Shown in pieces: positions 1 through 64,000 of a stretch of 64,000 bases of DNA. Positions within the stretch are counted from its first letter, which is position 1; each line of letters starts with the position of its first letter. The DNA lies in NCBI GenBank assembly GCA_028280195.1, contig JANQMH010000034.1, forward strand, positions 1 to 64,000, written 5' to 3'. The translations under genes and the position numbers were made by a program. The stretch is from Exilibacterium sp. (GTDB taxonomy: Bacteria > Pseudomonadota > Gammaproteobacteria > Pseudomonadales > Cellvibrionaceae). The notes under the pieces are model-generated. The model had not been told where the DNA came from, searched no databases, and saw nothing but the letters and a program-made list of their open reading frames with translations.

Positions 1-34
1 CCTTTTCCCTTTTCCCTTTTCCCTTTTCCCTTCC
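1..34. repeat. Heptanucleotide microsatellite (TTTTCCC)n
   Basis: Four perfect copies of TTTTCCC occupy 3-30, with partial copies on both sides, directly downstream of the degS stop codon (TAG, minus strand, 35-37). The tract touches the window edge, so its full length is unknown. Its 7-bp period matches the period of the other intergenic repeats in this window, although the word is different. Confidence 0.9.
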
Positions 35-1225
35 CTACCCCGCCACCGGCCGCGCCGGCAGCGGCTTGGTGCCAATCACCGCCTCTATCGTCTGCGCCAC
101 ACCATTGCGCAACACCTCGATATCCACTGACGCCCCCGGGCGCGACTGGGCGATCTGCAGCATGCCCTGGCGGCCGTCGCCCACCGGCAGGTGATTGATG
201 TGGGTGATGACATCGCCGGGCAGTAAACCGGCCAGGTGAGCAGGGCCGTTGTTGTAGATGCGGGTGATTATCACGCCATTGGTGGAATTCAGATTGAACG
301 ACTGCGCCAGCTGCGGCGACAGCTGCCGCGCCTCGATACCGAGCCAGCCGCGAATTACATGGCCAAATTCGATGATGTCGTCCAGTACTTTCATTGCCGT
401 ATCGGCGGGAATGGCAAAGCCGATGCCGACCGAGTTGGCGCGGCTGGTGCGATCCCAGATGGCGGTGTTGATGCCCAGCAGATTGCCGTAGGCATCGGTC
501 AGCGCGCCGCCGGAATTGCCGGGGTTGATGGCGGCATCGGTCTGGATGAAATTCGACTCCAGGGCGCTCAGGCGCAGGTCGGCGCCGTCGCGGCCGGTGG
601 CGCTGATTATGCCCTGGGTGACGGTCTGACCCACGCCAAAGGGATTGCCGATGGCCAGCACCACATCGCCCACCTGGGCGCTGCCGGGGTCGCCGAAATT
701 AATCGCGGTGAGGTCGTCGAGTTCTATTTTCAATACTGCCAGGTCGCTCTCGGTATCGGTGCCCACCAGCCTGGCCTGGGCCTCTCTGCCGTCGCGCAGC
801 AAGACGTTGATGTCCTCGGCTCCGCTGATGACGTGGTTGTTGGTCAACAGATAGCCGCTGGTGCTGACGATCACCCCCGAGCCCAGGGCTGCCTGCATCC
901 GCGTCTGCTGCGGGATATCCGACTGATTGAAAAAGTGCCGGAACAGCGGATCGTCGGCCAGGCGCGAGCGCTTGAGCTTCTTGTAGGTGAGGATGCTGAC
1001 CACGGCAGGGGTGGCGCGCTTGACGGCATCGGCGTAGGACACGGGCCCCGACCACTGGCCATTGCGCAGACCGTTGCCCGCTTTCAGCGCGAAGGGCTGC
1101 TGCTCGCCGTTAGCGCCGGGCAGTTGCCCGCGCAGCTGCGGGAACAGCACCAGCACCAGCAGCGCCAGCAGCAGGCCGGTGGCGGCCGGCCAGCCGACAT
1201 AACTTAACAAACGGGTCAAAGACAA
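35..1225 (-). CDS. degS: Periplasmic serine endoprotease DegS/AlgW
   Basis: Trypsin-like protease anchored in the inner membrane. In this family, misfolded outer-membrane porin tails bind the PDZ domain and activate cleavage of the anti-sigma factor RseA/MucA, which starts the sigma-E (AlgU) envelope-stress response. Numbering from the longest reading (TTG at 1237, 400 aa), there is one N-terminal membrane segment (about 14-33), a protease domain with His135 (NNHV), Asp165 (ESDLAV) and Ser242 (NPGNSGG), and one PDZ domain (about 300-385). A single PDZ marks DegS rather than DegP/DegQ. No ATG or GTG start exists. I prefer the TTG at 1225 because GGAG lies 6 nt upstream; the TTG at 1237 has no clear SD. 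The neighbouring zapG is on the same strand, about 55 bp upstream. Confidence 0.93.
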   Translation of the reverse strand: MSLTRLLSYVGWPAATGLLLALLVLVLFPQLRGQLPGANGEQQPFALKAGNGLRNGQWSGPVSYADAVKRATPAVVSILTYKKLKRSRLADDPLFRHFFNQSDIPQQTRMQAALGSGVIVSTSGYLLTNNHVISGAEDINVLLRDGREAQARLVGTDTESDLAVLKIELDDLTAINFGDPGSAQVGDVVLAIGNPFGVGQTVTQGIISATGRDGADLRLSALESNFIQTDAAINPGNSGGALTDAYGNLLGINTAIWDRTSRANSVGIGFAIPADTAMKVLDDIIEFGHVIRGWLGIEARQLSPQLAQSFNLNSTNGVIITRIYNNGPAHLAGLLPGDVITHINHLPVGDGRQGMLQIAQSRPGASVDIEVLRNGVAQTIEAVIGTKPLPARPVAG

Positions 1226-1291
1226 ACCGCGCTCCAAAGAGGACTTGCCAAACTGGGATTATACGGCCAATTTGCCGGCGGCACTAACTGC

Positions 1292-1771
1292 CTAATCGCG
1301 GTTTACCGTGCTCGCCGCCAGGTCGCCCCGCTCCTCGTCCAGGCCGTAGTCCTCGCTGAGGGGGCCTTTGCTGCCGGGTTCCTTGGGCGCCCAGTCGCGC
1401 GGCGGCTCGAATTTGTCTTCATCGATTACAGCGGGGTCTTCGCTCAGCAGATTGCCCCTGCCGGCCTGGAGGATCTGCCGGCTGACGTCCGGGTTGGACA
1501 GCTTCAGAGCACTGCCGGCCAGATACTCGTGCACTTCCCGGTAGCTGCGGGTGAGATTGTTTACCAATTGAGAGGTCTGGGCGAAATGTTCGGTAACTTC
1601 CTGCTGATAATCGCTCATACGCGCTTCAGCCTCTTGCAGGCGCTGTTCCAACTCGCGATTTTGCTTTTCCCGCGGGTGCAGGCTGCGCGACAGCAGCACG
1701 CCGGCAACGCAGCCAAGTGCCAGGGTAATCAGGCCGGTCAATATCAGAGTGCCCGTCGAAAACACCACCAT
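1292..1771 (-). CDS. zapG: YhcB/ZapG family membrane coiled-coil protein (DUF1043)
   Basis: Small inner-membrane protein of 159 aa. It has an N-terminal membrane helix (about 6-27), then a charged coiled-coil stretch (about 33-65) and the conserved segment around LVNNLTRSYREVHEYLA, typical of DUF1043. In E. coli, YhcB/ZapG links cell-envelope synthesis and division, but its exact role is unsettled. The acidic C-terminal tail (about 115-155) looks disordered. The ATG at 1771 directly abuts AAGGAG with no spacer; the GTG at 1765 has a better 6-nt spacer and may be the real start. It sits next to degS, the usual gammaproteobacterial arrangement, divergent from zapE. Confidence 0.9.
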   Translation of the reverse strand: MVVFSTGTLILTGLITLALGCVAGVLLSRSLHPREKQNRELEQRLQEAEARMSDYQQEVTEHFAQTSQLVNNLTRSYREVHEYLAGSALKLSNPDVSRQILQAGRGNLLSEDPAVIDEDKFEPPRDWAPKEPGSKGPLSEDYGLDEERGDLAASTVNRD

Positions 1772-1871
1772 CTCCTTGAAATACAGCCAGGGTAACAGGC
1801 GAAAATCATAAGCAGGTTCTAGTATAAACGCATTTGTGATAAGGCGATGAAATATTTAGCGCTGGCAGCCA

Positions 1872-1941
1872 ACAGTTTACAGCTTACGGCGAAAACGGTA
1901 AAAAGCACGCTTTGCTGTGAGCTGTAAACTGTCAACTGTAG
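1872..1941. repeat. Heptamer-period inverted repeat, ACAGNNN type (copy 1)
   Basis: The left arm reads ACAGTTT, ACAGCTT, ACGGCGA (1872-1892). The right arm reads GCTGTGA, GCTGTAA, ACTGTCA, ACTGTAG (1914-1941). The arms pair over about 19 bp with two mismatches around a loop of about 23 nt. It lies between zapG and zapE. No T-tract follows, so a simple Rho-independent terminator is unlikely. The same word and spacing recur at 39457-39526 and 49244-49271. Confidence 0.8.
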
Positions 1942-1972
1942 TCTCAGCCTGTATATGCTCCGGAGTCTCCCC

Positions 1973-3091
1973 ATGAATCCCACCCCGCTGCAACGCTACC
2001 AGCGCGACCTGCAACGCCAGGGGTTTTGCCGCGATGAGTCCCAGGCCGCCGCGGTACAGGCCTTGCAGCAGCTCTATGAGCTGCTGGTGGCGGACAGCCG
2101 GCGGCGCCGGTCCGCCTCACTGTGGGCGCAACTGCTGGCCAAAATGGCAATCGGGACTAGCCGCGAGCCGGTTCAGGGCCTGTATTTATGGGGCGGGGTG
2201 GGGCGCGGCAAGACTTATTTGATGGACAATTTTTACGAAAGCCTGCCGTTCAGAGAAAAGATGCGCGTGCATTTTCACCGCTTCATGCGCCGTATACACA
2301 GCGAATTGCGCCGTCTCGACGGCGAGAAAAACCCGCTGCGCAAAGTCGCCGAGCGCCTCGCCGGTGAAACCCAGGTACTGTGTTTCGACGAGTTCTTCGT
2401 CGCCGATATCACCGATGCCATGATTCTCGCCAATCTGCTCGAAGCCCTGTTTCAGCGCGGTGTCTGCCTGGTGGCCACCTCCAATATCGAGCCCGCCGGT
2501 CTCTACCGCGACGGCCTGCAGCGCGAGCGCTTCCTGCCCGCCATTGCACTGCTCAATCGGCATACCCGGGTGATCAATCTGGACGGCGGCATCGACTACC
2601 GCCTGCGCGCCCTGCAGCAGGCCGAACTCTACCATTCGCCGCTGGATGCCGCCGCCGATGCCAGTCTGCTGCGCAGCCTGGAAAGCCTGGTGCCGGATAA
2701 AAAGGAAATTCGCGCCAATGTGATGCTGGAGGTGGAAAACCGCGAACTCTGCGCCCGTTTCGAGGCCGAGGATGTGGTCTGGTTCGAATTTGCCGAGATC
2801 TGCGACGGTCCGCGCTCGCAGAACGACTATATCGCCCTGGCCAGGGAATACCATGCCGTGCTGGTATCGAATGTGCCGCGCATGGGCCGCGACAGCGAGG
2901 ACCAGGCGCGCCGCTTCATCAATATGGTCGACGAGTTCTACGACCGCAACGTCAAACTGGTGATTTCCGCCGCCGAGCCGCTGCAGCGCCTGTATGCCGG
3001 CGGCAAACTGAACTTCGAATTTGAGCGCACCACCAGCCGCCTGCTGGAAATGCAGAGCCACGAATACTTGGCGAGGCCCCATAGGCCGTAA
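1973..3091 (+). CDS. zapE: Cell division ATPase ZapE (AFG1/YhcM family)
   Basis: AAA-type P-loop ATPase of 372 aa. In E. coli, ZapE interacts with FtsZ and supports constriction under stress. The Walker A motif is GGVGRGKT with the family hallmark YLMDNFY just after it; Walker B is LCFDEFFVADI; the AFG1 segments HFHRFM and ATSN are present. An in-frame ATG exists at 1955, but the ATG at 1973 is preceded by CGGAG at a usual distance and gives the family's normal length. It precedes rplM-rpsI, the common gammaproteobacterial order. Confidence 0.95.
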   Translation: MNPTPLQRYQRDLQRQGFCRDESQAAAVQALQQLYELLVADSRRRRSASLWAQLLAKMAIGTSREPVQGLYLWGGVGRGKTYLMDNFYESLPFREKMRVHFHRFMRRIHSELRRLDGEKNPLRKVAERLAGETQVLCFDEFFVADITDAMILANLLEALFQRGVCLVATSNIEPAGLYRDGLQRERFLPAIALLNRHTRVINLDGGIDYRLRALQQAELYHSPLDAAADASLLRSLESLVPDKKEIRANVMLEVENRELCARFEAEDVVWFEFAEICDGPRSQNDYIALAREYHAVLVSNVPRMGRDSEDQARRFINMVDEFYDRNVKLVISAAEPLQRLYAGGKLNFEFERTTSRLLEMQSHEYLARPHRP

Positions 3092-3095
3092 ATCA

Positions 3096-3263
3096 GTTGC
3101 TAGTTACTAGTCTCTAGTTGCCAGTGTTTAGTTTTTTAAAAAGGGGGCGGTGACAAATGAAAATTATTTGTATTAGCATTTGTCGCCAACCCCATCTTTC
3201 CATTGCTAGTTACTAGTCTCTAGAAAACTAAACACTAGCGACTAGTAACTAGCAACTAGAGAC
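3096..3263. repeat. Heptamer-period compound hairpin, GTNNCTA type (copy 1)
   Basis: The left arm is six consecutive 7-mers, including GTTGCTA (3096), GTTACTA (3103), GTCTCTA (3110) and GTGTTTA (3124). The right arm is the reverse complement of the same words: TAAACAC (3229), TAGCGAC (3236), TAGTAAC (3243), TAGCAAC (3250) and TAGAGAC (3257). A direct copy of GTTACTA-GTCTCTA also lies at 3209-3222. Nested inside, about 3147-3193, is a second hairpin pairing GACAAATG with CATTTGTC. The element fills the zapE-rplM gap and ends 10 bp before the rplM -35 box. Confidence 0.85.
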
Positions 3264-3272
3264 TGACAATCC

Positions 3273-3301
3273 TTGAATTTTGGGCTTGTGGCGGGTAGAA
3301 T
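3273..3301 (+). promoter_or_regulatory. Sigma-70 promoter of rplM-rpsI
   Basis: TTGAAT (3273-3278), a 17-bp spacer, then TAGAAT (3296-3301). Each hexamer matches the consensus at five of six positions and the spacing is ideal. Transcription would start near 3308 and leave a leader of about 40 nt before rplM. In E. coli this operon is autoregulated by L13. Confidence 0.7.
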
Positions 3302-3348
3302 CCGCGCCTCTTTTTTCTCTGATGTACCCCGTTTCAGGCCAATACAAC

Positions 3349-3777
3349 ATGAAGACTATTAGTGCCAAACCCGAATCAGTCAAACGCGACTGGTATATCG
3401 TCGACGCCGCCGACAAGACCCTGGGTCGCATGGCGGTGCAGATTGCCGTGCGCCTGCGCGGCAAGCACAAGCCCGAGTACACGCCCCATGTGGACACCGG
3501 TGATTACATCGTCGTGATCAATGCGGAAAAAGTCCGTGTTACCGGCAAAAAAACCACCGATAAGATGTACCATCGCCACACCGGCTATCCCGGCGGTTTG
3601 AAATCCATAAGCTTTGAGAAACTTATCGACAAGGCCCCCGAGCGCACCATTCAAAGCGCCGTCAAGGGCATGCTGCCGAAAGGTCCGCTGGGGCGGGCGA
3701 TGTTCAAGAAGCTCAAAGTGTATGCCGGCAGTGAGCACCCGCACACCGCCCAGCAGCCGCAACCACTGAATCTATAA
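3349..3777 (+). CDS. rplM: 50S ribosomal protein L13
   Basis: Early-assembly protein of the large ribosomal subunit. From the ATG at 3349 it is 142 aa, the standard length, beginning [15 protein letters not shown]. Family motifs include [21 protein letters not shown] and [10 protein letters not shown], and the C-terminus has the usual HPHTAQQPQ. The frame stays open upstream to 3280, but that stretch covers the promoter and leader and has no family similarity. It is followed 13 bp later by rpsI, the invariant partner. Confidence 0.98.
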
Positions 3778-3790
3778 TCGGGAGCTGAAA

Positions 3791-4183
3791 ATGGCAGTCA
3801 CGCAATATTACGGTACCGGGCGCCGCAAAACCTCGACGGCGCGGGTGTTTATCTCCCAGGGCAGCGGCAATATCGTTGTCAACGACCGGCCGCTGGACGA
3901 GTACTTCGGCCGCGAAGTGGCCCGCATGATCGTGCGCCAGCCCCTGGAAACTGTGGAGCTGGTGGACAAATTCGATATCAAAGTCACGGTCAAGGGCGGC
4001 GGCAGCTTCGGCCAGGCCGGCGCTATTCGCCACGGTCTGACCCGCGCGCTGATGCAGTACGATGAGTCGCTGCGCCAGTCGCTGCGCGGCGCCGGCTATG
4101 TCACCCGCGATGCCCGCGAGGTGGAGCGGAAAAAGGTCGGCCTGCGCAAAGCACGCAAAAAGCCGCAATACTCCAAGCGCTAA
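3791..4183 (+). CDS. rpsI: 30S ribosomal protein S9
   Basis: Small-subunit protein whose C-terminal tail reaches the P-site tRNA. At 130 aa it has normal length, beginning [15 protein letters not shown] and ending in the diagnostic [14 protein letters not shown] sits about 6 nt before the ATG. It is co-transcribed with rplM, and a hairpin terminator follows at 4223-4258. Confidence 0.98.
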
Positions 4184-4222
4184 CGTTGAATCCGGCCGCC
4201 TTGCCAGCGTTTCACAGTGTAC

Positions 4223-4258
4223 AAAAAACGCCCAGGCTGCATGCAGCCCGGGCGTTTT
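4223..4258 (+). terminator. Rho-independent terminator of rplM-rpsI
   Basis: AAAACGCCC pairs with GGGCGTTTT around an inner palindrome (GGCTGC/GCAGCC). The stem is long and GC-rich, ends in a short T-run, and starts 40 bp after the rpsI stop. Confidence 0.8.
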
Positions 4259-4339
4259 CGCGTCTGTGGCTGGCGGCTGTGTCTACCGTTACCAGGCGCC
4301 TATCCTTGTAAGCCGGGGGCAATTTCTTTAACATGTGCG

Positions 4340-4361
4340 CGTTTTTTGTGTGCAAAAAACG
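4340..4361. repeat. Perfect inverted repeat upstream of petA
   Basis: CGTTTTTTG and CAAAAAACG (9-bp arms) flank TGTG in the 338-bp gap between rpsI and petA. It could be an operator or a weak bidirectional stop. A poor promoter candidate follows (TTGACC at 4428, TAGGCT at 4450). Nothing else is recognisable in this gap after the rpsI terminator. Confidence 0.45.
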
Positions 4362-4521
4362 GCTCTAAACCTTTGTAATTCATTTAGTTTCCGTGAGTTG
4401 ACGCGTTGCTGTCGGCAGTTTGGCGCCTTGACCGGCAAAATGTGTGGTCTAGGCTGGGGGTGTCGGGTTGTCGACGAGTCGTATCGATTAAAAGCACAGC
4501 TGTGGATGGGAGAAGAACGTC

Positions 4522-5115
4522 ATGAGCAATGGCGGAACGAACGACGGACGGCGCCGGTTTCTGACGGCCGCCACCTCGGTAGTAGGGGCGGCGGGCGTGG
4601 TCGGTTTGGCGGTTCCTTTCGTGGGGTCCTGGAACCCCAGTGCCAGGGCCAGAGCCGCCGGCGCTCCGGTTAAAATCAATATCGGCAGTATCGAACCCGG
4701 CCAGATGATTACCGAGGAGTGGCGCGGTAAACCCGTCTATGTCGTGCGCCGCACCCAGGAAGCCCTGGACAGTATTGGCAAGCTCGACGAGCAGGTGCTG
4801 GACCCGGGGTCGGAAGTCCCGCAGCAGCCCGACTACGCTAAAAATGAGGGCCGCTCGATCAAGCCGGAGTATCTGATTCTGATCGGCCTGTGCACCCACC
4901 TGGGCTGCGCGCCGATGTACCGGCCGGATGTCGGCGCCGAAGACCTCGGCGGCGAGGAATGGCTGGGCGGTTTTTTCTGCCCCTGCCACGGCTCCAAGTT
5001 CGACCTGGCGGGACGGGTCTATAAAAGCGTGCCCGCGCCCACCAACCTCGAAGTACCGCCACACAGTTACGAGAGTGCCAGCGTGGTGGTTATCGGCATA
5101 GATCAGGAGGCATAA
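4522..5115 (+). CDS. petA: Ubiquinol-cytochrome c reductase iron-sulfur subunit (Rieske)
   Basis: Carries the 2Fe-2S cluster that takes the first electron from ubiquinol in complex III. At 197 aa it has a twin-arginine type N-terminus (GRRRFLTAATSVVG) that doubles as a membrane anchor. The two cluster-binding boxes are CTHLGC (about 133-138) and CPCHGS (about 154-159), giving the two Cys and two His ligands. The region LAGRVYKSVPAPTNLEVPP follows the Rieske fold. It is the first gene of the bc1 operon; the petBC ORF starts 2 bp after its stop. Confidence 0.97.
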   Translation: MSNGGTNDGRRRFLTAATSVVGAAGVVGLAVPFVGSWNPSARARAAGAPVKINIGSIEPGQMITEEWRGKPVYVVRRTQEALDSIGKLDEQVLDPGSEVPQQPDYAKNEGRSIKPEYLILIGLCTHLGCAPMYRPDVGAEDLGGEEWLGGFFCPCHGSKFDLAGRVYKSVPAPTNLEVPPHSYESASVVVIGIDQEA

Positions 5116-5117
5116 CG

Positions 5118-7172
5118 ATGACTGGATGGTTGACTGGTCTGTGGCAGTGGGTGGATGCGCGCCTGCCGGTGCAGCGCGCCTGGGACACCCATATGGGCAA
5201 GTACTACGCGCCCAAAAACTTCAACTTCTGGTATTTTTTCGGCGTGTTATCGCTGCTGATACTGGTCAATCAGATCGTGACCGGTATCTGGCTGGCGATG
5301 AGCTATGTGCCCAGCGCCGAGCAGGCCTTTGCATCGGTCGAGTACATCATGCGCGATGTGGAGTACGGCTGGCTGCTGCGCTATATGCATTCCACCGGCG
5401 CCTCGGCGTTCTTTGCCGTGGTTTACCTGCATATGTTCCGCGGGCTGATGTACGGCTCCTACAAGGCGCCGCGCGAGCTGGTGTGGATTTTCGGCATGGC
5501 CATTTACCTAGTGCTGATGGCCGAAGCCTTCCTCGGCTACGTACTGCCCTGGGGGCAGATGTCTTACTGGGGAGCACAGGTGATCGTCTCCCTGTTTGGC
5601 GCCATACCGGTGGTCGGCGACGACCTGGTACAGTGGATTCGCGGCGACTATCTGATTTCCGGCATTACCCTGAACCGCTTCTTCTCCCTGCATGTAGTCG
5701 CGCTGCCGATCGTGCTGCTGGCACTGGTGGTGCTGCACCTGCTGGCGCTGCATGAGGTGGGCTCCAACAACCCCGACGGTGTGGATATCAAAAAGAACAA
5801 GGACGAAAACGGTATACCCAAAGACGGCGTGCCCTTTCACCCGTTTTACACCGTCCACGACCTGGTCGGCATCACCGTGTTTCTGTTCGTTTTCTGCGTG
5901 ATTATGTTCTTCATGCCGGAAATGGGCGGCTTCTTTCTCGAGTATGCCAACTTCGAGGAGGCCAACAACCTGAAGACACCGGAGCATATCGCGCCGGTCT
6001 GGTACTTCACACCGTTTTACGCCATTCTGCGCGCCGTGACTTTCGATATCGGGCCGTTGAACTCCAAGTTCCTCGGCTTTGTCGCCATGGCCGCGGCGAT
6101 CGCCATCCTGTTTGTGCTGCCCTGGCTGGACAAGAGCCCGGTCAGGTCGATGCGCTACAAAGGTAACTTCAGCCGTATCGCCCTGCTGGTATTTGCCGCG
6201 TCCTTTGTGATTCTCGGTTACCTGGGCGTCAAGGCGCCCACCCCCGGGCGCACGGTACTGGCGCAGATCTGTACCCTGATCTACTTCGCCTACTTTATCG
6301 GCATGCCCTACTGGACCAGGCGCGAGGCCACCAGGCCCGAGCCCGAGCGGGTGCAGATGAAGGGCCTGGGCGCGGGACCGGTGCTGGGTGCGCTGGCGCT
6401 GTTTGCGATCATGGTGGTGGTGCCGATCAAGGCGGTCGGGGCGGAGTCGGCGAAGGCCTGCGGCAGTATAGACTGCGACGAAATGGTGCCGGATCTGCGC
6501 GACAAGGAATCCCTGCAGCGGGGCGCCCAGCTGTTCGTCAACTACTGCATGGGGTGCCATTCAGCCGAGTACTCGCGCTATGAGCGGGTCGCTGACGATC
6601 TGGAAATCCCCCATGAACTGATGATGGAAAATCTGGTATTTACCGATCAGCGCATCGGCTCACTGATGACCATTGCCATGGATGAGGACGAATCCAAAGG
6701 CTGGTTCGGCGCCACACCGCCGGATCTCACCCTGGTGGCGCGCTCGCGCTCACCGGAGTGGCTCTATACCTTTCTGCGCAATTTCTACAGCGATGACAGC
6801 CGCCCCACCGGTGTCAATAACAAGGTTTTCGACAGCATTGCCATGCCCCATGTGCTGATGGAACTGCAGGGCCTGCCGGAGTGCGCTCCCGGTCCAATGA
6901 TCGGCGATGGCGGGCGCATAGTGCGCGATGAGCTGGGCGACCCGCTGATCGATGAGGAGTGCGGTCAACTGCTGGTCGGCGATGTCAAAGGCAGTATGGA
7001 AGCCGGCCAATTCGATCAGGCCGTCTATGATTTGGTAAACTTCATGGAGTATCTGGCTGAGCCGTATGCGTTAGAGCGCCAGCGTATTGGGGTCTATGTG
7101 CTGTTGTTCCTGGGTGTATTGTTCGTGTTCACGTTTTTGCTGAATCGGGAGTACTGGAGAGGTATTCACTAG
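5118..7172 (+). CDS. petBC: Cytochrome b / cytochrome c1 fusion of the bc1 complex
   Basis: One open frame of 684 aa holds both haem subunits of complex III. Residues 1 to about 413 are cytochrome b: candidate haem ligands His91, His105, His192 and His207, and a PVWY motif at 293-296 in the quinol-oxidation loop (PEWY in many other groups). Residues 414-684 are cytochrome c1: a signal-peptide-like stretch from Met414 (MKGLGAGPVLGALALFAIM), haem site CMGCH (477-481), candidate axial Met in AMPHVL (about 575), and a C-terminal membrane anchor. No stop codon separates them. The ATG at 6357 (codon 414) with GAGCGGG upstream could be a separate start. Bradyrhizobium fbcH is a known b-c1 polyprotein that is cleaved after translation, so signal-peptidase processing is plausible here. 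Confidence 0.95.
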   Translation: MTGWLTGLWQWVDARLPVQRAWDTHMGKYYAPKNFNFWYFFGVLSLLILVNQIVTGIWLAMSYVPSAEQAFASVEYIMRDVEYGWLLRYMHSTGASAFFAVVYLHMFRGLMYGSYKAPRELVWIFGMAIYLVLMAEAFLGYVLPWGQMSYWGAQVIVSLFGAIPVVGDDLVQWIRGDYLISGITLNRFFSLHVVALPIVLLALVVLHLLALHEVGSNNPDGVDIKKNKDENGIPKDGVPFHPFYTVHDLVGITVFLFVFCVIMFFMPEMGGFFLEYANFEEANNLKTPEHIAPVWYFTPFYAILRAVTFDIGPLNSKFLGFVAMAAAIAILFVLPWLDKSPVRSMRYKGNFSRIALLVFAASFVILGYLGVKAPTPGRTVLAQICTLIYFAYFIGMPYWTRREATRPEPERVQMKGLGAGPVLGALALFAIMVVVPIKAVGAESAKACGSIDCDEMVPDLRDKESLQRGAQLFVNYCMGCHSAEYSRYERVADDLEIPHELMMENLVFTDQRIGSLMTIAMDEDESKGWFGATPPDLTLVARSRSPEWLYTFLRNFYSDDSRPTGVNNKVFDSIAMPHVLMELQGLPECAPGPMIGDGGRIVRDELGDPLIDEECGQLLVGDVKGSMEAGQFDQAVYDLVNFMEYLAEPYALERQRIGVYVLLFLGVLFVFTFLLNREYWRGIH

Positions 7173-7194
7173 CAGCGGCAAGGTCTGATTAAAT

Positions 7195-7235
7195 CCCGGG
7201 CGGCCCATGCAGGACGTGGCCGCCCGTTTCTATTT
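7195..7235 (+). terminator. Terminator after the bc1 operon
   Basis: CGGGCGGCC (7197-7205) pairs perfectly with GGCCGCCCG (7218-7226), followed by TTTCTATTTA. It separates petBC from sspA and argues against the longer sspA start at 7207, which lies inside the stem. Confidence 0.85.
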
Positions 7236-7266
7236 ACTGAAAGTTATAAAAATTGAGGTGAATCCA

Positions 7267-7899
7267 ATGGGTGTTGTGGCCAAGCGCTCATCCATGACGT
7301 ATTTTTCCGACGGACGCGATCACTACAGCCATCGCGTGCGCATCGTATTGGCGGAAAAAGGTGTTTCCGTCGATATTATCGATGTCGATGCCAAGAACAA
7401 GCCCGATGAACTGGCGGACCTGAACCCCTATAACTCCCTGCCCACACTGGTGGACCGCGACCTGTCGCTGTACGAGTCGAAGGTGATGATGGAATACCTC
7501 GACGAACGCTTTCCGCACCCGCCGCTGCTGCCGGTCTACCCGGTGGCGCGCGCGCAGAGCCGGCTGTGGATGTATCGCATAGAGCGCGACTGGTCGCCGC
7601 TGGTCGATATTGTCGCCCACAGCAAGAACAAAGAGGCGGTGGCCAGGGCGCGCAAGGAACTCAAGGACAGCCTGCTGGCGGTGGCACCGATTTTTTCCGA
7701 GATGCCGTTCTTTATGAGCGAGGAATTTACCATTGTCGACTGCTGCATGGCGCCGATTCTGTGGCGTCTCGATACCCTGGAAATCAAACTGCAGAGAACC
7801 AAGCAGACTCAGCCGCTGTTGGATTATATGGAGCGGCTGTTCGAGCGCGAGTCCTTCAAAGAAAGCCTGACCGAATATGAAAAAGAGATGCGAGTATAG
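7267..7899 (+). CDS. sspA: Stringent starvation protein A
   Basis: Glutathione-S-transferase-fold protein that binds RNA polymerase; in E. coli it supports acid tolerance and stationary-phase gene control. At 210 aa it has an N-terminal thioredoxin-like half ([50 protein letters not shown]) and an all-helical C-terminal half. The catalytic position of true GSTs is not conserved, as is usual for SspA. Start at 7267 is chosen because GAGGTG lies upstream and the longer frame overlaps the preceding terminator. It pairs with sspB 76 bp downstream. Confidence 0.96.
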
Positions 7900-7975
7900 T
7901 GGATGCATAAGATAATGGGGTGCGGGCTTCGACGGCGCGCGGCCTTATTATCGACCTGAAGAGAATTCTCCGCCG

Positions 7976-8365
7976 ATGACCATGACCTCGAGTCGCCCCT
8001 ATATGATCCGTGCCCTCTACGAGTGGATTGTCGACAATAACTGCACCCCCTATATTCTTGTGGATGCCCACGCCGAGGGCGTCGAGGTGCCGCAGCAATA
8101 CGTCAATAAAGAAGGTCAGATCGTTCTCAATATTTCCCCCAGTGCCGTAATGAGCCTGCTGGTCGACAATAACGGTGTGTCTTTCAACGCCCGCTTTGGC
8201 GGTATTCCCACTGATATCAGTGTACCCAGCCACGGGGTGATGGGGATTTACGCCCGCGAAAATGGCCAGGGTATGATTTTCGAACCCGAATCGCCGCCGC
8301 AACCCCCGGTGCCGACCCCGCCCGCTGAAGATGGCGGCAAGCGCCGCCTGCGGGTTATCAAATAG
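7976..8365 (+). CDS. sspB: ClpXP adaptor, stringent starvation protein B
   Basis: Adaptor that delivers ssrA-tagged and some other substrates to ClpXP. At 129 aa it has a compact tag-binding domain (about 6-105, including RPYMIRALYEWIVDN and NARFGG), a Pro-rich flexible linker (about 108-120), and a C-terminal ClpX-docking tail, RLRVIK. The C-terminal LRVIK/LRVVK is the family's ClpX-binding motif. It follows sspA as usual. Confidence 0.96.
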   Translation: MTMTSSRPYMIRALYEWIVDNNCTPYILVDAHAEGVEVPQQYVNKEGQIVLNISPSAVMSLLVDNNGVSFNARFGGIPTDISVPSHGVMGIYARENGQGMIFEPESPPQPPVPTPPAEDGGKRRLRVIK

Positions 8366-8536
8366 TGGCGATTTGCTACCGCGTTGTTACTTTTTGAAAC
8401 ATAAAATTGCTTTTTATGCAAGAAGATATTTAAAAATAATCTTTTAATCGCAAAATCATATTTGTTTCGCCCGTCCCCGTCCCTAATACTGCCTGTGGCT
8501 ATCGAGTATTTAACTCACTGATTTAAGGAGCCACTA

Positions 8537-9154
8537 ATGGCGATTTTGCAACATACTCTGGGTATCCTCCTTCACCCCGACAGCGAGTGGAAGGCCATTC
8601 GCAACGAGCGTCACTCTTTCTGGCAGGTGTTTGTCAGCCATGTGCCCATCCTGGCGCTGATTCCCTGCGTGTCCTTCTTCTATGGCGTCACCCAGGTGGG
8701 CTGGAGCATCGGTGGCGGCGACCCGGTCAAGTTGACCATGGAGAGCGCGCTGTCCCTCTGCGTGCTGACTTACATAGCCATGCTGGTAGGCGTCTATGTA
8801 CTGGGCGAGTTCATCAACTGGATGGCCAAGACCTATGGCGTCAGTGACGACGATGAGACCCGTCACTACGAGGGTACGGCGCTGGCTGTATACATCACCG
8901 TTCCGGTCTTTCTGGTCGGTATTTTCGGCGTTTATCCGGAAATGTGGCTCAACGCCCTGGTCACCATACTGGCGGGCTGCTATTCCGTCTACCTGGTCTA
9001 CGAAGGCATTCCGATCCTGATGAACATCTCCAAGGAGCGCGCCTTCATGTATGCCAGCTCGGTGGTCACCGTAGGTCTGGTACTGCTGGTGGTGGTACGG
9101 GTCGGCTCGGTCATTCTCTGGGGCATGGGATTCGGCCCGGTTTATGTCGACTAG
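8537..9154 (+). CDS. Yip1-family inner-membrane protein
   Basis: Protein of 205 aa with about five hydrophobic segments and the family opening, in which an HPDSEWKAIRNER-type motif precedes the first membrane helix. YIP1-domain proteins of this kind are widespread in gammaproteobacteria but have no firm function. AAGGAG sits 7 nt before the ATG. It appears to be a single gene: 171 bp separate it from sspB, and a heptamer hairpin lies downstream. Confidence 0.8.
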   Translation: MAILQHTLGILLHPDSEWKAIRNERHSFWQVFVSHVPILALIPCVSFFYGVTQVGWSIGGGDPVKLTMESALSLCVLTYIAMLVGVYVLGEFINWMAKTYGVSDDDETRHYEGTALAVYITVPVFLVGIFGVYPEMWLNALVTILAGCYSVYLVYEGIPILMNISKERAFMYASSVVTVGLVLLVVVRVGSVILWGMGFGPVYVD

Positions 9155-9167
9155 CTTCACTAGTCCC

Positions 9168-9218
9168 CAGTCTCTAATAACTAGTCACTAGCGACTAGTA
9201 ACTAGTTATTAGAGACTG
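9168..9218. repeat. Heptamer-period hairpin, GTNNCTA type (copy 2)
   Basis: A near-perfect palindrome with 24-bp arms (CAGTCTCTAATAAC at the left, its complement at the right), one mismatch and a 3-nt CGA loop. Read in 7-mers it is TAATAAC, TAGTCAC, TAGCGAC, TAGTAAC, TAGTTAT and TAGAGAC, the same words as the element at 3096-3263. No T-tract follows. It lies between the Yip1-like gene and alkB. Confidence 0.85.
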
Positions 9219-9328
9219 AACCTGTCATATTCTGACCACTTTGCTGTCACAAACAACACTTATAACCATCGCGGGGCGAGTTGATAATCAGCTTTCAGTC
9301 GAAATAGCCGATTACGGAGGTTGGCCCC

Positions 9329-10504
9329 ATGACAGTCTATACCCTGGACACACCGCAAAACGGGCGCATCAGCTACCGCGATAACAAGCGCTACTGGTGG
9401 TTGCTGTCCATCTTCAACCCCCTGCTGGGCTTTGTCGGTATCGGGCTGCACGCCGCCACCGGCAATGAATGGCTGCTGCTGTTTCCGCTGGTATTCAGTT
9501 ATGGGGTGGGCCCCATACTGGACTGGTGGTGGGGCGAGGATGAGAACAACCCGCCGGAAGAAATCGTGCCCCTGCTCGAGCAGGACCCTTACTACCGCTA
9601 TCTCACTTATCTGGCCGTGCCGCTGCAGTTTATCGGCTTTCTCGGTATCGCCATCTGGATAGGCACTCAGAACCTGAGCCCGGTGGGTTATATCTGTCTT
9701 ACCGTGGTTGCCGGCCTTGGCTCCGGCCTGGGTATCAACACCGGGCACGAACTGGGTCATAAAAACACCCGCCTGGAGCGCTGGCTGGCCAAGATCGTCT
9801 TGGCGGTGCCCGCTTACGGGCATTTCTGGATCGAGCACAACCTCGGCCACCACCGCGATGTAGCGACCCCGGAAGACCCGGCCAGCTCGCGTATGGGAGA
9901 GAGTTTTTATCGCTTTATATGGCGCGAAATCCCCGGCGCTTTCGTACGTGCCTGGAAGCTGGAGCGCCAGCGCCTGGCGCGCGAGGGCAAGCCGGTGTGG
10001 CACTGGTATAACTCCATCCTGCAGTCCTTTGCCATCACCCTGGTGCTGCAGGTGGGGCTGGTGGTGGTGTTCGGCTGGATCATGGTGCCGTTTTTACTGG
10101 TGCACAATGTGCTCGCCTGGCTGCAGCTGACCAGCGCCAACTATGTGGAGCACTACGGGTTGCTGCGGCAGAAAATGGCCAACGGCCGCTATGAAACCAC
10201 CAAACCCTGGCATTCCTGGAACAGCAACCACAAGTTTACCAACCTGATGCTGTTCCATCTCGAGCGCCACTCCGATCATCACGCCAACCCGGCGCGGCGC
10301 TATCAGTCGCTGCGCCATTTCGAAGACCTGCCGCAACTGCCCAATGGTTATTACGGCATGTTTCTGGTGGCGTACATACCCTGGCTGTGGTTCAGGATCA
10401 TGGATCCACTGCTGCTGCAGTTGAAGCATGTGCAAGGCGACTTGAGCAAAGTGAATATCGATCCGCACAAGCGCGATGAGATTTATGCGCGTTATGGTGG
10501 TTGA
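9329..10504 (+). CDS. alkB: Alkane 1-monooxygenase (AlkB-type, non-haem di-iron)
   Basis: Integral-membrane hydroxylase that converts medium-chain n-alkanes to 1-alkanols, using electrons from rubredoxin. At 391 aa it has the usual length and about six membrane helices. The histidine boxes are HELGHK (about 145-150), EHNLGHHRDVATPEDPASSR (Hist2, about 169-188) and LERHSDHHANP (Hist3, about 310-320), plus the signature NYVEHYGL. Together these separate AlkB from fatty-acid desaturases. No rubredoxin or rubredoxin reductase gene is adjacent, so electron supply must be encoded elsewhere. It has its own SD (GGAGG, 9295-9325 region) and converges with the M48 peptidase gene. Confidence 0.95.
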   Translation: MTVYTLDTPQNGRISYRDNKRYWWLLSIFNPLLGFVGIGLHAATGNEWLLLFPLVFSYGVGPILDWWWGEDENNPPEEIVPLLEQDPYYRYLTYLAVPLQFIGFLGIAIWIGTQNLSPVGYICLTVVAGLGSGLGINTGHELGHKNTRLERWLAKIVLAVPAYGHFWIEHNLGHHRDVATPEDPASSRMGESFYRFIWREIPGAFVRAWKLERQRLAREGKPVWHWYNSILQSFAITLVLQVGLVVVFGWIMVPFLLVHNVLAWLQLTSANYVEHYGLLRQKMANGRYETTKPWHSWNSNHKFTNLMLFHLERHSDHHANPARRYQSLRHFEDLPQLPNGYYGMFLVAYIPWLWFRIMDPLLLQLKHVQGDLSKVNIDPHKRDEIYARYGG

Positions 10505-10584
10505 GGTCTATGCGCTTTGGCTGCGAGTTGGGAATAGCTTGGTACAATCTCGCCCGGTGGGTGCCACGATAACCGCAGTGCATG

Positions 10585-12519
10585 TCAGACCAGTTGCTGA
10601 TCAGGCAGCAGTGGCGGAACCGGACAATCCAGCGAATCGGCAATCGCGCGAAACAACTCCGCCTCGGCGGCTTTGACTTTACCGTCGTGAGTAATACACC
10701 CGGCCAGGCCTTTCAACAGCAGCGGTTTCTGCAGCGGTTTCAGCCGCGCGAGTTGCTCCAGCGCGCGATCCAGTTGCTGCAGTTTGACGCTCTGCCCGCT
10801 TAGCAGGGTCACATTTTCCAGACCCATCTGTGCGGCACCGTGGTTGAAAGCCTGCTGCGCCCGCTGTGGCTGCTCGTGCCCGACTTTCGCCATACAGCTC
10901 AGCAACAGCCGGCATTCCTCCACACTGGCTTTGAGATCTGTGCGGGCGCCGCTAAGCTGTTTGCTCTCGGTGTTATTGACCACAATGCGATACAGCGACC
11001 ACTCGAACAGATCCACACTGTCGTCGGCGCGGATCAATGCCACCAGATTGTGTTTAAACACTTCGTACTGCGGCTCAGACAGCACCTTCAGCGCCGGTAT
11101 CGTCAACTCCAGCAGCGGCAGGCGCAGGCGGTCATCCAGTGTCGCCACCTGGGCGGCCAAAGTTTGCAGCAGCCTGAAAACGGCGGGATGGGCCTTGTCC
11201 CGCAGCCGCTGTGTCTGCCGCTGCCGCACGCCTGCCTGGGGGCTCAGCAACAGCGAGTACACCAGTGCCCGCGCCGAAAATGGATCGTGGGCGGCCTGTG
11301 TCAACGCCGCCGGCAGTTCGGTCAGTATCTTTTGTGCCGCGACCATATGGGCGGGGCCGGGGTTGCCGATCGAAGCCAACGCCGAGACCGGCGCTGCTGC
11401 CGCCGCGCCCGCGGCGAAAGCGCTGGCGGCCTGCGGCTGCTCCGGCGCTGGCTGCGCCGCGGCCACGGCTGGAAACTGTCCGTCCCAGTTCGGGTCGATG
11501 CGGGCAATGCGCTGCTGCAGCGGCGGGTGAGTCGCCATCATGCTGCCGAGCGCGGTTTTCACGCCCTGGCCAAAATACATATGACTGAATTCGGCCGCGG
11601 CCGGCACCGACAGCAGTGAGCCGTAGCTGTAGCCGCCGATTTTCTTCAGTGCGCCGCCGATGCCGAGCGGGTTGCGGGTGAACTGTACCGCCGAGGCGTC
11701 GGCCAGAAATTCCCGCTGGCGGCTGACCGCCGCTTTGATGATATTGCCGAAAAAAGTGCCGGCATAGCCGATGATCATCAGTGCCAGGCCGAGAAAAAAC
11801 AGCCCGGCGGTATTGTTGCTGCGCCGGCTGGAGGAGAGGCGGCCGTAGCCGGCACTGCGCATGAGAAAATAGCCGATCAGCCCGATCACCAGGATGCCGT
11901 GCAACAGTCCCACGAGGCGAATATTCAGGCGCATATCACCGTGCAGCACATGGCTGAACTCGTGGGCGATGACCCCCTGCAACTCGTCGCGATTGAGCAG
12001 CTGAATACAGCCGCGGGTGATGCCGATAACCGCATCCCTGGACTGGTAGCCGGCGGCAAAGGCGTTGATGCTGTCGTCCTCGATCAGATAAACCGGCGGC
12101 ACCGGCGTGCCCGAGGCAATGGCCATTTCCTCGACCACATTGAGGATTCTCCGTTCGCTGGCATCGCGGGTGTTGATATTCAGCAGGCGACCGCCCATGG
12201 CCTCGGCCACGGCTCGCCCGCCGCGGCCCAGCTGCACCAGTTTGTAGAGGCTGCCGAGGGCCACCACCGCGCCTACCGCGAGGGTGATATAGCCCAGCAA
12301 CTGCCAACTCAGAGCGCTGGCAGCGGCAGTGAAAATACTGCTGCTCTGTTCAAAGGCCGCCACCTGGTGGTGAGTGCCGGTCTGAAACTGAAAGTAGTAA
12401 ACCAGAACGGCCGCCAGCAGCGTGGTAATGGCGATCAGGCTGGCAATAGCCAGTGCCAGTAGCACTACCAGCCAGATGGTGTTGCGCCGCGCCTGGTCCT
12501 GTTGTTGAAAAAAATCCAT
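10585..12519 (-). CDS. M48-family (HtpX-like) membrane metalloprotease
   Basis: Large zinc protease of 644 aa. Two N-terminal hydrophobic segments (about 15-43 and 72-95) are followed by the M48 domain with the zinc-binding HEFSH at 186-190, then two more membrane segments (about 205-270). After about residue 350 comes a long Ala-rich and then helical C-terminal extension that is absent from classical HtpX (about 290 aa). Its ATG overlaps the end of the lemA stop codon (TAAATG), so translation is probably coupled. LemA plus M48 peptidase is a recurrent gene pair of unknown physiological role. Confidence 0.88.
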   Translation of the reverse strand: MDFFQQQDQARRNTIWLVVLLALAIASLIAITTLLAAVLVYYFQFQTGTHHQVAAFEQSSSIFTAAASALSWQLLGYITLAVGAVVALGSLYKLVQLGRGGRAVAEAMGGRLLNINTRDASERRILNVVEEMAIASGTPVPPVYLIEDDSINAFAAGYQSRDAVIGITRGCIQLLNRDELQGVIAHEFSHVLHGDMRLNIRLVGLLHGILVIGLIGYFLMRSAGYGRLSSSRRSNNTAGLFFLGLALMIIGYAGTFFGNIIKAAVSRQREFLADASAVQFTRNPLGIGGALKKIGGYSYGSLLSVPAAAEFSHMYFGQGVKTALGSMMATHPPLQQRIARIDPNWDGQFPAVAAAQPAPEQPQAASAFAAGAAAAAPVSALASIGNPGPAHMVAAQKILTELPAALTQAAHDPFSARALVYSLLLSPQAGVRQRQTQRLRDKAHPAVFRLLQTLAAQVATLDDRLRLPLLELTIPALKVLSEPQYEVFKHNLVALIRADDSVDLFEWSLYRIVVNNTESKQLSGARTDLKASVEECRLLLSCMAKVGHEQPQRAQQAFNHGAAQMGLENVTLLSGQSVKLQQLDRALEQLARLKPLQKPLLLKGLAGCITHDGKVKAAEAELFRAIADSLDCPVPPLLPDQQLV

Positions 12520-13116
12520 TTAAAAGGACACCGAGGGGGCGGCCTGCATGGCTTCGCTGTCCTCGAACTCCAGCAGACTGGCGTCGCTGCCGTGACCAAA
12601 AGTACCCGCCAGCATGACCGGCGGAAAGCTCTGTCTATAAGTATTGTAGGCGGTAACGGCGTCGTTGAAGGCCTGCCTTGCGAAGGCAATTTTGTTTTCC
12701 GTGCTGGTCAGTTCTTCGGAAACCTGCATCATATTCTGATTGGCTTTTAGATCCGGATAGGCTTCCATCACCACATTGAGCCTGGCCAGTGCGCCGGTGA
12801 GTGCGCCCTCGGCCCCGCTGAGCTGGGCGATGGCCGCCTGGCTGCCGGGGTCCGCGGCGGCCGCCTTCAACCCCGAGAGCGCATCGTTGCGCGCGCTGAT
12901 GACCGCCTCCAGCGTTTCGCGCTCGTGTTTCATATAACCCTTGGCGGTTTCCACCAGGTTGGGGATCAGGTCATAGCGCCGCTTGAGCTGCACTTCTATC
13001 TGCGAGAAACCGTTCTGGTAGCGGTTTTTCAGGCTCACCAGCTGGTTGAAGATACTGATAACGTAGAAGATCAGCCCGGCCAGAATGACCAGCGTGATAA
13101 TGGAAGAAATATCCAT
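12520..13116 (-). CDS. lemA: LemA-family membrane protein
   Basis: Protein of 198 aa with one N-terminal membrane helix (about 5-25) followed by the LemA helical domain: NQLVSLKNRYQNGFSQIEVQLKRR, then DLIPNLVETAKGYMKHE, the family signature. The function is unknown; LemA proteins are exposed outside the inner membrane and often pair with peptidases or TPM-domain proteins. It is the first gene of a two-gene operon with the M48 protease. Confidence 0.92.
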   Translation of the reverse strand: MDISSIITLVILAGLIFYVISIFNQLVSLKNRYQNGFSQIEVQLKRRYDLIPNLVETAKGYMKHERETLEAVISARNDALSGLKAAAADPGSQAAIAQLSGAEGALTGALARLNVVMEAYPDLKANQNMMQVSEELTSTENKIAFARQAFNDAVTAYNTYRQSFPPVMLAGTFGHGSDASLLEFEDSEAMQAAPSVSF

Positions 13117-13183
13117 GGGTTATGTCCTTGCTATATGAATGGGAAACGACACCGGCATCAATGCTAGCATGTCTGGCGCGTTT

Positions 13184-14074
13184 TTACTCCTGCAGGCTCG
13201 CCGTCAGTTTCTGCCGCAGCCAGCGGCTGGCGGGGTCGAGATCGGCGGACTTATGCCAGTATAAATACATTTCCAGGGGCGGCATTTTAAACGGCAGGGG
13301 CATCGCCCGGGTGGTGTGGAATTTTGAGAACGAGTTCACGGTGGTCATCGTCATATCGGTACGCCGTACCAGCTCGGGCACCATCAGTGAGTGCTGGGTA
13401 CGCATGGAGATACGGCGGAACTTGCCGATTTTCTCCAGTTCCCGATCGATGATACTGAGACCGTTGCGGCGACTGGTGACGACGATATGGGGTAGCGCCA
13501 GGTATTTTTCCAGCGTCAGTTCCCGGTCGACTATCGGGTGGCCTTCGCGCACCACACAGACGAATTCGTCTTCGGTCAGTTTCTGCTGGCGCAGTTGCGG
13601 ATCGGAAAGCACCGGTGCGTCGATGACAAAATCCAGGCGCCCGCTGGCCAGTTCCTTCACCGCATCCTCGCGCGGTATCTGAAAGCTCTCCACCACCACG
13701 CCCGGCGCCTCGGGCTGCAGCAGCTCGAGCAGGCGCGGAAACAGCTGCGCTTCGTTGAGGTCGCGCATACTGAAGCGAAATGTTTTGTCGGCCGTGGCCG
13801 GGTCGAAGGAGGTGAGTTTGTGCAGGCTGGCATTGAGTGTGGCCAGGGCCTCCCGCACCGGGCCGATAATATTCTGCGCGCCCGGCGTCGGCATCATGCC
13901 GCGGCCGGAGCGCACAAACAAAGGGTCGTCGAATAACTCCCGCAGCCGGTTGAGGGTATTACTCATCGCCGGCTGGGTGACATGCAGCCGTTGTGCTGCG
14001 CCGCTGAGACTTGATTCAGTATAGATGGCGTCAAATGCAACAAAGAGATTGAGATCAACCTTGTTCAGCTTCAT
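13184..14074 (-). CDS. LysR-family transcriptional regulator
   Basis: Protein of 296 aa. The N-terminal winged helix-turn-helix is at about 6-64 (LNLFVAFDAIYTESSLSGAA, then VTQPAMSNTLNRLRELF), and the effector-binding domain at about 90-290. The opening resembles the NodD/LeuO/SyrM branch. The frame stays open to 14302, but the start at 14074 has GGGGAGT at a good distance and matches the family N-terminus; the upstream 76 codons are Cys/Phe-rich and not family-like. It is divergent from the TonB receptor at 14611, the usual layout for a LysR protein controlling its neighbour. The effector is unknown. Confidence 0.92.
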   Translation of the reverse strand: MKLNKVDLNLFVAFDAIYTESSLSGAAQRLHVTQPAMSNTLNRLRELFDDPLFVRSGRGMMPTPGAQNIIGPVREALATLNASLHKLTSFDPATADKTFRFSMRDLNEAQLFPRLLELLQPEAPGVVVESFQIPREDAVKELASGRLDFVIDAPVLSDPQLRQQKLTEDEFVCVVREGHPIVDRELTLEKYLALPHIVVTSRRNGLSIIDRELEKIGKFRRISMRTQHSLMVPELVRRTDMTMTTVNSFSKFHTTRAMPLPFKMPPLEMYLYWHKSADLDPASRWLRQKLTASLQE

Positions 14075-14610
14075 ACGCTTGTTTGACTCCCCAAACATAT
14101 AAGTATCATTTATATTAAAACATATAGAAAATAAACTATTAACTACTTTGGTGCTTGGATACACTCGGGTACCACAAAAATAGAAAAAACAGCTAAACTG
14201 ATAATAAAAATCGGCAGCACAGACAAGCACAGATAAAATGCCGCAACAGCCCAGACCAGTGAATACGACAGCAAGTCCGTACTGACAGAGGTTGACAATC
14301 AATTTGGATACTATCGTTGTTGCAAAGTCCGTTTTAAAACCTGTTAGCGGGCCCCTTCAGATTCACGCCATATTTCCGATTCCGGCATATATGTGTTGCC
14401 GACAAATGCAAAGGTAATAAAAAATAAAACGTGGGGAGCCAAGGCGGTGAACCCAAGCATCACGCTATTGACGATTGGTAAAATACACTTTTGAACAAGG
14501 TAAAAATAACAGCGATACAGGCGGGCGCGCTACCGGGGCGGGCCTGTGCCGGCACGGGCGTGCTGCCGGAAATTGATTGATAAGAATAATCAAGCGAGGA
14601 GGAAGTGGCG
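14075..14610. other. Divergent regulatory region between lysR and TonB receptor
   Basis: This 536-bp gap contains no gene that I can support. The lysR-proximal part (about 14095-14180) is AT-rich. A weak promoter candidate for the receptor is TTGAAC (14491-14496) and GATACA (14514-14519), 17 bp apart. LysR-type sites are too loose to call by eye. Confidence 0.4.
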
Positions 14611-17439
14611 GTGGATTTAACAAAACGTATCCCATTTACAGCTAATATGTTGTCTCGAGGTATCAGTCTTGCCACGGCGATGGTTGCCGCTGTCGGCGCG
14701 GCCCCGGTCTTTGCCCAGGGCGATGATCGCTCTGAAATAGAAGAGGTAATTGTCACCGGCAGCTTCATTAAAGGTACGCCCACGGATGCGCCGTCGCCGG
14801 TTCAGATTGTAGATCGAGCCGAACTCGAAGCGTCCGGCTCTCCCACTCTGGTGGAGTTGATTGCCAACTTAGGCGTGAGTTCGGGCACCGAAAATCAGAC
14901 TAATCAGTTTAACTCGAACTTGACCACCGGCACCGCCAATATCAATCTGCGCGGGCTGGGTTTGTCGCGGACGCTGGTCATGATGAACGGCAAGAGAATG
15001 GTTTCCTCGCCGTTTCCCTCCAACACCGGCGAGGCATTTGTCGATATCAATACCATACCGGCGCTGGCCGTGGAGCGCATCGAGGTTCTCAAAGACGGCG
15101 CGGCGGCGACTTACGGCTCCGACGCTGTGGCCGGGGTCGCCAACTTCATTACCCGCAGCAACTTTGAAGGATTTGAGGTTTCGGGCTCTTTCCAGGATGT
15201 CGACGGCAGTGACGGCGACAGGGAGGTGGGTGTGATATGGGGGCTTGGCGGCGATAGCTATAACTGGGTAACGTCGCTGGGCTATAAAGAGCGCACGGAG
15301 CTGTCGAATTTCGAGCGGCTCGACCTGGTTTCACCGGTGGCTGACGTCGAGGCGGTCGGCCTGCCGCTGTTTGGACAGTCCAGCATCGGCAACCCCGGTG
15401 CTTTTCTCGGGCTCAACGGAGCAGGTACGCCCACCGGTTTGATTACCGACCCGAATTGCGCCGCCGCCGGCGGCTTCGTCAATCCCAGCACGGGTACTTG
15501 CGGGTTTGTCTACATACCCTTCAGCAACTTGATTGAAGATGAAGAGCGGATTCAGTTGTTCTCCGAGTTTGAATACCGCTTCAGCGAAACGGCCACGTTT
15601 TATGCCAGCTTGCTCTATTCCGATCTCGATGTTCCCAACTGGAAAAGCTCTCCCTCCTACCCGCCGGTGGTGGCTGTAGACCCGAGTCGCTATGTGCCGC
15701 CCTACCATCCCGCCTATGCCGGGTTCATTGCCGATGCCGGGGTCGATCCGGCCAATGTGGCCGGCGGTGCATTGTTTGTCGGCAGGCCGATAGGCGTTAC
15801 CGGGCCGAGTGCGGTGGGTTTTCGCGAGCAGGAAACCCTGCGCTATGTTGGCGGTATCGAGGGTGTCTTTGCCAATAACATCAGCTACGACGTGTCGTTG
15901 ATGTATTCCGAGGGCGACGGCAAGGTGGGTTCGCCCGACACCCTGAACGAGCGCTATACCAATGCGCTGCGCGGTTTCGGCGGCCCCGACTGTACGCTGA
16001 CACCCAGCGGTAACGTCGCGGCCGACGCCATGGTGGCCGGGACGGGCGGCTGCCTGTTTTTCAATCCGTTTGCCTCATCGGTTCCGGCGAGCCCGAATTT
16101 TGATCCCGCCCTGGCCAATGACCCGGCGCTGTTAGACTGGATGTCGGCCCTGGTTGAACAGGCCAATACCAGTGATCTACTGGTTGTCGATGCCATTTTC
16201 ACCGGCGAAGCCTTCGATCTCGGGGGTGGCACCGCGTCCTGGGCGGCGGGCATCCAGTATCGCGATGAGACGCTCGAGGTGCGCTATAACGATCTGGGCG
16301 ATATTGACTTGAACCCCGGCGTCATCACGCCCGACGGCGACCGGCCCGGCATCTTTGCGTTTTTACGCGGCGGCGAGGAGGGCGATTTCGATCAGGATAC
16401 GCTGGCGGTGTTCGGCGAGCTGCAATTACCCCTGATCGATAATCTGGACGTACAGCTGGCTCTGCGTTACGAAGATTACAGTGGTGATATCGGCAGCAGC
16501 CTCGATCCGAAAGTCGCGCTGCGCTGGCGCATCAGCGACGCTGTTGCCTTGCGGTCTTCGATCAGCACCACTTTCAAGGCCCCCTCGTTAAACCAGACTG
16601 CGCTGGACTCCACTACACTGGAGTTTATCGGGCGGGACCTGGCGTTCAAGGCGGTGGACCGTGTCGGCAATCCCGATCTCGACCCCGAAGAGGCGACTAC
16701 CTTTAACCTCGGCCTGATCCTGACGCCCACTGAAGGCCTGGAACTGTCGGCGGACTACTGGGCCTTTGATTTCAGCGATCCGGTTGTCAGAGAAGATCCC
16801 AATGCCCTGGTGGTGCAGGCATCGCAGTCCGGTGATCCCTGTCTGTCGGCGCAGATCTCCTGTGACGGCGGCGGCAATATCGCCAGGATTACCACCAACT
16901 ATGTCAATGGGCCCGATATTGAAACATCCGGCATCGATTTCAGCGGTCGCTACGATTTCTCGGCGTTCACCGGGCTGATGACACTTGGCTTCGATGCCAC
17001 CTGGATCAACGAGTACGACGTGGATGCCTTTTTAGGCGCCGAGTCCTTCGATGCGGTCGGCAGCCTCAATGCCAACTCGTTTGTACGCCCGTTGCAGGAG
17101 TGGAAAGCCAATTACTTCATTAATTTCAGCGCCGGTGGCCACAATATCAGGCTGGTTGGGCATTTCATTGATGAATACACTGACAATGCCACCGAGTTGC
17201 TGCGCGGTTCCACCCTGGAGGCATTTATCGAAGAGAACGATATCGACAGTCACAACACCTTTGATCTTCACTATAACTTCACATTCAACCAGGAAAGCAC
17301 GACCTTGTCGGCCTCGGTGATCAACCTCAGCGATGAAGATCCGCCCGCTGTACGTGGAGATTTGCGCTACGACCCCTCAACCCACAACCCCTTTGGCCAG
17401 ATGATCAAAGTGGGTTTCAGGCACAGGTTCGCCTTCTAG
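14611..17439 (+). CDS. TonB-dependent outer-membrane receptor
   Basis: Large receptor of about 942 aa. It has an N-terminal signal sequence (about 10-35, ending near VFAQG), a TonB-box region (EIEEVIVTG), a plug domain (about 55-170, with NINLRGLG, RTLVMMNGKR, and VERIEVLKDGAAATYGSDAVAGV) and a beta-barrel ending in the outer-membrane C-terminal signature VGFRHRFAF. AGGAGG at 14597-14602 gives an 8-nt spacer to the GTG at 14611; the GTG at 14605 leaves only 2 nt. The substrate cannot be read from sequence. Position next to a divergent LysR gene and upstream of thiolase suggests uptake of a carbon source, perhaps lipidic, rather than a siderophore; this is inference. Confidence 0.93.
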   Translation: MDLTKRIPFTANMLSRGISLATAMVAAVGAAPVFAQGDDRSEIEEVIVTGSFIKGTPTDAPSPVQIVDRAELEASGSPTLVELIANLGVSSGTENQTNQFNSNLTTGTANINLRGLGLSRTLVMMNGKRMVSSPFPSNTGEAFVDINTIPALAVERIEVLKDGAAATYGSDAVAGVANFITRSNFEGFEVSGSFQDVDGSDGDREVGVIWGLGGDSYNWVTSLGYKERTELSNFERLDLVSPVADVEAVGLPLFGQSSIGNPGAFLGLNGAGTPTGLITDPNCAAAGGFVNPSTGTCGFVYIPFSNLIEDEERIQLFSEFEYRFSETATFYASLLYSDLDVPNWKSSPSYPPVVAVDPSRYVPPYHPAYAGFIADAGVDPANVAGGALFVGRPIGVTGPSAVGFREQETLRYVGGIEGVFANNISYDVSLMYSEGDGKVGSPDTLNERYTNALRGFGGPDCTLTPSGNVAADAMVAGTGGCLFFNPFASSVPASPNFDPALANDPALLDWMSALVEQANTSDLLVVDAIFTGEAFDLGGGTASWAAGIQYRDETLEVRYNDLGDIDLNPGVITPDGDRPGIFAFLRGGEEGDFDQDTLAVFGELQLPLIDNLDVQLALRYEDYSGDIGSSLDPKVALRWRISDAVALRSSISTTFKAPSLNQTALDSTTLEFIGRDLAFKAVDRVGNPDLDPEEATTFNLGLILTPTEGLELSADYWAFDFSDPVVREDPNALVVQASQSGDPCLSAQISCDGGGNIARITTNYVNGPDIETSGIDFSGRYDFSAFTGLMTLGFDATWINEYDVDAFLGAESFDAVGSLNANSFVRPLQEWKANYFINFSAGGHNIRLVGHFIDEYTDNATELLRGSTLEAFIEENDIDSHNTFDLHYNFTFNQESTTLSASVINLSDEDPPAVRGDLRYDPSTHNPFGQMIKVGFRHRFAF

Positions 17440-17856
17440 CGGCTGCAGCGTCCGGGGCCGCCGCTCGGGGGCGGTCCGGTCATCGTTCACCGGCGGTAAA
17501 AATGCTTTCAGGCACCAATTTGGTGCCTGAATGGCCCGCCCGAGCCAGCTGCCCCGCTGTGCCCTTGACTGCAGCGGAGCGCGCAGTCAGGCCTTATTTT
17601 CCCATACGCCATTAGTAGTATTTATCGCCACAGTGGTGTCGATTATACTTGCTGGTCCAGGTATAGCTGCCAGTTCGGCACGTCAATAGCACGCAGCGAG
17701 AGCGGCTGTCAGCCGCTCGTATAACAATAACCGGCCATTGGACCCTTGGGCCATGGTTAGGCCGTTGATAGGCCTTGAGAGTGGGTAACCGGCTTTACCG
17801 CCACCGGCAGATGCGGCGGCGCTAGGGCCATCATGATTAGCATTTGGAGTCTGAAT
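17440..17856. other. Intergenic region with two hairpins
   Basis: No gene is supported in this 417-bp gap. At about 17511-17531, CAGGCACCAA pairs with TTGGTGCCTG around a single T, a possible terminator for the TonB receptor without a T-tract. At 17700-17718, GAGCGGCTG pairs with CAGCCGCTC around a single T. The thiolase promoter must lie here but no clear -35/-10 pair is visible. Confidence 0.5.
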
Positions 17857-19035
17857 ATGACTGACGCAATTGTAATTGTAGGTATTGCCCGCACCGCGAT
17901 GGGCGGTATGCAGGGGGATCTGAGTGCCGTGAATGCGCCGCAGCTGGGCGCCGCCGCCATCAAAGGCGCACTGGAAAATGCCGGTGTCGAGTCCAGAGAC
18001 GTGGACGAGGTCTTAATGGGCTGCGTACTGCCTGCCGCCACCGGCCAGGCGCCGGCGCGCCAGGCTGCTCTGGGGGCCGGTCTGCCCTCCGGCGTGCCCT
18101 GTACCACTGTCAATAAAGTCTGCGGTTCCGGTATGAAAACCGTGATGATGGCCCGCGAAACCCTGCTGCTCGGCAACGCCGATATCGTGGTTGCCGGCGG
18201 TATGGAGAGTATGAGCAATGCGCCCTATATGCTGCCGAAGGCCAGGGCCGGCTACCGCCTCGGCCATGGCGAAGTTCTCGATCATATGTTTACCGACGGC
18301 CTGCAGGATGCTTATGAAGGTAATCTGATGGGCAGTTTTGCCGAGGCGACCGCGCAAAAATACCAGTTTAGCCGCGAGTCGCAGGACGACTACGCTATCG
18401 AGTCACTGGCGCGGGCCAATGCCGCGATCGAAGCCGGCAAGTTCAAGCGCGAGATTGCGCCGGTGGTGGTCAAAACCCGCAAGGGCGAGATAACGGTGGA
18501 AACCGATGAGCAGCCCGGCAATGCGCGACCGGAGAAAATTCCCCAGTTAAAGCCGGCCTTTGCCAAAGACGGCACCGTCACCGCGGCCAATTCCAGCTCG
18601 ATCTCCGATGGCGCCGCGGCGCTGGTAATGATGCGCGAGTCCGAGGCGCAGAAGTGCGGCCTCAAGCCGCTGGCGGTTATCCGCGGCCAGGCCCAGCACG
18701 CCCACGAGCCGCAGTGGTTTACCACGGCGCCGGTCGGCGCCATGCAGAAGCTGCTGCAACAGGTCAGCTGGACGGTCAACGATGTCGACCTGTTCGAAAT
18801 CAATGAAGCCTTTGCCACCGTGACCATGGCGGCCATGAAGGATCTGGATATTCCCCACGACAAGGTCAACGTGCACGGCGGCGCCTGTGCGCTGGGCCAT
18901 CCCCTGGGTGCCTCCGGTGCGCGTATCCTGGTGACCCTGCTGGCGGCGCTGGAGACCTACGATAAAAAGACCGGTATTGCCAGTCTGTGTATCGGCGGCG
19001 GCGAAGCTACGGCGGTGGCTATCGAAAGGCTTTGA
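17857..19035 (+). CDS. Acetyl-CoA C-acyltransferase (thiolase)
   Basis: Thiolase of 392 aa catalysing reversible Claisen condensation or thiolysis of acyl-CoA (beta-oxidation or acetoacetyl-CoA metabolism). The nucleophilic Cys89 is in NKVCGSGMK, the conserved NEAF motif is present, His is in GGACALGHPLGASGAR, and the second Cys is in SLCIGGGEATAVAIE. The C-terminal box reads GGGEATA rather than the usual GGGMGTA-like form. Start at 17857 is favoured by TGGAG upstream and by the MTDAIVIVGIARTAMG N-terminus; the frame opens 24 nt earlier. Sequence alone does not separate biosynthetic from degradative thiolases. Confidence 0.94.
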   Translation: MTDAIVIVGIARTAMGGMQGDLSAVNAPQLGAAAIKGALENAGVESRDVDEVLMGCVLPAATGQAPARQAALGAGLPSGVPCTTVNKVCGSGMKTVMMARETLLLGNADIVVAGGMESMSNAPYMLPKARAGYRLGHGEVLDHMFTDGLQDAYEGNLMGSFAEATAQKYQFSRESQDDYAIESLARANAAIEAGKFKREIAPVVVKTRKGEITVETDEQPGNARPEKIPQLKPAFAKDGTVTAANSSSISDGAAALVMMRESEAQKCGLKPLAVIRGQAQHAHEPQWFTTAPVGAMQKLLQQVSWTVNDVDLFEINEAFATVTMAAMKDLDIPHDKVNVHGGACALGHPLGASGARILVTLLAALETYDKKTGIASLCIGGGEATAVAIERL

Positions 19036-19073
19036 TGTAGTTGCTGGTCGCTAGTGTCAACAGGCCCTAGTGG
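19036..19073. repeat. Decayed heptamer-period repeat, GTNNCTA type (copy 3)
   Basis: GTTGCTG, GTCGCTA and GTGTCAA run in 7-bp register from about 19040, followed by TAGTGGT and TAGTTGA nearer 19066. The words match those at 3096-3263 and 9168-9218, but pairing is poor. It lies between the convergent thiolase and dolP genes. Confidence 0.55.
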
Positions 19074-19648
19074 TTAGTTGATGTATTCGATTGCTTTTAC
19101 TACTTTTTGGACGCCGCCGGTGGAGCGCGCTACCTCCGCCGCGCGGTCGGCCTCCGCTTGTGATAGCAGCCCCATTAGAAATACGGTGCCGTTTTCGGTA
19201 ACCACCTTGACGCGGCTGGCGTTGACGTCGCGGTGTGTCATCAGCTTGGTCTTGACCTTTGTCGTCAGCCAGCTGTCGTTGGTACGCGCCAGCAGCGAGA
19301 GTCTTCCCTGTACCTGCAGTTCGTTGTATACCTGTCTGACTTTGGGCACTTTCGCCACCGTGTCGCTGGCCAGCTGGCGCAGCTCGGGCGATGACACCTG
19401 GCCGGTCAGCAGCACCACACCGTTGTAGCTGGTGACGTTGATGTGGGCCCTTTCCAGCGAGGCGTGCGCCTTTTTGATATTCACCGCAGCGATGGTTTCC
19501 AGCCGCTGGTCATCGATGTAGGTACCGAAAGTGCGCTTGCCCGGGTTGGGTTTGATCGGCCCGTCCGAGGTGGCATTGATCACTGAAACGCAGCCGCCGG
19601 CGATCAGGCAGGTGGTGACTATTCCCAGCGTAAAAAGCGTTTTCAACA

Positions 19649-19649
<1 letters not shown>
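19074..19649 (-). CDS. dolP: Outer-membrane lipoprotein with two BON domains (DolP/YraP)
   Basis: Lipoprotein of 191 aa. The signal peptide ends in lipobox IAGGC (Cys20). Two BON domains follow at about 45-115 (NVTSYNGVVLLTGQV) and 120-190 (KVVTENGTVFLMGLLSQAEAD), each with the conserved Gly-Val-(Val/Phe)-Leu-x-Gly core. In E. coli, DolP binds anionic phospholipid at division sites and supports outer-membrane integrity. The ATG overlaps the diaA stop by one base, so coupling is likely. It is the last gene of the lpoA-yraN-diaA-dolP unit. Confidence 0.95.
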
Positions 19650-20263
<614 letters not shown>

Positions 20264-20665
20264 TCAACCATAGGCACTGAATGCGTCCTGCAGCCATTGC
20301 GTCTTTACCGCCGCCTCAGTCTGGCCGTCAATGCCATCGCCGCTTGCGCGATCCATTGCCAGCACATCGAAGCGGCAGCTGACTTTTTCCGTCAGGCCCT
20401 CGCTTTGCAGATAGTACTTGGCGGCGCGAATGATTTTTTGCTGCTTTCTGGGGGTGACCGTTTCTGCCGCGGTGCCGTAGTCCGGATTGTCGCGGAAGCG
20501 TACCTCGACAAAAACCAGTGTATCCCCGTCGCGCATAATTAAATCAATTTCGCCCATTTTGCAACGGTAGTTTTGCTTTACAGTGAGCAGGCCGCGTGCG
20601 CTGAGGTATCGCTGGGCCTGCCGTTCGGCCCGGTCACCGCGGGTTTTGCCGGCTTCAGTTGACAT
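20264..20665 (-). CDS. yraN: UPF0102 family protein YraN
   Basis: Protein of 133 aa with a restriction-endonuclease-like core (GEIDLIMRDGDTLVFVEVRFR, about 44-65) carrying the E-D-ExK-like constellation in which Arg or Lys follows EV. The family is predicted to act on DNA, but its role is not established. The start at 20665 overlaps the end of lpoA by 11 bp; the frame opens further upstream, but only inside lpoA. Confidence 0.92.
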   Translation of the reverse strand: MSTEAGKTRGDRAERQAQRYLSARGLLTVKQNYRCKMGEIDLIMRDGDTLVFVEVRFRDNPDYGTAAETVTPRKQQKIIRAAKYYLQSEGLTEKVSCRFDVLAMDRASGDGIDGQTEAAVKTQWLQDAFSAYG

Positions 20666-22502
20666 AACTCCCCGACACCACCACCGGCAACGGCCGTGCC
20701 AGCCCTCTGCGCATCTGCGCCCAGACCTGCTCGCGCTCGATCTTTTTGTTGGCCAGCAGTCGCAGCGCACCGGTGGCGCCGTAGAAGCGTGCCTGCGGCA
20801 CCTGGTCGAGTTGTTTCAGGCGCGGGTACAGGCGGTAGGCGTCCACGCCCATGGCATAGAGGTTGTGAAACGCCGGTGCCGGCCTGGCGGTTTCGGTGAC
20901 CGAGCGCTTTTCCGCACTCTGTGTCTCGAACACCCAGGGCAGGGTGCTGAACTTGATACCCTCCAGATCGCCGTCGCTTTTTTTGTCGGCCACACCGCTG
21001 TAGATATGGCTGGTGGCGTAAACCGGCAGATCGCCGGCAAAGTAGTAGGCCAGGGTCGGCTTCAGCTGGCGTGCTTCCGGTGGATTGGCAATCAGGAAGA
21101 TCATATCGATATCGCGCCGCCGGCGCTCCTCGAACTCCAGCGGCACACCCACGCCCAGGCGCTGGCGCAGGCGCCGGGCGCGCTGGCTGCTGTGCTCGAC
21201 ATGCAGGGCGTTCTTGATCACCTGGGCGTAGCTGGCCTGGTTGGCAAAGCGGCTGTCTTCCACCACTGCGCCGCCGAGGTTTTGCCACTCGTCGTAGAAT
21301 GCCCGGGCGCCGCGGTCTCCCAGCGGGCTGGCGGGGCCGAGAATCATGGCCTGGCGGTGCCCTTCGAGCCAGGCGCGGCGCGCCGCCTGGCGGGCCTCGT
21401 CTTCGATGGCCAGACCGAACTGGTAGAGCCCGGCGGCGAACAGGCCGTCCGATTCGATATTGTTCATCGCCAGGGTCGGCACCGGCAGCGCCTCGCGCTG
21501 ATTGAGCACGGTGAGGTTGTCTTTGACCAGGGGGCCGACGATCATTTCCGCGCCGTCGGCCACGGCGCGGTCGTAAACACTGTTGATGTCCTCCTCGCTG
21601 GTATCGTACAGGCGCACTATCGGGATGCTGCCGCGGTGCTGGTAGGCCTGATAGTAGGCGGCGAAGAAGCCGTTGCGAATGGCCTTGCCGGCCTTGGCCC
21701 ATTTGCCCTGGGAGGGCAGCAGCAGCGCGATCTGCGCCGGGCGCTCCTCGACCAGCTGCCGCAGCAGCTGCAGGTCGTTGGGCAGGCGCAGGCTGGCCGG
21801 GTGCTCCGGCCACAGTGCAATCCACTGGTCCACTTTGGTGAGCTGGCGCTCGAGGTCGGTCTGGTTGTTCTTGCTGAGCGCGGCCAGGTTGTACCAGCCT
21901 TTCAGCAGCGGGTCGGGTTCCGAGCGGCTGAGGTATTGCAGCTGCTGCATCGGCAGGGTCATCAGGGTCTGCCAGATGGCGTCCTGGTTGCTGTCACCGG
22001 CCTCGGTTTCCAGCAGCAGGTCGGCCAGCTCCAGGCGCTCGCGCACGCTGGCGGTAGCCTCGCCGAGCAGGGCAAACAGCTCGGCGCGCCGCTGCCGCAG
22101 CTCTGTGGCCGCCTCGGCCTCCAGGGTCGGCCACAGCTGTTCCAGGCGCTGGCTTTTGAGAATGCGCTGGGCCAGAAAGTAGGCGTCGTCGGCCATGGCG
22201 ATGGCGCTGAACAGGCGGGTGTAGGTGACAAACTCCGCATCGCTGAGCACCGCGGCGTCGATGGAGGCCAGCAGGTTGCGCGCCCAGTCGCTGTCGCCCT
22301 GCTGGTAGAGCAGGGCGGCGGTGCGCAGGTATATCTGTTCTTTTTGCGGGGAGGCGCTGGCCTGCGCCTGCTCCAGCATCTGCTGTATCTGTTGCAGATC
22401 AACGGCAGGGGGGGGCTGCTGCGAACCCGGCTGCTGCGGGCTGGTGCCACAGCCGCTTATAATGATCGCCAGGCACAGCGCGACGGCCGGCAGTTGTTTC
22501 AT
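20655..22502 (-). CDS. lpoA: Penicillin-binding protein activator LpoA
   Basis: Outer-membrane lipoprotein that reaches through the peptidoglycan to stimulate PBP1A. At 615 aa it has lipobox ISGC (Cys18), a Gln/Pro-rich linker, an N-terminal helical TPR-like domain (about 35-260) and a C-terminal periplasmic-binding-protein-like domain (about 265-600, with IALLLPSQGKWAKAGKAIRNG and MIVGPLVKDN). Both length and architecture match the family. It is divergent from rsmI with 80 bp between the start codons, as in many gammaproteobacteria. Confidence 0.95.
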   Translation of the reverse strand: MKQLPAVALCLAIIISGCGTSPQQPGSQQPPPAVDLQQIQQMLEQAQASASPQKEQIYLRTAALLYQQGDSDWARNLLASIDAAVLSDAEFVTYTRLFSAIAMADDAYFLAQRILKSQRLEQLWPTLEAEAATELRQRRAELFALLGEATASVRERLELADLLLETEAGDSNQDAIWQTLMTLPMQQLQYLSRSEPDPLLKGWYNLAALSKNNQTDLERQLTKVDQWIALWPEHPASLRLPNDLQLLRQLVEERPAQIALLLPSQGKWAKAGKAIRNGFFAAYYQAYQHRGSIPIVRLYDTSEEDINSVYDRAVADGAEMIVGPLVKDNLTVLNQREALPVPTLAMNNIESDGLFAAGLYQFGLAIEDEARQAARRAWLEGHRQAMILGPASPLGDRGARAFYDEWQNLGGAVVEDSRFANQASYAQVIKNALHVEHSSQRARRLRQRLGVGVPLEFEERRRRDIDMIFLIANPPEARQLKPTLAYYFAGDLPVYATSHIYSGVADKKSDGDLEGIKFSTLPWVFETQSAEKRSVTETARPAPAFHNLYAMGVDAYRLYPRLKQLDQVPQARFYGATGALRLLANKKIEREQVWAQMRRGLARPLPVVVSGSYVN

Positions 22503-22582
22503 GGTTGGGTAATCTCCTGAACCTGCTTTTAATGTCGCCGATCTGTGGTTTTCGATCTTCAGTCTCCGGCAAGGTTCTGTCT

Positions 22583-23434
22583 ATGGCCAATACAAACCTG
22601 AACACCGCGACGCTTTATGTGGTGGCGACACCCATAGGCAATTTGGCCGATATGGTACCGCGAGCGGTGGAAACTCTTCAAACGGTAGATATCATCGCCG
22701 CAGAGGATACCCGTCACAGCGCCCGCCTGCTGGAACATTTTCACATAACCACGCCCATGCTGGCCTATCACGATCACAGCGACGAGCGGCAGCTGCAGCG
22801 GCTGGTAGAGCGCCTGCTCAGCGGCCAGCGAGTGGCGCTGATTGCCGATGCCGGCACGCCGCTGGTTTCCGACCCCGGCTTCCGGCTGGTGCGGGCGGCG
22901 CGCCGGGCGGGTATCGCGGTAGTGCCGATTCCCGGGCCCTGTGCGCTGATAGCGGCGCTGAGCGCGGCGGGCCTGCCCTCGGACCGCTTTGCCTTCGAGG
23001 GCTTTTTACCGGCCAGGGCCGGGCAGCGGCGCGGGCGCCTGGAGACCCTGGCGGCTGAGGACAGGACACTGATTTTCTACGAGGCGCCGCATCGGCTGGC
23101 GGCCTGCCTCGACGATATGGCAGCGGTGTTCGGCGGCGGGCGCGAGGCAGTGCTGGCGCGCGAGCTGACCAAGGCCTATGAAACCATTCGCGCCGGCAGC
23201 CTGCGCGAGCTGCAGCAGTTTGTCGGCGCCGACGGCAATCAGCAGCGCGGTGAAATCGTGCTGCTGGTGCGCGCGGCAGCGGGCGCTGAGCGGCAGGTGA
23301 GCGCGGAGACGGAACGGGTGATGGGGGTGTTGCTGGCGGAGCTTTCGGTCAGGCAGGCGGCGAGTCTGGGCGCGAAAATAACCGGGGTTAAAAAGAATTT
23401 ACTTTACCAGTGGGCGCTGGGGCGGTCGGGCTAG
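22583..23434 (+). CDS. rsmI: 16S rRNA (cytidine-1402 2'-O)-methyltransferase
   Basis: SAM-dependent enzyme modifying C1402 in the ribosomal P site together with RsmH, which is also encoded in this window. At 283 aa it belongs to the tetrapyrrole-methylase fold: LYVVATPIGNLADM (about 10-23), AAEDTRHSARLL, LIADAGTPLVSDPG and VVPIPGPCALIAALSAAGLP. AAGG precedes the ATG at 22583; the longer frame from 22505 runs into the lpoA promoter region. It converges on the TonB receptor gene with only 16 bp between the stops. Confidence 0.97.
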   Translation: MANTNLNTATLYVVATPIGNLADMVPRAVETLQTVDIIAAEDTRHSARLLEHFHITTPMLAYHDHSDERQLQRLVERLLSGQRVALIADAGTPLVSDPGFRLVRAARRAGIAVVPIPGPCALIAALSAAGLPSDRFAFEGFLPARAGQRRGRLETLAAEDRTLIFYEAPHRLAACLDDMAAVFGGGREAVLARELTKAYETIRAGSLRELQQFVGADGNQQRGEIVLLVRAAAGAERQVSAETERVMGVLLAELSVRQAASLGAKITGVKKNLLYQWALGRSG

Positions 23435-23450
23435 GCTGGTTACCGGCCTG

Positions 23451-25853
23451 TTAAAACCTGACCGTCCCCTGCAATGCCAGACTGCGCGGCCGATCGAAAA
23501 AAGCGTAGTAAACGGTGCCGGTGCCGCCGGTCAGGGTAGCCGACACCGGCGCGCTGTTGCCGAAAGACATCACTGCCTCGTCGGTGAGGTTATTGCCCAC
23601 CAGCGCCAGTTCCCAGTCACCGCCGTTGCCGCTCAGCGCCAGGCGGATATTGACCTTGGTGTAGGACGATTGCCGCAGCCGCGGGTCGAGGGTCGGCGAA
23701 ACCAGGTAGTCGTCGCTATAGATCAGATCCACGACAGTGTGCAGTTCCAGGCCGGCGCCGAGTGCATGCAGGTAGTCGGCGCTGAGGCCGGCCTGTATCT
23801 CGGGGGTAAACTCCCGGGTTTGCCCGGCCAGATCGCACAGCCCCGGGAACTCGGGGTTGTTGGGGGTCTGGCCGAAGTAGCACTGGGCGTTGGGAAAGCT
23901 GTCGTATTCGAAATCCAGATAGGCCATCGCGCCGACCAGGGTCAGTTGATCGGAGGCCCGCCAGCGGCCGTCCAGTTCCAGGCCGTAAATCGAGGCGCCG
24001 CCGGCGTTGGTGACATTAAAACCCAGGGTGCCGTCGAACTGGCTGGTCTGCAGGTCGTCGAACTCGGTGAAAAAAAGCGCCGTATTGAATTCTGCCGCGC
24101 CCTCTGCCAGGGTAAACTTGCCACCCAGCTCCAGACTTTGCGCCCGCTCCTCCTGGTACTCGAACACGCCCTGCAGGTCGACGATGCCGCCCTGCAGGGC
24201 ATTCACCACACTGCTGTCGGGGTGGGCGTTGGAGCGCACATCGAAGCCGCCGGCCTTGAAGCCGGTGGTGTAGGTGGCATAGAGCATGGCGCTGTCGGCC
24301 CAGGCCGGCAGGGCGCTGTGGGCGACAATGTGCTGGTAGGTTAGCAGCGGGGTGAAAGCGGTCTCTGCACGGCTGTCTGCGATGCCGGCATAGGGCTCGA
24401 TCTTAAACAGCCCGTAGAGGGCGTTCAACAGGTCCGCCGGCGTGCCCAGCGGCACTTCGTCACCGCTGGCATCGACATGAAACTGACGCCTGGATGCGTC
24501 TTTTTCCTCGCGGGTGAAGCGCCCGCCGACAGTCAGCCGGTTGCCGTCATCGATATTCCAGGTCAGTTGGGCGAACAGCGCCCATAAGTCGCTGTCCTGG
24601 CTGAACTCGCGCCGCGTAGCGGTGCCGGCCAGCGCAGCGGCGGCACCGCCGGTGGCGCCCGCCAGCGCTGCCGGCAGCAGACTGTCGACGGGTATGTTAA
24701 TGGAATCCTCGAAGTCCAGTTCGCTGGTTTGATAGAACAGGCCGGCGATATAGTCGAGTTTGGCATCCTCCGGTGACGTCAGGCGGATCTCCTGGCTGAA
24801 CTGCTCGAAATCCTCCACCGTATCGGCCTCGAAAATCACGGCGCCGGTAAAATCGCAATCGCACAGTTCCTTATACGTATAGCCGTTATAGGCCGATACC
24901 AGCGTCAGGGTGCTGTCGCCGAGCTGGTGGTCGATGGTCAGGGTGAGATTGTCCGTATCGTTATCACTGCTATCGCCGTTGGACTGGCGGCGGAAATCCT
25001 GCCCGGTATCGAGGCTGAAACTGCCGCCCGAAAGTTGGTTGAGCCTGCTGCTGTAGGCTATGCCGCCCGGCAGCTCAGTGGGCTTGACGGTTTCCATAAA
25101 GCGCCCGCGGGTATCGAACTCGCCGCTCTCGGCTTTCAGGCCCAGGCGCCAGTCGTCGCGGGGCTGCCAGTCCAGGCTGACTCTGGCAACCCGCTCCTGT
25201 TCATCCGATTCGTCCCTGTCCAGGGTCGTATTGGTAAAATAGCCGTCGATCGAGCGCTCCATCAGTGCCAGGCGCGCCGACAGGCTCTCACTCAGCGGGC
25301 CCGACAATACCAGGCGCAGGTCGCGCTCATCCTCTTGCGGCGCGTACAGAGCGGTCAGCTGGCCTTCGAATTCCGCGGTGGGTTTGGCCGTGGTCATACT
25401 GATGGCGCCGGCAATACTGTTTTTACCGAACAGAATACTCTGGGGGCCGCGCAGCACCTCGACCCGCTGCAGGTCCATAAACGGTGCCCGTGCCAGTTGC
25501 GCGCGGCCGTAGTAAACGCCGTCCACATACTGGCCCACCGATTGCTCGAAACCCTGATTGACACCGGAACTGATCCCGCGGATGGCGATCACCGTGCCGA
25601 TGCCGGTCTGGTTCATGGTGAGATTGGGCACATAGGCGCTCATGGTCTCGAGATTGGTGATACCGGCGTCGCGCATTTTCTGCCCGGAAAGGGCATTGAC
25701 CGAGATCGGCACATCCTGGATGCCCTGCTCGCGTTTCTGTGCCGTTACCACAACTTCTTCGAGCGCGCGCGTTTCCGCAGCATGGCCTACAGCGCCGTGC
25801 AGACTGATGGCGGCAATTAACGGCGCTGCTGCCCGGCGGTAGGTCGATGTCAT
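23451..25853 (-). CDS. TonB-dependent outer-membrane receptor (second)
   Basis: Receptor of 800 aa. A signal peptide (about 1-26) is followed by the TonB-box region ALEEVVVTAQKREQ, a plug domain (PISVNALSGQKMRDAG, TVIAIRGISSG, VEVLRGPQSILFGKNSIAGAI) and a beta-barrel ending LALQGTVRF. The EEVVVTAQKR...DVPISV opening is common in marine Proteobacteria and Sphingomonads with many such receptors; substrates are mostly unassigned. The start at 25853 has AAGGTG about 6 nt upstream; a longer frame to 25892 lacks this. A lone gene without associated enzymes, so no substrate is proposed. Confidence 0.93.
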   Translation of the reverse strand: MTSTYRRAAAPLIAAISLHGAVGHAAETRALEEVVVTAQKREQGIQDVPISVNALSGQKMRDAGITNLETMSAYVPNLTMNQTGIGTVIAIRGISSGVNQGFEQSVGQYVDGVYYGRAQLARAPFMDLQRVEVLRGPQSILFGKNSIAGAISMTTAKPTAEFEGQLTALYAPQEDERDLRLVLSGPLSESLSARLALMERSIDGYFTNTTLDRDESDEQERVARVSLDWQPRDDWRLGLKAESGEFDTRGRFMETVKPTELPGGIAYSSRLNQLSGGSFSLDTGQDFRRQSNGDSSDNDTDNLTLTIDHQLGDSTLTLVSAYNGYTYKELCDCDFTGAVIFEADTVEDFEQFSQEIRLTSPEDAKLDYIAGLFYQTSELDFEDSINIPVDSLLPAALAGATGGAAAALAGTATRREFSQDSDLWALFAQLTWNIDDGNRLTVGGRFTREEKDASRRQFHVDASGDEVPLGTPADLLNALYGLFKIEPYAGIADSRAETAFTPLLTYQHIVAHSALPAWADSAMLYATYTTGFKAGGFDVRSNAHPDSSVVNALQGGIVDLQGVFEYQEERAQSLELGGKFTLAEGAAEFNTALFFTEFDDLQTSQFDGTLGFNVTNAGGASIYGLELDGRWRASDQLTLVGAMAYLDFEYDSFPNAQCYFGQTPNNPEFPGLCDLAGQTREFTPEIQAGLSADYLHALGAGLELHTVVDLIYSDDYLVSPTLDPRLRQSSYTKVNIRLALSGNGGDWELALVGNNLTDEAVMSFGNSAPVSATLTGGTGTVYYAFFDRPRSLALQGTVRF

Positions 25854-25969
25854 ATTGCACACCTTATTACTGGTCACGGGGATTTGCGCCAAATATATAG
25901 GAAAAGTAGTTGCAATTGCAGGGTTTGGCTAGCCTCCTGCAGAGCGGCCGGCACGACGCCGGGTTGTGG

Positions 25970-25997
25970 TTGCAGTTTCTGGCGGCAGGCGTTAAGG
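25970..25997 (+). promoter_or_regulatory. Candidate promoter of rnpB
   Basis: TTGCAG (25970-25975) and TTAAGG (25992-25997) lie 16 bp apart, and the -10 ends 7 nt before the predicted 5' end of RNase P RNA. The -10 is only a partial match to TATAAT. Confidence 0.4.
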
Positions 25998-26003
25998 TCT
26001 CGC

Positions 26004-26392
26004 TGTCAGAGTCGGCCCGGCAGTCGCTCCGGCGTCAGCTGCGCCATTCTCTCGAGTGTGGCGCGGCGCGGTGGGGAGGAAAGTCCGGGCTCCGCAGGGC
26101 AGGGCGCCAGGTAATTCCTGGGGGGCGTGAGCCTACGGAAAGTGCAACAGAAAGTATACCGCCAGACCGCCTGCGGGAGGTCGGGTAAGGGTGAAAAGGT
26201 GCGGTAAGAGCGCACCGCGCAGCTGGTAACAGTCTGCGGCGATGGTAAACCCCGTCCGGAGCAAGACCAAATAGGAATCCATTGGCGTGGCCCGCGCCGG
26301 ATTCGGGTAGGTTGCTAGAGGTGTGCGGTGACGCACATCCCAGATGAATGGCTGTCCACGACAGAACCCGGCTTACAGGCCGGCTCTGACTT
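26004..26392 (+). ncRNA. rnpB: RNase P RNA, bacterial type A
   Basis: Catalytic RNA that removes 5' leaders from tRNA precursors. The conserved landmarks appear in order: GAGGAAAGTCCGGGCTCC (about 26077-26094), CAGGGCAGGGCGCCAGGTAA, AGTGCAACAGAAAGTATACCGCC, GGTAAGGGTGAAA, GTGCGGTAAGAGCGCACC, CTGGTAACAG, GGAGCAAGACCAAATAGG and CGACAGAACCCGGCTTA. The ends pair as helix P1: GTCAGAG at 26004 with CTCTGAC ending at 26390, with GGCC/GGCC extending it. Type A is inferred from overall similarity to E. coli M1 RNA. Adjacency to mraZ matches Pseudomonas. Ends are uncertain by a few bases. Confidence 0.97.
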
Positions 26393-26665
26393 TCTTCGCT
26401 CTTCGCTATTGTGTGCCTTCGGCGCAAACCTGCTCAAGTGGCACTCCCTCCACCATCTCCCCACCTCAGCACCAGACTCCCTAAAGACTACATCCACGCC
26501 CAGATCTCTCCAGATTACCTTTTGCTTAAAGTATTACTTCAGGTTTACCGCCTAACCCCCTGTTTTCCCCTTTATGCCAGCAATAAAAGCCACATCTTTT
26601 AAAACATTTGCCAACCAGTTCTCGCTGAATCCCCGCCAGATCCCCGCAATCCCCTCGATTCTCAC
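26393..26665. other. Intergenic region between rnpB and the mra promoter
   Basis: No gene is supported. Short open frames here lack an SD and any family resemblance. No clear T-tract hairpin follows rnpB, so its 3' end may depend on processing. Confidence 0.5.
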
Positions 26666-26693
26666 TTGACTTTAATGCGCTCCGACTTATAGT
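26666..26693 (+). promoter_or_regulatory. Promoter of the dcw cluster (Pmra)
   Basis: TTGACT (26666-26671) and TATAGT (26688-26693), 16 bp apart, lie about 100 bp before mraZ. The MraZ-like boxes begin 10 bp after the -10, so bound MraZ would cover the transcription start. Confidence 0.65.
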
Positions 26694-26702
26694 GTGCAAA
26701 GG

Positions 26703-26757
26703 TGGAAAAAAGTGGCTAAAAGTGGTTTATAGTGGTTTTCCTGCTTGGAAAGTGGGA
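26703..26757 (+). promoter_or_regulatory. Probable MraZ operator: TGG boxes on a 10-bp grid
   Basis: TGG occurs at 26703, 26713, 26723, 26733 and 26753 (the last as TGGGA); only the 26743 position is missing. E. coli MraZ is known to bind TGGGN repeats separated by 5 nt, which is the same 10-bp phase. mraZ follows directly, so the cluster is probably autorepressed. Confidence 0.7.
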
Positions 26758-26789
26758 AAAAAGGGTTGGTTGAGGGTAGTTGAAGGTCA

Positions 26790-27233
26790 ATGTTTCTAGG
26801 TAGCCAGGCCATAAATATGGACGCCAAAGGGCGTATGGCGATACCGGCGCGCACCCGCGAGGCGCTGGCGGCTGCCTGTGACGGTCAGATTGTGGTGACC
26901 GCCCATACCGAAGAGCGCTGCCTGCTGGTCTACCCCGAACCCCAGTGGCGGGAAATACTGCCCAAAATCGAACAACTGCCCGCTTTTAACAAAGTTGCAA
27001 GGCGCGCCCAGCGGCTGCTGATCGGCTATGCCTGCGCGCTGGAAATGGATGCCAACGGCCGCATCCTGGTGCCGCCGACCTTGCGCGATTACGCCGGCCT
27101 GGAAAAAAAACTCATGCTGGTGGGGCAGGGTAAACGCCTGGAGCTATGGAGCGAGGAGCGCTGGACAGCCTGGCTGGACGAGTCTTCGGTCGACGACGAA
27201 ATGCCCGAAGAAATGCAGTCGCTGTCGTTCTAG
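26790..27233 (+). CDS. mraZ: Transcriptional regulator MraZ
   Basis: Protein of 147 aa forming a ring of SpoVT-AbrB-like domains; it represses the dcw cluster in E. coli. Two copies of the family repeat are visible: [20 protein letters not shown] (about 8-27) and [21 protein letters not shown] (about 79-99), each with the D-x-K/N-G-R core. It is the first gene of the dcw cluster, followed by rsmH 8 bp later. Confidence 0.97.
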
Positions 27234-27241
27234 GAGCTGCG

Positions 27242-28174
27242 ATGAGCGACGCCTCCCACCAAACTGTCCTCCTGCGCGAGGCGGTCGAGTCGCTGGTTGT
27301 GGACCGCGCCGGCAGCTACATCGACGGCACCTTCGGCCGCGGTGGTCACAGCCGCATGATTTTGCAGCAGCTGGCGGCGGCCGGTCGCTTGATCGCCTTC
27401 GACAAGGATCCCGAGGCGATAGCGGAAGCGCGCCGGCAGCTGGCCGCTGACAACCGCTTCGAGATTGTGCACCGCTCTTTTGCCGGGCTGGCCGGGGTGG
27501 TGGCCGAGCGCGGGCTGGCCGGGCGCATCGACGGCGTGCTGCTGGATCTGGGCGTATCCTCGCCGCAGCTGGACAGCGCCGCGCGGGGCTTCAGCTTTCT
27601 CAATGACGGTCCCCTCGATATGCGCATGGACACCTCGCGCGGCATGACCGCGGCGCAGTGGATCAATAGCGCCGCGCTCGAAGATATCGCCAGAGTATTG
27701 AAGGAGTTCGGCGAGGAGCGTTTTGCCCGGCGCATGGCCGCTGCGGTGGTGCGCCGGCGCCAGGCGCAGCCGTTTGCGCGCACGCTCGAGCTGGCGGAGA
27801 CCCTGGCGGCGGCGAATCCGGCCTGGGAGAAGGGCAGGCATCCGGCGACGCGAGCGTTTCAGGCGATTCGCATTTATATCAACGACGAACTGGGCGATCT
27901 GCAGGCGGTGCTGGATCAGGCTCTGGAGGCGATGAAAACCGGCGGGCGGCTGGTGGTCATCAGCTTTCACTCCCTCGAGGACCGGCTGGTAAAACGCTTT
28001 ATCCGCCGCCACGAGCGCGGTGACCGCCTGCCGAAAGGCCTGCCGGTTACCGACAGACAGCTGCATAGGCGCCTGCGCCGCGTCGGTCGCGGGGTTCGGC
28101 CTGAGAGCGATGAAGTTAGTGCTAACATACGCTCCAGAAGCGCGATGATGCGGGTAGCAGAAAAGATAGCTTAG
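27242..28174 (+). CDS. rsmH: 16S rRNA (cytosine-1402 N4)-methyltransferase
   Basis: Partner of RsmI in making m4Cm1402. At 310 aa it opens [13 protein letters not shown] and has the SAM-binding motif [12 protein letters not shown], then [26 protein letters not shown] and, near the end, [22 protein letters not shown] precedes the ATG at 27242; the earlier in-frame start lies inside mraZ. Confidence 0.97.
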
Positions 28175-28284
28175 CGGTTCGGGTCCGGTTCAGGTTGCCC
28201 ATGAGAGTATGGCCGGTGCAAAAGCAGCGGCTGCAAAGATAACAAACGGTTGGCATCGAGTGGGATATCAGTGGCGGTCAGGTG

Positions 28285-28593
28285 ATGGTTTTCAAGCAGT
28301 GGTTGATAGCGGCAATCCCCCGGCCCAGCCCCGTCCAGGTGGGCCTGGTTCTGTTGTGGCTGGCGCTGTTAGTGTCAGCGCTGGGGGTGGTATATGCCAC
28401 CCACCAGAGCCGCCAGCTGGTGCATCAGCTGGAGCTGGCGCGGCGGGAGTCGGCGCAACTGCAGGTGGCCTGGGGCCAGTATCTGCTGGAGCAGAGCACC
28501 TGGGCGGCCTATCAGCGCATCGAACAGGTGGCTGCCGAGCGCCTGGATATGCACGTACCGGCGACTGAAGACATTGTGATGGTGAAGCAGTGA
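28285..28593 (+). CDS. ftsL: Cell division protein FtsL
   Basis: Small bitopic divisome protein (102 aa) that joins FtsB and FtsQ and activates FtsWI. A short cytoplasmic N-terminus is followed by one membrane helix (about 18-38) and a periplasmic coiled coil (about 40-85, with heptad-like HQSRQLVHQLELARRESAQL). Sequence conservation is low in this family; position between rsmH and ftsI and the topology make the assignment. GTG at 28282 directly precedes the ATG and could also be used. Confidence 0.92.
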   Translation: MVFKQWLIAAIPRPSPVQVGLVLLWLALLVSALGVVYATHQSRQLVHQLELARRESAQLQVAWGQYLLEQSTWAAYQRIEQVAAERLDMHVPATEDIVMVKQ

Positions 28594-30350
28594 AAAAACG
28601 CAGCAAACAGGGCTACCCCGAGGCGCCGATAGCGCGCTGGCGCTTTTACGGTGCCGGCGCGCTGCTGTGTCTGCTGGGGCTGGGGCTGCTGTGGCGCGTT
28701 GCCGGACTGCAGGTGATACCGGGAGAGGACAAGGGCTTCGAGTTTCTGCAGGACCAGGGTGTGGCGCGCACAGTCAGAGTCGAACCGATCAGCGCCTACC
28801 GCGGCGTGATTACCGATCGCCGCGGCGAGCCGCTGGCGGTCAGTTCGCCGGTAGTGTCGATCTGGGCCGACCCCGGCATATTACAAGCCGGCCAGCCCGA
28901 TACGGCCGCGCTGGCCAAAGCCCTGGGTACCAGCGGCACCGCGCTAGAGGAAAAACTGCAGCGCTTCCGCGACAGGGAGTTCGTCTATTTGAAGCGCCAT
29001 CTGCCGCCACAGGACGCTGACAAAGTGCTGTCCGCAGGTGTGGCCGGCGTTTTTGCCCAGACTGAATACCGGCGCTTTTACCCCGCCGGCGAAGTGGCCT
29101 CGCACCTGGTGGGCTTTACCGATATCGACGACCGCGGCCAGGAAGGTATGGAACTGGCGTACGAGCAGTGGCTGGCCGGCGTGCAGGGCGCCAAGCGCGT
29201 GGTAAAAGATCTCAAAGGCCGGGTCGTCAAGGAGGAAAAACTGTTGCGCGCGGCGCGCGCCGGGCAGGCGCTGACCCTGAGCATCGACCTGCGCCTGCAG
29301 TACCTGGCCTATCGCGAACTCAAGACCACGGTAACCGAGCACCAGGCGCGCGGCGGCTCGGTGGTGGTGCTGGACACGCTGACCGGCGAGGTGCTGGCGA
29401 TTGCCAACCAGCCCGCCTACAACCCCAATGACCGGCGTCGTATCCGCCCGGCGGAGATGCGCAACCGCGCCATTATCGACCAGTTTGAGCCCGGTTCCAC
29501 CATGAAGCCGGTTACGGTGATGGCGGCGCTGGAAACCAAGCGCTACTCGCCGCGCACGCTGGTGGACACCAACCCGGGCCATATCCGCGTCGGCCGCAAA
29601 ACACTGCTCGACCCGAAGAACTACGGCATTATCGATGTTACCAAAATCATAACCAAGTCGAGCCAGGTGGGGCTGACCAAGCTGGCGCTGGACCTGGAGC
29701 CGCAGCAGATTCTCGATATGTATTTCCGCCTGGGGCTCGGGCAGAGCACCGGCAGCGGCTTTCCCGGCGAGAATGTCGGCCTGCTGCCGAGCCGCAGCCG
29801 CTGGCAGCCGATCGAGCGGGCCAACTTCGCTTTTGGCTACGGCCTCAGCCTCACCACGCTGCAGCTGGCGCAGGCCTACAGTGTGATCGCCAACGGCGGC
29901 CTGAAGAAACCCGTTTCACTGGTAAAACTGGCGCGCGCGCCGGTGGTGGAGAATGTGGTCGATGCGCAGATCACCCGCCAGGTGCTGTCCATGCTGCGCA
30001 CCGTAGTGGGACCCGGCGGCACCGCCGGCCGCGCCCGCCTGGATGCCTACAGTGTGGCCGGCAAGACCGGTACGGTGCATAAAGTCGGCCCGCAGGGCTA
30101 TGCGGTAGAGCGCAAAATGGCCCTGTTTGCCGGTATCGCGCCGGCGGAAAAGCCGCGTATTGTGGTAGTGACGGTCATCGATGAACCCAGCCGCGGCAAG
30201 TATTTCGGCGGCGAAGTGGCGGCGCCGCTGTTTTCCAAAATCGCCGCCGGCGCGCTGCGCCTGCTGGATGTGCCGCCGCAGCAGAACAGCCGTGTGGCCG
30301 GCCAGGCGCCGCGCCCGGGCAGGGCCGTGAAAAAGGAGCCGGTGGGCTGA
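28590..30350 (+). CDS. ftsI: Peptidoglycan transpeptidase FtsI (PBP3)
   Basis: Septal class B penicillin-binding protein of 586 aa. It has a single membrane anchor (about 18-40), a pedestal domain (EPISAYRGVITDRRGEPLAVS) and a transpeptidase domain with catalytic Ser303 in the STMK box, the SSQ motif (SxN position) in KIITKSSQVG, and KTGT at 492-495. GTG start at 28590 overlaps the ftsL stop (GTGA). The SxN motif reads SSQ instead of SSN. Confidence 0.97.
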   Translation: MKKRSKQGYPEAPIARWRFYGAGALLCLLGLGLLWRVAGLQVIPGEDKGFEFLQDQGVARTVRVEPISAYRGVITDRRGEPLAVSSPVVSIWADPGILQAGQPDTAALAKALGTSGTALEEKLQRFRDREFVYLKRHLPPQDADKVLSAGVAGVFAQTEYRRFYPAGEVASHLVGFTDIDDRGQEGMELAYEQWLAGVQGAKRVVKDLKGRVVKEEKLLRAARAGQALTLSIDLRLQYLAYRELKTTVTEHQARGGSVVVLDTLTGEVLAIANQPAYNPNDRRRIRPAEMRNRAIIDQFEPGSTMKPVTVMAALETKRYSPRTLVDTNPGHIRVGRKTLLDPKNYGIIDVTKIITKSSQVGLTKLALDLEPQQILDMYFRLGLGQSTGSGFPGENVGLLPSRSRWQPIERANFAFGYGLSLTTLQLAQAYSVIANGGLKKPVSLVKLARAPVVENVVDAQITRQVLSMLRTVVGPGGTAGRARLDAYSVAGKTGTVHKVGPQGYAVERKMALFAGIAPAEKPRIVVVTVIDEPSRGKYFGGEVAAPLFSKIAAGALRLLDVPPQQNSRVAGQAPRPGRAVKKEPVG

Positions 30351-31882
30351 TGGCGGCAGCGGCGCAACAGGTTTACACCCGCCTCGGCGACTTGCTGCCG
30401 GACATATCGCTGCCGGGCGACATCGCCGCACTGACGGTGCAGGCGCTGTGTATCGACAGCCGCCAGCTGCAGCGCGGCGATGTCTTTGTCGCGCTGCGCG
30501 GCCACAGCGCCGACGGCCGCGACTTTATCGACGCCGCGGTGGCCGCCGGCGCCGCGGCGGTGCTGGCCGAGGCGGATGCGGGCGGTATCGGCACGGCCGG
30601 CGGGGTAGCGGTGGTCAAGGTGCCGCAATTGTCTGCCAGGCTGAGCGCCATGGCCGGCCGCCTCTACGGCCGGCCGTCGCAGAAAATGCGTGTAGTGGGG
30701 GTGACCGGTACCAACGGCAAAACCACCTGCAGCCTGCTGGCGGCGCAACTGGAAACGCTGCTCGGCCACAGCGGCGCCAGCCTCGGTACCCTCGGCTACG
30801 GCCTGGCGGCGGATGCGGAGCTGACCGGCAGCGAACTGACCACGCCGGATGCGGTATCGGTGCAGCGCCTGCTCAGCCAGCTGCAGCAGCGCGGCGCGCG
30901 GGCGGTGGCCATGGAGGTTTCCTCCCACAGCCTGAGCCAGGCGCGGGTGGCAGGTGTGGATTTCGAGGTGGCGATATTCACCAATTTGACCCGCGACCAT
31001 CTCGACTACCACGGCGATATGCGGCGCTACGGCGAGGCCAAACGCAAACTGTTCGAGATGCCCGGCCTGCGCCACGCGGTGATCAACCTCGACGACGACT
31101 TCGGCCGCCATATGCTGCAGTCGCTGCAGGGGCCGCGGCTGTGGAGCTACAGCATCGGCGGCGGCCGCGCCGATGTGCAGGCGCTGCAGCCGCTGTACTC
31201 GGCCAGAGGCGTGGAGGCGCAGGTGATTTCGCCGTGGGGGGAAGGGCGCCTGCGCAGCCCGCTGCTGGGTGAATTCAACCTCAGCAATCTGCTGGCGGTG
31301 ATTACCGCCGCCTGCGTGCAGGGGGCGAGTTTTGCCGAGGTGATGTCGCTGCTGCCGCAGCTGAAGCCGGTGGTGGGGCGCATGCAGCGCATCGATATCG
31401 ACAGCGACATCGATGTGGTTATCGACTATGCCCACACCCCCGATGCGCTGCAACAGGCACTGGCGTCGCTGCGCGCCGGCGTCGACGGCGCACTCTGGTG
31501 TGTATTCGGCTGCGGTGGCGACCGCGACAAGGGTAAACGCGCACCCATGGGTGCGGTGGCCGAGCGCCTCGCCGACCGGCTGGTGATTACCAGTGACAAC
31601 CCGCGCGGCGAGGAGCCGCTGGCGATCATTGGCGATATCGAGGCGGGCCTGACCGGCGCCAGCCTGGTGCAGATCGAGCCGGACCGCGCCGCGGCGATCG
31701 AACTGGCCGTGACCCGCGCGCCGGCCGGGGCCTGTGTACTGATCGCCGGCAAGGGCCACGAACAATATCAGCAGGTCGGCAGTCGCCGCCTGCCTTTCAG
31801 CGATCTGGTGCAGGCGCGTCTGGGCCTGCGCCAGCGCAACAAGGGTGACAAGGGTAAAGACGAGACAGAGGTAACGCTGTGA
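30350..31882 (+). CDS. murE: UDP-MurNAc-Ala-Glu:meso-DAP ligase
   Basis: Adds meso-diaminopimelate to the stem peptide. At 510 aa the ATP-binding loop is VTGTNGKTTCSLLAAQ, and the specificity loop reads SDNPRGEEP, the DNPR form linked to DAP rather than lysine. Motif VVIDYAHTPDALQQAL is also present. Its ATG shares a base with the ftsI stop (TGATGG). Confidence 0.97.
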   Translation: MAAAAQQVYTRLGDLLPDISLPGDIAALTVQALCIDSRQLQRGDVFVALRGHSADGRDFIDAAVAAGAAAVLAEADAGGIGTAGGVAVVKVPQLSARLSAMAGRLYGRPSQKMRVVGVTGTNGKTTCSLLAAQLETLLGHSGASLGTLGYGLAADAELTGSELTTPDAVSVQRLLSQLQQRGARAVAMEVSSHSLSQARVAGVDFEVAIFTNLTRDHLDYHGDMRRYGEAKRKLFEMPGLRHAVINLDDDFGRHMLQSLQGPRLWSYSIGGGRADVQALQPLYSARGVEAQVISPWGEGRLRSPLLGEFNLSNLLAVITAACVQGASFAEVMSLLPQLKPVVGRMQRIDIDSDIDVVIDYAHTPDALQQALASLRAGVDGALWCVFGCGGDRDKGKRAPMGAVAERLADRLVITSDNPRGEEPLAIIGDIEAGLTGASLVQIEPDRAAAIELAVTRAPAGACVLIAGKGHEQYQQVGSRRLPFSDLVQARLGLRQRNKGDKGKDETEVTL

Positions 31883-33243
31883 TCAGATTATTTTCCCTGG
31901 CCGAGGTGGCCGCTGAGATCGGGGCCGAACTGTGCGGCGGCGACTGTCGCTTCGAGCGCCTGAGCACCGACAGCCGCGCACTGCTTGCCGGCGATCTGTT
32001 TGTGGCCCTGCGCGGCGACAAGTTTGACGGTCACCGCTTTGTCGGCACCGCGCTCGAGCGCGGTGCCTGCGCGGTGGTGGTGGAGGCACAGCAGCCACAG
32101 CTGGCGCTGCCGCAACTGGTGGTGACAGACACCACCCGCGCGCTGGGACAGATAGCCGCCCTCAACCGCGCGGCGTTTGACGGCGCGGTGGTGGCGATAA
32201 CCGGCAGCGCCGGCAAGACCAGTGTCAAGGGTATGAGTGCCGCCATTCTCGCCGAGCGCGGCGCCGTGCACGCAACCCGCGGCAACCAGAACAACCATAT
32301 CGGTGTGCCGCTGACACTGCTGGATCTGAACGCCGATCACCGTTTTGCGGTGATTGAGATGGGCGCCAACGGCCCCGGGGAAATTGCCTATCTGACCGGC
32401 CTGGCGCAACCCGATGTGGCCATGGTCAACAATGTGATGCCCGCCCACCTGGAGGGCTTTGGCTCCATAGATGGTGTCGCGCAGGCGAAGTCCGAGATTT
32501 TTTCCGGCCTGCGCGCCGGCGGTACCGCAGTGGTCAACCTGGACGACGATTATGCCGGCCGCTACCTGCAGTTGCTGGGTGATACGCCGCTGCTGACTTT
32601 CAGCCTCAGCGACAGCCGCGCCGATTTCCGCGCCGGGCGCTGCGGCGACAATGCCGCCGGCCAGGTCTGGTTTGAACTGCAGTGCCCGGCCGGTGTGGCC
32701 GAGATCCAGCTGCGGGTGGTGGGGCGCCACAATATCGCCAATGCCCTGGCGGCGGCCGCCTGCACCAGCAAAGTGGGGGCTGAACTCAGCGATATCGTTG
32801 CCGGCCTGGAACGTTTTGAGAATATTGCCGGGCGCATGCAGATCGTTGCCGGCGAGGCCGGCAGTGTCATTATCGACGATTCCTACAATGCCAACCCCAC
32901 CGCGGTGCGCGCGGCCATCGATACCCTGCTCGGCCGGCCGGGCGAGAGCGTATTGGTACTCGGCGACCTGGCCGAACTCGGCGACGAAGCCGCCGAACTG
33001 CACCGCCAGCTCGGGGTCTACGCGCGCGAGCAGGGCGTGGCGCAGATGATTTCGGTAGGTGTGCTCAGCCGTCACGCCAGCGATGCCTTTGGCGCCGATG
33101 CCGAGCATTTCTCAGACCACGACGCCGCCGTGGCGTATCTGCGCCCGCGGTTGCACAAAGACATGGTGTTGCTGATCAAAGGGTCGTTCAGCTCGCATAT
33201 GGACAAGGTGGTGCGGGCACTGAAGGCCGGCGGAGAAAAATAA
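31879..33243 (+). CDS. murF: UDP-MurNAc-tripeptide:D-Ala-D-Ala ligase
   Basis: Completes the UDP-MurNAc-pentapeptide. Protein of 454 aa with N-terminal substrate domain ([24 protein letters not shown]), ATP loop [28 protein letters not shown], and C-terminal domain [21 protein letters not shown] start overlaps murE by 4 bp (GTGA). Confidence 0.97.
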
Positions 33244-33245
33244 CA

Positions 33246-34328
33246 ATGCTCTTGTGGCTAGCGGAATACTTACAGCAGCACATCAGTGGTTTTGGTGTAT
33301 TCCAGTACCTGACCTTTCGCGGCATTCTCGGTGTGCTGACCGCGCTGCTGATTTCACTGGTGCTGGGGCCGTGGATGATCAAACGGCTGAACCAGTTGCA
33401 GATCGGCCAGGCAGTGCGCGACGACGGGCCGGAAACCCATTTGAGCAAGTCGGGCACACCGACCATGGGCGGCACGCTGATTCTGGCGGCGATTTTCATC
33501 AGCGCGCTGTTGTGGTCGGATCTGAGCAATCGCTATGTCTGGGTGGTGCTGCTGGTAACCGCACTGTTCGGTGCGGTCGGCTGGGTCGACGACTATCGCA
33601 AAGTGGTGGAGTCCAATTCCCGCGGCCTGCCGGCGCGCTGGAAATACTTCTGGCAGTCGGTGGGCGGCCTGGGCGCGGCGGCGTTTCTTTACTACTCGTC
33701 AGTGGTGCCCGCCGAAACCCAATTGATCGTGCCGTTTTTTAAGGCGGTGGCCATCGATATGGGGCTGTTTTATATCGCCCTGACCTACTTCGTTGTGGTC
33801 GGCGCCAGCAACGCCGTGAATCTGACCGACGGTCTCGACGGCCTGGCGATCATGCCGACGGTGATGGTGGGCACGGCGCTGGGTGTGATCGCCTACCTGG
33901 TGGGCAACGCCAATTTTGCCAGCTATCTGCATGTGCCCTATATCCCCGGCACCGGTGAGCTGGTGGTGTTCTGTGCGGCGCTGGCCGGCGCCGGCCTGGG
34001 CTTTCTGTGGTTCAACACCTATCCCGCCCAGGTATTTATGGGCGATGTCGGCGCCCTGGCCCTGGGCGCGGCGCTGGGGGTGATTGCCGTGATCGTGCGG
34101 CACGAAATCGTGTTTTTTATTATGGGCGGGGTTTTTGTCATGGAAACCATTTCGGTCATTTTACAGGTGGGCTCTTTCAAATTGACCGGCCGGCGAATTT
34201 TTCGCATGGCGCCCCTGCACCACCACTTCGAGCTGAAAGGCTGGCCGGAGCCGCGGGTGATCGTGCGTTTCTGGATCATTACGGTGATGCTGGTGCTGTT
34301 CGGTCTGGCGACGCTGAAACTGCGTTGA
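33246..34328 (+). CDS. mraY: Phospho-MurNAc-pentapeptide transferase
   Basis: Makes lipid I on the inner face of the membrane. At 360 aa it has ten hydrophobic segments and the signatures [30 protein letters not shown], and GDVGALALG, plus [22 protein letters not shown] near the end (the histidine motif HHH). All are hallmarks of MraY. Confidence 0.97.
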
Positions 34329-34373
34329 CCGCGCTAGTGACGGGCAATTGATGAGCGATGGCAGATAGCAATT

Positions 34374-35723
34374 ATGGTTGAGCTTATAGCGCAGGGTGGA
34401 ATCACCGCCGTGGTCGGCCTCGGTGCCACCGGCCTGTCGGTGGCGCGCTATTTTGCCGCTCAGGGGCGCCGTTTTGTGATGCTGGATACGCGTCAAAACC
34501 CGCCTAATCTCGGCGTGTTTCAGCGCGACTTTCCCGACATCCACTGCGAGCTGGGCGAACTCAACAGCGACACACTCTGTGCCGTGGATGAGATTGTGCT
34601 GAGCCCCGGCGTGGCGCCGGGCAACGCCGCGGTGGTGGCGGCCCGCGCCCAGGGTGTCAGCGTACTCGGCGATGTGGAATTGTTTGCCCGCGCTGCGCGC
34701 GCGCCGATTGTGGCGATTACCGGCTCCAATGCCAAAAGTACGGTCACCACCCTGGTCGGCGAGATGGCCAGGGCGGCCGGTATCGATGTCAGGGTCGGCG
34801 GCAATCTCGGTACACCGGCGCTGGATTTGCTCGACGACAGCGCACAACTCTATGTGTTGGAATTATCCAGTTTTCAGTTGGAGACCACCGACAATTTGCA
34901 GGCTGAGGCGGCCAGCATTCTCAATATGAGCGCCGACCACCTGGATCGTTACAATTCTATGGTGGAGTATCACGCCGCCAAACAGCGCATCTATTTCGGC
35001 GCTCGCCAGATTGTGGTCAATCGCGATGATCCCCTGACTCAGACGCTGCCGGTGGCGGGGGTGCGCTGTATCCGCTTCGGTATGGGGCAGCCCGACCTGC
35101 GCGACTTCGGCCTGCTCGAAGCCGAGGGCGAGGAGTTTCTCGCCCACGGCCTGGATAAAATTCTGCCGCTGCGGCAGCTGGCGCTGCGCGGCCGGCACAA
35201 TATTGCCAACGCGCTGGCGGCCATGGCGCTGGCTTACGCCATCAGCCTGCCGACTGCGGCGGTAACTGAAACCCTGCGGCGCTTCCGGGGCCTGCCGCAT
35301 CGCTGCCAGTGGGTGGGTGAAAAAGACGGCATCGAATTCTTCAACGACTCCAAGGGCACCAACACCGGCGCCACGCTGGCGGCGATACAAGGGCTGGCGC
35401 GGTCGCCCGGCAAGATTGTGCTGATCGCCGGCGGCGAGGCCAAGGATGCGGACTTCAGCAGCCTGGCCGACGCATTTCGCAGCCAGGTGCGCGCGGCGGT
35501 GCTGATCGGCCGCGATGCCGCCGCGCTGGGCCGGGTTGCGGAGCTGCACACCCGGGTGGTTTACGCGCAAACCCTGGACCAAGCGGTGCGCAGCGCCGCG
35601 CAACTGGCGCAGGCCGGCGATGCGGTGCTGTTGTCGCCGGCCTGCGCCAGCTTCGATATGTTTGAAAACTATCAGGATCGCGGCAACCAGTTTATCCGCG
35701 CGGTCGAGGAGTGGCTGGCATGA
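34374..35723 (+). CDS. murD: UDP-MurNAc-L-alanine:D-glutamate ligase
   Basis: Adds D-Glu to the growing precursor. Protein of 449 aa: N-terminal Rossmann-like domain (VVGLGATGLSVARYFA), ATP loop ITGSNAKSTVTTL, ELSSFQLETT, GLPHRCQWV and NDSKGTNTGATLAA. The P-loop has S in place of the more usual T (AKST), as in many MurD proteins. A 45-bp gap separates it from mraY. Confidence 0.97.
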   Translation: MVELIAQGGITAVVGLGATGLSVARYFAAQGRRFVMLDTRQNPPNLGVFQRDFPDIHCELGELNSDTLCAVDEIVLSPGVAPGNAAVVAARAQGVSVLGDVELFARAARAPIVAITGSNAKSTVTTLVGEMARAAGIDVRVGGNLGTPALDLLDDSAQLYVLELSSFQLETTDNLQAEAASILNMSADHLDRYNSMVEYHAAKQRIYFGARQIVVNRDDPLTQTLPVAGVRCIRFGMGQPDLRDFGLLEAEGEEFLAHGLDKILPLRQLALRGRHNIANALAAMALAYAISLPTAAVTETLRRFRGLPHRCQWVGEKDGIEFFNDSKGTNTGATLAAIQGLARSPGKIVLIAGGEAKDADFSSLADAFRSQVRAAVLIGRDAAALGRVAELHTRVVYAQTLDQAVRSAAQLAQAGDAVLLSPACASFDMFENYQDRGNQFIRAVEEWLA

Positions 35724-36934
35724 CCGCCGTCACGGTGCCGCCGTCGCTGTATCCGTCCGCCGCACGGCTGTCCGAGCGGGTGGACTGGGGACTGGTGCTG
35801 ACAGTGGCGGCGCTGCTGACCTTTGGCCTGGTCATGGTGGCCTCGGCTTCGATCGGCTTTGCCGACAGCGTTTACGGCGACCCGTGGTTTTTCGTCAAGC
35901 GCCATCTGGTTTACCTGCTGCTGGGCTGCCTCGGCGGCGCGCTGGTTGCCGCCATCCCCGCCGCGGTGTGGCGCGACTACGGCTGGGCGCTGCTGCTGCT
36001 GGCGCTGTTGCTGCTGGTACTGGTGCTGGTGCCCGGACTGGGGCGGCGCGTCAACGGCAGTCAGCGCTGGCTGGTGTTCGGGCCGATCACGGTACAGGCC
36101 GCGGAGGTGGTGAAATTCTGCGGTATCGTATTCTTTGCCGGCTATCTGGCGCGCTGCCAACTGCAGTTGCGCAGCAGCTGGCGCAGCATCGTCAAGCCGG
36201 TGGCGCTGGTGGGGCTGATCGTTGTGCTGCTGTTGATGCAGCCGGATTTTGGCAGTGCGGTGGTATTCAGCGCGACGGTGGTGGCGATGATGTTTCTGGC
36301 CGGCGTGCGCCTGTGGCAGTTCGGCCTGCTGACGCTGCTGGCGGGCGGCGGCCTGGTGATGATGGCCTTGCTGTCTCCCTATCGCCTGCAGCGGCTGGTG
36401 ACGTTTCTGGACCCGTGGGCCGACCAGTTCAACAGCGGTTACCAGTTGACCCAGTCGCTGATCGCTTTCGGGCGCGGCGAGTGGCTGGGCGTGGGGCTGG
36501 GCAACAGTCTGCAGAAACTGTTTTACCTGCCCGAGGCGCATACCGATTTTATTTTTGCCATTGTCGCCGAGGAGTTCGGCCTGATCGGCTGCGCCGCATT
36601 GATCGGCCTGTTTGCAACACTGGTGGTCAAGGCGCTGGGCATTGCCAGAAAAGCCATTGTCGCCGGCGATGCCTTCGCCAGCTTCGTCGCCTTCGGTATC
36701 GCCGCGCTGGTCGGCGGACAGACCTTTATCAATATCGGCGTGTCCTGCGGCCTGTTGCCCACCAAGGGCCTGACACTGCCGTTTATCAGCTATGGCGGCA
36801 GCAGCCTGGTGGTCAGCTGTGCACTGATGGCGCTGTTGTTGCGCCTGGATTGGGAGTTGCGCTTGGATAAGGAGCTGCGCCGGCCGCAGCCGGCGCCGAA
36901 AAAACCGAGGGGGGGCAGGCGGCGTGCCGGTTGA
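35720..36934 (+). CDS. ftsW: Septal peptidoglycan glycosyltransferase FtsW
   Basis: SEDS-family polymerase that works with FtsI in septal wall synthesis. At 404 aa it has about ten membrane helices; the signature PKRHLVY-like segment is VKRHLVYLLLG, with GLGRRVNGSQRWLV, QPDFGSAVVF, and the conserved loops AHTDFIFAIVAEEFGLIG and GLLPTKGLTLPFISYGGSS. ATG at 35720 overlaps the murD stop (ATGA). The basic tail (after about residue 385) is cytoplasmic. Confidence 0.97.
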   Translation: MTAVTVPPSLYPSAARLSERVDWGLVLTVAALLTFGLVMVASASIGFADSVYGDPWFFVKRHLVYLLLGCLGGALVAAIPAAVWRDYGWALLLLALLLLVLVLVPGLGRRVNGSQRWLVFGPITVQAAEVVKFCGIVFFAGYLARCQLQLRSSWRSIVKPVALVGLIVVLLLMQPDFGSAVVFSATVVAMMFLAGVRLWQFGLLTLLAGGGLVMMALLSPYRLQRLVTFLDPWADQFNSGYQLTQSLIAFGRGEWLGVGLGNSLQKLFYLPEAHTDFIFAIVAEEFGLIGCAALIGLFATLVVKALGIARKAIVAGDAFASFVAFGIAALVGGQTFINIGVSCGLLPTKGLTLPFISYGGSSLVVSCALMALLLRLDWELRLDKELRRPQPAPKKPRGGRRRAG

Positions 36935-38033
36935 GCAGGTGGCAAATCGCGTGCTGGTGATGGCCGGCGGTACCGGCGGTCACGTCTTCCCGGCGCTGGC
37001 GGTGGCCGAGGTGCTGCGCGCGCGCGGCTGGCGCATAGACTGGCTGGGTACGCGCCGCGGCATTGAAGCGCGGCTGGTGCCGGATGCGCATATCGATTTG
37101 CATGTTATCGCCGTCGAGGGCCTGCGCGGCAAAGGCGCGCGCGCCTGGCTGAGAGCGCCCTGGCTGCTGCTGCGGGCACTGTGCCAGGCGCTGCGGGTGG
37201 TGCGGCGGGTGCGACCGGACGTGGTGCTGGGGCTGGGCGGCTTTGCCTCCGGGCCGGGCGGAGTGGCGGCGCGCCTGCTGGGCAAACCGCTGGTGATTCA
37301 CGAGCAGAATGCGGTGGCGGGCACCACCAATAAGATACTGGCGCGCATTGCCAGCAGCGTGCTGCAGGCCTTCCCCGGCAGCCTGCCCGGTGCCGCGCTG
37401 GTGGGCAACCCGGTGCGCCGCGATATCGCCGCGCTGCAGGCGCCGGCGCAGCGCTATGACGCGCGCCGGCGCGAGCGCGCGGGCGGCAACCTGCTGGTGC
37501 TGGGCGGCAGCCTCGGGGCGCTGGCCATTAACGAATGTGTGCCGGCGGCGCTGCAGCTGCTGCCGCTCGAACGGCGCCCGACGGTGTGGCACCAGAGCGG
37601 CGCCAGGCACCTGCAGAAGACGCAGGCACTCTACGCCGAACTCGGCGTCGAGGCCGAAGTTGAAGCGTTTATCGACGATATGGCGGCGGCATTTGCCTGG
37701 GCGGACCTGGTGGTGGCCCGCGCCGGTGCCCTCACCGTCGCCGAGTTGAGCGCCGCCGGGGTGGCGGCGGTGCTGGTGCCGTTTCCGTTTGCGATTGACG
37801 ATCACCAGAGCAAAAACGCCGCCTGGCTGGCACAGCAGGGCGCTGCCGTGGTCAAGCAGCAGGATGAACTGGATGCACCGTCGCTGGCCGAGCTGCTGCG
37901 GCAACTGACCGGCGACCGGCCGCGGCTGAAAAATATGGCGATCCGCGCGCGCGCGCTGGCGCTGCCCGAGGCTGCCAATCACGTGGCGCTGGCCTGCCAG
38001 CAGGCAGCCGGCCGGGAGGTGGCAAATGGCTAA
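36924..38033 (+). CDS. murG: Lipid II synthase MurG (GlcNAc transferase)
   Basis: Converts lipid I to lipid II. GT-B fold protein of 369 aa: N-terminal [44 protein letters not shown]-terminal [12 protein letters not shown], and the nucleotide-binding [24 protein letters not shown] start overlaps ftsW by 11 bp. Confidence 0.97.
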
Positions 38034-39447
38034 ATCGAGAATGATCGAGATACCGGAGATGCGCCGCATCCGCCGCATTCACTTTATCGGCATCGGCGGC
38101 GCCGGTATGAGCGGTATTGCCGAGGTGTTGTTAAACCAGGGCTATGAAATTTCCGGCTCGGATTTGAAAGAATCCAATACCACGCGGCAGCTGAGCGACA
38201 AAGGTGCGCGGGTGTTCATCGGCCACCACGACAAAAATGTGATCGGTGCCGACGTCATCGTCAATTCCAGCGCGGTCAGCGAGACCAACCCGGAAATGAA
38301 GGGCGCGCGCAAACTGCGTATCCCCATCGTGCGGCGTGCGGAAATGCTGGCCGAGCTGATGCGCTACCGCCACGGCATCGCCGTGGCCGGCACCCACGGC
38401 AAGACCACCACTACCAGCCTGATCGCCTCGGTGCTGGCCGCCGGCGAGCGCGACCCGACCTTTGTAATCGGCGGGCTGCTCAACAGCGCCGGCAGCCATG
38501 CGCAGCTGGGCGGCAGCCGCTATCTGGTGGCCGAGGCCGACGAAAGCGATGCCTCGTTCCTGCATTTGCAGCCGATGGTGGCGGTGGTAACCAATATCGA
38601 CGCCGATCATATGGATACTTACGAAGGGGACTTCTCGCGCCTGAAAAAAACCTTTGTGGAGTTTCTGCACAACCTGCCGTTTTACGGCCTGGCGGTGGTC
38701 TGCGGTGACGATGCGGTGGTGCAGGAAATCATTCCGCGTATCTCGCGTCCGGTGTTCACCTACGGCCTCAGCGAGGGTTGCGATTTTCGCGCCCGCGATG
38801 TGCAGCAGGAAGGCATGCGCAGCCGCTTTCAGGTGGAGCGCCCGGGGCGCGGGCAGCCGCTGGCGATCAGTGTCAATATGCCCGGCCTGCACAATGTGCT
38901 CAACGCCACCGCGGCGGTGGCGGTGGCCACCGACGAGGGCCTGGACGACGAGGCGATACAGTCCGGGCTCGCCAGTTTCCAGGGTGTCGGCCGCCGCTTT
39001 CAGGTTTACGGCGAGTTTGCCGCCGGCACCGGTACGGCCATGCTGGTGGATGACTACGGCCACCACCCGCGCGAAGTGGAGGCGACCATTAACGCAGTGC
39101 GGCGCGGCTGGCCGCAGCGGCGGCTGCTGATGATTTATCAGCCGCACCGCTACACCCGCACCCGCGATTTGTACGAGGATTTTGTCGAAGTACTGTCGGC
39201 CGTGGATGCGCTGGTGCTGCTGGAAGTCTACAGCGCCGGCGAAGCGCCGATTCCCGGCGCCGACGGCCGCCACCTGTGCCGCAGCATACGCAATCGCGGC
39301 CATGTCGATCCGATTTTTGTCGAGGGTATCGACGGTGTGCCGGCGGTAGTCAAGGACATTGTCGAAGCCGGGGATATCGTCATCACCCAGGGCGCCGGCA
39401 ATGTCGGACTGCTGGCGGCTGAACTGGCCAGGCGCAAACTGGGATGA
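38026..39447 (+). CDS. murC: UDP-MurNAc:L-alanine ligase
   Basis: Adds the first amino acid of the stem peptide. Protein of 473 aa: [18 protein letters not shown] at the N-terminus, ATP loop [40 protein letters not shown], and the C-terminal [16 protein letters not shown]. The start overlaps murG by 8 bp. Confidence 0.97.
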
Positions 39448-39456
39448 GGGGAGCTT

Positions 39457-39526
39457 ACAGCCGACAGTTTACAGCTCACAGCGATGCATCACTGCGATCA
39501 ACTGTCAGCTGTAAACTGTAAGCTGT
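39457..39526. repeat. Heptamer-period inverted repeat, ACAGNNN type (copy 2)
   Basis: Left side in 7-mers: ACAGCCG (39457), ACAGTTT (39464), ACAGCTC (39471), ACAGCGA (39478). Right side: CAACTGT, CAGCTGT, AAACTGT, AAGCTGT, ending at 39505, 39512, 39519 and 39526. The two sides are reverse complements (for example ACAGTTTACAGCT with AGCTGTAAACTGT). It interrupts the tightly packed dcw cluster between murC and ddlB; no T-tract follows. Confidence 0.85.
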
Positions 39527-39558
39527 CAATTTATTAAAATGGGTTTGGATTGACATAA

Positions 39559-40503
39559 ATGCGGGAAATCGAAGTACCTGTTAACGAAACACTGAAACGT
39601 CAACTCGGACGCGTTGGCGTGCTCTACGGTGGTGAGTCGGCGGAGCGTGAAGTGTCGCTTAACAGTGGCCGGGCGGTGATCGCCGCGCTCAGGGCCGGCG
39701 GTGTCGAGGTGGTGCCGATCGATATTCAAAACCGCGCCATCGAGCAGCTGCAGCAGGCGCAGCTCGATCGCGCCTTTATCGCCCTGCACGGTGCCGGCGG
39801 TGAAGACGGCCGTATCCAGGCGCTGCTCGGCTATATGGGCATACCGTTTACCGGCAGCGGTGTAAAGGCCTCGTCGCTGGCGATGGACAAATTGCGCAGC
39901 AAGCAGCTGTGGCGCGGCGTAGGTCTGCCGACACCGGATTTTATGGAGCTGCACGGGCGGGCCGACTGGACCCAGGTGCTCACCCAACTCGGCGGCGAGG
40001 TCATGGTCAAACCCTCGGGCGAGGGCTCCAGTATCGGTATGGCCAAGGTCGACAGCGCTGCCGAGCTGGAACAGGCCTATGCCCGGGCGCTGGCCTTTGA
40101 CAGCTGCGTATTTGCCGAGCGGGTGATCAAAGGCGCGGAGTATACGCTGAGCGTGCTCGACGGCCGCGCACTGCCGGCCATCAGGATGGAAACGGACAAC
40201 AAGTTTTACGACTACGAGGCTAAATACCTGTCGCATGATACGCGCTATTTTTGCCCCAGCGGCCTGCCGGCAGACAAAGAGAACGAACTGGCGGGTATTG
40301 CGCTGGATGCCTTTCGCAGTCTCGGCTGCCACGGCTGGGGGCGGGTGGATGTGATGGCCGACAGCGAGGACAATTTTTACCTGTTGGAGGTCAATACGGT
40401 GCCGGGCCTGACCGATCACAGCCTGGTGCCGATGGCGGCAAAAGCCAGCGGTCTGTCGTTGCAACAGCTGGCGCTGGCGATTTTGATGAGTTCGGTGAAC
40501 TGA
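39559..40503 (+). CDS. ddlB: D-alanine:D-alanine ligase
   Basis: Makes the D-Ala-D-Ala dipeptide used by MurF. ATP-grasp enzyme of 314 aa: GVLYGGESAEREVSLNSG, ALHGAGGEDGRIQALLGYMG, VKPSGEGSSIGMAKV, and the C-terminal LEVNTVPGLTDHSLVPMAAKA. Its start has no strong SD. It lies 31 bp after the heptamer repeat. Confidence 0.96.
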   Translation: MREIEVPVNETLKRQLGRVGVLYGGESAEREVSLNSGRAVIAALRAGGVEVVPIDIQNRAIEQLQQAQLDRAFIALHGAGGEDGRIQALLGYMGIPFTGSGVKASSLAMDKLRSKQLWRGVGLPTPDFMELHGRADWTQVLTQLGGEVMVKPSGEGSSIGMAKVDSAAELEQAYARALAFDSCVFAERVIKGAEYTLSVLDGRALPAIRMETDNKFYDYEAKYLSHDTRYFCPSGLPADKENELAGIALDAFRSLGCHGWGRVDVMADSEDNFYLLEVNTVPGLTDHSLVPMAAKASGLSLQQLALAILMSSVN

Positions 40504-40510
40504 AGCAAGC

Positions 40511-41296
40511 ATGAAGCGCAAAATGGATACACACAGGCCGGCCCGCGCCGGCGGCGCCAGCCGCCGCGCCGCGCCGGGCGGTGCCCGCCGCCTGCCGCGG
40601 CGCTGGCTGTTCGGCCCGCTGGCGCTGGCGGCGCTGGCCGCGGCACTGTTTTTCGGCGCGCCCCACTGGGTGGGCCTTGCGGCTGCCGTGGATCGGCCGG
40701 TTGCCGGTATTTCGGTGCAGGGCGATTTTATGCTGGTATCGAAAGCGCATATGACTACCTTGCTGACGCCGTTGATAGACAAAACATTTATGCAGCTGGA
40801 CCTGGCCGCGATCAAGGCCGAGATAGAAAAGGAGCCCTATGTCGACCGCGCGATGCTGGGGCGCCGCTGGCCGGACCGGCTGGTGGTAACCGTGGTGGAA
40901 CAGCAGCCGATCGCGCGCTGGGGCGACAGCGGCTTTTTGAACCAGCGCGGCCAGATCGTCACCACCTCGCAGCTGCAAAGTGTGCAGGGCCTGCCTTTGC
41001 TGTTCGGCGACCGGGCCCAGTCCGAGCAGGTGATGCTGATCTACCAGGGTATTGCCAAACTGCTGCGACCCCACGACCTGGCGGTGATGGAATTGCGCAG
41101 CGATGCCGTGCATTCGGTCGAACTGCTGCTCAGCAATGGCTTGAAGCTGATGCTGGGGCGCGATCAGATAATGAAAAAGATACAGCGTTTTCTGGCTGTC
41201 TATAATAGCGACTTGCAGGGCAAGGTCGACAGCGTGGCAATGATCGATTTGCGCTATAACAACGGCGTGGCCGTGCAGTGGCAAAAACGAGGTTAA
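40511..41296 (+). CDS. ftsQ: Cell division protein FtsQ
   Basis: Bitopic divisome scaffold of 261 aa. A basic cytoplasmic N-terminus (about 1-35) precedes a membrane helix (about 37-58). A periplasmic POTRA domain follows (about 65-135; VAGISVQGDFMLVSKAHMTTLL) and then the FtsQ domain with EPYVDRAMLGRRWPDRLVVTVVEQQPIARWG. It precedes ftsA by 4 bp. Confidence 0.96.
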   Translation: MKRKMDTHRPARAGGASRRAAPGGARRLPRRWLFGPLALAALAAALFFGAPHWVGLAAAVDRPVAGISVQGDFMLVSKAHMTTLLTPLIDKTFMQLDLAAIKAEIEKEPYVDRAMLGRRWPDRLVVTVVEQQPIARWGDSGFLNQRGQIVTTSQLQSVQGLPLLFGDRAQSEQVMLIYQGIAKLLRPHDLAVMELRSDAVHSVELLLSNGLKLMLGRDQIMKKIQRFLAVYNSDLQGKVDSVAMIDLRYNNGVAVQWQKRG

Positions 41297-41300
41297 TTGA

Positions 41301-42536
41301 ATGGCAGGTTCAAGCGATAACAGACTCATTGTCGGCTTGGATATAGGCACATCCAAGGTGGTGGCGATTGTCGGCGATATTTCGGCGGAAGGGGCGCTGG
41401 AAATTGTCGGCATCGGTTCACACCGCTCGACCGGGCTGAAAAAAGGCGTGGTAGTCAATATCGAATCCACTGTGCAGTCGATCCAGCGCGCCGTGGAGGA
41501 AGCCGAACTGATGGCCGGCTGCCAGATACACTCGGTGTATGCGGGCATTGCCGGCAGCCATATTCGCAGCCTCAATTCCCACGGCATTGTCGCGATTAAG
41601 GATCGCGAGGTATTTGCCCAGGACCTCGACCGGGTCATAGACGCCGCCCAGGCGGTGGCGATTCCCGCCGATCAGAAAATCCTGCATATCCTGCCGCAGG
41701 AATATCTGATCGACGAACAGGAGGGGGTGAAGGAACCGCTGGGTATGTCGGGGGTGCGCCTGGAGGCGAAAGTACACCTGGTGACCTGCGCGGTGAATGC
41801 CGCGCAGAATATTGAAAAGTGTATTCGCCGCTGCGGCCTGGAAGTCGAGGACGTTATTCTCGAACAGCTGGCTTCGAGTTATTCGGTGTTGACCGAGGAT
41901 GAGAAAGAACTGGGCGTGTGCCTGGTGGATATCGGCGGCGGCACGACTGATATCGCCATTTTCACCGAGGGCGCGATTCGCCACACCGGCGTCATCCCGA
42001 TTGCCGGCGACCAGGTGACCAACGATATCGCCATGGCACTGCGCACGCCGACACCCCACGCCGAGGAAATCAAGATCCGCTATGCCTGCGCCCTGGCCAA
42101 ACTGACCGGCGCCGACGAAACTATCAAGGTGCCGAGCGTGGGCGACCGCCCGCCGCGGGATCTGTCGCGCCAGGCGCTGGCCGAGGTGGTGGAGCCGCGT
42201 TACGACGAATTGTTTACCCTGGTGCAGGCGGAGTTGCGCCGCAGCGGTTTTGAGGACCTGATTGCCGCCGGCGTGGTACTGACCGGCGGCACCTCGAAAA
42301 TGGAGGGCGTGGTGGAGCTGGCGGAAGAAATCTTTCACATGCCGGTGCGATTGGGTATGCCGCAGAGCGTGCGCGGCTTGAAGGACATCGTCAACAATCC
42401 GATTTATTCCACCGGCGTCGGCCTGCTGCAGTACGGTATCGGCCAGCAGAATGACCCGCGCGCGGCCAATTACAGCCGCGACAGCAAGAATTCCTGGTGG
42501 GACAAGGTGAAAACCTGGTTCCAGGGCAGTTTTTAA
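41301..42536 (+). CDS. ftsA: Cell division protein FtsA
   Basis: Actin-like ATPase that tethers FtsZ to the membrane. Protein of 411 aa: phosphate-1 loop IVGLDIGTSKVVAIVG, SHRSTGLKKGVVVNIE, phosphate-2 loop CLVDIGGGTTDIAIF, and adenosine motif VVLTGGTSKMEGV. The C-terminal amphipathic helix is WWDKVKTWFQGSF. The 71-bp gap to ftsZ has an SD (GAGGGG). Confidence 0.98.
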   Translation: MAGSSDNRLIVGLDIGTSKVVAIVGDISAEGALEIVGIGSHRSTGLKKGVVVNIESTVQSIQRAVEEAELMAGCQIHSVYAGIAGSHIRSLNSHGIVAIKDREVFAQDLDRVIDAAQAVAIPADQKILHILPQEYLIDEQEGVKEPLGMSGVRLEAKVHLVTCAVNAAQNIEKCIRRCGLEVEDVILEQLASSYSVLTEDEKELGVCLVDIGGGTTDIAIFTEGAIRHTGVIPIAGDQVTNDIAMALRTPTPHAEEIKIRYACALAKLTGADETIKVPSVGDRPPRDLSRQALAEVVEPRYDELFTLVQAELRRSGFEDLIAAGVVLTGGTSKMEGVVELAEEIFHMPVRLGMPQSVRGLKDIVNNPIYSTGVGLLQYGIGQQNDPRAANYSRDSKNSWWDKVKTWFQGSF

Positions 42537-42607
42537 CGTGTTTATTATCTTAACTGATTATTTGTTTGTGACAGTTTTCAATTGTAGGGAGATAGAGGGG
42601 AATCGTT

Positions 42608-43771
42608 ATGTTCGAACTCGTCGATAGTGTACCGCAAAGTGCGGTAATTAAAGTGATTGGTGTGGGCGGCGGTGGCGGCAACGCCGTCAGGCATATGATC
42701 GCCAATGAAATAGAGGGCGTGGATTTTATCTGCGCCAATACCGATGCCCAGGCATTGCGGGATATCGATGCCCGCACGGTGCTGAAGCTGGGCAACAATA
42801 TCACCAAGGGACTCGGCGCCGGCGCTAACCCGGAGATCGGCCGGCAGGCGGCGATGGAGGATCGCGAGCGCATCGCCGAGGTGCTGGACGGCGCCGATAT
42901 GGTATTCATTACCGCCGGCATGGGCGGCGGTACCGGTACCGGCGGTGCGCCGGTGGTGGCGGAGGTGGCGCGCGAACTGGGTATTTTGACGGTGGCGGTG
43001 GTGACCCGGCCGTTCCCGTTTGAAGGTCGCAAGCGTATGACCATTGCCGAGACCGGCATCAAGGAATTGACCGAGCGCGTCGATTCCCTGATTACCATCC
43101 CCAATGAAAAACTGCTTACCGTGCTGGGCAAGACCACCAGTTTGCTGAGCGCCTTCAAGGCTGCCAACGATGTATTGTTGGGTGCGGTGCAGGGCATTGC
43201 GGATCTGATTATTCGCCCCGGTATGATCAACGTCGACTTCGCCGATGTACGCACTGTGATGTCGGAGATGGGCATGGCGATGATGGGCACCGGCCACGCC
43301 ACCGGTGAGGATCGCGCCCGCAGTGCCGCCGAGGCCGCCATCCGCAGTCCGCTGCTGGAAGATATCAATCTGCAGGGCGCGCGCGGCATTCTGGTCAATA
43401 TCACCGCCGGTATGGATTTGTCCCTGGGCGAGTTCTCCGAGGTCGGCGATACCGTTGAGGAGTTTGCGTCCAACGATGCCACTGTGGTGGTGGGAACCGT
43501 CATCGATCCGGAGATGTCTGAGGAACTGCGCGTAACGGTGGTGGCCACCGGGCTCGGCAGCCCGCAGGTGGAAACCAAGGCGGCGGCGACTAAGATGGTG
43601 GTGGACAATACCCGCCGCGCCAACGGCCAGCCCGATTACAGTCAGCTCGATAGACCCACGGTTATGCGCGCCAACCAGGCCGCCAGCACACCGGCGCCGG
43701 AGGCCGCACCCGACGATCGCGATATGGAGTATCTCGATATTCCCGCGTTCCTGCGCCGCCAGGCGGATTGA
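42608..43771 (+). CDS. ftsZ: Cell division GTPase FtsZ
   Basis: Tubulin homologue that forms the Z-ring. Protein of 387 aa: IKVIGVGGGGGNAVRHM (about 13-29), the tubulin signature GGGTGTGGAPVVAEVAREL (about 106-124), NVDFADVRTVM, a variable linker (about 318-370) and the conserved C-terminal peptide YLDIPAFLRRQAD that binds FtsA and ZipA. The final 20 nt form part of the terminator stem. Confidence 0.99.
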   Translation: MFELVDSVPQSAVIKVIGVGGGGGNAVRHMIANEIEGVDFICANTDAQALRDIDARTVLKLGNNITKGLGAGANPEIGRQAAMEDRERIAEVLDGADMVFITAGMGGGTGTGGAPVVAEVARELGILTVAVVTRPFPFEGRKRMTIAETGIKELTERVDSLITIPNEKLLTVLGKTTSLLSAFKAANDVLLGAVQGIADLIIRPGMINVDFADVRTVMSEMGMAMMGTGHATGEDRARSAAEAAIRSPLLEDINLQGARGILVNITAGMDLSLGEFSEVGDTVEEFASNDATVVVGTVIDPEMSEELRVTVVATGLGSPQVETKAAATKMVVDNTRRANGQPDYSQLDRPTVMRANQAASTPAPEAAPDDRDMEYLDIPAFLRRQAD

Positions 43772-43797
43772 TTCCGCTCTGCGGCGGCGGTTTTTTT
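43755..43797 (+). terminator. Rho-independent terminator at the end of the dcw cluster
   Basis: CGCCGCC (43755-43761, inside the ftsZ coding end) pairs with GGCGGCG (43783-43789); an inner stem GCGGA/TCCGC extends it, and a run of seven T follows (43791-43797). It overlaps the ftsZ stop codon. Confidence 0.75.
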
Positions 43798-44101
43798 GTT
43801 GTATTCGCGCAGTAGAGCACGCTTTGCGCGTGAGGATTGGTTTCAGGGAGCCAACTCTGTTACCATTCGCGGCTTACGCGTCCCGCCTCCACAGGCTAAC
43901 TGTCGCAAGGCTGTTGGGTCTTTTTGGTAAACGGCAATGCCCAGGTTTAGATAGGTAACGCCCAGGTTCATTGGTAGTGCTCGCAGGGTTGAGTTAAGTC
44001 GAATCGAAGCTCGGAAGCTGCATTTGTGCTTATTGACTTGTTATGCAGGTCGGGGATTCGTTTACCCGTGCGCTAGGTGATTTGTAAGGTATGGTTGAAA
44101 T
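43798..44101. other. ftsZ-lpxC intergenic region, proximal part
   Basis: No gene is supported here. A short CACGC...GCGTG hairpin lies near 43820-43835, and TTGACT occurs at about 44034 without a convincing -10. The distal part carries the tandem repeat described separately. Confidence 0.4.
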
Positions 44102-44222
44102 CGCTCAAGGTTATATAGTTAAACCGCTCGAGGTTGTACATAGTTAAAACCGATCAAGGCTGTATATAGTTAAAACCGCTCAAGGCTGTACATAGTTAAA
44201 ACCGCTCAAGGCTGTATAGATG
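44102..44222. repeat. Five tandem copies of a 26-bp unit running into lpxC
   Basis: The core CGCTCAAGG recurs at 44102, 44125 (CGCTCGAGG), 44151 (CGATCAAGG), 44177 and 44203, at intervals of 23, 26, 26 and 26 bp. Each core is followed by TGTA(C/T)ATAGTTAAAAC or a close variant; in the last copy this part has become TGTATAGATG, which contains the lpxC start codon (44220). AAGG of the last core lies 8 nt before the ATG and is the only SD-like sequence. Each unit also carries a TATAGT/CATAGT hexamer that could serve as a -10. Confidence 0.9.
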
Positions 44223-45131
44223 ATAAAACAACGGACTTTAAAGAATGCGATACGCGCCACGGGCGTGGGTTTGCATACTGCCCAGAAAGTTTATTTGACA
44301 CTGCTGCCCGCACCCGTCGACACGGGTATTGTGTTCCGGCGCGTGGATCTCGACCCGGCAGTGGAAATTCCAGCCAAGGCCGAAAACGTCGGCGATACCA
44401 CCCTGTCTACCACCTTGATGCACGGGGATGTCAGAGTCTCCACCGTCGAGCACCTGCTGTCGGCCATGGCCGGGCTCGGCATCGACAATGCCATCGTTGA
44501 AGTCAGCGCGCCGGAAGTGCCGATTATGGACGGCAGCGCCGGGCCTTTCGTATTTTTGATTCAGTCCGCCGGCATTATCGAGCAGGAGGCGCCAAAGAAA
44601 TTCATTCGCATCAAAAAGCCCGTTACTGTTGAAACAGGCGATAAACTGGCGAGCTTTTTGCCCTTTGACGGCTTTAAAGTATCCTTTTCCATCGAATTTG
44701 ATCACCCGGTATTCCGCGATCGACCGGGGGAGGCATCCATCGATTTTTCCAGCACCTCCTTTGTCAAGGAGGTGAGCCGCGCCCGCACCTTCGGTTTCAC
44801 CCACGAGTTCGAATATCTGCGCTCCAAAGGCCTGGCCAAGGGCGGCAGCCCCGATAATGCCATTGTGGTGGACGACTACCGCATCATGAACGAAGATGGC
44901 CTGCGCTACGAAGACGAGTTCGTCAAACACAAGATTCTCGACGCCATCGGCGATCTGTACCTGCTGGGCAATAGTCTGATCGGCGAATTCAAGGCGCATA
45001 AGTCCGGCCACGCCCTCAACAATAAATCCCTGCGCCAGCTGATCGCCCGCAGTGACGCCTGGGAAGTGGTGACATTCGAGGATGAAGCCAAGGCGCCAAT
45101 ATCCTATATGAAGCCTGTTCTGGCACTTTAA
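44220..45131 (+). CDS. lpxC: UDP-3-O-acyl-N-acetylglucosamine deacetylase
   Basis: Zinc enzyme for the first committed step of lipid A synthesis. Protein of 303 aa: [19 protein letters not shown] at the N-terminus, zinc ligand His in [36 protein letters not shown], and the second zinc and catalytic part [10 protein letters not shown]...KSGHALNN. In E. coli, LpxC is controlled by FtsH proteolysis; the C-terminus here (PVLAL) is apolar, similar to the E. coli degron. Its start codon lies in the last of five tandem repeats. Confidence 0.98.
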
Positions 45132-45466
45132 TTTTCTCTGGGAGATTTGCGGGGGCTTATCTGTCACCGCAATCATTGCTATTATCTGCCGCGGAAGGGG
45201 GGGCTGTGGTCGCTGCAGTCAACATTACCGAGGTGTGACAGAGTCCAGGTTCTCGATATTTATTGTGGTATCACCTCAATAAGTATTGGTAATCACTTGT
45301 TTTGTATGCCATATTTCGTTTCCCTGCCCCTGTAAAAAGTGTCTAAAAAACAGGCAGCCAGCCGCGCATGAGCGGTTTTTTTGGGTCTGGGGTCTCCAGC
45401 ACGCCGGCTTTTAGCCGCTATTCTTATCTGAGAGACCCCTAACTACGGGATAACGCCGATTCGAAT
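45132..45466. other. lpxC-M23 peptidase intergenic region
   Basis: No gene is supported. A possible terminator lies at about 45362-45382 (CCGC, loop GCATGA, GCGG, then seven T), the likely end of lpxC transcription. The small open frame at 45147-45335 has no SD and no recognisable product. Confidence 0.5.
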
Positions 45467-46396
45467 ATGAAGGTCATTGTCGTCAGCAAACGCCATGGGA
45501 GCACCCGCAGCTTTAAACTGGGCGGTTGGACCCGCGCCGTACTGTCGGTGTGCCTGCTCGGGGTGCCGGTGGCACTGGGCAGTGTGGCGCACCAGTTTCT
45601 GAAGGAGGAGGGCGCCGACCTGTTCACCGGCGATTCCACCCGGGCCTGGAATGACGCGCTGGCGAAACAGCAGCGGGAAGTCGAGGACACCAAGCGCCAC
45701 GCCGAGGAACAACTGGCCGCCCTGACCCTGAGAATGGCGGAGCTGCAGGCACGGCTGGTGCGTCTCGACGCGCTCGGCGAACGCCTGACCACCATTGCCA
45801 AACTGGATCGCGGCGAATTTGATTTCAGCCGGCCGCCGCCACTGGGCGGACCGGAGACGGCCGCGCTGGGCGAGGCCTATCAGGCGCCGGATTTTCTCAA
45901 CGTCATCGACAGCCTGGCCGATCAGATCGACAACCGCGAACAGCAGCTCGATACCCTGGACGCGCTGCTGGCCAAGCGCAAGATTCAAAGCGACATCTTC
46001 ATCGCCGGCCGGCCGGTGAAAAAAGGCTGGATGTCATCCCGCTTCGGTCGCCGCACCGACCCCTTCAAGGGCCATGTGGCCTGGCACAACGGTGTGGACT
46101 TTGCCGGTAAGAGAGGCTCTGAGATCATCTCGGTGGCCGCCGGTGTGGTGACCTGGTCCGGCAAGCGCAACGGCTACGGCCAGATGGTAGAGGTCAATCA
46201 CGGCGGGGGGTTTTCCACCCGCTACGCCCACAATCAGGACAACCTGGTCACCGTCGGCGATGTGGTTAAAAAGGGTCAGGTTATCGCCCTGATGGGGTCC
46301 AGCGGCCGCTCCACCGGCCCCCATGTGCATTTTGAAGTCTACAAACACGGCCGCGCGGTCGATCCGGCCAGCTATATTCATCGAACTCACCGTTAA
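45467..46396 (+). CDS. M23-family (LytM-domain) peptidoglycan endopeptidase
   Basis: Envelope protein of 309 aa: N-terminal membrane helix (about 24-42), coiled coil (about 60-110), then a C-terminal LytM domain (about 190-300). The zinc ligands are present: His and Asp in HNGVDFAG, and HVH in TGPHVHFEV, so it should be active rather than an EnvC-type activator. Located between lpxC and secA, where related bacteria often carry an M23 protein. Confidence 0.93.
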   Translation: MKVIVVSKRHGSTRSFKLGGWTRAVLSVCLLGVPVALGSVAHQFLKEEGADLFTGDSTRAWNDALAKQQREVEDTKRHAEEQLAALTLRMAELQARLVRLDALGERLTTIAKLDRGEFDFSRPPPLGGPETAALGEAYQAPDFLNVIDSLADQIDNREQQLDTLDALLAKRKIQSDIFIAGRPVKKGWMSSRFGRRTDPFKGHVAWHNGVDFAGKRGSEIISVAAGVVTWSGKRNGYGQMVEVNHGGGFSTRYAHNQDNLVTVGDVVKKGQVIALMGSSGRSTGPHVHFEVYKHGRAVDPASYIHRTHR

Positions 46397-46521
46397 TTCC
46401 CGCCTTTTGCTTGCTTCTGCGAGCGCCTTTCGGTTTACTTGGCACCTCGATTTTTTGACCTCCGTCACGGTGTCGGGTTGACATTGCTATTTCAGGTTCG
46501 GGCTACACAACGGTACATCAC

Positions 46522-49233
<2,712 letters not shown>

Positions 49234-49243
49234 AGAAAAGCCT

Positions 49244-49271
49244 ACAGCTTGCAGTGGACAGCTTACAGCTG
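49244..49271. repeat. Decayed heptamer-period repeat, ACAGNNN type (copy 3)
   Basis: ACAGCTT (49244), GCAGTGG (49251), ACAGCTT (49258) and ACAGCTG (49265) run in strict 7-bp register between secA and argJ. Only one arm is present, so no hairpin forms. Confidence 0.7.
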
Positions 49272-49318
49272 AACGGCGGGCACCGACGCCCCAAGTCTGA
49301 AAAAGGTTTTGACTAGAT

Positions 49319-50551
49319 ATGCCTGTGGGGAATGTTTCTTTTCCGAAAATGCCGCCGGTCGGCGGCGTGCGCCTGGGCACCGCCTGCGCCGCTATTAAAT
49401 CGACAGACCGTGACGATATCGCCCTGCTGGAACTGGCGGCCGGCAGCAGCGTAGCCGGTGTGTTTACGCAAAACGCTTACTGTGCGGCGCCGGTTACTGT
49501 GGCCAAAAACCACCTTGCTGCCTCACCCGGCGGAGATCAGAAGCACTACTGGCTGATCAATTCCGGCAATGCCAACGCCTGTACCGGCGCCCGGGGGCTG
49601 GCCGACGCAGAAAAAACCTGTGCCGACATGGCGGGGCTGGCGGGTGTGGCAACGACACAGGTGCTGCCATTCTCCACCGGCGTTATCGGCGAAACCCTGC
49701 CGCTGGAAAAAATCACTGCAGCACTGCCAAAAGCCTTTGGCGACCTGGATGATAACAACTGGGAAGCCGCGGCGCGGGCGATAATGACCACCGACACGCG
49801 GCCCAAAGGCGCCAGCGCACAATTTGAATACCGGGGCGTAACGATAAATGTCAGTGGCATGGCCAAGGGCTCGGGTATGATCAAGCCCGATATGGCCACC
49901 ATGCTTGCCTATGTAGTAACCGATGCAAAAGTCGCCTGGCCCCTGTTGCAGCAGTTACTGCACGAAGCGGTGGCGCAGTCGTTTAACCGCATCACCGTCG
50001 ATGGCGACACCTCTACCAACGATGCCTGTATGCTGGCTGCCACAGGCTGCGCGGCGCTGCCGGAAATCACCGAATCCGGCGGTGAGCTTTACACCCGTTT
50101 GTATGAGGCCCTGGCGGCGGTGCATATCCAGCTGGCCCAGGCCATCGTTGCCGACGGCGAGGGAGCCAGCAAATTCGTGACGGTGGAAGTGACCGGTGGC
50201 GCCACCCAGCGCGAATGCCTCGACATCGCTTATACCGTGGCCGAATCGCCGCTGGTAAAAACCGCCCTCTACGCCTCCGATCCGAATTGGGGGCGTATTG
50301 TGATGGCAATCGGCCGCGCCGGTATCAGGCAGCTGGATGTCGCCAGGATTAAAGTGTATATCAACAACGTTCTGATCGTGGCCGATGGCGGGCGCGCTGC
50401 AGCCTATACCGAGGCGCAGGGCCGGCAGGCAGTGAGCGGAGAAAACATCGCCATCCGTATTGAGCTTGGGCGGGGCAATTGTATGGACCACGTCTGGACC
50501 ACTGACCTTTCCCATGACTACGTTACCATCAACGCAGAATATCGAACCTGA
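49319..50551 (+). CDS. argJ: Bifunctional ornithine acetyltransferase / N-acetylglutamate synthase
   Basis: Arginine biosynthesis enzyme of 410 aa that recycles the acetyl group from N-acetylornithine to glutamate. The precursor self-cleaves before the nucleophilic Thr in KPDMATMLAYVVTD (about 190-200). Other signatures are NSGNANACTG, STGVIGETLPLEKI, and NRITVDGDTSTNDACMLAATG; it ends with HDYVTINAEYRT. Its stop overlaps the next start (TGATG). Confidence 0.97.
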   Translation: MPVGNVSFPKMPPVGGVRLGTACAAIKSTDRDDIALLELAAGSSVAGVFTQNAYCAAPVTVAKNHLAASPGGDQKHYWLINSGNANACTGARGLADAEKTCADMAGLAGVATTQVLPFSTGVIGETLPLEKITAALPKAFGDLDDNNWEAAARAIMTTDTRPKGASAQFEYRGVTINVSGMAKGSGMIKPDMATMLAYVVTDAKVAWPLLQQLLHEAVAQSFNRITVDGDTSTNDACMLAATGCAALPEITESGGELYTRLYEALAAVHIQLAQAIVADGEGASKFVTVEVTGGATQRECLDIAYTVAESPLVKTALYASDPNWGRIVMAIGRAGIRQLDVARIKVYINNVLIVADGGRAAAYTEAQGRQAVSGENIAIRIELGRGNCMDHVWTTDLSHDYVTINAEYRT

Positions 50552-51492
50552 TGACTAAAGTAATCCATGTTGCCGCCGGTGTAATCGTCAATGCACAGGG
50601 TCAGATATTAATTGCCAGACGCCCGGAGCACACCCACCAGGGTGGCTTGTGGGAATTTCCCGGCGGCAAAGTCGAAGCGCCGGAATCGGTACAGCAGGCG
50701 CTGGCTCGTGAACTGCATGAGGAGCTGGCCATCGAGATAAACGACAGCCGCCCGCTGATTTGTATTCGCCACGACTACAGCGACAAGTCCGTACTGTTGG
50801 ATGTCTGGAAGGTGACGGCTTTTTCCGGCGTGCCGCGCGGCAACGAGGGGCAGCCGATCGAATGGGTTGCGCCGCGTGATCTGGTAAACTTTTCCTTTCC
50901 GGCTGCCAATGTGCCGATTGTGGCGGCGGCCCGCCTGCCGGAGCGTCTGGCAATTACGGGCGCCGCCAGCGGTCGCGCCGACTATATTGAGAAAGTTTCT
51001 GCTGTTCTCGAACGCGGTGTTTCTCTGCTGCAATTGCGGGCGCATCATCTGGGCGACAGTGAATATACAGCCACCGCCGGTGAGCTTGCCGCACTGTGCC
51101 GGCGTGCCGGTGCCAGCCTTATCGCCAATACATCGGTAGGCATTTATCGCCATTGTGATTGCGATGGCCTGCATCTGACGGGCCGCCGTTTGATGGCCTT
51201 ACAGGAAAGACCGGTTCCCGATAGACAGTGGTTTGGTGCTTCCTGCCATTCCCTTGAAGAACTGCGCAAAGCTGAAGCGCTCGGTGCTGACTACGTTACC
51301 CTTTCGCCGGTGTTACCCACCACGACTCATCCGAAGGCAATGACTTTGGGGTGGTTGCGATTTGGTGAAATGACGCAACAGGCGAAGGTGCCGGTATTTG
51401 CATTGGGTGGGATGGGCGAGCAGTACCTGCACAAGGTGTTTGACTGCGGGGGACAGGGGGTTGCGGCGATCGGGGAGTTTTGGCCCGATTGA
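50551..51492 (+). CDS. mutT: Nudix hydrolase fused to a ThiE/TenI-like domain
   Basis: Protein of 313 aa. The N-terminal Nudix domain (about 1-130) has a complete box: GGKVEAPESVQQALARELHEE, with the RExxEE core, and belongs to the MutT (8-oxo-dGTP) branch. The C-terminal half (about 135-310) is a thiamine-phosphate-synthase-like barrel (LLQLRAHHLGDSEY, YVTLSPVLPTTTHP, VPVFALGGM). This fusion is found next to argJ in many gammaproteobacteria; the second half probably no longer makes thiamine phosphate. The start overlaps the argJ stop by one base. Confidence 0.93.
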   Translation: MTKVIHVAAGVIVNAQGQILIARRPEHTHQGGLWEFPGGKVEAPESVQQALARELHEELAIEINDSRPLICIRHDYSDKSVLLDVWKVTAFSGVPRGNEGQPIEWVAPRDLVNFSFPAANVPIVAAARLPERLAITGAASGRADYIEKVSAVLERGVSLLQLRAHHLGDSEYTATAGELAALCRRAGASLIANTSVGIYRHCDCDGLHLTGRRLMALQERPVPDRQWFGASCHSLEELRKAEALGADYVTLSPVLPTTTHPKAMTLGWLRFGEMTQQAKVPVFALGGMGEQYLHKVFDCGGQGVAAIGEFWPD

Positions 51493-51705
51493 AGAGAGTT
51501 GCCAGGGAGGGAAAGTCTATATGCTCGATTGCGTTGTCCTTTCTTTAAGTTGCTACACTTTCGATATAATTCGTATATTCGGTCGATATTGCAGTAGTTG
51601 ATCGGGGTCAAGTCATAAAATTTTGTTTGGCATATCTTCCTTTCCCAGATAGCTTCACTTCCGTGATTGTTTGGATTTTTAATCGCTAAGGATAGGAGGA
51701 CAGTT
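51493..51705. other. Left boundary of the accessory island
   Basis: No gene is supported. Base composition shifts here from GC-rich (mutT) to AT-rich. Confidence 0.4.
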
Positions 51706-51756
51706 ATGTTTTCTCAGCAGATATTTACTTGCCAGGCTTGTTGTCGCCACTTTTAA
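51706..51756 (+). CDS. Possible 16-codon leader peptide or gene remnant
   Basis: ATG preceded by GGAGGA at an ideal distance (51695-51700) opens a 16-codon frame: MFSQQIFTCQACCRHF. It has three Cys, two as CxxC. The SD is stronger than at most genes in this island. It may be a leader, the start of a gene truncated by the island's rearrangements, or chance. Confidence 0.25.
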   Translation: MFSQQIFTCQACCRHF

Positions 51757-51960
51757 TTCGCTTTGTCAAAAACTCCGATTTTGGAACAGTGCCTGATATC
51801 GTGCTTTTTTCGTGATTTTCGGTACTTATCCACAATGGGTTATTGCGTCCATATCGATAGGCCAGGTTGCTGTGGTTTCAGGCAGTAAAGATTTTTATTG
51901 CGTGGCAATACTGCTTGTTATCGGGAGCGCTTGAAAAAAAAGAGTACTGGGGATATATCT

Positions 51961-52320
51961 ATGGAAAGGGCCTTTGTCTTTTTGCCGATAAAGCGCTTAG
52001 CTTTGTCTGCCTTATTGTTGTACGCGCAGTTGAGTCCTGCTATGACTATAGCGCCAACTACTTACCTGCAAATGAAAAATAATGGCTGGATGGAGCATAA
52101 TATAAATGGTCCATTACTGGTGAGTAATGTAGCGGCGGCGGGAAATGTAGCATGTGGGCCCAAACCCTTAAAAAGCTTTACTCCTCACCCTTCAGCTCCT
52201 GGTAACTATTATTACGATTGTGATGAAGATCCATGGGGCCCTAGTCTGATGTGGCTTGCAGTCGTTCAGTTTTGCCCGCAAGGTTTTGTTTTGAGTAACG
52301 GCGTGGCCTGGAGCTGGTGA
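51961..52320 (+). CDS. Small secreted protein, probable N-terminal remnant of an Rhs/YD-repeat protein
   Basis: Frame of 119 aa starting ATG at 51961. The N-terminus is a credible Sec signal peptide (basic PIKR, then LALSALLLYAQLSPA, cleavage near AMT). The mature part holds four Cys (ACGP, YDCD, FCPQ region) and no recognised domain. It ends GFVLSNGVAWSW with a stop just where Rhs core sequence begins in another frame (GTG at 52317). I infer that a deletion joined the exported N-terminus of a large Rhs protein to its last core segment, out of frame. An independent small gene is also possible. Confidence 0.5.
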   Translation: MERAFVFLPIKRLALSALLLYAQLSPAMTIAPTTYLQMKNNGWMEHNINGPLLVSNVAAAGNVACGPKPLKSFTPHPSAPGNYYYDCDEDPWGPSLMWLAVVQFCPQGFVLSNGVAWSW

Positions 52321-52868
52321 TTGCCGACGCCTACGGCAATCAGGCGATCGACCTGGACAGCGACGGCAATATTGCGCTGAACTGGTTGCAGAACACCTCG
52401 GGCTATGCCGTTAAGAGTGTGCGCTACCAGGCGGATCTGGCCGCCTGGCGCGACGTGGAAACGCTGGCCGCGGGGAGTTTTATTCTGGATCACGGCCAGA
52501 CCCTGCTGGGTAACGGTGACGTGCAGATCGACTGGCGGGCGCCGGCGTCAGTGGCGGGGCATTTTGCGGTATTGGATCAAAGCCTGGTGGATGCGGCGGG
52601 TTATGCGGTGCACAATGACCACCTGGGTACACCGCAGCGGATAACGGACAGTGCGCAGGTAGTGGTCTGGGCGGCGGATTATCTGCCGTTTGGAGAGGCG
52701 CAGGTTGGGGTTGGGTTGGTAGAGGAGAATAATCGTTTTCCGGGGCAGTATTTTAGAGAAGCAAAAAGCAACGCAAAACGCGATGCGCAAAGTAAATTGC
52801 AATGTCAGCCCAAGCATACAGTGTCTTGCAGATGTGTAAGCCCTGGTGGGCAAAGAGTGCCGGGTTAA
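52317..52868 (+). pseudogene. Rhs core C-terminal segment 1, truncated
   Basis: The open frame runs LVIADAYGNQAIDLDSDGN, then the Rhs end-of-core hallmark HNDHLGTPQ (about 52612-52638), VVWAADYLPFGEA and NRFPGQYF. In an intact Rhs protein this is followed by YNRYRDYDP and DPxGL, then the toxin tip. Here the sequence switches right after GQYF (about 52756) to an unrelated Arg/Lys/Cys-rich tail of 37 aa, so the DPxGL boundary and toxin are missing. High GC (like the core genome) until the switch point. Confidence 0.75.
52585..52756 (+). repeat. Rhs end-of-core repeat R1
   Basis: First of three similar segments (others at 54762-55011 and 56582-56790) that share long identical stretches around GACCACCTGGGTAC, GCGGCGGATTATCTGCCG and GCGCAGGTTGGGGTTGGG. 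R1 alone keeps upstream core sequence; R2 and R3 begin within this segment. Confidence 0.85.
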
Positions 52869-52874
52869 TTTGTT

Positions 52875-53480
52875 ATGTACTCAAAAATTGTAGTAGAGCA
52901 TGAGCAGTTATTTTTAACCTGCTCATCATTGCAAGAGTGTAGCGATATGCTCAATGTGCGAATTTATTTAGATCAAGGGGAACAAAAACTGGCCTCTAAA
53001 ATACTACAGTCTTACCTAAAATCAGGTAACCCAGAAGCAGAGTATTTATATTCAAAGGCACCAAGTGGAAATGGTTCAGAACAGGCAATTGAAGCTCATC
53101 ATCTTAATTACATAAAAAAGTCCGCTGAAAAAGATTACCCGCCAGCCCTTTATTTATTAGGCGCATACTATGATATGGGAGATTATGTGCCAGCAGATAA
53201 AATTAAGGCGGCCCTTCTTTTTAAGAAGGCCGCTTCGCTGGGGCATGCGCACTCACAATGGATTCATGGTGAAGATTTATTATATGGTCGCAATGGCATT
53301 GATAAGGATGAAGTGCTTGGAGTCGAATGCATAAAAAAATCAGCTAACGCAAAGTTTGAGGGTGCACTAGAAACAGTTGCCAGGTTTTATGAGCAAGGCG
53401 CTTTTGGCTTTCCTAAAGATACAGGAAAGGCTGAAGCTGCTAGGAAACAAATTAATAATAAGGATGTTATTGGCTACTGA
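52875..53480 (+). CDS. Sel1-like repeat protein, candidate immunity protein
   Basis: Protein of 201 aa, AT-rich. After a less regular N-terminus, three Sel1-like repeats are visible: PPALYLLGAYYDMGDYVPAD (about 93-128), HSQWIHGEDLLYGRNGIDKD (about 129-165) and GALETVARFYEQGAFGFPKD (about 166-200). Sel1-repeat proteins are a known class of immunity proteins in polymorphic toxin loci, and it lies 6 bp after Rhs segment 1. No signal peptide, so probably cytoplasmic. The ATG has no clear SD. The immunity role is inferred from position. Confidence 0.75.
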   Translation: MYSKIVVEHEQLFLTCSSLQECSDMLNVRIYLDQGEQKLASKILQSYLKSGNPEAEYLYSKAPSGNGSEQAIEAHHLNYIKKSAEKDYPPALYLLGAYYDMGDYVPADKIKAALLFKKAASLGHAHSQWIHGEDLLYGRNGIDKDEVLGVECIKKSANAKFEGALETVARFYEQGAFGFPKDTGKAEAARKQINNKDVIGY

Positions 53481-53509
53481 TGTGAAGTAACACTACTGAT
53501 GATATTGAT

Positions 53510-54080
53510 TTGTCTGATTCGACGATTAGACTGCTTGTAAGCCAAGCGTTGAAATCATGGAATTGCCAGGCTATTTTAAAACTGCTTTTAGATAAAGATT
53601 ACATTGTTCGTACGCTTGCAGCACGTGAATTGCATATGCGCGGAGACGAGGAGACTTACGAATACGTAGTTGGTTTTTTTGATTCTCAAGAAATCTATAT
53701 GCGGGAAATATGTGCATTTGTTCTAGGGCGGCTGGGCACGCCTCAGATGCCTTTTAGAAGTCTTTCTATTCCAATCTTGAAAAATTAGTTGTTGACAGTG
53801 ATGCCGAAGCCCGAGCTGCTTCTGCCGCCGCTTTTGGCCATATTTGCTTTGATGGAATGCCATCTGAAATTGAAAATCTGTTGTATCGGATCAAAACGCA
53901 GATGTACGTTGTTGTGTTGCCGCATCACTTGGAAACGCATCCGATAGCAAGGAAACTCAGGAGATTCTTGCGATTCTCCATCAAGATCCTGATGCACAAG
54001 TCAGAGAGTATACTGAACTAGGGCTAGATATTTTAGAGGCCAAGCGAGAAGAACAGCAAGACAATAGGGATCTGATCTGA
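53510..54080 (+). pseudogene. HEAT-repeat protein, two frameshifts, candidate immunity gene remnant
   Basis: A HEAT-type series of paired helices is readable only by changing frame twice. Segment 1 (53510-about 53755) includes KDYIVRTLAARELHMRGDEE and EICAFVLGRLG. Segment 2 (about 53770-53890) has LVVDSDAEARAAASAAFGHI. Segment 3 (about 53893-54080) has ADVRCCVAASLGNASDSKE and PDAQVREYTELGLDILEAK, ending at TGA 54078. The first shift is near the T-run at 53750-53755, the second near 53890-53897. No ATG is found; TTG at 53510 is the likeliest start. HEAT-repeat proteins are also known immunity partners. Sequencing error could cause one of the shifts. Confidence 0.7.
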
Positions 54081-54270
54081 ATGTTTTTTAGTAGAAATTG
54101 AGAAAAGGGTCGGCATGCTTGTTTTTTAATCAAATCCGGCCCATTATTCTGGCTCGTCGAGATGAATCAAACGGTTAATCCGGCCTAACAAGAACCAGAG
54201 GGGACTAAGATCAATAAGGCCTCGATCAAGTTATGCTGAGCAGGTGACCCCACTCGACCCCCGTAGATCA

Positions 54271-54423
54271 ATGAACAGAAACATACAATTTGTAGTCTTT
54301 TACATCAAAGAACATATCACTGTAATCACGATCGCCATTATTATCCTATTAGCATTGATATATTTTTCAGCCAGGAGTGCCTATCTACTTGATCAAAGTA
54401 TGAACTGTCACACAATAACCAAA
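54271..54423 (+). pseudogene. Truncated membrane-protein fragment abutting the coaE copy
   Basis: ATG at 54271 opens a frame with one strong membrane helix (VITIAIIILLALIYFSA). The frame continues to 54636, but from about 54424 it reads the antisense strand of a coaE fragment, so only about 51 aa are native. Perhaps an entry-facing immunity or toxin-linked membrane protein cut by the insertion; product unknown. Confidence 0.4.
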
Positions 54424-54752
54424 ATCGGCGCAGCGCAGGCGTTTTTCCTGGCTGGTCTGGGTATTCATAATGGCTTTGACCTGTTCCTCGGAGCTGTTGT
54501 CTCTGCCCATTACCCGCGATACCTGCATGGCTTCCGGGATATCCACCACCAGTATCCGCTGCACCAGCCGGTTCTGGCCGGTTTCTATCAGCAGGGGAGA
54601 AGCCAACAGGCTATAGTGGCTGATGGCATTCTTTAGCCCGACCTTTAATTCCTGACAAATCGCCTCAAGGCCGCCCGGTCCAGCGAGCCGTCATCAGCCA
54701 GGATATCGGTGCCAAAGTGCTGGGCGATGGTCACCAGCGCGGGTTTGCCCTT
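54424..54752 (-). pseudogene. Partial duplicate of coaE
   Basis: Matches the coaE gene at 58112-58498, in the same orientation, with a few base differences and one internal 58-bp deletion (329 bp against 387 bp; the join is at about 54665). Both ends of coaE are missing. At 54753 it is directly joined to the start of Rhs repeat R2. The intact gene is 3.7 kb to the right. Confidence 0.9.
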
Positions 54753-54757
54753 GTCGC

Positions 54758-55275
54758 GTTATGGTGGACGCGGAGTGCTATGCGGTGCACAATGACCACC
54801 TGGGTACGCCGCAGCGGATGAGGGGCAGTGCGCAGATGGTGGTCTGGGCGGCGGATTATCTGCCGTTTGGGGAAGCGCAGGTTGGGGTTGGGTTGAGGAG
54901 AGTAATCGTTTTCCGGGGCAGTATTTTGGTGGTGAGAGTGGGCTGCATTATAACTATTATCGGGATTATGATCCGACGATAGGGCGATATCTTCAACCTG
55001 ATCCTATCGGCTTATTACTTGACTATGGTAGTCCGCAGCTTCAGGTTGCTATAACAGTGGTCTTGTTAGACACCACTTCATTTTCTGATAAAACATTAAA
55101 TCACGTATATGTATATGCGGGCCAAAACCCAGCCGTAAATATTGATCCAAATGGTTTAAATTTCTTAAGGTTTATTAAGCCTATACGAGATTTTCTTAAG
55201 AATGATAGGAAAAGAAAAGACGATAAACGGGATGGCGTTTATGTATGCCCACCCGACCGTAAGGAACGCTGCTAA
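54758..55275 (+). pseudogene. Orphan Rhs tip 2 (core end plus short C-terminal region)
   Basis: Begins within the Rhs core end (CYAVHNDHLGTPQ) with no start codon of its own, shifts frame at about 54893 (4 bases fewer than R1), then reads NRFPGQYFGGESGLHYNYY, RDYDPTIGRYLQPDPIG and NPAVNIDPNGL (about 55125-55155), the canonical core/tip boundary. The tip after DPNGL is only 38 aa, basic (DFLKNDRKRKDDKRDG) and ends VCPPDRKERC. The same frame would resume after two stops (TNVPEELCIKAQAQC), so the tip may itself be damaged. AT-rich from about 55000. Confidence 0.8.
54762..55011 (+). repeat. Rhs end-of-core repeat R2
   Basis: Second copy of the Rhs core end; nearly identical to R3 from GACCACCTGGGTACGCCG to GGATTATGATCCGACGAT and to R1 up to the GGGGCAGTATTTT segment. 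Confidence 0.85.
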
Positions 55276-55407
55276 CAAGCATTTTGACGGTGTATATCTG
55301 ATACTAACGTGCCTGAAGAGCTGTGTATTAAAGCTCAAGCCCAATGTATAAGTTCACCTCTTCCAAAATTGTTCCCACATTGGGAATCAGTTAGATAGAA
55401 AATACAT

Positions 55408-55743
55408 ATGGATCAAAAAGAATTTGAAAGTCTGATTAATGAAGCAATAGCAAATAGCGACTTTGAGCGAGGGCTTATGGTTGCAATATCTCGGTATAAA
55501 GATGTCACCACGCGAAAATCTAGCAATCAAAGAGCAGCTGTGTTAAGACTAATTCGGGGATTCGCAGGATTAATGCTAGAAGAGGATGTTAATATTATTG
55601 TCGGTCAAAAAAATAAATCTGATCAACTATCTGTCTGCGATTTCTGTGGAAAAATCTTTCAATTTGCTAAAGTTACACAAAGCCATAGCGGCGTTGTAAT
55701 ATGTAACGCATGTGTAGCAACTATATGGAAAGGGCAAGATTGA
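55408..55743 (+). CDS. Small protein with C-terminal ClpX-type C4 zinc finger, candidate immunity protein
   Basis: Protein of 111 aa. Residues 1-70 are predicted helical (FESLINEAIANSDFERGLMV) with no known domain. Residues about 76-108 read CDFCGK, then HSGVVICNACV: two CxxC knuckles about 20 residues apart with the FCGK and ICxxCV pattern of the ClpX N-terminal zinc-binding domain. No AAA domain follows. It follows orphan tip 2 by 132 bp and is the natural candidate for its immunity gene. Zinc binding is a strong prediction; the role is inference. Confidence 0.7.
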   Translation: MDQKEFESLINEAIANSDFERGLMVAISRYKDVTTRKSSNQRAAVLRLIRGFAGLMLEEDVNIIVGQKNKSDQLSVCDFCGKIFQFAKVTQSHSGVVICNACVATIWKGQD

Positions 55744-55758
55744 CATTTCCGTTATGCC

Positions 55759-55810
55759 GGTGACAGTTTACTTAACTGCTGGATTATTGATGTTTAAGTG
55801 AACTGTCCCC
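55759..55810. repeat. REP-like inverted repeat
   Basis: GTGACAGTTTACTTAA at the left and TTAAGTGAACTGTCCCC at the right are near-perfect reverse complements around an 18-nt loop. The form resembles repetitive extragenic palindromes; no transposase of the REP-associated type is in the window. Confidence 0.6.
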
Positions 55811-56049
55811 GAAATACGGCTGGAGTGTGGAGAAAACCCATCGGAATATAACAGCTTCGATATCGATGACCACCAGCGTAGCGGCCACGATGGAGTCGTT
55901 GTCCTGTGAGGGTTGCAGTAGCCAGTATACCGACATCAATACTGGACAAGCACCTCTTGGTGATTAGGTGGCTGTTTGCTTTGCTTCATGTATGAGGGCC
56001 AAAGGGTGCAGCCCGTTTCAATCTGCTCGGTGAAAAGGTTTATCTTATT
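55811..56049. other. Unassigned island sequence
   Basis: A more GC-rich patch (about 55820-55960) with an interrupted open frame (a short stretch reads DDHQRSGHDGVVV on one frame), perhaps a fragment of an unrelated gene. No product is recognised. Confidence 0.3.
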
Positions 56050-56268
56050 ATGAAAAAGGAGCTTGCAGTGGGGCTGATGAAAGGCTTAAAAAAATGTCGT
56101 GATGCCGTTGATGACGTAGAGTTAACATCTAGAGATATTCCTGAAGATGACTTCAGGCGTGAATTTCATAAAATACTAGGAGAGATTTCTCTTGATCTAT
56201 ACTCCAAAGCTATGGGAAAAATACTTTTGGGTTTTCCTGAATTAGATCCATACAATAATAATAGATAA
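56050..56268 (+). CDS. Small hypothetical protein
   Basis: Protein of 72 aa, charged and mostly helical (KGLKKCRDAVDDVELTSRD, FRREFHKILGEISLDLYSKA), no membrane segment or signal peptide. AAAAGG lies about 12 nt upstream of the ATG. Its AT-rich composition and its position between two Rhs tips make it another immunity candidate; no family is recognised. Confidence 0.5.
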   Translation: MKKELAVGLMKGLKKCRDAVDDVELTSRDIPEDDFRREFHKILGEISLDLYSKAMGKILLGFPELDPYNNNR

Positions 56269-56581
56269 TGGACATGCATAATTTTATATGTGCGAAGAAA
56301 GGTATCTCTCCGGACCTTTGATAGAGACCATGCAGTTTGAAGTAGATATTGAAATGGTTACTTTGCGTTTTCGTAAGTAAAAAGCTATGTGTGGGCAATA
56401 TCTGGCCGCGACCCATCTGTCAGACGGCGAACCGAAAAGTAACGAAAGGAGGGTAGGGGCACTGATAACTGCGCGCCTAGCAAAGCTCAGGCGCAGGGGA
56501 AGTTAAACGATAGGGCGGTTATTTAATGGAAACTGCGCATTGGTTTCCTGTGGGTGGGAACCCCGCCCGGGCAAGGTTGGT
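56269..56581. other. Unassigned island sequence with a hairpin
   Basis: No gene is supported. A hairpin at 56473-56494 pairs GCGCCT-AGC with GCT-AGGCGC around AAA. GC rises towards 56580, where Rhs repeat R3 begins. Confidence 0.3.
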
Positions 56582-56790
56582 CACCACCTGGGTACGCCGC
56601 AGCAGATGACGGACAGTGCGCAGATGGTGGTTTGGGCGGCGGATTGTCTGCCGTTTGGGGAAGCGCAGGTTGGGGTTGGGTTGATTGAGGAGAATAATCG
56701 TTTTCCGGGGTAGTATTTTGATGGTGAGAGTAGGCTGCATTATAACTATTATCGGGATTATGATCCGACGATAGGGCGATATATCCAAGG
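56582..56790 (+). repeat. Rhs end-of-core repeat R3
   Basis: Third copy of the Rhs core end, closest to R2: the two stay alike through the GGATTATGATCCGACGAT segment and diverge at about 56785 (R2 at about 54995), just before the variable tip. Confidence 0.85.
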
Positions 56791-57220
56791 TGACCCTATT
56801 GAGCAATTGTATAGCTACAATAACCCTGGACTTCAGTCAGCGATTAAGCTTGGGATTCTGTTACAAAAAACGGGTGTCAATTTAAACCATCTTTATGGCT
56901 ATGCACTACAAAATCCACTGAGCTATTTCGACCCTTTTGGATTATCTCCAGATTCTTCAGGGGGCAATGATGACAGCAACGATAAGTTATGCTCAGACAA
57001 AAAGAAAGATAAGAAGAAGGACGAATGTGGCGCCTTAACTAAAATTGCTAAGGCACTTGGTAAAAGGGGGCAAGCTATTATTCCTGTCTGCAGGTTAATG
57101 TCTAGAGGCGTAGAACATGGTGAAGAAAGCAGAGGTTCTCCTAAACCTCCCAGTATGCCTCCCAAGGATCGTACACCGCCTATTTCGGCCCCCAAAGATC
57201 CGAAGGGAGATAAAGAATGA
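56582..57220 (+). pseudogene. Orphan Rhs tip 3, interrupted by one stop codon
   Basis: Starts inside the Rhs core end (HLGTPQQMTDSAQ) without a start codon. The frame is continuous except for one TAG at 56711-56713, where R1 and R2 have CAG (GQYF becomes G-stop-YF). It continues YFDGESRLHYNYYRDYDP, NHLYGYALQNPLSYFDPFGL (core/tip boundary, about 56880-56946), then a tip of about 90 aa with an Asp/Lys-rich part (DKKKDKKKDECG), GKRGQAIIPVCRLMSRGVEH, and a Pro/Lys-rich end. No nuclease motif is recognised. A TTG at 56807 could start a shortened product. Confidence 0.8.
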
Positions 57221-57237
57221 CCTGATTGGGAAAAGAT

Positions 57238-57735
57238 ATGCTTGACATTAGCTCATATCAAAATCTTGCCGAAGAAGGTGATATATCAGCACAAGTATAT
57301 GTGGGATGGATGTATCTTACAGGAACAGGGGTGGATTATGATTCTAGTCAAGCAGAACATTGGTTAAATAAGGCAGCAGAAGTAGGGAGTAGAGAAGCAC
57401 TTTTTTATTTAGGAAAACTATTTGAAAAACGGTCTGATCCTGAAAAGGCTTTGGCATTTTACAAGAAATCTGCCGAATGCCATTTTTGGCCGGGCTGTTA
57501 TCAAGCCGGAAGACTTTACCAGCTTAACTGTGACTTAGCCAAAGCCAATCACTATTTTAAGAGAGGTATGGAAAATGACCACCTATATTCAATGCGCCAG
57601 TATTCTGTCAACTTAATAAAGTCTGGGAAGTTTAAGAATGTTCTGCAAGGTGGCTGTTTATTTATCAAGTCAGCAATAAAAGCATATTCGGTATTTTTAT
57701 TAAATGGTGAAAATGATGAAAGAGTAAGACGTTAG
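57238..57735 (+). CDS. Sel1-like repeat protein, candidate immunity protein for tip 3
   Basis: Protein of 165 aa. Consecutive Sel1-like repeats: DISAQVYVGWMYLTGTGVDYD (about 14-50), GSREALFYLGKLFEKRSDPEK (about 51-84) and WPGCYQAGRLYQLNCDLAKA (about 88-120). ATG at 57238 has GGGA upstream. It lies 17 bp after the tip 3 stop, a typical toxin-immunity spacing. It is not a close copy of the Sel1 protein at 52875, though the fold is the same. Immunity role inferred from position. Confidence 0.75.
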   Translation: MLDISSYQNLAEEGDISAQVYVGWMYLTGTGVDYDSSQAEHWLNKAAEVGSREALFYLGKLFEKRSDPEKALAFYKKSAECHFWPGCYQAGRLYQLNCDLAKANHYFKRGMENDHLYSMRQYSVNLIKSGKFKNVLQGGCLFIKSAIKAYSVFLLNGENDERVRR

Positions 57736-57809
57736 CGAGTTACCTGAGGTCGGCGTTACTCAAAAACATTTGAACTTTTTTAGATGAAGCTGGCCAATTC
57801 CATTCGCAC

Positions 57810-58007
57810 TCAGTTCTTTAGCTCATCCGACAACACATCATCATAAAGCGAATTACCCTTAATACGATGCTCCTCATTAGCCCACTCTCCAAAATCAATC
57901 AGCTGGCAGCGCTTGCTGCAGAAGGGCCGATGGGGGAAATCATCGTTCCACAGAACGCTTGATTTGCAAATCGGGCACTGGAGTTCCAGCGGGACTCGTT
58001 CAGCCAT
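57810..58007 (-). CDS. yacG: DNA gyrase inhibitor YacG
   Basis: Small zinc protein of 65 aa. The four Cys ligands are in CPICKSS and [21 protein letters not shown], the family signature. E. coli YacG binds GyrB and blocks DNA binding by gyrase. ATG at 58007; coaE ends 2 bp upstream, as in the conserved pilBCD-coaE-yacG operon. Confidence 0.95.
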
Positions 58008-58009
58008 AG

Positions 58010-58618
58010 TCAACTAACCCCGTGTTCGCTTGCCATTTTCAGATACTGCTGATGTAATCTGTCAACGGCCAGTTTCAGATCCCCGAGGCTGCCATCATTC
58101 ACTATCACATCATCGGCGCAGCGCAGGCGTTTCTCCCGGCTGGTTTGAGTATTCATAATGGCTTTGACCTGTTCCTCGGAGCTGTTATCCCTGCCCATTA
58201 CCCGTGATACCTGCATGGCTTCCGGGATATCCACCACCAGTATCCGCTGCACCAGCCGGTTCTGGCCGGTTTCTATCAGCAGGGGAGAAACCAACAGACT
58301 ATAGTGACTGGTGGCATTCTTTAGCTCGGCCTTTAATTCCTGATAAATCAGAGGATGCAACAATTTTTCGAGCCAGCCGCGCTGGTTTGCGTCCTCGAAT
58401 ACAATTCGCCTCAAGGCCGCCCGGTCCAGCGAGCCGTCATCAGTCAGGATATCGGCGCCAAAGTGCTGGGCGATGGCCGCTAGCGCCGGTTTGCCCTTTT
58501 CAACAACAGTACGGGCGGCTATATCGGCATCCACCACAGTGACACCCAGCTCCTCGAAACGGGCGGATACGGCCGACTTGCCGCTGCCTATGCCGCCGGT
58601 AAGACCCACAATAAACAT
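58010..58618 (-). CDS. coaE: Dephospho-CoA kinase
   Basis: Final step of CoA synthesis. Protein of 202 aa: P-loop [14 protein letters not shown] at the N-terminus, [13 protein letters not shown], and LLIETGQN...[17 protein letters not shown]. The start at 58618 places the P-loop at residues 3-15, as usual. Part of this gene is duplicated at 54424-54752. Confidence 0.96.
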
Positions 58619-58631
58619 AAAAAGGGTGACC

Positions 58632-59471
58632 TTATAGCCCCACAAACCGAAAATACATGCCGGTGATTTTATCGCCCCACATCAGGGTAATCCACCCGGC
58701 GATGGCCAAATAGGGTCCGAAAGGAATGGGGATGTTTTTATCGCGCCCCATAATCAGGATGCCGGCAATGCCGATTACAGCGCCGACCAGTGAAGACATA
58801 ATGATAATGACCGGCAGCGACTGCCAGCCCAGCCAGGCGCCGAGGGCGGCCAGCAGCTTGAAATCGCCGTAACCCATGCCCTCCTTACCGGTTAAGAGCT
58901 TGAACAGCCAGTAAACCACCCACAGCACCAGGTAACCCGCCACTGCACCGAGAACAGCATCCTCCAGCGGGGCGAAGATACCCCGGGAATTGGCCAGCAG
59001 CCCCAGCCACAACAAGGGCAGGGTGATATTATCGGGCAGCAACTGGTGATCGATATCGATCATGGTAAGGGCAATCAGGCACCAGGTCAGCACCAGCACC
59101 AGCGCCATCTGTATATTGGCGCCCAGTTGAAAGGCGATAAAACCGCAGAGAAGGCCGGACGCCAGTTCCACCGCCGGGTAGCGCGGTGATATCCGCTCGC
59201 TGCAGTTTGAACAGCGGCCGCGCAGAAACAAGTAGCTGAGAACCGGGATATTTTCCCAAGGCTTGATTTTGTGACCGCAGTGGGGGCAGGTGGAGTTTGG
59301 GACTACGAGGTTATATCTTGGTGGTGTGTCGTGTTCAATTTCCAGCAATTCACAGCAGTCCCGCTTCCAGGTGGACTGCATCATTTTGGGCAATCTGAAA
59401 ATCACCACATTCAGGAAGCTGCCGACCAGTAAACCCAGAACAGCGCTGGCGGTGATGATGGAGATTTCCAT
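58632..59471 (-). CDS. pilD: Type IV prepilin peptidase / N-methyltransferase
   Basis: Cleaves prepilins after Gly and methylates the new N-terminal Phe. Protein of 279 aa with about eight membrane helices. The cytoplasmic zinc-binding CPHC...CSNC motif is present, and the aspartyl-protease residues are in MIDIDHQLLPD and GYGDFKLLAALGAWLGW. ATG at 59471 gives the family length; the longer frame would overlap pilC. Confidence 0.96.
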   Translation of the reverse strand: MEISIITASAVLGLLVGSFLNVVIFRLPKMMQSTWKRDCCELLEIEHDTPPRYNLVVPNSTCPHCGHKIKPWENIPVLSYLFLRGRCSNCSERISPRYPAVELASGLLCGFIAFQLGANIQMALVLVLTWCLIALTMIDIDHQLLPDNITLPLLWLGLLANSRGIFAPLEDAVLGAVAGYLVLWVVYWLFKLLTGKEGMGYGDFKLLAALGAWLGWQSLPVIIIMSSLVGAVIGIAGILIMGRDKNIPIPFGPYLAIAGWITLMWGDKITGMYFRFVGL

Positions 59472-59481
59472 GCGCGATGGC

Positions 59482-60699
59482 TTATACCACCTGCCCGATC
59501 TGGAAGATAGGCAGGTACATGGCAACCATCAGACCACCCACCAGAACACCGAGTACGGCCATAATTAATGGCTCTAGTAAAGAGGTTAAGTTGTCAACCA
59601 TATTGTCGACCGCCTCCTCATAGAAAGTGGCGACCTTGTCCAGCATTTCATCCAGTGCACCGGACTCCTCGCCGATGGCGGTCATTTGCAATAACATCGC
59701 CGGGAACATATTTTTGGTGCGCATCGAAACATTGAGTTGTAGGCCGGTGGAGACTTCTTCGCGGACTTTCTGTACGGCATCATAGTAAGGCGCGCTGCCG
59801 GTTGCACCGGCTACGGAGTCCAGGGCATCGATCAACGGCACGCCAGCGGCAAAAGTCGTGGAAAGTGTGCGTGCAAAGCGGGCAATAATTGAGTTGTAGA
59901 TAATTTCGCCAACGACCGGTAGCTTAAGCACCAGCCTGTCGACTGAGGCAGCAAATGCCTTACTGCGCATTTTCGCTTCTTTAAAGACAAAACCCGCTGC
60001 TATAGCTCCCAACACGATGATAAACCACCATTTCTGGACTAATTCCGATAAGCCCATAACGAAAAGCGTAAAAGCCGGCAGCTCTGCACCGAAGTTAGAG
60101 AAAGTTTCTGCGAATTGCGGTACCACTTTGACCAGTAGAATACCCGTGACAACGACGGCCACTAAGACAACAGCTATAGGGTAGGTCATCGCTTTCTTAA
60201 TCTTCGCCTTTATGGCCTCTGTTTTTTCCTTATAGAGCGCAATCCGGTCTAGCATGGTTTCCAGGGCACCTGACTGTTCACCGGAGTCGACAAGGTTGCA
60301 GAACAGGTCATCGAAATATTTCGGGTGTTTTCTCAGTGAATTGGCAAAGCCACCGCCGGCAGCTACATCTTCCCGGATTGTCAGTATCAGCTCTTTCAGG
60401 GCAATATTATCCACGCCATCAGCAACGATCTCGAAGCTCTGTACCAGTGGTACCCCTGCCTTCATCATGGTGGCCATCTGGCGAGTGAAAATGGCAATAT
60501 CAAGCGGCTTAATGGCTTTTTTGCCGCTGCCAAGCAGCGGTTTGGGCTTTTTGCGCACGGTGCGTGCCGAAATCCCCTGTTTCAGCAGCTGGGCCTTTAT
60601 CAGTGCCGAGCTAGTGCCGGAGATCTCTCCCTGAATGTTTTTCCCTTTCTTGTCTACGCCCTTGTAGACATAGATACTCGCTGTGGAAGAGGCCGCCAT
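59482..60699 (-). CDS. pilC: Type IV pilus inner-membrane platform protein PilC
   Basis: Polytopic protein of 405 aa that couples the PilB motor to pilus assembly. Two T2SF domains (about 70-195 and 273-395) are each followed by membrane helices. Signatures: FTRQMATMMKAGVPLVQSFEIV and FARTLSTTFAAGVPLIDALDSVA. The N-terminal part (YVYKGVDKKGKNIQGEISG) is the usual small domain. It starts 4 bp after pilB stops. Confidence 0.96.
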   Translation of the reverse strand: MAASSTASIYVYKGVDKKGKNIQGEISGTSSALIKAQLLKQGISARTVRKKPKPLLGSGKKAIKPLDIAIFTRQMATMMKAGVPLVQSFEIVADGVDNIALKELILTIREDVAAGGGFANSLRKHPKYFDDLFCNLVDSGEQSGALETMLDRIALYKEKTEAIKAKIKKAMTYPIAVVLVAVVVTGILLVKVVPQFAETFSNFGAELPAFTLFVMGLSELVQKWWFIIVLGAIAAGFVFKEAKMRSKAFAASVDRLVLKLPVVGEIIYNSIIARFARTLSTTFAAGVPLIDALDSVAGATGSAPYYDAVQKVREEVSTGLQLNVSMRTKNMFPAMLLQMTAIGEESGALDEMLDKVATFYEEAVDNMVDNLTSLLEPLIMAVLGVLVGGLMVAMYLPIFQIGQVV

Positions 60700-60703
60700 A
60701 TGA

Positions 60704-62431
60704 TTAATCCTTCGTTACCCGATTCGCTTCTTCAAGGCTGGTTAAACCGATCGCCGCTTTTCGCAGAGCGGAGATCCTCAGGTTATTAAAGCCCTCTTCT
60801 TTAGCCTGTTTAGCAATTTGCAGGGCATTACCACCTTCCATTATAAGGCTGGATATTTTCGGGGTGATGCGAACTACTTCATAAACTCCAACCCGTCCCT
60901 TATAGCCGTTAGTGCATTGTGAACAGCCGACAGGATGGAACAGTTCGAAGTCTTTTCTGGGGATACCAATATCATCGAAACCTTCCTGCTTGAGGATTTC
61001 GTCAGGTATATCATCGGCCGGTCTCTTACAGGCTTTACAAAGCCGGCGGGCCAGGCGCTGGGCAATAATCAGGCTGACGGTGGTGGCTACATTAAAGGCC
61101 GGGACCCCCATATTCAAAAGGCGGGTCAAGGTCTCGGGGGCGCTGTTGGTATGCAGTGTGGAGAGTACCAAGTGGCCTGTCTGTGCCGCTTTGATACCGA
61201 TTTCTGCCGTTTCCAGGTCGCGAATCTCACCGACCATTACGATATCCGGGTCCTGGCGCAGGAAAGACCGCAGGGATTCCGCGAAGGTCAGGCCTACTCT
61301 GGTATTGATCTGCACCTGGTTGATCCCTTCCAGGTTGATTTCCACCGGGTCTTCCGCGGTAGAGATGTTGCGCTCCGGGGTGTTGAGAATATTGAGGCCG
61401 GTGTACAGGGAAACCGTTTTGCCGCTACCGGTAGGGCCGGTAACTAGGATCATACCTTGCGGTTGATGAAGGGCATCTAGATACAGCTTTTTCTGATCAT
61501 CCTCATAGCCGAGGGCATCGATACCGAGTTTGGCGGAACTCGGATCCAGGATACGCAGCACGATCTTCTCGCCGAACAGGGTGGGCAGGGTGTTGACACG
61601 GAAGTCGATGGCTCTGGATTTGGAGATCTTCATCTTGATGCGGCCGTCCTGCGGCACCCGCCGTTCCGAAATATCCATCTGCGACATGACCTTTAGACGG
61701 GCTGCCAGCCTGGTGGATAGGTTGGTCGGCGGTTTGGTAACCTCATTCAATATGCCATCTGTGCGAAACCTCACGCGGTAGCTTTTTTCATAGGGCTCAA
61801 AATGGATGTCTGAGGCGCCACTTTTTATCGCATCCAGCAATACTTTGTTGATAAAACGCACAATTGGCGCTTCGTCGGCTTCGGATGCTTCATCCTCTTT
61901 TGGTGCATCCCCATCTACTGCCTGAATATCCAGGTCTTCCAGGGCTTCCTCATCCAGCCCGCCAAGCGCATCGCCAAGCGATTCCTCCTGGGCATTAAGG
62001 AACTTCTCAATGGCGATATTGAGTTTATCGGCCTCGACCAGTACAGCATCGGTATTGATGCCGGTATTAAATTTGATTTCGTCCAGCGCATGCAGATTGG
62101 TGGGGTCGGCAGCGGCGACAAACAGGCGATTGCCCCTGCGGTAGAGTGGCAGAGTTTGATGTTTTTTGATCAATTTAGGATCAACCAGGTCTTTTGGTGA
62201 CGCTTCCAGGCTGAAGCAGTCCAGATCCAAGATCGGCGTGCCAAATTCATCCGATGCCGCTGCGGCAATCAGAGAGGCTTCCAGAGTCTCCGTTTCCACC
62301 AGTTCCTGAACAAAGGGCCTCTTATTTTTCGCGCACTGTTTCAGTGTTTGTGTCGCCAGCTCTTCATTGAGCACACCGTCATTAACCAGTCTGCGAGCCA
62401 ACCCGCTAAGTGCGGGAGCATTTGCATTCAT
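60704..62431 (-). CDS. pilB: Type IV pilus extension ATPase PilB
   Basis: Hexameric motor of 575 aa. The N-terminal MshEN/T2SSE-N domain is at about 1-160; Walker A is GPTGSGKTVSLYTGL (about 328-342), the Asp box follows, Walker B is LRQDPDIVMVGEIRDLETAEI, and the tetracysteine zinc site is CKACKRP...CSQCTNGYKG. MshEN domains of PilB proteins can bind c-di-GMP; the motif here was not checked in detail. It is divergent from pilA. Confidence 0.96.
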   Translation of the reverse strand: MNANAPALSGLARRLVNDGVLNEELATQTLKQCAKNKRPFVQELVETETLEASLIAAAASDEFGTPILDLDCFSLEASPKDLVDPKLIKKHQTLPLYRRGNRLFVAAADPTNLHALDEIKFNTGINTDAVLVEADKLNIAIEKFLNAQEESLGDALGGLDEEALEDLDIQAVDGDAPKEDEASEADEAPIVRFINKVLLDAIKSGASDIHFEPYEKSYRVRFRTDGILNEVTKPPTNLSTRLAARLKVMSQMDISERRVPQDGRIKMKISKSRAIDFRVNTLPTLFGEKIVLRILDPSSAKLGIDALGYEDDQKKLYLDALHQPQGMILVTGPTGSGKTVSLYTGLNILNTPERNISTAEDPVEINLEGINQVQINTRVGLTFAESLRSFLRQDPDIVMVGEIRDLETAEIGIKAAQTGHLVLSTLHTNSAPETLTRLLNMGVPAFNVATTVSLIIAQRLARRLCKACKRPADDIPDEILKQEGFDDIGIPRKDFELFHPVGCSQCTNGYKGRVGVYEVVRITPKISSLIMEGGNALQIAKQAKEEGFNNLRISALRKAAIGLTSLEEANRVTKD

Positions 62432-62608
62432 AGGGCAGATCTCTGTGCGTTGAATCGGCCAATAAAGATAATTATCGATAACCTTTAACTTTATACGATA
62501 AGTTTATGTAATATCTAGGCTTTGTGCTTCATATCAGGCACATTTTTCCGAATTGTTCCCAGCAGGTGTTGGGAGTAGCCCATGAGTGTGACGGAGTAGG
62601 CTAAAATA

Positions 62609-62640
62609 TGACAATTATTGTCACTATATTGTCATGCTGT
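62609..62640 (+). promoter_or_regulatory. Candidate PilR (enhancer-binding) sites
   Basis: A perfect palindrome TGACAATTATTGTCA (62609-62623) is followed by two more TGTC-type boxes (ATTGTCA at 62628 and CTGTC at 62637). Pseudomonas PilR is known to bind TGTC-containing boxes upstream of the sigma-54 promoter of pilA; these lie about 75-95 bp upstream of the -24 box, a usual distance. Confidence 0.55.
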
Positions 62641-62700
62641 CCAGTATAATCCGTCTGCTGTTATCTCTGCAGCCCTTTGATAGTAAGAGATACCAGGGGC

Positions 62701-62717
62701 TGGCATACTTTCTGCTT
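62701..62717 (+). promoter_or_regulatory. pilA: Sigma-54 promoter of pilA
   Basis: TGGCAT-N5-CTGCTT: the invariant GG (62702-62703) and GC (62714-62715) are exactly 10 bp apart, as sigma-54 requires. It lies about 70 bp upstream of the pilA ATG. Confidence 0.7.
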
Positions 62718-62786
62718 AGTGTCTGCCTACATTCGTCCAAGTCAACATTTGGGTGTTGGCGCGATAATTTGATTGGAGAGTACAGT

Positions 62787-63215
62787 ATGAAAAATAACCG
62801 TAATCAACAGGGTTTTACCCTTATCGAACTGATGATCGTAGTGGCCATTATTGGTATTTTGGCTGCGGTTGCGCTGCCGGCTTATCAAGATTACACCACA
62901 CGGTCTAAAGTTTCTGAGGGTATTGGCTTGGCTTCAGCCGCCAAGTCAGCTGTTTCTGAATACCGGGTTAGTATTTCCAATTGGCCTACTGGCAACGGTA
63001 CAGCTGGCCTGGCAAACACTATCTCCAGCCAGTATGTAACTAGTGTACAGGTTGGCGCCGCAGGTATAATTACTGTAACGTACCGGGGCGATGCTTCCGG
63101 TGTAGGTGCGAATAATACCATTATATTCAGGCCTAGCTTCGAAGACGGTACCGTAGATTGGGTTTGTACCGGAGGTAATGTCCAGGATAGCTATAGACCT
63201 GCAAACTGTCGCTAA
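62787..63215 (+). CDS. pilA: Type IV major pilin PilA
   Basis: Protein of 142 aa. Short basic leader ending in Gly, then mature [27 protein letters not shown] with Phe+1 and Glu5, the classical type IVa start. The C-terminal disulfide loop is probably between Cys in DWVCTGG and Cys in PANCR. GGAGAG lies 7 nt before the ATG at 62787. The frame remains open further upstream but without pilin features. Confidence 0.97.
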
Positions 63216-63240
63216 GACTATTTGCCCCTCCCCAATACCA

Positions 63241-63269
63241 ATGCCCTCATTAGTGAGGGCATTTTTTTT
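63241..63269 (+). terminator. Rho-independent terminator of pilA
   Basis: TGCCCTCA pairs perfectly with TGAGGGCA around TTAG, followed by eight T. Confidence 0.95.
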
Positions 63270-63431
63270 GCTATAGTAGTAGCCTTGTAGACTGACAAGG
63301 GTTTGCAAGCCTCAATCTAATCTCTGCCAGGTTTTAATGGTTAATAGATTGTTATGTTTCGTAACTTACAGTTTAAAGTATAAATTAAGTGCTGTTTTGC
63401 CAGCGCAATATCCAAAGGCATAAGAGATGGG

Positions 63432-64000
63432 ATGACAATTAATTTAGCACGGTTTGTATTTTGCCTAACTGCTTTAGTGCTGGCCTTATTGTATTGGCAG
63501 GGATTAAGCGGGCCGTTCATATTAGATGATATGAACAATTTGAAGCCACTTGCCCGCATGGACAACGGCACAACAATTGACGCAATAGTAATGAATAATC
63601 ACTCCGGAATGCTTGGCCGTCCGGTGTCCATGTTAAGCTTTGCCTTAAACTATCTATATTTCGGTTTTGATCCCTTTTATTTCAAACTTACAAATCTTAT
63701 TATACACTTATTAATCGGCTCTATTATATTTTCCCTGACGCAACTCATTTTTGGCCGGACTATTTATCGCAAGTTTAACGTGGAAATGGCACTGGTCGTC
63801 TCCATATTCTGGCTGATCGCCCCACTTTTTTCCAGCACGGTTCTTTACACAGTACAACGAATGGCCCAGTTGTCAGCCCTATTTCTGCTTCTGGGTTGCT
63901 ATTTTTATTGTAAAGGTCGCTTGGCTCTTGCAGAAGGAAATGCGAGGCTCTATTGGCAATGGTTAGCTGCAACTCTTTTTATTGCATGGCCCTTGGGATT
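63432..64000 (+). CDS. Polytopic membrane protein, probable glycosyltransferase (partial)
   Basis: Open frame of 189 codons from the ATG at 63432 to the window end without a stop. An N-terminal hydrophobic helix (about 7-25) is followed by GPFILDDMNNL, then RPVSMLSFALNYLYFGFDP and FKLTNLIIHLLIGSIIF. The ILDD-N...RPxSxxSFALNY...KLTNLxIHL pattern is that of GT-C-type membrane transferases and related TPR-containing proteins. Several more membrane helices follow. Placement just after pilA suggests a role in pilin glycosylation or another pilus modification; this is inference. The gene is cut by the window end. Confidence 0.6.
   Translation, partial: MTINLARFVFCLTALVLALLYWQGLSGPFILDDMNNLKPLARMDNGTTIDAIVMNNHSGMLGRPVSMLSFALNYLYFGFDPFYFKLTNLIIHLLIGSIIFSLTQLIFGRTIYRKFNVEMALVVSIFWLIAPLFSSTVLYTVQRMAQLSALFLLLGCYFYCKGRLALAEGNARLYWQWLAATLFIAWPLG

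Follow-up and report, generated by a model that had tools for sequence, protein, structure and literature searches.

Dispersed fold-back elements built from 7-bp words at gene 3' ends in an Exilibacterium genome

At least three unrelated lexicons of 7-bp words coexist in the genome of Exilibacterium sp.; the three described here follow the same fold-back plan and are placed mostly at stop codons. Our preferred reading, which we hold to be probable but by no means certain, is that these elements are REP/REPIN-like, i.e., dispersed stop-proximal palindromes, with arms that are made of 7-bp words and remodelled in 7-bp steps. The window referred to below is the whole stretch of DNA analysed, positions 1 to 64,000 of contig JANQMH010000034.1.

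Results

The unit of the first family is CTAG followed by a 3-nt spacer, and about seven such words recur. Within mixed-word arrays CTAG itself stands at 342 of 451 sites and the remainder are mostly single transitions of it (CTAA, CCAG, CTGG and TTAG), a conservation of the frame that is partly by construction since the array detector tolerates one mismatch only; seven strand-collapsed spacers (TCA, TAA, CAA, CGA, AGA, CCA and AAA) make up 416 of the 451. The initial annotation had described GTNNCTA on one side and TAGNNAC on the other, and its 7-bp step stands, but the units are better written as CTAG with 3-nt spacers, the two orientations differing only as to which base of the spacer is fixed. 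The words it listed (GTTACTA, GTCTCTA, GTCGCTA and GTTGCTA) are among the main words genome-wide, where their order changes and both orientations are present. Most arrays mix words and so lack the near-identical units of a heptameric simple-sequence repeat (SSR); the pure minority consists of runs of a single word (TGA, TTG or TCT) that reach 13 or more CTAG units, several of them at contig ends. A TrpR-like CTAG operator was considered and dropped, the spacing of CTAG being 8 bp in the TrpR operator and 7 bp here.

Doubly bounded elements run from CAGT to ACTG and measure 23, 30, 37, 44 or 51 bp, with the exception of two long arrays. Outside ACTG, which itself served as a selection criterion in the end-information profile, only the next base is clearly biased (A, 57 of 96) and information then falls to about zero, which indicates that the elements have real edges. 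The commonest right-hand end is NNACTGA, and the right-end pattern CTAGNNACTAGNNACTG has 79 matches in the genome against none for the control. With their mixed words, and with ends of the form CAGT...ACTG(A) on both sides in place of a GTAG or CGTC tag at one end, the elements are, as first suggested, neither simple microsatellites nor tagged REPs.

Forward words precede reverse words in 85 cases against 17 (P ~2e-12), and with forward words on the left and reverse words on the right each element therefore folds back, as had been claimed. Mean MFE is -18.5, with z < -2 against base shuffles in 54 of 70 elements, and elements in their real word order are more stably folded than random orderings of the same words (t = -5) because word types face inward. 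Compensatory change between the arms, which had been put forward as a check on the hairpins, left no signal within this genome in two tests: swapping right halves between elements left the mean energy unchanged (-17.49 against -17.27+-0.38), and symmetric, exactly complementary word pairs between arms numbered 16 against 13.8+-2.4 after shuffling.

The window contains six matches to CTAGNNNCTAGNNNCTAG, a pattern of CTAG triples at a 7-bp step, where dinucleotide shuffles gave 0.00, and the three elements originally reported had been located correctly to within a few bases. Element 1 (3094-3265) lies between a zapE-like gene and rplM, starting 3 nt past the zapE-like stop codon (which ends at 3091); it is bounded by CAGT...ACTG and has a predicted RNA fold of -78 kcal/mol. 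It had been taken for one heptad hairpin, and the heptads are there, but it is a composite rather than a single unit, in which two inverted heptad arms flank other repeats. The left arm, of 42 bp (3094-3135, forward strand), reads CAGTTG CTAGTTA CTAGTCT CTAGTTG CCAGTGT TTAGTTTT, and the reverse complement of the 42-bp right arm (3224-3265, reverse strand) is CAGTCTCTAGTTGCTAGTTACTAGTCGCTAGTGTTTAGTTTT; the two arms have words in common in a shifted order. A near copy of the right arm, without the rest of the element, is found on contig C109 (L219:6428-6470). Between the arms lie a third, short heptad run (3202-3223, forward strand; ATTG CTAGTTA CTAGTCT CTAG) and an inner palindrome (3140-3199, GGTGACAAATG...CATTTGTCGCC), a distinct dispersed repeat. 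Sequences similar to this palindrome (GGGGTCGGTGACAAATG...CATTTGTCACCGACCCC) occur in the same genome at C106:17105, C78:138, C87:70048, C13:1555 and C48:126620, and on C106, as in element 1, the palindrome is flanked by heptad-bearing sequence. In the congener the zapE-rplM gap (L241 9144-9280) contains ~27-bp direct repeats (AGTCCTCAACGGGGTTGGG...) and no heptads; repeats tend to occupy this 3' gap in both species.

Element 2 (9168-9218) is a single hairpin of 51 bp, CAGT...ACTG, with an RNA fold of -32.7 kcal/mol; it begins 13 nt past the stop of an ORF ending at 9154, and it has its first five words in common with an element on contig C1 (L019:9476-9535). The third element, a decayed hairpin (19036-19078), directly follows the TGA (19033-19035) of a thiolase-like gene.

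The initial annotation had proposed looking for the repeat genome-wide, and a scan of the 6.07-Mb genome returned 483 matches to CTAGTNNCTAGTNNCTAG (234+249) against none for the reversed control. At least three CTAG units in register occur at about 90 loci per genome (95% CI 29-211), as scaled from 5 loci in a 336 kb sample chosen independently of the pattern; the 89 distinct arrays analysed are a sample from genome stretches located mostly via the pattern itself. Other than in this genome, the CTAGTNN pattern was found in only three of the 37 relatives searched, with 2-6 matches each, and it is absent genome-wide from the congener (G001). Arrays of CTAG+3 occur across many phyla, mostly as pure tandems, and mixed-word and composite forms are present in other gammaproteobacteria. 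Some gammaproteobacterial loci have heptad arms around larger nested palindromes (L255 3760-4120 and 17130-17620; L249 4130-4480), the composite elements of genome G371 have a different heptad frame (CTAGG..), and Subsaximicrobium wynnwilliamsii (Bacteroidetes) carries several CTAG-heptad arrays in less than 4 kb (L061 352-3558), several of which are followed by a common tail, gtcttgattctttgtacttaata.

The remaining two lexicons had escaped the initial annotation, which included neither the ACAG/CTGT family nor the array at 1-32. The former is seen in a fold-back at 39453-39528, starting about 10 nt past a stop codon, in which a left arm of ACAG+3 nt and a right arm of CTGT+3 nt enclose a 20-nt loop, and in a further fold-back (ACAGTTTACAGCTTACGG...CTGTGAGCTGTAAACTGTCAACTGT) at 1872-1939 within a divergent gap; the word string ACAGTTTACAGCTCACAG is common to both. 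The latter, with which the contig begins (1-32, forward strand), is a pure array of (CCTTTTC)n and belongs to a GGGAAAA/TTTTCCC family that forms pairs of inverted arms, some four heptads long, near gene 3' ends, with sites at L036 4904-5035, L211 10825-10905 and L204 623-715 as well as in the window. The inner sequence of the GGGAAAA-armed elements differs at every locus read, and in this combination of inverted arms and variable inner sequence the family resembles REPINs. Two inverted arms around a variable spacer are likewise found in the ACAG family and in the CTAG composites, and the arms of simple CTAG elements are adjacent. Long pure GGGAAAA/TTTTCCC arrays lie at some contig ends, where they may break the assembly.

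In 1.0 Mb of own sequence, a sample biased towards elements, lag-7 autocorrelation marks 72 stretches, against 0-19 at all lags except 14 and 21, and the congener has two lag-7 stretches in 467 kb; in the 336 kb pattern-independent sample CTAG triples occur at lag 7 only, among the lags tested. Tandem units of 7 bp are thus over-represented against other periods, as among heptameric SSRs. The three families together occupy 15 loci in the unbiased sample, which corresponds to about 270 per genome (151-446).

Different loci have 31 strings of four words in common (counting strings with at least three distinct words), against 6.0+-2.7 in shuffles that preserved word type, and 11 strings of five words against 0.7+-1.0; in neither case did any of 1000 shuffles reach the observed number. 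The sharing of word strings by unlinked loci implies that copies spread or convert one another. Growth had originally been ascribed to slippage plus inversion, and slippage in 7-bp steps is retained because single words show pure tandem expansions, but the two alone are insufficient as a full cause because four- and five-word strings are common to unlinked loci far above chance. Two composites on the unlinked contigs C82 and C139 have a common 79-bp core at 95% identity, although their heptad words differ; a search with this core for a full-length transposon found two core copies only and no gene. At the orthologous congener site the C139 composite is absent, 39 bp separating the flanking alignments against 158 bp here, which makes the site shorter rather than cleanly empty, and the flanks of the C82 composite are not adjacent in the congener. 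Descent or conversion links the copies, whose words turn over faster than the frame or the core; ectopic conversion without insertion could be an alternative source of the common word strings. Two congener sites orthologous to elements of this genome are occupied by different heptad-like sequences, one of (TTAGCTG)n and a weaker one of CCAG/CTGG; some arrays may therefore be old ones whose sequence has been rewritten in situ.

Gene calls came from a simple ORF picker based on codon usage rather than from a curated annotation, and on this basis 70 elements were placed, 33 in ++, 19 in --, 16 in convergent and two in divergent gaps; the corresponding counts for all gaps above 60 bp in these stretches are 123 ++, 98 --, 37 convergent and 83 divergent. 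Divergent gaps are avoided (2/70 elements against 83/341 gaps, P = 7e-6), and in codirectional gaps of at least 80 bp 16 of 27 elements are at -24..+4 nt relative to the upstream stop. The elements are therefore, like REPs, intergenic repeats in many copies that occupy 3' ends and avoid divergent gaps. Thirty-three stop codons are contained in arrays, and their offsets are those predicted for three frames (18, 5 and 9, plus one other). Any three units contain stops in all six frames, because 7 = 1 mod 3 and CTAG is palindromic, and an insertion over the last codons would therefore still end the protein cleanly.

A single Y1/RAYT-like gene was found (L034 1465-2184; G000:C45:44540-45259). It matches NF047646 (REP-tyrosine-transposase-like) at 49.5 bits, below the cut-off of 80, and its HUH motif is replaced by MVQ in this genome and in the congener alike; the congener orthologue is 81% identical and has been kept though that genome is without CTAGTNN triples. 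No heptads lie within the 3.3-kb locus of the gene. A RAYT as the current driver was rejected on these combined grounds (one Y1 gene, HUH lost, no nearby heptads, an orthologue in a CTAGTNN-free congener), and the gene is possibly a domesticated REP transposase. No target-site duplication was found among 24 doubly bounded elements, which thus have the inverted ends of a MITE without its duplication, and no Rfam family matches the elements above the gathering score, RNase P being the only match in the window.

Discussion

In proposing a mechanism for these elements, our contention is that a mobile or conversion process would copy them, or pieces of them, between gene 3' ends, and that slippage with unequal exchange would add, drop and swap whole heptads. 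Exchange in whole heptads would allow the 7-bp frame to survive while the order of words is shuffled. Insertion at 3' ends would be tolerated as the repeat supplies stops in every frame, and the transcribed hairpin, if it has any action, is probably a weak 3' barrier or terminator.

The pure one-word arrays, the existence of further heptad families in the same genome and the over-representation of heptamers among SSRs in many bacteria (as cited in PMC4692102 and PMC4679880) would all be natural if each array were simply born and grown in place by polymerase slippage, any likeness between loci reflecting convergence on favoured words. We think this unlikely, given that unlinked loci have both word strings and CAGT/ACTG ends in common, that one composite core has been copied at two loci, and that the CTAG lexicon, abundant in this genome, does not occur in 467 kb of congener sequence. 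Nor does it seem likely that the arrays are kept for function, as terminators, 3' exonuclease barriers or tuners of upstream translation, roles that have been proposed for REPs. The strong folding and the advantage of the real word order speak for function, as does the position at stop codons and away from divergent gaps; however, the same positions are expected from selection against insertions elsewhere, and the arms do not covary once position is controlled. More doubtful still is an activity working in 7-bp steps (polymerase, template-switching or copying) that would generate heptad arms around the 3' ends of genes whatever the sequence, a suggestion that goes with the presence of three unrelated lexicons in one species, almost none in the sampled congener, and lineage-specific lexicons elsewhere.

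Heptad-armed composites around a core, both here and in the gammaproteobacterial loci L255 and L249, might suggest that the arms are the terminal inverted repeats of a miniature transposon with its transposase elsewhere or lost. This we regard as very unlikely; there is no target-site duplication, most elements are arms without a core, no full-length element was found, and the inner sequences of GGGAAAA-armed elements differ from locus to locus. The initial annotation had also raised a protein that reads a 7-bp step, and a fixed CTAG frame with variable spacers is what dispersed binding sites for such a protein might look like, yet this explanation is highly improbable: two other families keep the step without CTAG, the fixity of the frame is in part made by the detector, and there is no candidate protein.

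REP/REPIN-like palindromes remodelled in 7-bp steps, as we prefer to see these elements, have analogues on two sides. The STRR heptanucleotides of the cyanobacteria Calothrix and Nostoc, with which a kinship of type had aptly been suggested, have the 7-bp step and the intergenic site in common with them, but are pure tandem words where the elements here are bounded mixed-word palindromes. A report on Calothrix heptanucleotides is cited in PMC4692102. In our search of the full-text literature on CTAG heptamers, heptamers with stop codons and STRR, only PMC4679880 and PMC4692102 were closely relevant. The G-rich heptameric repeats of Xanthomonas and Nostoc (PMC4692102) are alike in their 7-bp units, their many loci, their preference for, or overlap with, stop codons and their scarcity between divergent genes, and they vary in length and sequence at the same sites between related genomes; they are direct repeats of G-quadruplex-type words, however, whereas the CTAG elements have mixed words and inverted arms, and their closer analogue here is the GGGAAAA family. 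The TAACTGA repeats of Beggiatoaceae, cyanobacteria and Bacteroidetes (PMC4679880) are also dispersed intergenic heptads, and recall the NNACTGA end, but consist of one fixed word, directly repeated and mostly just upstream of start codons, in contrast to the mixed, inverted words at stop codons described here. On the other side, GTAG/CGTC-tagged REPs (PMC3733652) are likewise abundant intergenic palindromes that lie within 20 bp of 3' ends, avoid divergent gaps and often provide a TAG as stop; they differ in having a tag beside a short stem, where these elements have no tag and 7-bp words that vary in number and order. Compared with REPINs and their RAYTs (PMC3116915), no cognate RAYT that is catalytically intact, i.e., with its HUH motif, was found in this genome. 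The CTAG-heptad elements thus stand between heptameric intergenic repeats and REP/REPIN palindromes, with the placement of REPs but without their tag or an intact RAYT.

That repeats can supply stop codons is already known: MacGregor noted that TAACTGA repeats in forward orientation carry stops in all three frames, with an overlap of up to 18 nt at gene ends (PMC4679880), and the TAG of GTAG-REPs is reported to act as a stop codon (PMC3733652). The six-frame form follows from the sequence of the CTAG units themselves; it may explain why gene 3' ends are the tolerated site, and gives a simple account of how such repeats can settle there. The elements make the boundary between microsatellites and mobile palindromes of the REP type less sharp. 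In our view, the most interesting part, and one absent from the initial annotation, is that several heptad lexicons share one architecture. The over-representation of heptamers in bacteria has been on record since 2007 (work cited in PMC4692102 and PMC4679880), with no agreed cause, and with three lexicons here beside nearly heptad-free sampled sequence in a congener, the cause of this excess becomes testable.
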